This document shows, piece after piece, positions 1 through 24,780 of a stretch of DNA of 24,780 nt (position 1 is the first letter of the stretch; each line of letters begins with the position of its first letter). The notes under the pieces were generated by a model. It had not been told where the DNA came from. It did not search any database and saw only the letters and a program-made list of their open reading frames with translations. The DNA is from a bacterium (GTDB taxonomy: Bacteria; ARS69), in the NCBI GenBank assembly GCA_025774865.1, contig JALGZO010000074.1:1-24780 (forward strand), read 5' to 3'. The position numbers and the translations under genes are program-made.

Positions 1-484
1 CCGTGGACCCTCGATCCCGCGAACCCGGGCCACGACGCCGTGAGGACCGAAGAAGATCACGTGAACCCGTTGGATCAGGTGTACGTCGGCGGCGTCTCGC
101 CCGGCACCTGGACGATCGAGGTTCGCGGCAACACCGTGCCTCTGGGGCCGCAGCCCTACTCCCTCGTCTTCGGTCACGACGGCTCGGTACCCACCGGCGC
201 TCCCGAGGTCGATGGATCTCACGCGCTGCGGACATCCACCCTTCGACCTTCGCACCCGAATCCGTTCTCCCCCTGGACGACGATCTCGTACTCGCTCCGC
301 GCCGCGGCCCGCGTGGAGCTTCGGGTGCTCGACGTTGCCCGGTCTCGGCCAGATGGCGGGAGAGTACACGTACACGTGGCGAGGTCGTGACGATGTCGGC
401 CGGGACGTCGCCAGCGGCGTCTATCTGGTCGAGCTCAGGGCGGGAAGCGAACGCTCGACGACGAAGGTCGTGCTGATCCGCTAA
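1..484 (+). CDS. C-terminal fragment of a secreted protein (probable subtilase) with a frameshifted FlgD-like sorting domain
   Basis: The gene enters from the left edge, so its start is not visible. Frame 1 reads a beta-rich segment (about bases 1-170, with GTWTIEVRG and GPQPYSLVFG) that resembles the domain following the catalytic unit in bacterial S8 subtilases. A sorting domain follows (HPNPFSPWTTISYSL, then VELRVLDVA). After base 339 frame 1 stops making sense, and frame 2 continues the domain with QMAGEYTYTWRGRD, ASGVYLVELRAG and a terminal TKVVLIR before a TAA at 482. The usual G-R-x-V-x-x-L-x-x-G stretch between the two halves is missing, so a deletion of about 20 bases is likelier than a single-base error. 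It could be a real lesion or an assembly fault. The protease identity rests only on the C-terminal resemblance and is tentative; the sorting domain is clear. Confidence 0.65.
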
Positions 485-537
485 TCACCGGCCAGATTCC
501 CGAGGTCCCGCCGGGACGGTGGCGACCCAGAGCGCCC

Positions 538-568
538 ATCGGTCAATGTCCGAGTCCCGCCGACCGAT
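538..568. other. 7-bp inverted repeat just upstream of the barrel-protease gene
   Basis: ATCGGTC (538-544) is the exact reverse complement of GACCGAT (562-568), with a 17-base centre. It lies in the 92-base gap before the ATG at 577. There is no T-run, so it is not an obvious intrinsic terminator. It could be a 5' leader hairpin or an operator. Confidence 0.3.
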
Positions 569-576
569 CTCCAGGG

Positions 577-3453
577 ATGAGCCGCCTTCACTTCGTCATC
601 TTCTTGCCGATTCTTGCGCTTCTCGCGGCTTCGCCGGCTTCGGCGCAGAAGTTCGGGCGGAACAAGGTGCAGTACGACACCTTCGACTGGCGAGTCCTCG
701 TCACCGAACACCTCGAGATTCATTTCTATCCCGAAGAAGAGGTCGTCGCGCGTCGGGCCGCGGAGTACGGGGAGGCGGCCTGCGTCGCGCTCGACGAGGC
801 TCTCGGCTACTCGCTGTCGCGAAAGATCCCCGTCGTCGTGTACGGCTCGCACTATCATTTCCGCCAGAACAACGTGAGCCCTTCCCTCGTGGGGGAGAGC
901 ACGGGCGGCTTCACCGAGATCTTCCGCACGCGCGTCGTCCTGCCGTACTCGGGCTCGGAATCAGAGTTCCGCCACGTCGTTCATCACGAGCTCGTGCACG
1001 CGTACATGTTCGACATGCTCTACGGCGGTCCGGTCCGGTCGCTCTTCGTGCTGCAGTACGCGTTCGCGATCCCGCTCTGGTTCGCGGAAGGCATCGCCGA
1101 GTACTTCTCGAACCGCTGGGACTCGGAAGCGGAGATGATGATCCGCGACGCTTCCGTGTCGGGTGACCTGCCGCCGTTCCACATGATCCACGGTGGTTAC
1201 TTCGTCTACAAGGCCGGCTGGTCGGCGATCGGTTACCTGGTCGAGCGTTACGGCGAGGATGTGGTGAAGCGCATCCTGGCCGAGCTCCCCGAGACGCGCG
1301 ACGTCTACGCCGCGATCCGCACGGTGACGGGCGAGGACATCTCTACCATCGCCGACGATTGGCGGATGGACGTCCGTCGGGCGACCTGGCCCCTGGTCGC
1401 AGAGTTGCACGAGCCTGGGCGCTACGGCCGGCCTCTCACGGGGCCGGACCCGAGCGGGGCGCAGCTCAACGCCAATGGCACCTTGTCGCCATCGGGCGAC
1501 AAGGTCGTGTTCCTCTCCGATCGCAGCGGTACGCCCGACCTCTGGATCATGGACGTGACGGAAGGGCGTCCGCGCGCGCTCGTGCGAGGGGCCCGAGGTG
1601 GAGAGTTCGAATCGCTGCATCCTCTGAAGAGCTCGGCGGGATGGTCGCCCGACGGAAAGTATGTCGTGGTTGCTGCCCAAAAAGGAGCCCGGGACGCGCT
1701 CTATGTCCTCGACGTGGCCACCGGTGACGTCGCTTTCGAGCACGTTCCCGATCTCGATGCCGCCGAGCGACCCGATTGGTCACCGACCGGGGCGCGTATC
1801 GTCTTCACCGGGATGAAGAACGGTCAGGTCGACCTGTGGTCGGCGGACGTCGACGGCACGAACCTCGTCCGGTTGACCGACGACCGATATCAGGAACGCG
1901 GACCCCGCTGGAGCCCCGACGGTCGGCGCGTGGCATTCTCGTCCGATCGATCCGACTCGACGGGGCTGGACCTCTGGGTCGTGGACGTGGAGACTCGGTC
2001 AGTCGAGCCCCTCCGGACGGCGCCGGGCGATCAATGGGATCCGGTCTGGAGCGCGGACGCGCGGACGTTGCTTCACGTCTCGGACGAGCTCGGTACGCGG
2101 GACCTCGTGGCGACCTCGGTCGCCGACGGGGCGACCCGGAGGCTCACAGCGCTGCTCGGGGGCGCCGACTCTCCGAGCCTGGCTCGCGAGACGGGTCGCC
2201 TCGTGTTCACCTCGTTTCACGAGGGACGCTGGGATCTCGTCTGCGTGGACGACGCGGACACGTTGAGCTCGGCTGAGGCATCCGCGGTGGAGCTGCCGGA
2301 GATCCCGTGGTCGTCCGACGCCGATTCCGCCGTGACCGTCGCCCCCGCGACCGCGGACCCCGTCGAACCGCGCCTGGCCGGTTACCGCCCCAGATTCCGT
2401 CCCGAATGGGTGACAGGCGCGATCTTGTTCGACGGCTACGGCGCGAGCGGCTCCATCCAGACGATGGTCTCGGACGTGCTCGGTGATCACAGGATCTACC
2501 TCGCGGCCCGCGTCTTCCGTTCGTTCCAGGATTCCGACGCGCTCGTGTCCTACGCCTATCTGCGGCGGCGGCTCGACCTCGCGTTGAGTGTGTTCCACAT
2601 CAAGGATTTCCTCTACGAGCGGCGGACGGCGCTCGGCCAGCCGATCGGGGAAGAAGGCAACCGGGCGCATTTCTCGGAGCGCCAGTGGGGCCTCATGGGC
2701 ACGGTATCGTATCCGTTCCATACGTTCCGAAGGCTCTCCCTGGACCTCACCGCCGTGCAAATCGAGCGCACTCTCTACGACGGGACCGGCGTGTTCGGTC
2801 GATCCCGGGAGGAGATCGGGAGAACGCAGAGTCGCGTGCTCCTGCCCCGACTGAGCCACACGTTCGACAACACGCTCTGGGGCTGGACGGGACCGATCCA
2901 GGGGCGACGGTGGATCATGTCGTTTCAGCACTCGATTCCGATCGGGGGCGACGATCTCACGTACGGAACCGTCCTCGCCGATCTTCGCCGGTACTCCAGG
3001 TACCATAAGAGATACGTCGTCGCGTTCCGGGTGATGGGCGCGTCCTCCTTCGGACCCGACCCGCAGCGGTTCTTCCTCGGCGGGCCGAACACGGTTCGCG
3101 GCTTCCCATTCCAGCGACTCGATGGACGGAACGTCGCGCTCTTCTCGGGCGAGTTCCGCTACCCGTTCCTGGACTACGTGAAGTTCGGCTGGCCGCTCAG
3201 GTCCGCGTTCGGCGGCGTGCGCGGGAATCTCTTCCTCGACGTGGCCGCGGCCTTCGACGACCCGACCTACTTCCGTCTCTCCGGCGACAGCGGATTGGGC
3301 CCCGGAGGCCTGGACGATCTGAAGATCGGATTCGGCGTCGGGGCGCGCGTACGATTCGCGTTCCTGCCGCTTCGATTCGATGTCGGGTGGCCGACGGACC
3401 TGACCCGAGTCGGGTCGCCGCGCTGGTACTTCACGATCGGCCCCGAGTTCTGA
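577..3453 (+). CDS. Outer-membrane fusion: peptidase-MA-like metalloprotease, TolB-like propeller, Omp85-like barrel
   Basis: This 958-residue protein begins with a clear signal peptide (residues 1-23, cleavage at ASA/Q), which fixes the ATG at 577. Residues 30-290 resemble peptidase-MA-type gluzincins. They carry HELVH at 137-141 (zinc His137 and His141, catalytic Glu138) and WFAEGIAEY at 168-176, whose Glu171 suits the third ligand. Residues about 295-555 hold PD40/TolB-like propeller blades with repeated W-S-P-D-G and D-L-W-x-x-D-V motifs. Residues about 600-958 look like an Omp85/surface-antigen barrel, with GGPNTVRGF at 835-843 and a C-terminal Phe typical of BAM substrates. The likely location is the outer membrane with the protease and propeller in the periplasm, but the topology is inferred. 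Its substrate is unknown. The ribosome-binding site is weak (AGGG adjoining the ATG). Domain calls are firm; function is not. Confidence 0.85.
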   Translation: MSRLHFVIFLPILALLAASPASAQKFGRNKVQYDTFDWRVLVTEHLEIHFYPEEEVVARRAAEYGEAACVALDEALGYSLSRKIPVVVYGSHYHFRQNNVSPSLVGESTGGFTEIFRTRVVLPYSGSESEFRHVVHHELVHAYMFDMLYGGPVRSLFVLQYAFAIPLWFAEGIAEYFSNRWDSEAEMMIRDASVSGDLPPFHMIHGGYFVYKAGWSAIGYLVERYGEDVVKRILAELPETRDVYAAIRTVTGEDISTIADDWRMDVRRATWPLVAELHEPGRYGRPLTGPDPSGAQLNANGTLSPSGDKVVFLSDRSGTPDLWIMDVTEGRPRALVRGARGGEFESLHPLKSSAGWSPDGKYVVVAAQKGARDALYVLDVATGDVAFEHVPDLDAAERPDWSPTGARIVFTGMKNGQVDLWSADVDGTNLVRLTDDRYQERGPRWSPDGRRVAFSSDRSDSTGLDLWVVDVETRSVEPLRTAPGDQWDPVWSADARTLLHVSDELGTRDLVATSVADGATRRLTALLGGADSPSLARETGRLVFTSFHEGRWDLVCVDDADTLSSAEASAVELPEIPWSSDADSAVTVAPATADPVEPRLAGYRPRFRPEWVTGAILFDGYGASGSIQTMVSDVLGDHRIYLAARVFRSFQDSDALVSYAYLRRRLDLALSVFHIKDFLYERRTALGQPIGEEGNRAHFSERQWGLMGTVSYPFHTFRRLSLDLTAVQIERTLYDGTGVFGRSREEIGRTQSRVLLPRLSHTFDNTLWGWTGPIQGRRWIMSFQHSIPIGGDDLTYGTVLADLRRYSRYHKRYVVAFRVMGASSFGPDPQRFFLGGPNTVRGFPFQRLDGRNVALFSGEFRYPFLDYVKFGWPLRSAFGGVRGNLFLDVAAAFDDPTYFRLSGDSGLGPGGLDDLKIGFGVGARVRFAFLPLRFDVGWPTDLTRVGSPRWYFTIGPEF

Positions 3454-3504
3454 GCCCCGCCGTTCCCCCGCGGTTCCGATCCGGTAGCTTGTGATAGACT
3501 CCGC

Positions 3505-3527
3505 GCGCTCCGAGCCTCGCGGAGCGC
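3505..3527 (+). other. Hairpin in the leader of the helicase gene
   Basis: GCGCTCCG (3505-3512) pairs perfectly with CGGAGCGC (3520-3527) around a 7-base loop. It lies between the barrel-protease stop and the helicase TTG. No U-run follows, so it is either a Rho-type or read-through terminator of the upstream gene or a leader structure. Confidence 0.35.
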
Positions 3528-3557
3528 ACCGACGTCACACGGCCCACGGGAGGACGA

Positions 3558-5813
3558 TTGTCCGGACAACCCGGCTCCGCCGCCGCGGAGCAGATTCTCA
3601 CGGGCCTCAATCCGCCTCAGCGTGAAGCAGTAGAGCACGAGGGGGGGCCACTCCTCGTTCTCGCGGGCGCCGGCTCCGGCAAGACGCGCGTTCTCACCCG
3701 GCGAGTCGCCTTCCTCATCGCCGCCCGGGGCGTCTACCCCGGGTCGATCCTCGCCGTGACGTTCACGAACAAGGCGGCCGGGGAGATGAGGGAACGAATC
3801 GTCTCTCTCGTCGGCGAGGCGGGAAAGAGCGTGTGGACCGGCACGTTCCACTCGGTCGGCGCGCGCCTGCTCCGCATCGAGGCCGCGCGCGCCGGCATCT
3901 CGCGGGACTTCTCGATCTTCGACCGGGCGGATTCGGTCTCCGCGCTCAAGCGGGTGCTCGCCGCAATGGGGATCAGCCCCAAAGAGCACACGCCCGAGTC
4001 GCTGCTCTCGATCATCTCGCGGGCCAAGAACGGGATGAAGTCGCCCGAGACGTTGGCCGAGGAGGCGCAAGGCCCGTACGATCGTCTGGTCGCCCGCGTG
4101 TTCACGGAGTACCGTCAGGCGCTGCGCGAGCAAAACGCCCTCGACTTCGACGATCTCCTCGTTCTGCCCGTCCGGCTTCTCGACGACGAGGAGCTACGAG
4201 AGAAGTACTCGCGCATCTTCTCGCACGTGCTCGTCGACGAGTACCAGGACACGAATCGCTGCCAGTACGAGTTCCTTCACCAGGTGTCCCGCGACCATCG
4301 TCAGCTCTTCGTCGTGGGGGATGACGATCAGTCGATCTACCGGTGGAGGGGTGCCGATCTCTCGAACATCCTCGACTTCGAGCGAGACCATCCCGACGCA
4401 CAGGTCGTCCGGCTCGAGCAGAACTATCGATCCACGGGGATGATTCTCGGCGCGGCGAACAGCGTCATCCGCTGCAACGTCGGTCGGAAGGGGAAGGAGC
4501 TCTGGACGGACAACGCGGAGGGGGAGCGGATTCTCGTCCTCGACGCGTCGGACGAACAGGCCGAGGCGATGGCCGTTCTGAAGATGGTGAAGGCCGGTCT
4601 CGAGGAAGAGGGACGCACTCCGAAGGATTTCGTCGTGCTCTACCGGACCAACGCCCAGAGCCGCGTCCTCGAGAACACGTTTCAGCTCGGCCGCGTCGCC
4701 TATCAGGTCGTGGGTGGGCAGCGGTTCTACGAACGGCGGGAGGTGAAGGACGTTCTCGCGTACTTGAGGCTCCTCGTGAACCCGAACGACGATGTCGCGT
4801 TGCGACGGGTCTTGAACGTTCCGGCCCGAGGGATCGGGAAGAAGAGCCTGGAGGATCTGCAGACGGTCGCGTCGGCCGCGGGTTCATCGCTGCTGGATAC
4901 CATCCGGCGCGTCGCGGCCGGGGAAGGGGAACCGGTCCGACCCGCATTGCGGGCACGGCTCGGGGAATTCGTCGGTGTACTGGACCGGGCGGCGATCCAC
5001 CTCGCCACCACCCCCGTCGTCGAGATCACGGAAGCGATCCTGGAGGAGATCCGCTACCAGGGGCACCTCGAGAAGGAGGACGAGCGGACCGCGATTGCGC
5101 GTTGGGAAAACGTGTCGGAGCTCCTCACCGCCATGCAGGAATTCGGGGACCTTCCCGATCGCCCCGACGCCTCCGTGGCCGCGTTCCTGCAGGAGGTGTC
5201 ACTCGCCACCGACATCGACGACTTCGACGAGCAAGCCGGCGCCGTGACGCTCATGACGCTTCACAACGCCAAAGGGCTCGAGTTCCCCTGCACGTTCATC
5301 ACGGGGCTCGAGGAGGGTTTGTTCCCGCACGCGAACTCCGCACACGACGAAGGGGGACTCGAGGAGGAACGCCGTCTCTTCTACGTGGGGATCACGCGCG
5401 CCCAGGAGAGAGCGGTTCTGCTGCACGCGGGAGCGCGCCGCCGCTACGGAGGGTTCCACCTCTGCCGCCCGTCCCGGTTCCTGGATGAAGTCGAGCCGGA
5501 GTTCGTCGAGCGGCGATCACTCGGCCTTCCCGACCACCGACGGGCCATGCGAACCGGGGCGCCCGCCGGTGGTAGCGGGTCGGGTCGTTCTCGCGTGGAA
5601 GGGTCCGCCGACTACTTTCCGAGCTACGAGGACGAGACGCAGGAGGTTGCGCGGCCCGAGCCCGGGATGCGCATCCGTCACCCGGGCTGGGGCGAGGGAG
5701 TGATCGAAGCGGTCGAGGGCCGGGGCGAGAACCTGAAGCTCACCATCCGCTTCCGCGGCGGGGTCATGAAGAAGGTGCTCGCGATCTACGCGAACCTCGA
5801 GCTGCTCGGCTGA
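3558..5813 (+). CDS. pcrA: ATP-dependent DNA helicase, UvrD/PcrA family (SF1A)
   Basis: This is a 3'-5' DNA translocase and helicase used in repair and in clearing nucleoprotein blocks. The 751-residue length is normal for PcrA. The SF1A motifs appear in order: LNPPQREAV (Q-motif-like), Walker A AGAGSGKT at 36-43, TFTNKAA (Ia), Walker B DEYQDTN at 227-233, GDDDQSIYRWRGA (III), LEQNYRST (IV), TLHNAKGLEF (V) and FYVGITRA (VI). The C-terminus (GMRIRHPGWGEGVIEAVEG, then KKVLAIYANLELL) is the small beta-domain typical of PcrA. The start is TTG, supported by GGGAGG (3548-3553) at good spacing. The gene converges on the giant secreted protein with only six bases between the stop codons. The family is certain; the choice between the pcrA and uvrD names is convention. 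Confidence 0.97.
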   Translation: MSGQPGSAAAEQILTGLNPPQREAVEHEGGPLLVLAGAGSGKTRVLTRRVAFLIAARGVYPGSILAVTFTNKAAGEMRERIVSLVGEAGKSVWTGTFHSVGARLLRIEAARAGISRDFSIFDRADSVSALKRVLAAMGISPKEHTPESLLSIISRAKNGMKSPETLAEEAQGPYDRLVARVFTEYRQALREQNALDFDDLLVLPVRLLDDEELREKYSRIFSHVLVDEYQDTNRCQYEFLHQVSRDHRQLFVVGDDDQSIYRWRGADLSNILDFERDHPDAQVVRLEQNYRSTGMILGAANSVIRCNVGRKGKELWTDNAEGERILVLDASDEQAEAMAVLKMVKAGLEEEGRTPKDFVVLYRTNAQSRVLENTFQLGRVAYQVVGGQRFYERREVKDVLAYLRLLVNPNDDVALRRVLNVPARGIGKKSLEDLQTVASAAGSSLLDTIRRVAAGEGEPVRPALRARLGEFVGVLDRAAIHLATTPVVEITEAILEEIRYQGHLEKEDERTAIARWENVSELLTAMQEFGDLPDRPDASVAAFLQEVSLATDIDDFDEQAGAVTLMTLHNAKGLEFPCTFITGLEEGLFPHANSAHDEGGLEEERRLFYVGITRAQERAVLLHAGARRRYGGFHLCRPSRFLDEVEPEFVERRSLGLPDHRRAMRTGAPAGGSGSGRSRVEGSADYFPSYEDETQEVARPEPGMRIRHPGWGEGVIEAVEGRGENLKLTIRFRGGVMKKVLAIYANLELLG

Positions 5814-5819
5814 GGTGGA

Positions 5820-8800
5820 CTACCGTCGCAGGATGAGCTTCCGGAGACGCGTCTCGGGACCCGCCTCGAGTCGCAGGAAGTACACCCCGGAGCCGACGCG
5901 GGTGCCGGACTCGTTGTCGCCGCGCCAGCGCACCAGTTGGACGCCGGCCGACCGTGGGCCGTTCACGAGGCGACGAACCACGCGCCCCGCGGCGTCGTAG
6001 ATGACGATCTCCACGCGAGTCGGTTCGGGCAAAACGTACTCGACCGTCGTCTCCGTGCGGAACGGGTTCGGGCGGCTCGGGGCCAGGTGGACCGCGCGGA
6101 CGTTCCCGCTCGGCTCCGGCGTCGGGGACGCGATGACGGCCGACCCCGGCCGCAGCTCGAGGGCGGCGACCGCATAATCCACGACCCCGCTGAACTCTCC
6201 GTCGACGACGAAGCTCGTCGGCGTGTCGAACTTCTGATCCATCGTCGCCAGCGACGCCGCAGTACCGGCACTCCCGTACTCGATCTCGACGTGCTCGGTC
6301 CATCCGGTCCCCGGAGTGTGACTCTTGTCACGCATGGCGGCGGCGGCGAAGACGACGGCCGCTTCCGTCGTCGTCGCCAGGTCCAGCGAGTATTGCGAGT
6401 CGTCACTGCCTCCGCTGCAGGAGCCGAACTCGCCTCTGGTGTTTCCCGAAACGGAGGCTCCGATCGGGTCGGTCTCGTGAACTCCCGAATAGCGGGACAC
6501 GACGATCACGGCGCTGTTGGGATCGCTGTCAAGAGTGGCCGAGACCGGTCCGTCGCCGGTGGGCGTGCCGTTGGCTCTCCAGACGTCGAGCCCCGTCTGT
6601 TCTCTCGCGCCGCACTGCGACAGGACGAGGGTCCAGGTGACTCCGAGGCCGCTGACATCCGTCGACGGGAGATATGGCTTCGAACCGACGACGGCGATGT
6701 AGAAATCACGGGTCGCGGCCGAGACATCACTGTCGGTCGTGACCGTGGACGAGCTGGAGGCGCCGCTCGCGGTCTCTTTCAGGACGATGTCTTCGGGCTC
6801 GTCGGAGCCCTCGCCCGTGAGGAGCACGTCGAGCTGTGGCTGGACGGGGTCGTTGCTCGTGACTCGGAACGTCGTCCCGGCGTTGCCGACTGCCGTGGGG
6901 CCGAAACTGATCGTGACGTCGTGAGTCTCGCCGGGCTCGAGCGAGAACGGCCCGCCGCCGGCTTCGATCGAGAACGAGGCGGTGTCCCCACCGGCGAGCT
7001 CGGTCGCGGTCACGGTGAGGGTCCCGGGCCCGTCGTTCCGGATCTCGAACGCCTGCAGGGCGGGCGCGCCGAGGGGCACGATTCCGTAGTCGTGGGAGAG
7101 CGGAGTGACGGCGATGGTCGGCGGGGGCATCGCGACTCCGGTGCCGCTGAGCGAAACGTCGAACGGGTTCTCGCTCGGGTCGTTGCTCGTCAGGCGGAGC
7201 GTGGCGTTCTTGGTCCCTTCACTCGTCGGCGCGAACGTCACGACGACGTCGTGCGTCTCCCCCGGAAGCAGCGTGAAAGGTGCGTCGCCTTCTTCGATCG
7301 AGAATTCCGCGGCATCGCTTCCGACGAGCGTCATCCCGTCGACGCTCAGCGCGGCGAGCCCCGCGTTGCCGACCAGAAGCGTACACGGTACGCCCACACC
7401 GAACTGCGGCACTTCGCCGAAGTCATGCGACCCGGGCACCAGGGCGATGGCGGGAACCGAGTCGGCGGCGGCCGGGAGAAGCTCGAGCGCCACGAGTGAC
7501 CAGTCCACATCCTGGTTGAAGGTGCCGTCCACGTCGACCGTGGTCGGGGTGCCGACCGCCCGGTCCTGAACCGCGATCCCGGCCGCGGTGCTGCCGTTAC
7601 CGTGGTAGAAGTCGAGCCGTTCCGTGTAGCCCGCGCCCGGAGTGTGCGTGCGACGGCGCAGCCCGACGGCGCTGTACACGACGGCCCCGTCGGTGGTGGT
7701 TCCGAGCTCGAACGAGTACGACGTCCCGTCCGATCCGCCGCTGCACGAGCCGTCCGGCCCCCGGGTGTTGCCGGAGACCACGGCCCCCGGACTCGACGGA
7801 TCGACCCCCGAGTAGCGGCATACGGCGATCACCCCGACCGCCGGCGCCGCCGTGAACGTCGCGGTGACGGTGCCCCCCGACGACGGGCCGGAAGCGCGGA
7901 ACACCGTCATCCCGGTCTGCTCGCGGGCGCCGCACTGCTCGCGAACGAGCGTCCAGGTCAATCCGAGCCCGACGACACTCTCCACGATCTCGAATCCCTT
8001 GCTCGAGACGGCGGCCAGGTAGAAATCGTCCGCGCCGGTCACCGACTCCGAGAGCGATCCCGAGACGACGGTGTCGTCGCCGCTGGAGCTGCCCGTCGTG
8101 CTCTCCTCGAACGCGATCTCATCCGGCGGCGGCGGAGTGATCCCGGTGCCGGAGAGACCGACGCCCAGCACTGTCTCGCCGGGAGCATTGCTCGCCAGAT
8201 CGAGCGTCGCGGTCTTGAGGCCCGGCGTGACGGGGATGAAGTCCACCGTGACGTTCCGCGTCTCGCCGGGGAGAAGCGTGAACGAGCCTCCACCGGTCAC
8301 GTGGAACTCGTCGGCGTACGGGCCCGCGAGCGACGTCGACGTCACCACGAGATCACCGCCCCCCGTGTTTCCGATCTCGAACGAGTGTGAGGCCGCCGCA
8401 CCAACGAGTACGGCTCCGAAGTTGTGGGCGGTGGGTGTGCTGGCAATGTCCGGCTGAGGGGCGTCGACGCCGTTGCCGGTGAGCGCGGCGTCGGCGGGAC
8501 TCTCGTCCGGATCGTCGCTCACGATGCGAAGCGTCGCGGCCTTGGGCCCGATGGACTGAGGCTGGAAGCTCACCTCGACCCACTGGGTGTCGCCCGGGGC
8601 CAGGGTGAAACCTCCGCTCGTGACGAGCTCGAAATCCGCCGCGTCCGGGCCCTCGAGGGTGACCGCGGAGACCTGAAGGTCGGCGAGTCCCTCGTTCGTG
8701 ATCTCGAACATCCCCGGCGACCCGGCCCTCAGCCCCGGGGGCGCTGCGATTGCCACGTCCCCGAAGTCGAAGCTCGCGGGTGTCATCACGATGTCCGGGG

Positions 8801-10916
8801 TCGGAGCGAGTCCGATGCCGGTGAGCGGCACGTCGAGCGGGTCATCGGCGGGATCTGGATCGTTGCTGTCGATCTGAAGGAGCGCACCCTTGGGGCCGAC
8901 GGTCGTGGGGCGGAAGCTCACGTCCACCCGATGCGAGTCACCCGGCGCGATCGTGAAGGAACCATCTCCGCCGTCGATCCTGAATTCGCCCGGACTGGCC
9001 CCCCCGAGCGTGACCGCGGACACCTGGAGGTCGGCGACACCCACGTTCCGGATCTGGAACTCCTGCGAGCGACTCGAGTCGACAACCACATCGCCGTACG
9101 CGTGGTTGGAGGGCGACGCCGCGATCTCCGGGAAGGTGATTCCCTCGCCCGCGAGCGCAACGTCGAACGGACTCTCGTTCGGGTCGTTGCTGACCAGGCG
9201 CAACGAGGCGCTCTTCGCGCCACCCGTGGTCGGAGCGAACAGGACCCCGATCGTACGAATCCGGCCGGGAGCCAGGGTGAAAGCCTCGCCGCCCGAGACG
9301 ATCACGAACTCGGAGGCGTCGCTCCCGGTCAGCGTCGGCGCGTCGACGATCAGATCCGTCGTGCCGTCGTTCCGCAGCTGGAACGTCGTCGTCGAAGTCA
9401 CGCCGACGTCCATGGCGCCGAAATCGAAGGTGCCCGGAACGGCGGTGATGTCGGGGCTGTCGCCGCTGCCGCCCCTGATCTCCACGCCGATGACGGCCCA
9501 GTCCGCGGTCGAGCTGAAAGAACCTGCCAGGCGTACTTCGCCCGGCGTCTCGATGAACTGATCGACCACTGAAATGCCGGTGGTGTTCCCTCCGGCGGCG
9601 ATGCTCGCCTCGTCGCGCGTGCTCCAGCCGGAGCCGGCGTGGTGGATCCGCTGGCGCTTCGCGACGGCGCCGAACACGATGGCATCGTCGGAGCTCGCAT
9701 CGAGATCCAGGCGGTAGTCCTTGCTGTCGGAGCCGCCACTGCACGAGCCTTGCACGCCCTTCGTGTTCTTGGACGAGACCGTTCCGAACGGGTCGTTCGG
9801 ATCCCCACCGGAGTACCGCGCCACCACGATGACCGCGGACGCCGGGGCCTCCTCGAAGGTGGCCGTGACGGCGTTACCACTCGTCGCGCCGGTCGCGGCC
9901 CAGACCTCCACGCCGGTCTGCCCGCGTCCTCCGCACTGCTCCTCGAGGCGCGACCACGTGGCGCCGAGCCCCGTGACGCTCGAGACGTCCACGTGATACC
10001 GCGAGCTGATCGCGGCGAGGTAGGTGCCGCCGCCCCCCGAGAGGCCGCTCGCGGTGACGGACGCCGACCCCATCGAACCGCCGCTCGCGCTCTCCTCGAA
10101 TACCACCGGTGCAGCCGAGTAGACTCCGGCCCCGTGGAGCGCCAACTCGGTCACCGGTCCCCAGGGATCGTTGCTCGTAACGGACAAGGAGGCGTCCTTC
10201 GGTCCCACCACGAGCGGCGTGAACCGCACCACCACGTCGACGCTGTCGCCCGGAGGCAGGAGAAAGGGGGTGCCGCCCCCCTCGAGGGAGAAGTCCGCCG
10301 CCTCACTGCCGGCGATCGCCATGTCCGTGATGTCCAGGTCGAGGTTGCCCTCGTTGCGGATCGTGATCGTGCTCGCGGAGTCGGAACCCACGCGCACCGC
10401 GTCGAAGTCGACAGCGGTCGGAGTGATCGCGATGCCCGGGGCCACTCCCTGACCCGTGAGCGTCAGGTCGAGCGGATTCTCCCCGGTGTCCGGGTCGTTG
10501 CTCTCAACGAGCAGGATCGCGTTCTTCGGGCCAATCCCCGTGGGCCGGAAGGTCACGACGACCCGTTGCGAGTCGCCCGGTGCGAGCATGACCGGGTCGC
10601 CTCCCGAATAGATGGAGAAGTCAGCTGGGTTATCGCCCGCGAGTGCGATCGACGAGACGTCGAGGTAGCCGTCTCCCACGCTCTGGATTTCGAACCCGTA
10701 CGAGTGGCTCCGGCCGACGACCTCGTCGCCGTAGTCATGGGAGGTGGGCGTCACTTCGATGTCCGGGATCCCCTCCCTCTGGATCGTGTACGAGTCGATG
10801 AGCGTGCCCCCGCCGGCGATGGAGTGGAACTCGAACGTGATTTCCTGGCCGTCGGCCACGACGAGCATGGTGCCGTAGTCGTCGTTGTACCGCTCCCCTC
10901 GGTCGTGCTTCCGAAA
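5820..10916 (-). CDS. 3' part of the giant secreted phosphoesterase protein: ASH repeats, three novel modules, FlgD-like sorting domain
   Basis: The reading frame from about 10916 down to the TAG at 5820-5822 continues the phosphoesterase gene in a different frame. In order it holds two ASH (choice-of-anchor D) repeats, an unrecognised module of about 215 residues, four ASH repeats, a second module copy, two ASH repeats, a third module copy, a Pro-rich linker, and a FlgD-like Ig sorting domain. The sorting domain has APSRPNPFRTETTVEY, VIYDAAGRVVRRL, GSGVYFLRLEAG and a final RKLILRR. ASH repeats show D-F/Y-G-x-V near the start, LxPGxxxxVxVxFxPxxxGxKxAxLxxxSNDP in the middle and LxGxG at the end. 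The export route is inferred to be Sec then type IX-like, with surface attachment or release. The frame stays open up to 11144, but that extra part overlaps phosphoesterase coding and is not real. Confidence 0.85.
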   Translation of the reverse strand, partial: FRKHDRGERYNDDYGTMLVVADGQEITFEFHSIAGGGTLIDSYTIQREGIPDIEVTPTSHDYGDEVVGRSHSYGFEIQSVGDGYLDVSSIALAGDNPADFSIYSGGDPVMLAPGDSQRVVVTFRPTGIGPKNAILLVESNDPDTGENPLDLTLTGQGVAPGIAITPTAVDFDAVRVGSDSASTITIRNEGNLDLDITDMAIAGSEAADFSLEGGGTPFLLPPGDSVDVVVRFTPLVVGPKDASLSVTSNDPWGPVTELALHGAGVYSAAPVVFEESASGGSMGSASVTASGLSGGGGTYLAAISSRYHVDVSSVTGLGATWSRLEEQCGGRGQTGVEVWAATGATSGNAVTATFEEAPASAVIVVARYSGGDPNDPFGTVSSKNTKGVQGSCSGGSDSKDYRLDLDASSDDAIVFGAVAKRQRIHHAGSGWSTRDEASIAAGGNTTGISVVDQFIETPGEVRLAGSFSSTADWAVIGVEIRGGSGDSPDITAVPGTFDFGAMDVGVTSTTTFQLRNDGTTDLIVDAPTLTGSDASEFVIVSGGEAFTLAPGRIRTIGVLFAPTTGGAKSASLRLVSNDPNESPFDVALAGEGITFPEIAASPSNHAYGDVVVDSSRSQEFQIRNVGVADLQVSAVTLGGASPGEFRIDGGDGSFTIAPGDSHRVDVSFRPTTVGPKGALLQIDSNDPDPADDPLDVPLTGIGLAPTPDIVMTPASFDFGDVAIAAPPGLRAGSPGMFEITNEGLADLQVSAVTLEGPDAADFELVTSGGFTLAPGDTQWVEVSFQPQSIGPKAATLRIVSDDPDESPADAALTGNGVDAPQPDIASTPTAHNFGAVLVGAAASHSFEIGNTGGGDLVVTSTSLAGPYADEFHVTGGGSFTLLPGETRNVTVDFIPVTPGLKTATLDLASNAPGETVLGVGLSGTGITPPPPDEIAFEESTTGSSSGDDTVVSGSLSESVTGADDFYLAAVSSKGFEIVESVVGLGLTWTLVREQCGAREQTGMTVFRASGPSSGGTVTATFTAAPAVGVIAVCRYSGVDPSSPGAVVSGNTRGPDGSCSGGSDGTSYSFELGTTTDGAVVYSAVGLRRRTHTPGAGYTERLDFYHGNGSTAAGIAVQDRAVGTPTTVDVDGTFNQDVDWSLVALELLPAAADSVPAIALVPGSHDFGEVPQFGVGVPCTLLVGNAGLAALSVDGMTLVGSDAAEFSIEEGDAPFTLLPGETHDVVVTFAPTSEGTKNATLRLTSNDPSENPFDVSLSGTGVAMPPPTIAVTPLSHDYGIVPLGAPALQAFEIRNDGPGTLTVTATELAGGDTASFSIEAGGGPFSLEPGETHDVTISFGPTAVGNAGTTFRVTSNDPVQPQLDVLLTGEGSDEPEDIVLKETASGASSSSTVTTDSDVSAATRDFYIAVVGSKPYLPSTDVSGLGVTWTLVLSQCGAREQTGLDVWRANGTPTGDGPVSATLDSDPNSAVIVVSRYSGVHETDPIGASVSGNTRGEFGSCSGGSDDSQYSLDLATTTEAAVVFAAAAMRDKSHTPGTGWTEHVEIEYGSAGTAASLATMDQKFDTPTSFVVDGEFSGVVDYAVAALELRPGSAVIASPTPEPSGNVRAVHLAPSRPNPFRTETTVEYVLPEPTRVEIVIYDAAGRVVRRLVNGPRSAGVQLVRWRGDNESGTRVGSGVYFLRLEAGPETRLRKLILRR
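6147..6790 (-). repeat. Third copy of the unrecognised 215-residue module
   Basis: This is the copy nearest the C-terminus, between ASH repeat 8 and the sorting domain. It runs from DIVLKETASG to ALELRPG. Landmarks shared with the other copies are W-T-L-V-x-x-Q-C-G-A-R-E-Q-T-G, V-I-V-V-x-R-Y-S-G, a G-S-C-S-G-G-S-D turn and a final V-D-x-x-V-A-A-L-E-L. I do not recognise the family. Confidence 0.7.
6791..7470 (-). repeat. ASH (choice-of-anchor D) repeats 7 and 8
   Basis: Two tandem repeats of about 110 residues lie between the second and third unknown modules. Each has the pattern S-H-D-Y/F-G, L-x-P-G-E-T-H-D-V, S-N-D-P and L-x-G-x-G. They are predicted Ig-like beta-sandwich spacers. Confidence 0.8.
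7471..8120 (-). repeat. Second copy of the unrecognised 215-residue module
   Basis: It runs from EIAFEESTTG to LVALELLPA and shares LTWTLVREQCGAREQTG, CRYSGVDP, SGNTRG and GSCSGGSD with the third copy. It has one extra Cys (in VCRYSG) beyond the two found in all copies. Confidence 0.7.
8121..9462 (-). repeat. ASH (choice-of-anchor D) repeats 3 to 6
   Basis: Four tandem repeats of about 110 residues start from DITAVPGTFDFG, PEIAASPSNHAYG, DIVMTPASFDFG and DIASTPTAHNFG. Repeats 4 and 5 share a near-identical stretch (VADLQVSAVTL versus LADLQVSAVTL), suggesting recent duplication of neighbouring units. Confidence 0.8.
9463..10109 (-). repeat. First copy of the unrecognised 215-residue module
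   Basis: It runs from VVFEESASGG to VIGVEIRGG and keeps TWSRLEEQCGGRGQTG, VIVVARYSGGDP and GSCSGGSD. It is the most diverged of the three copies. It sits between ASH repeats 2 and 3. Confidence 0.7.
10110..10772 (-). repeat. ASH (choice-of-anchor D) repeats 1 and 2
   Basis: Two tandem repeats directly follow the phosphoesterase domain (DIEVTPTSHDYG and AITPTAVDFDAV at their starts). They keep the S-N-D-P and L-x-G-x-G landmarks of the family. Confidence 0.8.
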
Positions 10917-11677
10917 CTCCGAAGACTCCTGCCGCCCGCGCCGCAGACGAAGTAGGGGTAGGCATCCTGGACGATGCGCTCGTAGTCGTGATCGTGGCCG
11001 GACAGGACGGTCGTCGCGCCCCACTCCTCGAACGGCCACTGCATGACGGGGTTGTCGCCGTGGCTTCCGCTCGAATAGGGGGGATGGTGGAACATGACGA
11101 TCTTCCAGGGGGACGTCGATGCGCTCAGCTGCGCCTCCAGCCACTGCGCCTGATCGGAGTCCGCGGAGCGGCCGTCGGGCTCCGGGGCGTTGCTGTTGAT
11201 CGCGAAGAAGTGGATGGGGCCGAGCACGAAGTCGTAGTAGCGTTCGTTGCCGGACGTGTTCGTCGTCTGGATTCCCGCTCCCGGGAGCGTGAAGTAGTCG
11301 AGGTAGCCGTCGACACCGTCGCCGTCATCGTAGTCGTGGTTGCCGAGGCACGTGAAGAAGCGATTCTGCGGCGATCCCTGGCCGTAGTCCCCTGTGTAAT
11401 CTCCGATGTAATCTGAGTAATACTTGCCGACGTTTACGTCGATCGGGGTGCTGCCGTAGCTGTTGTCGCCGAGAGTGACGATAGCGTCGACGCCGAGGCT
11501 GTCGACGAGTACGGCGACGGCGAGCTCTTCGGGCGAATCGTCCCCGTAGTCGCCGAATACGGCGAGACGGACCGGAGCGGCGGGAGCGGTGGTGGCCGCC
11601 AGGGTGAAGCTGACGAGGGCCAGAAGGGCGCTCGTGAGCAGTCGAGACCAGGGGCGCGGAGCGGAGTGAGTCGACAA
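10751..11677 (-). CDS. 5' part of the giant secreted protein: purple-acid-phosphatase-like metallophosphoesterase
   Basis: From a TTG at 11677 this reads a signal peptide (residues 1 to about 34, hydrophobic core LLTSALLALVSFTLAA) and then a calcineurin-like phosphoesterase. It carries all the metal-ligand motifs: GDYG (Asp43), LGDNSYG (Asp71, Asn72), GNHD (Asn113, His114), FHHPPY (His197, His198) and SGHDHDYER (His228, His230). GDxG plus GHDHxYER points to the purple-acid-phosphatase-like branch, a dinuclear phosphomonoesterase; the substrate is unknown. Sense ends at about residue 255 (CGAGGRSLRSF). After that the frame gives Thr/Ser-rich noise to 10751, while the next frame continues RKHDRGERYNDDYG. 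An ATG at 11854 is in frame but would bury the signal peptide 60 residues in, so TTG is preferred. One extra base at about 10914 makes 5820-11677 a single gene of 1952 codons. Confidence 0.82.
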   Translation of the reverse strand: MSTHSAPRPWSRLLTSALLALVSFTLAATTAPAAPVRLAVFGDYGDDSPEELAVAVLVDSLGVDAIVTLGDNSYGSTPIDVNVGKYYSDYIGDYTGDYGQGSPQNRFFTCLGNHDYDDGDGVDGYLDYFTLPGAGIQTTNTSGNERYYDFVLGPIHFFAINSNAPEPDGRSADSDQAQWLEAQLSASTSPWKIVMFHHPPYSSGSHGDNPVMQWPFEEWGATTVLSGHDHDYERIVQDAYPYFVCGAGGRSLRSFGSTTEGSGTTTTTAPCSSWPTARKSRSSSTPSPAGARSSTRTRSRGRGSRTSK

Positions 11678-11718
11678 TTCTCGGGATTCAATAAGGTAAA
11701 AGACTGCGGCCAGCCGTG

Positions 11719-11737
11719 ATTGTAACTTGTCATGACA
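11719..11737 (-). promoter_or_regulatory. Possible -10 box and adjoining 10-bp palindrome upstream of the phosphoesterase gene
   Basis: On the minus strand TTACAAT (11725-11719) resembles a -10 element. Three bases further upstream is TGTCATGACA (11728-11737), a perfect palindrome. No convincing -35 is present. The gap 11678-11921 is less GC-rich than its neighbours, as promoters here tend to be, and holds no gene that I can support. An operator overlapping a weak promoter is a guess. Confidence 0.3.
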
Positions 11738-11921
11738 TCCAGTGGGGCGAAAAAGTGAGGAGAAGAAGATGAAGGCGCAAATGCGTTGCGCCCTCGAAGC
11801 CAGATCAGGAAGCGCGTTCCCGCCAATCGCGCATCCGAGAGCAAGTAGTGGCAATGATCGACAATAAAGCCATCAACATGCCAGGAATCACTCGAGCTAT
11901 GGGTCGCGACGCGTTGGCGGG

Positions 11922-12971
11922 CTACCAACCGTCCGGCAATGGAAGCACGAACGCTTCCTGCGGATCGATCGCCTTCTTCTTGAGCTTCTCGTCGTAGACG
12001 AAGACGAGGCTCTCCCGCGGTTCGAACCAGCCCATCCCTTCCCAGTTTGCGTGGCGAGTCTCCTTCGGCCACGCATCGGCGAGATCGAAGGGCTCGCCGT
12101 ACGGTTCGCCCTCGTCGGTGAAGCGCTGGAGCCACTTGTAGCAGTATTTGAGCGGCTTCCCGCCGTCGGACTCGGGGCATTCGTCGGGCCACCCTCGGGC
12201 GGGCTTCTGGCCGTAGCCGGAGCTCAAGAGAACGATGAAGCCCCACTCCTGTTTCGCGCCGATCTCCCATTGATGCCACACGAGATCGGGGGCGCGAAAT
12301 CGCTGAGCGAAGGGTTCGTCGCCGGGCGGCAACGGGACCCGAAGCTCGAACTGGGAGACGACACGCTTGCCCTTGACGCTGACCTCGTTCGCGTCGGCAT
12401 CGAGGTCGTGGATCACGACCACGGGACGGAGCGCGTTCTGGCAGACCATCGGAGCGACCGGCGCCGGAAGACGGTCGGGGTCCGGGTAGCCGCCCTCCCA
12501 GAGGACCGCGACGCGGGCCCGCCTGCCCTCGAGGGGACGTACGGCGAGGCCCTCCAGGCCGCGACCCCCGAACTCGGCCATCGAGTGGTCGTAGCCGGCG
12601 ACGATTCCTTCTTTGTCGAGCAGGCAGAACAAGCGTTCGGACAGGATCACGATGCGCCCGTCGGGGAGCACGTTGATCGACTCGAGATCCGCGGCGTACG
12701 GTCCGGCTGCGAGCTCGAGCCGCGTCAAACGGGCGGGATCGATGCGAATACGCGGAGGCTGGGTGCCCGCGAGAGGGAGGCGATAGTACGTGCCCGGCTC
12801 GTGGTCGCCGACGATGTAGAGGTCTTCGCCGATCCTCGTGACCCCCGACGCCTCCTCGATCCCTTCGATCGACGCGGCGGGCGTCGGCGAGGACTCGACG
12901 CCTCCGGAGACGCACCCGAGCGCCGAAACTGCGAGCAGCCCCACGGGAACGAGAGGTCGCACCCTCGTCAC
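11922..12971 (-). CDS. Predicted lipoprotein with a propeller-like, SdiA-regulated/esterase-like-phytase type domain
   Basis: This is a 349-residue protein from a GTG at 12971. Residues 1-20 form a lipoprotein-type signal (VPVGLLAVSALGC, Cys20); the lipobox is imperfect, with Ala-Leu-Gly before the Cys. The body has short propeller-like segments: EEASGVTRIGEDLYIVGD, DLESINVLPDGRIVILSER and GLEGLAVRPL. These resemble SdiA-regulated and esterase-like phytase propellers, though no catalytic residues can be assigned. The C-terminal half has extra Cys residues and a WHQWEIG / ANWEGMGWF region. The GTG overlaps the stop of the upstream TMEM14-like gene as GTGA, so the two are probably translationally coupled. 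The reading frame is open far upstream (to 13877), but that part lies antisense to the Crp/Fnr gene and is not coding. The lipoprotein call is fairly sure; the enzymatic role is unknown. Confidence 0.75.
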   Translation of the reverse strand: MTRVRPLVPVGLLAVSALGCVSGGVESSPTPAASIEGIEEASGVTRIGEDLYIVGDHEPGTYYRLPLAGTQPPRIRIDPARLTRLELAAGPYAADLESINVLPDGRIVILSERLFCLLDKEGIVAGYDHSMAEFGGRGLEGLAVRPLEGRRARVAVLWEGGYPDPDRLPAPVAPMVCQNALRPVVVIHDLDADANEVSVKGKRVVSQFELRVPLPPGDEPFAQRFRAPDLVWHQWEIGAKQEWGFIVLLSSGYGQKPARGWPDECPESDGGKPLKYCYKWLQRFTDEGEPYGEPFDLADAWPKETRHANWEGMGWFEPRESLVFVYDEKLKKKAIDPQEAFVLPLPDGW

Positions 12972-13300
12972 GGCGTGGCCGATCCCGTGAACAGCAGCAC
13001 GGCGACCTCCAAGAGGCTCAGAAACAGGATTCCACCGGCGCGGCCGAAGGACTGGCGCCTCAACACGCCCTGGGAGATCCGCCATCCGAAGAACAGCGCG
13101 GCCAGGACCGCGCCGAGGAGCGCCATTCCACGCCCGGTCTCGTTGCCGTTGAACATGAGGAGCGAGCCGACGAGGGCGAGGCCGCCGACCACGACCCCCC
13201 CGAGCAGCGACGGAAGGCTCCGTGCGAACCGCCAACCGGCCCAGCCACCGCCCCCCATCGAAACCGCGTACAGGAGCGTGAAGAACGCCTGGAACGTCAA
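12968..13300 (-). CDS. Small TMEM14/UPF0136-like membrane protein
   Basis: This is a 110-residue protein from a TTG at 13300, which has a strong GGAGG six bases upstream. An in-frame ATG at 13375 would add 25 residues overlapping the divergent regulator gene and has no such site. The sequence is almost entirely hydrophobic, with about four TM segments: FFTLLYAVSMGGGG, then SLLGGVVVGGLALVGSLLMF, then MALLGAVLAALFFGWRI, then GGILFLSLLEVAVLLF. The order GGGGWAGWRFARSLPSL, a Gly-rich helix, then S-F-G-R-A-G-G matches the TMEM14 / UPF0136 family, whose members are about 100 residues. The physiological role in bacteria is unknown. It is coupled to the lipoprotein gene by a GTGA overlap. Confidence 0.75.
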   Translation of the reverse strand: MTFQAFFTLLYAVSMGGGGWAGWRFARSLPSLLGGVVVGGLALVGSLLMFNGNETGRGMALLGAVLAALFFGWRISQGVLRRQSFGRAGGILFLSLLEVAVLLFTGSATP

Positions 13301-13358
13301 GCTCGCCTCCGTCCGAGGAGGGACTATATACTCCGAGTCGAGATCGTAGAATGGGGGA

Positions 13359-14090
13359 ATGATGGGACGCTTCAAGCCGCCCCCCGAGGATCCAACCGGG
13401 TCGAGCGACTGCCCGCCTGTGCTCCCCGGTCTTCGGGCGGAATCCCTCGCTCGCCTCGAAGACGCGAAGACGTCCCACCGTTACGAGCGAGGTCAAGTCC
13501 TTCACTACGAGGGGAACCCCTGCACGGGAGTGCACGTGATCGCGTCCGGGCGGGCGAAGCTCGTTCGGACCACCGCGGCGGGTCGACATTGCATCCTCCG
13601 GATCGCCAATCCGGGAGATGTGCTCGGGTTGGACGCGTTGCTCGCCGCCGATCGGTGTTACTCGGCGACCGCCGCGATGCTCGAGGCCGGCGTGGTGTCC
13701 TTCGTCGAGCGCGATGTCTTCATGAACGTGATCAGAAGCGATCCGTCGGCGGCGGAGGCAGTCTTCGGAATCCTGTGCGAGTGGACTCGCAGATCGGACG
13801 AGGAACGTCTCGAGCTCATCGGCAGCGGCGTTCGCGAAAGGACCGCCCGCGTGCTCGTGCAGCTCGCTCGGGACCACGGTGTCGCTGCGGGATCCGGCGT
13901 GCTGATCCGGATGAAGCTCTCGCGCGAGGAGCTCGCGGAGATGATCGGTTCGGCGGCCGAGACCGTGACGCGACAGCTCGCCGAGTTCCGCGAGAGCAAC
14001 CTCGTCAAGCTCGACGGTCGCAAGATCGTCGTGATCGACGTCGAGGGACTCTCACGCGTCGGGCACCCTCAGGAATTTTCCGTTTCTTGA
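13359..14090 (+). CDS. Crp/Fnr-family transcriptional regulator
   Basis: This is a 243-residue protein. Residues about 25-140 form the cyclic-nucleotide-binding-type beta-roll (RYERGQVLHYEGNPCTGVHV, then GRAKLVRTTAAGR, then LRIANPGDVLG). A dimer helix follows, then a winged HTH at about 160-228, with SREELAEMIGSAAETVTRQL as the recognition unit (Glu201, Arg205 in the E-x-x-x-R position used to read DNA by CRP/FNR). It has Cys at 18, 55, 78, 100 and 140, but not the spacing of the four cluster ligands of FNR. The cAMP-binding R-S signature is also absent, so the effector is unknown. It starts at an ATG just after GGGGGA. The gene is divergent from the TMEM14/lipoprotein pair with 58 bases between starts, so it may control that pair or itself. 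Confidence 0.9.
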   Translation: MMGRFKPPPEDPTGSSDCPPVLPGLRAESLARLEDAKTSHRYERGQVLHYEGNPCTGVHVIASGRAKLVRTTAAGRHCILRIANPGDVLGLDALLAADRCYSATAAMLEAGVVSFVERDVFMNVIRSDPSAAEAVFGILCEWTRRSDEERLELIGSGVRERTARVLVQLARDHGVAAGSGVLIRMKLSREELAEMIGSAAETVTRQLAEFRESNLVKLDGRKIVVIDVEGLSRVGHPQEFSVS

Positions 14091-14159
14091 CGAAGATCAA
14101 CCTTTTTTCTGATGATCGTCATGGTGTCGTGCGCTCAGATGCTTATCTTGGAACGTGCA

Positions 14160-14544
14160 CACCGGGAATCGATCGACATAGGGGGCCGGTCGTTCCCGAT
14201 CCCGGGAAACCGGGAAGTGTGGCGACGCCGGGTATCACCCGGCCGCGACGGCGAGCAACTCGCCGACTAAGCAAGTCCAGGGAAGTCTCGACGGCGCCGG
14301 ACCCCAACCGGCCCAGAGGACCGTAGTCCGTGGGCCCGTGAACGAGGCGCTGAGCGGAAGCGGGGATACGGATCCCCGATCGAGGTTTCCCGAGCGGAAG
14401 GTGAGGAGGCCAAGAATACCGGCACGAGCCCGGAGCCCCGAGAGTGCTCGGGGGAAAACCAGGGCCTGCGATCCGAACCCGCTTTTCGTTCGCATCCCCC
14501 GCTCGTCAGTCGGCTTTCGGCCACAGGCGGGCGGGGGATTTTTT
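14160..14544 (+). ncRNA. Candidate structured RNA, unidentified family
   Basis: The gap 14091-14613 is the only gene-free stretch over 300 bases. It holds a series of perfect short hairpins in the plus sense: CGGGAA/TTCCCG with inner CGAC/GTCG (14163-14198); CCCGG-GAAA-CCGGG with a GNRA loop (14201-14214); GCCGGG/CCCGGC (14227-14243); CGGCGAG/CTCGCCG (14249-14265); GCCGG/CCGGC (14296-14312); GGAC/GTCC (14318-14329); CGGGGAT/ATCCCCG (14361-14378); CCCCGAG/CTCGGGG (14436-14453); TGCGA/TCGCA (14467-14494). It ends in a terminator-like stem with a T-run. I do not find the conserved cores of RNase P, tmRNA, SRP RNA or common riboswitches. A 5' end near 14150 is a guess. It could be a free ncRNA or a leader of the aldolase gene; GC-rich DNA folds easily, so confidence is moderate. 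Confidence 0.4.
14494..14544 (+). terminator. Rho-independent terminator-like hairpin with T-run
   Basis: ATCCCCCGC (14494-14502) pairs perfectly with GCGGGGGAT (14531-14539), and the run T539-T544 follows directly. A smaller stem (GGC-TTTCG-GCC) sits in the loop. It lies about 70 bases before the aldolase start, so it can end the candidate structured RNA or attenuate transcription into the aldolase gene. Confidence 0.6.
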
Positions 14545-14577
14545 GTGCCCAGGGAGCCGAGAGTGTGCCGATTAGGG

Positions 14578-14594
14578 TAGAATGGGGGCCCATT
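14578..14594 (+). promoter_or_regulatory. -10-like box and small inverted repeat before the aldolase gene
   Basis: TAGAAT (14578-14583) matches the -10 consensus at five of six positions and lies after the terminator-like hairpin, suggesting the aldolase has its own promoter. No good -35 is visible. AATGGG (14581-14586) and CCCATT (14589-14594) form an inverted repeat overlapping it. Confidence 0.35.
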
Positions 14595-14613
14595 CTGCGA
14601 GAAGGAGACTGAG

Positions 14614-15690
14614 ATGACGGTCGATGTGAGGGCGAACACCTTGATCGAGACGATACGTGATCGGCTCGGGCCGGACGCTTCGCTCCTGGAACACACTTGT
14701 CAGACGATTCCGAAGGAGCGCTTGAGTCTTCCGGGCCCCGACTTCGTCGATCGGGTTCTGACCGACTCGGACCGCCCCATCGCCGTCAATCGTGCCTACC
14801 AACAGCTGCTGAATCATGGTCGCCTCGCCGGCACCGGCTACGTTTCTTTGCTGCCCGTGGATCAGGGCATCGAACATACGGCCGGCGCCTCCTTCGCGCC
14901 GAACCCGGCCTATTTCGATCCTGAGAACATCGTGAAGCTCGCGATCGAAGGCGGCTGCAACGGCGTCGCGACGACACTCGGCGTGCTCGGTATGGTCGCA
15001 CGCAAGTATGCGCATCGAATCCCGTTCATCCTCAAATTCAATCACAACGAGCTGCTCACCTATCCGAACAAGTACGACCAGACGCTGTTCGCGAACGTGC
15101 GCCAGGCGTTCGAGATGGGATGCGTGGGTGTCGGCGCCACGATTTACTGGGGCTCGGAGGAGTCGTCTCGTCAGCTGCAGGAAGTGTCGGATGCGTTCCA
15201 CCTGGCCCACGAGCTCGGGATGGTCTGCGTTCTGTGGTGCTATCTGAGGAACCCGGCCTTCAAGAAGAACGGTACCGACTATCACGCGGCCGCCGACCTC
15301 ACGGGTCAGGCGAATCACCTCGGCGCCACTCTCCAAGCGGACATCGTGAAGCAGAAGCTGCCTACGAACAACGGCGGCTTCCGGGCGATCGGGTTCGGCA
15401 AGACACACGACAAGGTCTACTCGGAGCTGACCACCGATCACCCGATCGACCTCTGCCGCTACCAGGTCGCGAACAACTACATGGGACGCGTCGGTTTGAT
15501 CAACTCCGGAGGCGCGTCCGGCGAGAACGACCTGCACCAGGCGGTGTGCACCGCGGTCATCAACAAGCGCGCCGGCGGCATGGGACTCATCTCGGGTCGA
15601 AAGGCGTTCCAGAAGCCCATGAGTGATGGCGTCGAGCTGCTGAACGCCATCCAGGACGTCTATCGCTGCTCGGACGTGACGGTGGCGTAG
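14614..15690 (+). CDS. fbaB: Class I fructose-bisphosphate aldolase, DhnA/FbaB type
   Basis: This enzyme cleaves or forms fructose-1,6-bisphosphate from glyceraldehyde-3-phosphate and dihydroxyacetone phosphate in glycolysis and gluconeogenesis, in the cytoplasm. The 358 residues fit the FbaB length (about 350). Landmarks are [16 protein letters not shown] (80-94), [26 protein letters not shown] (140-152), [11 protein letters not shown] and [14 protein letters not shown], in which Lys246 or Lys248 is the expected Schiff-base position. The start has a good AAGGAG (14602-14607) six bases upstream. The gene follows the candidate structured RNA and converges on the FG-GAP protein gene, with a bidirectional-looking terminator between. 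Metal-dependent class II aldolase is excluded by the overall DhnA pattern. Confidence 0.96.
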
Positions 15691-15716
15691 GTCGCAGCCT
15701 GCAATGCGAAATCGAG

Positions 15717-15744
15717 GGGCTCCGGTCGGGAACGACCGGGGCCC
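15717..15744. terminator. Hairpin terminator between convergent genes
   Basis: GGGCTCCGGTCG (15717-15728) pairs with CGACCGGGGCCC (15733-15744) around a GGAA loop, twelve pairs including one G-U. TTCTT follows on the plus side. It can serve the aldolase gene and, read in reverse, the opposing secreted-protein gene. Confidence 0.7.
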
Positions 15745-15747
15745 TTC

Positions 15748-17787
15748 TTACCGCAGGATCGTCACCTTTTTCGACGAGACGAACTCGTCGGCCTCCACCC
15801 GCAGGAAGTAAACGCCGTTCGGCAGTCGACGTCCCCGCGCGTCGCGGCCGTCCCACTCCACGCTCACGTCGCCCTGGTGAACGTCGCGGCGATCGATCGC
15901 GGCGACGCGCCGACCGCCGGCGTCGAAGACGTCGAGGCGCCACGATTGCGGGCGAGGCACACGAAACTCGATCCTGACTTGGGAGGCGGCCACCGGGTTC
16001 GGCCGAGTCCGGATCTCGGGAATGGCGAGGGCCCCGTCGGATTTCGTGCGGGTAAGCGTCGCGGACGGCGAGTACCCGACAACCCGTGACTCCGACAGAA
16101 GGGCGAATCGGTAAGTGTAGCTCTTGCCCACTTCCGCGGATCCGTCAACGAACTCGGCCCGCCCGCCCCGGATCGGAAGTTCGCCGGAGATCTTCGTCCA
16201 GTGGATTTGAGGATCCTGGGATCGCGCCTTCATCGCCTGCTCCGGCGTGAGCAGCCCTTCCCGGTACGCCTCCGCCACTTCGCGACGAAACCGCTGAGCC
16301 GCTGCGGCCCCGTTCGGCTCACCCTCGTGCCGTTCGACGAAACACGCGTCGTACGCGAGCGCCCCGTGAAGCCGGACGAGGAGCCCGGCCGGCCCCGGGA
16401 CTCCCTCGACGAACACCGGCAAGTCCGCCGACGTCGCGTCCTCACCGCCCTCGAGAAGGTACGCACGACCTCCGGGCGGACCCGACAGCATCTGTGATCC
16501 GGCCATCACGTCGGGGCGGGAGTTCCCGGTGAGGTCGGACACGCCCTTGACGTAGTAGAGCCGATTGCCGGTGTTGTACTTCCACACTTCGGTCCCGGTC
16601 ACGCCGTCGAGCAGGTACACGAACTGGTCGAACGATCCCGCGACGACGTCGTTGATGCCGTCCGCGGTCAGGTCGGCGACGCGCGACACCGTCCATACAT
16701 CGCCGCCCGTCGGAAAGCTCCAGATCTGGGTGCCATCGGCGCCGGAGATCACGAACGCTCGGTCGTCCCACGTGCCGATGGCGGCGTCCTGTGCCCCGTC
16801 GTCGTTCACGTCGTCGAGCACCGCGATCTGCTGCACGTACGCGAACCCCGGAAAGACCGATTCCCAGAGTGTGTCGCCCGTGACACCGTTGAACGCGAGC
16901 ACGCTGGAGTCCCAGGTGCCCGCGAGCACGTCGTTGACGGAGTCCCCGGAGATGTCTTCGATCCGGGCGGCCGCGAGGCAGCTGCCCGCGAGCGGGTGAT
17001 CCCACACCACCGGGTTGGCCGTGCTGCCGCCGCGCAGGCACCAGACGTGGTCCGCGTTGTCGCCGACGCCGATGACCACGTCGCCCTTTCCATCGCTCGT
17101 GACGTCTTCCAGCGCCGCCGACGCGAAGACGGCGTCGACGAGATTCAGGCTCCAGAGCAAGGTGCCGTCCTGGCCGCTCATGTGGTAAACGCGGTTGTTG
17201 TCGGAGCCGCATCCGAACACGACGTCGGGAAACGAGTCGCCGTTCGTGTCCGGGATCCAGGAGATGGTGTAGACCCAGCCGGACTCCGGAGGAATCGGCG
17301 GCGAGTCGGAATAGGTATCGAAATCCCAGTGGACGGCGCCGTTCGTCCCGTCGATCACGTACGCGGTGCGCCCACCCCAGGCCGTACCCAGGAGCACATC
17401 TTCGGTGCCGTCCCCGGTCAGGTCGGGGGTGACCTGCATGCACTCGTCGCCCCAGCCTCCGCTGTGGCTCGGTCCTCCGGGCGGCCGGGTGGACCAGATC
17501 GTCGTGGCGAGAGGACCGGGTGATCCGCCGCTCAGGCAGTAGAGGTGGTCGCCGGTGCCGCCCGCGTCGTACGACTCGAGGACGATGTCCGGGACGTCGT
17601 CGGAGTCCTGATCCTCGATCTCGTCGATGGTATTCACGTCCTCGATGCCCTGAAAGAACCAAACGAGGTCGCCACCGCCCGCAAATACGCGGGCGGGAAG
17701 AAACCCTAGCGCGAGCAGCGGCAGAGCGAGGCGAGCCCATCGGCGGCCTCCGCGTCGCCGGCGATTCTCGTGGGCGGAGCGCGACAT
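15748..17787 (-). CDS. Secreted FG-GAP/PQQ-like propeller protein with FlgD-like sorting domain
   Basis: This is a 679-residue protein with an Arg-rich n-region, hydrophobic core and AFA-type cleavage near residue 36 (ALPLLALGFLPARVFA). Residues about 38-470 are repeated propeller blades. Each has a calcium-loop-like D-x-T/N-x-D-G/S-x-x-D-V-V/L motif (for example DLTGDGTEDVLLG and DTNGDSFPDVVFG) and PQQ-like G-x-x-x-W strands, as in FG-GAP/VCBS proteins. Residues about 470-585 look like a fibronectin-III-like spacer. Residues about 590-679 form the sorting domain (RTRPNPVAASQVRIEF, then VFDAGGRRVAAI, then NGVYFLRVEA and a final KKVTILR). GGGGG precedes the ATG at about eight bases. The inferred location is the cell surface or medium. 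No enzymatic residues are evident, so adhesion or binding is only a guess. Confidence 0.85.
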   Translation of the reverse strand: MSRSAHENRRRRGGRRWARLALPLLALGFLPARVFAGGGDLVWFFQGIEDVNTIDEIEDQDSDDVPDIVLESYDAGGTGDHLYCLSGGSPGPLATTIWSTRPPGGPSHSGGWGDECMQVTPDLTGDGTEDVLLGTAWGGRTAYVIDGTNGAVHWDFDTYSDSPPIPPESGWVYTISWIPDTNGDSFPDVVFGCGSDNNRVYHMSGQDGTLLWSLNLVDAVFASAALEDVTSDGKGDVVIGVGDNADHVWCLRGGSTANPVVWDHPLAGSCLAAARIEDISGDSVNDVLAGTWDSSVLAFNGVTGDTLWESVFPGFAYVQQIAVLDDVNDDGAQDAAIGTWDDRAFVISGADGTQIWSFPTGGDVWTVSRVADLTADGINDVVAGSFDQFVYLLDGVTGTEVWKYNTGNRLYYVKGVSDLTGNSRPDVMAGSQMLSGPPGGRAYLLEGGEDATSADLPVFVEGVPGPAGLLVRLHGALAYDACFVERHEGEPNGAAAAQRFRREVAEAYREGLLTPEQAMKARSQDPQIHWTKISGELPIRGGRAEFVDGSAEVGKSYTYRFALLSESRVVGYSPSATLTRTKSDGALAIPEIRTRPNPVAASQVRIEFRVPRPQSWRLDVFDAGGRRVAAIDRRDVHQGDVSVEWDGRDARGRRLPNGVYFLRVEADEFVSSKKVTILR

Positions 17788-17788
17788 G

Positions 17789-17828
17789 GAACGAACCCCC
17801 TGGCAAAAGTGGCGGCGTCGGTTCGTTC
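17789..17828 (-). promoter_or_regulatory. 9-bp inverted repeat abutting the start of the FG-GAP protein gene
   Basis: GAACGAACC (17789-17797) is the exact reverse complement of GGTTCGTTC (17820-17828). In the minus-strand mRNA this would form a stem ending one base before the ATG at 17787. Part of the G-rich ribosome-binding site (complement of 17796-17801) falls in the stem and loop. A translation-control hairpin or a regulator site is possible. Confidence 0.4.
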
Positions 17829-17836
17829 GAAGAATT

Positions 17837-17854
17837 TACCACGAAGAAGTGGTA
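17837..17854. promoter_or_regulatory. 18-bp palindrome TACCAC-N6-GTGGTA, possible operator
   Basis: TACCAC (17837-17842) and GTGGTA (17849-17854) are exact inverted repeats separated by GAAGAA. It lies in the 109-base divergent gap between the FG-GAP protein gene and the small-protein/decarboxylase pair. The two-half-site layout suits a dimeric regulator. The regulator is unknown. Confidence 0.45.
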
Positions 17855-17896
17855 GGATTCTCGGGTTCCCTGGAGAGTGGCTTCACGGAGGAAGTC

Positions 17897-18115
17897 ATGA
17901 AGGTTACGAAGACGAGAGTGTTCGACGCGGTTCGCGGGGGCGCCCGGCCGATCCCGGCCGGCGACGAACTCGGGCTGTTGCCGATCACGGACGAGGACGA
18001 CGACGGGACTGACCTTCATCGCCTGGCGAGGGGCGAAATCGCTCCCTTCCAGAGAACCCATGTGGCGAAGTCGCGCGTCACCGCCCCGGCGGAATCGCCG
18101 AGTGCGGGGGATTGA
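17897..18115 (+). CDS. Small hypothetical protein (72 residues) overlapping the decarboxylase gene
   Basis: The ATG at 17897 has a strong GGAGGA (17887-17892) four bases upstream, which is the best evidence that it is real; the in-frame ATG at 17786 has none. The protein starts MKVTKTRVFDAVRGGARPIP, has an acidic TDEDDDGTD patch in the middle and a basic/polar tail, and shows no signal peptide or TM segment. I recognise no family. Its TGA (18113-18115) overlaps the TTG of the next gene (18112), so translation of the decarboxylase is probably coupled to it. Its role could be regulatory, or a partner or substrate of the enzyme. None of these is shown by the sequence. Confidence 0.6.
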   Translation: MKVTKTRVFDAVRGGARPIPAGDELGLLPITDEDDDGTDLHRLARGEIAPFQRTHVAKSRVTAPAESPSAGD

Positions 18116-19515
18116 AGCGCCGGCCGTCGCTCGATCCTGATCTCGAGGAGATGCGGCGCCTCGGTCACGCCGCAATCGATCGCATCGTCGAGCACCTGGC
18201 GTCGCTGGGCGAGCAGCGCGTTGCGCGGCGCGGTACGGCGTCGGAGTTTGCCGCGCTCGTGGACGAGCCCCTGCCCGAAGAGGGCTTCGGTGAGGAAGAC
18301 TCGCTCCGGTTCTTCTTCGAGCGGGTCGTTCCGAGCATGACGCGGGTGAACCATCCGCGGTTTCACGCCTACATTCCGTGTCCGTCGAGCTTTGCCGGTG
18401 CGCTCGGTGAGATCCTGGCGGCGGGGACGAATCCGTTCGTCGGGAGCTGGCTCGGGGGCGCGACGGTCTCGTCGCTCGAGCTGACCGTGCTGCGCTGGAT
18501 CGCGGAGACGGTCGGATACCCGTCCGACGGCGCCGGCATCCTCACGAGTGGCGGATCGATTGCGAACCTCGTGGCGTTGGCGGCGGCGCGAGCGAAGTTC
18601 GGTCGGGAAACGCTGGATAGCGGGCGGATGTATGTTTCCGAAGAGGGACACGCGTCGATGAACCGAGCGGCGACGCTGCTCGGGTACGCCCCGGACGCAG
18701 TGCGTCGCGTACCCGTCGACGATCGGCTTCGGATGAAGCCAGATCACCTCCGACGCTGGATCCACGAAGATCGGGCCGCGGGGTTACGGCCGTTCTTCGT
18801 GTGTGTCAACGCCGGCACGACGAACACCGGCGCGATCGACCCACTGGAAGAGACGGCGGATCTCTGCGCGGAACTCGAGCTCTGGCTTCACGTCGATGCC
18901 GCCTACGGCGGGTTCGCCGCGCTCACGGAGGAGGGGCGCGCCCTCCTCGCGGGGATGGATCGGGCGCACTCCTTGACGGTCGACCCGCACAAGTGGCTGT
19001 ACGTGCCGATGGGCGTGGGGTGCGTGCTGCTCAGGGACGCAGAGGCCCTGGAGACGGCGTTCTCGGAGCATTCCGACTACCTGCAAGATCTTCCCCCGGA
19101 CGAGGTGAACTTCCTGGATCGTGGTCCCGAGTTGTCGCGTCCGGGTCGTGTGCTGTCGGTATGGATGCTGCTGCGTTCGTTGGGACGTCGAGAGCTCGCG
19201 CGCCACGTGGAGAAGGACTTCCGGCTGGCGCGGCTCGCGGCCGATTTGATTCGCGCCGACGATCGGTTCGAGCTCGTCGACGAACCCCAGATGACGGTCG
19301 TCGCGTTCCGCCACCGTGCCCAGGCGGGTGAGACCGAGGAACACCGGGCCGCCCGCGACTTGGAGCTCATGGAGAAGACCCTGGCCGACGGTGGGTTGAT
19401 GATGTCGACCACGTTGACCGGCGGACGGACGGCGTTGCGTTTTGTCGTCATGAATCACCGAACCACGGAGGACGACGTGCGGCGTTCCGTGGCGAGCATC
19501 CGAGAGCTCAGCTAG
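18112..19515 (+). CDS. PLP-dependent decarboxylase, group II (aromatic-L-amino-acid decarboxylase-like)
   Basis: The enzyme removes the alpha-carboxyl of an amino acid (aromatic L-amino acids, glutamate or similar) with pyridoxal phosphate in the cytosol. The 467 residues fit the family. It has HPRFHAYIPCPSS (substrate-side loop), SSLELTVLRW, ILTSGGSIANLVAL (phosphate-binding region), HVDAAYGG with Asp262 (pairs with the PLP nitrogen) and VDPHKWLYVPMG with the Schiff-base Lys294. The substrate cannot be told from sequence alone. The TTG at 18112 overlaps the TGA of the 72-residue upstream gene; an ATG at 18151 is an alternative but would remove 13 N-terminal residues (LDPDLEEM region) that look family-like. 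It is likely co-transcribed with that small gene from the divergent gap. Confidence 0.93.
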   Translation: MKRRPSLDPDLEEMRRLGHAAIDRIVEHLASLGEQRVARRGTASEFAALVDEPLPEEGFGEEDSLRFFFERVVPSMTRVNHPRFHAYIPCPSSFAGALGEILAAGTNPFVGSWLGGATVSSLELTVLRWIAETVGYPSDGAGILTSGGSIANLVALAAARAKFGRETLDSGRMYVSEEGHASMNRAATLLGYAPDAVRRVPVDDRLRMKPDHLRRWIHEDRAAGLRPFFVCVNAGTTNTGAIDPLEETADLCAELELWLHVDAAYGGFAALTEEGRALLAGMDRAHSLTVDPHKWLYVPMGVGCVLLRDAEALETAFSEHSDYLQDLPPDEVNFLDRGPELSRPGRVLSVWMLLRSLGRRELARHVEKDFRLARLAADLIRADDRFELVDEPQMTVVAFRHRAQAGETEEHRAARDLELMEKTLADGGLMMSTTLTGGRTALRFVVMNHRTTEDDVRRSVASIRELS

Positions 19516-19594
19516 CCTTCTTTCGGTCTTCTCAGCGATCCCGCGATGAAGCGCGTCCTCTACGGGCCTCGACGGCGGGATATGTCCAGACATA

Positions 19595-19624
19595 TTGTTA
19601 CAAGCCGGACGCATCTGGTATAAT
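19595..19624 (+). promoter_or_regulatory. Strong sigma70-type promoter with extended -10
   Basis: TTGTTA (19595-19600, four of six to TTGACA) is followed after 18 bases by a perfect TATAAT (19619-19624), which is preceded by TGG (TGn extended -10). The surrounding 80 bases are notably AT-rich. It is placed to drive the membrane-protein gene beginning at 19696, with transcription starting near 19631. Confidence 0.7.
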
Positions 19625-19695
19625 GTCATCGCGATAGCATTTGCTACTTGTGAATTTCTTTGTCGTAGATGTCCGATTTTGGAGGAGAGCGGCAG

Positions 19696-20541
19696 GTGGT
19701 GGGAATCCGACGACGAATCGCCGACTCGGCGGCCCAGTGGGGCCTCTCGCCCCGCGCGGTCCCGTGGGTGTTCTGGACGCCGCTCGTAGGGGCGGCTGTG
19801 ATCGCGGCCCTCCGGCTGAACAAGGACGTTTACCGATTCTTGCTGATCGAGGACGGGCCGGTCGAATGGGCGCAGTTCCTCTGCTTCGCAATCGCTTGCA
19901 TCTTTTCCGTGGGGATTGCCTCTCGCCGATTCAAGGCCGGCCACCGGGGCCAGGGGCTCACGTTCTTGGCGTTGGCCGCGGTGACCTTCCTTCTGGCGGG
20001 CGAGGAAATCGCTTGGGGTCAGCGCATCCTCGGTCTCGAAACCCCGGAAGCCCTGCGAAAGATCAACGAGCAGGAGGAGATCACGCTTCACAACGTGGGT
20101 GACGTCCTGGATGTCCTGAACGTCGTCATGTTGGCGATCGGCCTGGTCGGCTTCCTGGCCTGCCTGTACGGCGAGCGGCTGAGGCTCGGACGCTTCTGGG
20201 ATCGAGCGGACCACCTCTTCGTCCCCCCGGTTTTCCTCGCGCCGAGCTTTCTCGTGCTGTTCCTCTACAAGCTCTTCCGGGCGACCATCTGGACGAAATC
20301 CGGCTTCACGATCACCAAGTACGGTGAGTGGGCCGAGCTGTGTCTGGCGTTCGCGCTCGGTCTCTTCGTCTGGCTGAACTACCGGCGGCTCGCCACGGCG
20401 CACTCTACGGTGGGCGAGAGTGTGGCGAACGCCCCGACCGAAGCGGAGCCGGCCACGGGGCCAATCCGGCGGATCATACTTCGGCGTTCGCGCCCGATCG
20501 AAGCGCCCGCGGAGACCTCTCAGTCCTCGCCGCCCCGGTAA
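19696..20541 (+). CDS. Uncharacterised polytopic membrane protein with GEEIAWGQRI motif
   Basis: This is 281 residues from a GTG at 19696, chosen because GGAGGAG (19681-19687) sits eight bases upstream; an ATG at 19669 is in frame but lacks such a site. About six TM segments are visible (roughly residues 22-40, 56-73, 88-102, 141-159, 176-194 and 212-228), then a charged C-terminal tail. The signature EDGPVEWAQ, GEEIAWGQRILGLETPE (102-118) and QEEITLHN (126-133) recurs in a group of predicted membrane proteins that I know only as uncharacterised. The conserved Glu pair and His in or near the membrane could be catalytic or ion-binding, which is conjecture. It is expressed from the extended -10 promoter just upstream and seems monocistronic. 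Confidence 0.8.
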   Translation: MVGIRRRIADSAAQWGLSPRAVPWVFWTPLVGAAVIAALRLNKDVYRFLLIEDGPVEWAQFLCFAIACIFSVGIASRRFKAGHRGQGLTFLALAAVTFLLAGEEIAWGQRILGLETPEALRKINEQEEITLHNVGDVLDVLNVVMLAIGLVGFLACLYGERLRLGRFWDRADHLFVPPVFLAPSFLVLFLYKLFRATIWTKSGFTITKYGEWAELCLAFALGLFVWLNYRRLATAHSTVGESVANAPTEAEPATGPIRRIILRRSRPIEAPAETSQSSPPR

Positions 20542-20647
20542 GCGCCCCGGTCCCCGCGAGACGTCACGTCCCGCCGCACGGTCGATGACACTCACGGTGG
20601 CGAGAATCGGAGATCTTGGGCTATAAGATCGGGAGGAGATCCCGCTC

Positions 20648-21328
20648 ATGGCCCACCCGCTTCTGTCGCCGTTCGCGTCGCAGCCGCCCCGGCTCCGAGA
20701 CACGCGGCATGTCTTGCTTCCTTTTCTGCTCGCCGCGTGCTCGACGACGCCTTCCACGCGCGATGTCCGAGTCACGATCGTCGACGAAGTGGGCGACCCT
20801 CTTCCCGGCGCCGTGTTCTACGCCGAGGCCTACGACGAGTCCGGCGCCTTCGCTTTCCTGACCGCCCGGGCCGGCGAAGCGGGAGTGCTACCCGACCAGG
20901 CGCGCGAGCCGCTCAAGATCGCCTGGCGCCCAGACGCCCGCCTCGCTCTGGCGGCCTTCCATCCTGGCTACCGGCCGGTGGTCCTGCGAGATCCCTCGCG
21001 GCGGATCCAGAGCGATGGCGCGCTCATCACCCTGACTCGCGGTGGCCCCGAGCCGCTCGTCGTCCGGTTGTCCTTTCCCTTCGAGGAGCAGCCCGATCTC
21101 GCGGAACGTCTGGGCGCGCCGGAGTACGGTGAGCTCCGAGCCGCCTTCCGACGCGCTTATGCGGCTCTCCGAACCGATGCCGGCGGAACTCCGCCGAAGG
21201 CCCTCGAGCGCAAAACTTCCACACTAGACGCAATCGAACGCAGAAATCCTCTCCAGGCACTGGACGAAGCGGCCGAAGATGAGGAGAGTGGCTCGCTTCA
21301 ACCCCCGTCGGAGAATCACCAGGAATGA
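20648..21328 (+). CDS. Predicted lipoprotein of unknown function
   Basis: This is a 226-residue protein with GGGAGGAG (20630-20637) ten bases before the ATG. A long n-region (to about residue 21) leads to VLLPFLLAAC, a good lipobox with Cys31. After the lipidated Cys there is DVRVTIVDEVGDPLPGAVFYA, the pattern of a carboxypeptidase-regulatory-like (transthyretin-type) beta-sandwich, and then PDARLALAAFHPGYRPVVL. The C-terminal third (from about residue 150) is helical, charged and Glu-rich. I recognise no named family. The stop overlaps the next gene as ATGA, indicating an operon with the small secreted protein. It is probably anchored to the outer or inner membrane on the periplasmic side. 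Confidence 0.75.
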   Translation: MAHPLLSPFASQPPRLRDTRHVLLPFLLAACSTTPSTRDVRVTIVDEVGDPLPGAVFYAEAYDESGAFAFLTARAGEAGVLPDQAREPLKIAWRPDARLALAAFHPGYRPVVLRDPSRRIQSDGALITLTRGGPEPLVVRLSFPFEEQPDLAERLGAPEYGELRAAFRRAYAALRTDAGGTPPKALERKTSTLDAIERRNPLQALDEAAEDEESGSLQPPSENHQE

Positions 21329-21657
21329 AGCTCGGAATCACCAAGATCTGGCTGCTCATTGCCTCTCTGGGGATCGTCGCCGGCCCGGCCACGGCCTCCG
21401 CATTCGACCATCCCGGGACCGGATCGGCCAGGCTTCTGGCCCCTCGTCTGGAGAAAGCGTCGGCGGTCGTGGACTCGCGGGGCGCCGCCGAGAGGCAGCG
21501 AGAGATTTTCCGCATTCTCTGTGGCGGCGCGATGAACCTCGACCTCGGTGTCTCCGATCACCTGTGGCGGGTGGCGGAGAGCCTCGCGGTGGCCGACTGG
21601 CAACCGCCGAAGGTCACGATTCGGGTCGTCGTGACGCAGCTCCCGGCGGCCGGCTGA
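21325..21657 (+). CDS. Small secreted hypothetical protein, coupled to the upstream lipoprotein
   Basis: This is 110 residues with a clear signal peptide (MKLGITKIWLLIASLGIVAG, cleavage near ATASA/F at about residue 26). The mature part of about 84 residues has a single Cys (in RILCGGAMNLDLG) and ends in a beta-rich PKVTIRVVVTQLPAAG. I recognise no family. The ATG overlaps the TGA of the lipoprotein gene (ATGA), so translation is coupled and the two products probably act together in the periplasm. No binding or catalytic motif can be assigned. Confidence 0.65.
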   Translation: MKLGITKIWLLIASLGIVAGPATASAFDHPGTGSARLLAPRLEKASAVVDSRGAAERQREIFRILCGGAMNLDLGVSDHLWRVAESLAVADWQPPKVTIRVVVTQLPAAG

Positions 21658-21752
21658 CCAAGCCGTCGCTCCACTCCGACCCCGACTTCTTTGTTCTCCC
21701 GGTGACGGCTGTCGTGTCGTCGCACCCGCTCGGTCCGCCGCAGGAGCGGAGA

Positions 21753-21777
21753 GCCCGGAACTCGCCGAGTCCCGGGC
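21753..21777. terminator. Palindromic hairpin between convergent genes, no T-run
   Basis: GCCCGG (21753-21758) pairs with CCGGGC (21772-21777), and after one mismatch ACTC (21760-21763) pairs with GAGT (21767-21770). It lies in the 130-base gap between the convergent small secreted-protein gene and the next minus-strand gene. Without a U-run, termination is uncertain. Confidence 0.35.
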
Positions 21778-21787
21778 CCCCGCAATC

Positions 21788-23686
21788 TCACTGCCGGGAG
21801 AGGTGCACGAGCTTCCGCGTCTGCGAGGAGCTCTCCGAGTCGAGGCGATAGAAGTACACGCCCCCCGCCACGCGGCGTCCATTCGAGGTGCCGTCCCAGG
21901 TGACGGCGTGCTCGCCGGCGGGAAGCTCGGCGTTCACGAGCGACGTGACGACGCGACCGGCCACGTCGTAGACCGTGACCTTCGCGTGCGAATCGCGACT
22001 CAAGGTGAACGCGATCTCCGTCCGCTGCCGGAAGGGGTTCGGTCGCGCCGGCGCGAGAGCCGTGCGGACGCCCCACGTCGGCGTCGTGATCTCGACCGGG
22101 CCGTAGAGGTCCTCCTCCCCCGCGACGCCGACGGCGCCGACCTTGTAGAAGTAAGTCGTGGAGGGTCGCACCTGCGAGTCCACCCAGCGGTAGGGGCTGT
22201 GCCCGCGCACGAGCTCGTCCGTGAGTCGCGTGTACTGGCCGTGCCGCGCGCGGCTCCGGTAAACGTGGAAGCCGTCGTGGTCGATCTCGAGCGACGTACT
22301 CCACTCGATCCCGATCCCCGGCGAGCGCAGATCGACCGTCGCCCGCAACCCGGACAGCTCGACCAGTGTCGGCTGGGCGAGGACCTCCATGCAGTAGAAG
22401 CCCTCGATGTCGTCGGCCGTGCTGGACGTTCCCGCGGTGTCGACGTCGGCCGTGAAGTAGATCTTCACGTTGCCGAGGTCCCGGTCGCTCAGCGTGAGCG
22501 ACGAGATCCCGGTGAACGACGAGATCGCCGTGCCCCCGTCGATCACTCCGTCGCCGTCCAGGTCGACCGAGTCGCCGTCCTGGAGCAGTAAATCGTCGTT
22601 CAGGAACAGCGCCTCGTTCGCGTTGGCGTCGACGTCCCAGATGTACGCGATGTCACCGTCCGCGTTCAGGTATGCGCCTTCGATCGAGCCCGAGACGATC
22701 TTGCCGCCTACCACGTCGCCCTCGCGGACGATGATGGCGCCGTTCTTCAGGATGAACTCGTCGGTGGCGGTGTCCCCGTCCGTGTCCCCCGTGAAGAAGA
22801 AATCGCCGGCCTCGTTGATTCCGGTGTAGTCGAAGTTGTCCCAGGCCTCACCCCCGATGCCGCCGACGGACAGGGGGATCATGTTGCCCTCCTGGACGAG
22901 GGTGCCGCCGAGAATCAGGCCCTCGCCGGTGACCACCATGGCGTTGTCGGACGCGGAGGTGCCTTCCATCTGCACCTCGGCGATGTAGTCGCTCGCGAGC
23001 TCCGAGAACCGGTAGTCGAAGCTGACGGTGTTCGCAGTGCTCAGAACGGCCGGCAGATTCGGCACGGCGTCGCCGCCGAGCAGGAGCGGTAGACCGGTCT
23101 CACCGAAGAACAGACCGCGGTTCTCCGTATTGCCTCCCTGGGTGCTCGTGAGTCCGCCGACCCAGAACGGGATGCCGTCGGCGCTGATACCGGGGCGGGA
23201 ACCGAACCGCCACCACTGGCCGGGAATGTGAGCGTAGGGGTCGCCTTCGACGGCGAGTGGATCGTCGTCCTTCCAGACCGAATCGAAATCACCGACCGGA
23301 CCCCCCGAGCCCGACGCGCTGTACGCGACCGACCCGGAGTTGTCCATGCCGTAGAAGCTCTCGAAGCTCTCCTGTACGAGGCCGCCGAACGTGCCCTCGG
23401 TCCGGATGTTGGCACCGGGTCCACCGCTGGCGTGGCCCCAGACGTGGCTGAGGGTGGTCGTTCCGTCGGTCGAGTTGACCGTCGCGGCGAAGCCGTCGGC
23501 GTGATTGACGGCCGTGTTGTTGATGGCGTTCACGGCGTGATTGGCGCCACCGGCAGGGTAGGGGTCGCCCTCGTTGAGGAGCGAGGACGCGACGAGAGTG
23601 CCGGCGGTGCCCGGAGCGCCGGCCAGGAGGCCGAGCGTCACCACGAGCGTCGTGCCGAACAGAACCTGTCGTAAGGATCGTGACAT
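21788..23686 (-). CDS. Secreted repeat protein with fibronectin-III-like region and FlgD-like sorting domain
   Basis: This is 632 residues from the ATG at 23686, which follows GGGAGGAG. An upstream in-frame start at 23806 would put the signal peptide 40 residues in. The signal peptide is MSRSLRQVLFGTTLVVTLG with cleavage near GTAG. Residues about 30-420 hold irregular repeats of the type x-I-N-N/E-x-G-x-x-x-x-x and x-L-x-x-G-D/N, such as ILKNGAIIVREGDVVGGK and FLNDDLLLQDGDSVDLDGDG. These are seen in surface proteins with NxxG tandem repeats. A DxDxDGxxD calcium-like loop is included. About 450-545 is a fibronectin-III-like unit (IEWSTSLEIDHDGFHVYRS, TYFYKVGAVG). The sorting domain ends the protein (APARPNPFRQRTEIAFTL, VYDVAGRVVTSL, AGGVYFYRLDS, RKLVHLSRQ). 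No enzyme motif is visible. Confidence 0.83.
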   Translation of the reverse strand: MSRSLRQVLFGTTLVVTLGLLAGAPGTAGTLVASSLLNEGDPYPAGGANHAVNAINNTAVNHADGFAATVNSTDGTTTLSHVWGHASGGPGANIRTEGTFGGLVQESFESFYGMDNSGSVAYSASGSGGPVGDFDSVWKDDDPLAVEGDPYAHIPGQWWRFGSRPGISADGIPFWVGGLTSTQGGNTENRGLFFGETGLPLLLGGDAVPNLPAVLSTANTVSFDYRFSELASDYIAEVQMEGTSASDNAMVVTGEGLILGGTLVQEGNMIPLSVGGIGGEAWDNFDYTGINEAGDFFFTGDTDGDTATDEFILKNGAIIVREGDVVGGKIVSGSIEGAYLNADGDIAYIWDVDANANEALFLNDDLLLQDGDSVDLDGDGVIDGGTAISSFTGISSLTLSDRDLGNVKIYFTADVDTAGTSSTADDIEGFYCMEVLAQPTLVELSGLRATVDLRSPGIGIEWSTSLEIDHDGFHVYRSRARHGQYTRLTDELVRGHSPYRWVDSQVRPSTTYFYKVGAVGVAGEEDLYGPVEITTPTWGVRTALAPARPNPFRQRTEIAFTLSRDSHAKVTVYDVAGRVVTSLVNAELPAGEHAVTWDGTSNGRRVAGGVYFYRLDSESSSQTRKLVHLSRQ

Positions 23687-23753
23687 GACTCCTCCCGCGG
23701 GGTGGAAGTCGGGAGCGGCGGATTCGCTTCGGTGGGTGGCGGCGGCGCAGGAA

Positions 23754-23778
23754 TCCGGCGGGCGAGCCCGCAGCCGGA
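23754..23778. other. Hairpin in the gap between two minus-strand secreted-protein genes
   Basis: TCCGGC (23754-23759) pairs with GCCGGA (23773-23778), with an inner GGGC/GCCC. There is no T-run on the minus side. It may end transcription of the gene at 23852 or lie in the leader of the next one. The rest of 23687-23851 shows nothing else that I can support. Confidence 0.3.
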
Positions 23779-23851
23779 GGGTACGTCCGGGAAGAACCGG
23801 ATTCAACGGTCAGCTTTTCGGGTGGCAAGGGCGCCGCGGCTCGCTATTCCC

Positions 23852-24780
23852 TCACCGCAGGATGACGAGCTTCCGCGTCTGTCGAAGCTCTCCCATCTCC
23901 AGTCGGTAGAGGTACGTGCCGCTGCTCACGTGATCCGCGTTCCACTGGACGGAAGAGCGACCGGCTTCGACTTCCTGGTCGAGGAGGGTCGCCACCTCCT
24001 GTCCGAGCACGTTGAACACGCGCAGGGTCACGTGACCGGAGCGAGGGAGTGCGAACCGAAACGTCGTCGCCGGTCGGAACGGGTTGGGATAGTTCTGCGC
24101 CAGCGAAAAGGTCGCGCTCGTGGCGGCGGCCGTCTCGACGACGGAGGTGGGACACATCGTGAGCTGAACCACGTACGTGCCGGCCTCGTCGGTCTGGGTC
24201 TCCCGAACCTGCACTCGGTAGGGATTCTCGGTCAGGAGCAGCGGGCCGCAATCGGCGCTCTCCGCAACCGTGAATGCTCCGCAGCTGGCGGCGGGTTGCC
24301 CTCGCCGGTTGACGAGACGCCACGAGACATCGAGCTCGTCGACCCCCGCCACCGCGACGTGGATCACGTGCCCTTCACTCGCGTTGAAGCTGATCAAATC
24401 GTTGTCGATCGGGTCCTCCAGCATTCCCACGACGACGGTCGAGTCGTCGCACGAGAGAAACGTGTCGTCACAAGTCAGACCGGCCGTGAGCGTCTGGAGG
24501 TGGGCGACGTAGCTTCCGGTCTCGCCAAGTGCTGCGCCGATCCGATCGCGAACCTCGATCCGGTAAGGGTTGCCGATGGTGGGGAGGTTCGCGCAGTCGC
24601 GGTTGTCGAGGTTTGAAAACGTGCCGCAGCTCGGGGCGGGCTTTCCGGCGGCGTCGAGCACTCGCCACTCCACCTCGAACCCGGGATCGAATGGATCGAT
24701 CTCGTCGAGCGTGAGGTTGAGAATCTCGCCGGGCACGACGTTGAAGCTCAACAGGTCGGTGTCGATACGGTCTTCGATCG
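23852..24780 (-). CDS. C-terminal part of a secreted repeat protein with type IX-like sorting domain
   Basis: The reading frame is open to the right edge, so the N-terminus lies outside. Two tandem beta-sandwich repeats of about 110 residues are visible. They start with IEDRIDTDLLSFN and LEDPIDNDLISFN, each containing a W-R-x-x-x-x-x-G-x-P-A-x-S-C-G-x-F motif, a second Cys (DC), and N-P-Y-R-I/V-x-V-R-x. The layout resembles pre-peptidase C-terminal-like domains. The paired Cys suggest a disulfide in each. The sorting domain is the most classical in the window: AQNYPNPFRPATTFRFAL, then LRVFNVLGQEVATLL, then SGTYLYRLEMG and a final RKLVILR. It ends at the TGA at 23852-23854. The passenger enzyme or adhesin, if any, is upstream and unseen. 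Confidence 0.83.
   Translation of the reverse strand, partial: IEDRIDTDLLSFNVVPGEILNLTLDEIDPFDPGFEVEWRVLDAAGKPAPSCGTFSNLDNRDCANLPTIGNPYRIEVRDRIGAALGETGSYVAHLQTLTAGLTCDDTFLSCDDSTVVVGMLEDPIDNDLISFNASEGHVIHVAVAGVDELDVSWRLVNRRGQPAASCGAFTVAESADCGPLLLTENPYRVQVRETQTDEAGTYVVQLTMCPTSVVETAAATSATFSLAQNYPNPFRPATTFRFALPRSGHVTLRVFNVLGQEVATLLDQEVEAGRSSVQWNADHVSSGTYLYRLEMGELRQTRKLVILR

Follow-up and report, generated by a model that had tools for sequence, protein, structure and literature searches.

A candidate structured non-coding RNA between a Crp/Fnr-type regulator gene and a class I aldolase gene in an uncultured bacterium

Results and discussion

A strongly folded and terminated intergenic region

The window analysed here, a 24,780-nt stretch that represents one contig of an uncultured bacterium, contains a 524-base gap between the stop codon of a Crp/Fnr-type regulator gene (at 14090) and the start codon of a class I fructose-bisphosphate aldolase gene (at 14614). 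Inside this gap lies a region (14156-14545; Table 1) whose + strand folds beyond what its composition predicts and which ends in an intrinsic terminator. With middling confidence, we interpret this region as encoding a discrete structured RNA that ends at its own terminator and is either limited to its lineage or evolving too fast to be recognised in sister genera. The 5' end of this candidate RNA is uncertain and possibly lies as far upstream as ~14123. Elsewhere in the window, a 1774-residue protein (5820-11144, - strand) combines numerous Ig-like domains of the HYDIN/ASH type with a FlgD-like Ig domain at its C terminus; 15748-17787 also encodes a FlgD-like tail, and 21788-23806 a T9SS-type sorting tail, which suggests secreted proteins that share a common sorting signal.

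Table 1. Features of the candidate RNA locus and its flanking genes (window coordinates; P, pairing probability)
Feature	Position	Strand	Details
Crp/Fnr-type regulator gene	13359-14090	+	PF13545, PF00027
Possible sigma-70-type promoter	14087-14116	+	TTGACG-18-GATGAT; 9/12 consensus match; would start transcript near 14123
43-codon open frame	14139-14270	+	Overlaps 5' domain; not regarded as a gene
Candidate structured non-coding RNA (whole predicted transcript body)	14156-14545	+	Fold z -5.88; second-lowest of 1136 own-genome tiles; no coding signal
5' three-way-junction domain	14159-14220	+	Possible closing stem CACAC/GUGUG, hairpin 14163-14198, GAAA-capped hairpin 14200-14215
Exact 7-bp hairpin	14227-14243	+	GCCGGGT-ATC-ACCCGGC; P = 1.0
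Exact 7-bp hairpin	14249-14265	+	CGGCGAG-CAA-CTCGCCG; P = 0.99-1.0
Central multibranch domain	14280-14391	+	12-bp stem GGGAAGUCUCGA/UCGAGGUUUCCC around long arm and hairpin 14361-14378
80-codon open frame	14338-14580		
Exact 7-bp hairpin	14436-14453	+	CCCCGAG-AGTG-CTCGGGG; P = 0.99
Intrinsic terminator	14494-14545	+	14-bp stem (~14494-14539), interrupted extension above, then TTTTTT; P = 1.0; inverted repeat I1
Class I fructose-bisphosphate aldolase gene	14614-15690	+	NF006707, 648 bits

The folding energy of 14160-14544 was -200.4 kcal/mol, compared with -171.4 +/- 5.9 kcal/mol in dinucleotide shuffles (z = -4.94), and none of 100 shuffles was as low, which agrees with the description of this region as a heavily structured RNA in an initial annotation made from the sequence alone. 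For the full candidate (+ strand), the energy was -204.3 kcal/mol, and the z against dinucleotide shuffles weakened from -5.88 to -3.85 once the terminator was removed, a value that we count against a discrete RNA. Folded separately, the terminator block (14491-14545) reached -35.1 kcal/mol (z -7.4), the 5' domain a z of -5.3, and the central domain -59.9 kcal/mol (z -3.48). In one coarse scan, the + strand folded better than the - strand (z -3.86 vs -3.33).

The candidate was further compared with its own genome, using 1136 tiles (390 nt each, both strands) drawn from the window and from twenty further stretches, with energy regressed on dinucleotide content. After this dinucleotide correction (Z = -3.90), only one tile had a lower energy, and that tile holds a tRNA gene; the next after the candidate spans the boundary of two genes. 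The source genome's own RNase P RNA, exactly placed, scored at the same level (Z = -4.01), and the RNase P and tmRNA of relatives reached only -1.2 to -2.9, so that this measure is neither necessary nor sufficient, and folding energy taken alone is weak evidence of a functional RNA. The share of unpaired As was 0.66 in the candidate, 0.57 +/- 0.08 in the tiles, and 0.70 in RNase P, and As exceeded Ts with a skew of 0.18 (RNase P, 0.29).

Seven helices (14163-14198, 14200-14215, 14227-14243, 14249-14265, 14310-14337 with its tip at 14318-14329, 14436-14453, and 14494-14539) had a pairing probability of at least 0.99 with either assumed 5' end (14120 or 14156). Both hairpins of the 5' domain, including the one with the GAAA (GNRA) loop that had been pointed out earlier, had P = 1.0 in two contexts, and the closing stem of this domain reached 0.04-0.23 only. 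The long arm of the central domain (14310-14337) carries GGAC-CGTA-GTCC at its tip. Pairing of GGGAAGUCUCGA with UCGAGGUUUCCC depended on the assumed 5' end (P = 1.0 with a start at 14156, 0.01 with a start at 14120), and the central stem and the global fold are thus uncertain. As for the number of hairpins, the initial annotation had counted at least nine exact ones; ten with stems of at least 4 bp do exist, but such a number is ordinary (8.1 in shuffles; reached by 120 of 500), whereas the five with stems of at least 6 bp compare with 1.0 in shuffles and were matched by none of the 500.

Transcription signals and coding potential

The terminator-like stem and six Ts that had been proposed to close the run are indeed present (Table 1), oriented along the + strand and 70 bases before the aldolase start. 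A simple terminator scan did not detect 14494-14545, probably because the limits of the scan exclude a long interrupted stem. At the other end, the promoter-like site was the sole match in a consensus scan (1 vs 0.1 in shuffles), and is a consensus match only. The same site and the Crp/Fnr stop codon are overlapped by a 12-nt dyad (TGACGAAGATCA / TGATGATCGTCA; 14088-14121; 83% complementary, 10 bases between arms), which may serve as an operator or form a weak hairpin. Shortly 3' of the terminator lies an exact 8-bp palindrome (AGAATGGG-GG-CCCATTCT; 14579-14596), and the TAGAAT that it overlaps could be the -10 box of an aldolase promoter.

Mechanistically, we envisage that a promoter just 3' of the Crp/Fnr stop codon drives an RNA of ~390-425 nt, transcribed in the direction of the flanking genes, which would most likely act in trans as a folded RNA by binding a protein or by base-pairing. 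The terminator would both make the 3' end of this RNA and insulate the aldolase gene, leaving the latter to a promoter of its own.

A small protein encoded in the gap appears highly improbable. Open frames of 43 and 80 codons exist, and to this extent the earlier statement that there is no plausible ORF was nearly, not wholly, right; neither frame, however, has the marked rise in third-position G+C seen in the Crp/Fnr and aldolase genes (0.70/0.50/0.70 by codon position in the 43-codon frame vs 0.69/0.48/0.80 in the Crp gene), no protein or Pfam match was found for open frames in the gap, and the region folds strongly as RNA.

Comparison with known RNA families

The candidate region had no match to any family in the window-wide search against Rfam (Rfam 15) at gathering thresholds, and a search of 14080-14620 at E values up to 10 gave two chance-level matches only (one to an element of a plant virus, the other to a model of a human lncRNA). 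There were no model matches in 14080-14620 to SRP RNA, 6S RNA, group I/II introns, or known riboswitches, and none at the locus to OLE, GOLLD, ROOL, or HEARO, either above gathering score or at E up to 10. A segment from ~14128 (GUGCGCUCAGAU) resembles group II introns at their 5' terminus; this reading was rejected, as the intron models had no match. The Rfam search, which had been recommended earlier as a check, thus leaves the RNA without a family and, together with the folding statistics and the terminator, supports the initial view of a structured RNA distinct from RNase P, tmRNA, and SRP RNA.

Could the locus still encode a highly diverged or rearranged version of a known RNA (RNase P, a possibly permuted tmRNA, SRP RNA, 6S RNA, or an intron remnant)? 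Its length would suit RNase P or tmRNA, and a full tmRNA gene was not found in the whole source assembly. Nevertheless, this explanation is close to refuted and we regard it as very unlikely. RNase P RNA class A (RF00010) was not matched anywhere in the window, a search with E values of up to 10 did not detect it either, and the source genome's RNase P was recovered on another contig (C69) with 323 bits; at the locus, neither the tmRNA models (RF00023 and variants) nor ARAGORN identified a tmRNA, and there was no similarity to the tmRNA and RNase P sequences of relatives. Two relatives carry their tmRNA beside tRNA genes, and the missing tmRNA of the source genome therefore most likely falls in an assembly gap.

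Search for homologues

Searches with blastn against 98 and then 386 genomes, and against phages and plasmids, returned only short, chance-level matches, the four best of which, inspected one by one, lay inside long open frames or straddled them. Covariance models built from the single sequence, one for the 5' domain (R1) and one for the central domain (R2), recovered the query and chance matches in coding genes only. The sole foreign match to these models (G001:C237; 26.4 bits, E 0.05) was rejected as chance, being inside a 342-codon open frame; the gene concerned (L108, 1365-2393) resembles, on visual inspection, that of an ApbE-type flavin transferase and illustrates how G+C-rich coding DNA can match a structural model by chance. 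A full-length sequence-only profile (R3) gave a best foreign match with E 0.006 and others at 0.04-1, also in the source's own genome, and all six that were inspected were in long open frames. In viral contigs, exact-pattern scans found nothing, nor was a Crp/Fnr protein found there. The source genome has a second Crp/Fnr gene (L124, G000:C331; 42% identical), with a gap of ~440 bases upstream (~1480-1920, - strand) that contains several GC-rich inverted repeats; neither Rfam nor the domain models derived from the present locus match this second locus.

Comparison within the phylum drew on four other genomes, each from a different genus and all from the same family as the source genome. None of the four had a recognisable candidate RNA. 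Two are well assembled (96% and 100% complete), and the other two (67% and 82%) are less informative; judged by these searches, the two well-assembled relatives either lack the RNA or carry an unrecognisable version of it. The comparison of homologous intergenic regions that had been suggested earlier therefore revealed no conservation in relatives, of which there were only four, and this result tells against the initial proposal. Blastn easily finds the relatives' housekeeping RNAs (RNase P 87-91% identical; tmRNA 85% between G002 and G003), and we count zero homologues in all searches, set against this 85-91% identity, as evidence against a discrete RNA.

These results bear on a null reading in which a non-functional intergenic stretch folds well by chance and is followed by the ordinary terminator of the Crp/Fnr transcript, i.e., a 3' UTR. 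The lack of homologues and of conservation would be expected, stable folds are common at high G+C, the terminator supplies a good part of the folding signal, and the number of short hairpins is ordinary. Less easily accommodated are the rank of the candidate among the own-genome tiles after dinucleotide correction, the excess of hairpins of at least 6 bp, the low z of the 5' domain and of the central domain (-3.5) when folded alone, and the length itself, since a 400-base 3' UTR is unusual. Because a single sequence yields no evolutionary evidence, we consider chance folding unlikely but still a serious contender.

Relationship to the aldolase gene

The initial annotation had also raised the possibility of a long, metabolite-sensing leader of the aldolase gene. 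Such a riboswitch-like attenuator would act in cis, with an upstream domain whose sensing of a ligand governs formation of the terminator at 14494-14545. Its strand is that of the aldolase gene, and the terminator is placed like that of an attenuator; moreover, in the absence of its 3' arm, the 5' arm of the terminator is predicted to find other partners, namely 14171-14185 (P ~0.8) for an RNA starting at 14120 or 14392-14402 (P 0.3-0.5) for one starting at 14156. The terminated fold is, however, favoured by ~23-27 kcal/mol over the best fold that leaves the 3' arm unpaired, 390 nt would be very long for a leader, and no known riboswitch family matched.

Relatives also argue against this interpretation. 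In G002, a single contig carries both a Crp homologue (51%) and the aldolase (82%), which keep their order and orientation but stand ~2.4 kb apart, with an opposite-strand gene between them and short gaps that hold nothing resembling the candidate RNA. In G004, the ~160 bases upstream of the aldolase (L004) are unrelated to it. Since one relative keeps the gene order without the RNA, and the orthologues checked (L007 in G002 and L004 in G004; 81-82% identity) have short and different upstream regions, the element is not a conserved aldolase leader. With orthologues that do without it and a terminated fold so strongly favoured, the metabolite-sensing proposal is not supported; we rate a leader function as doubtful, and less likely than a discrete trans-acting RNA.

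Comparison with known systems

Among described systems, the discrete RNA that we favour is most readily compared with the orphan candidates found by searches of long, G+C-rich bacterial intergenic regions (GC-IGRs; PMC8632094, PMC11109978). It resembles them in its long intergenic region, stable multi-helix fold, and position outside known families, but differs in that theirs have homologues and covariation, whereas the present locus is a single sequence; published searches exploit long, G+C-rich gaps (PMC8632094), and each new class rests on homologue comparison. OLE, GOLLD, ROOL, and HEARO (PMC12286853) are likewise intergenic, multi-domain, and heavily paired, but they are classes with many members, and the present locus matches none of their Rfam models; OLE, at ~600 nt, is longer than the candidate (PMC9723947). 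RNase P RNA class A has a similar length (359 nt in the source genome) and a similar folding score, but its copy resides on a different contig, and the locus has no sequence or model match to it. Attenuation leaders and riboswitches share the arrangement of a structured RNA and a terminator on the coding strand 5' of a metabolic gene; unlike them, the present element is missing from the aldolase orthologues checked and has no energetically plausible antiterminator.

Conclusions

The locus is best filed as a sound orphan structured-RNA candidate outside any known family. More speculatively, it may represent a new class of large (~400 nt), multi-domain RNA in one genus of a sparsely sampled phylum, possibly with a ribonucleoprotein or regulatory role tied to its Crp/Fnr neighbour, a possibility that we hold only tentatively. 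Should the transcript prove real, a poorly sampled phylum would gain another orphan structured RNA; such RNAs are difficult to detect there, since comparative methods depend on the availability of relatives. A single-sequence candidate of this kind is valuable as a defined target in searching metagenomes and in RNA-seq.
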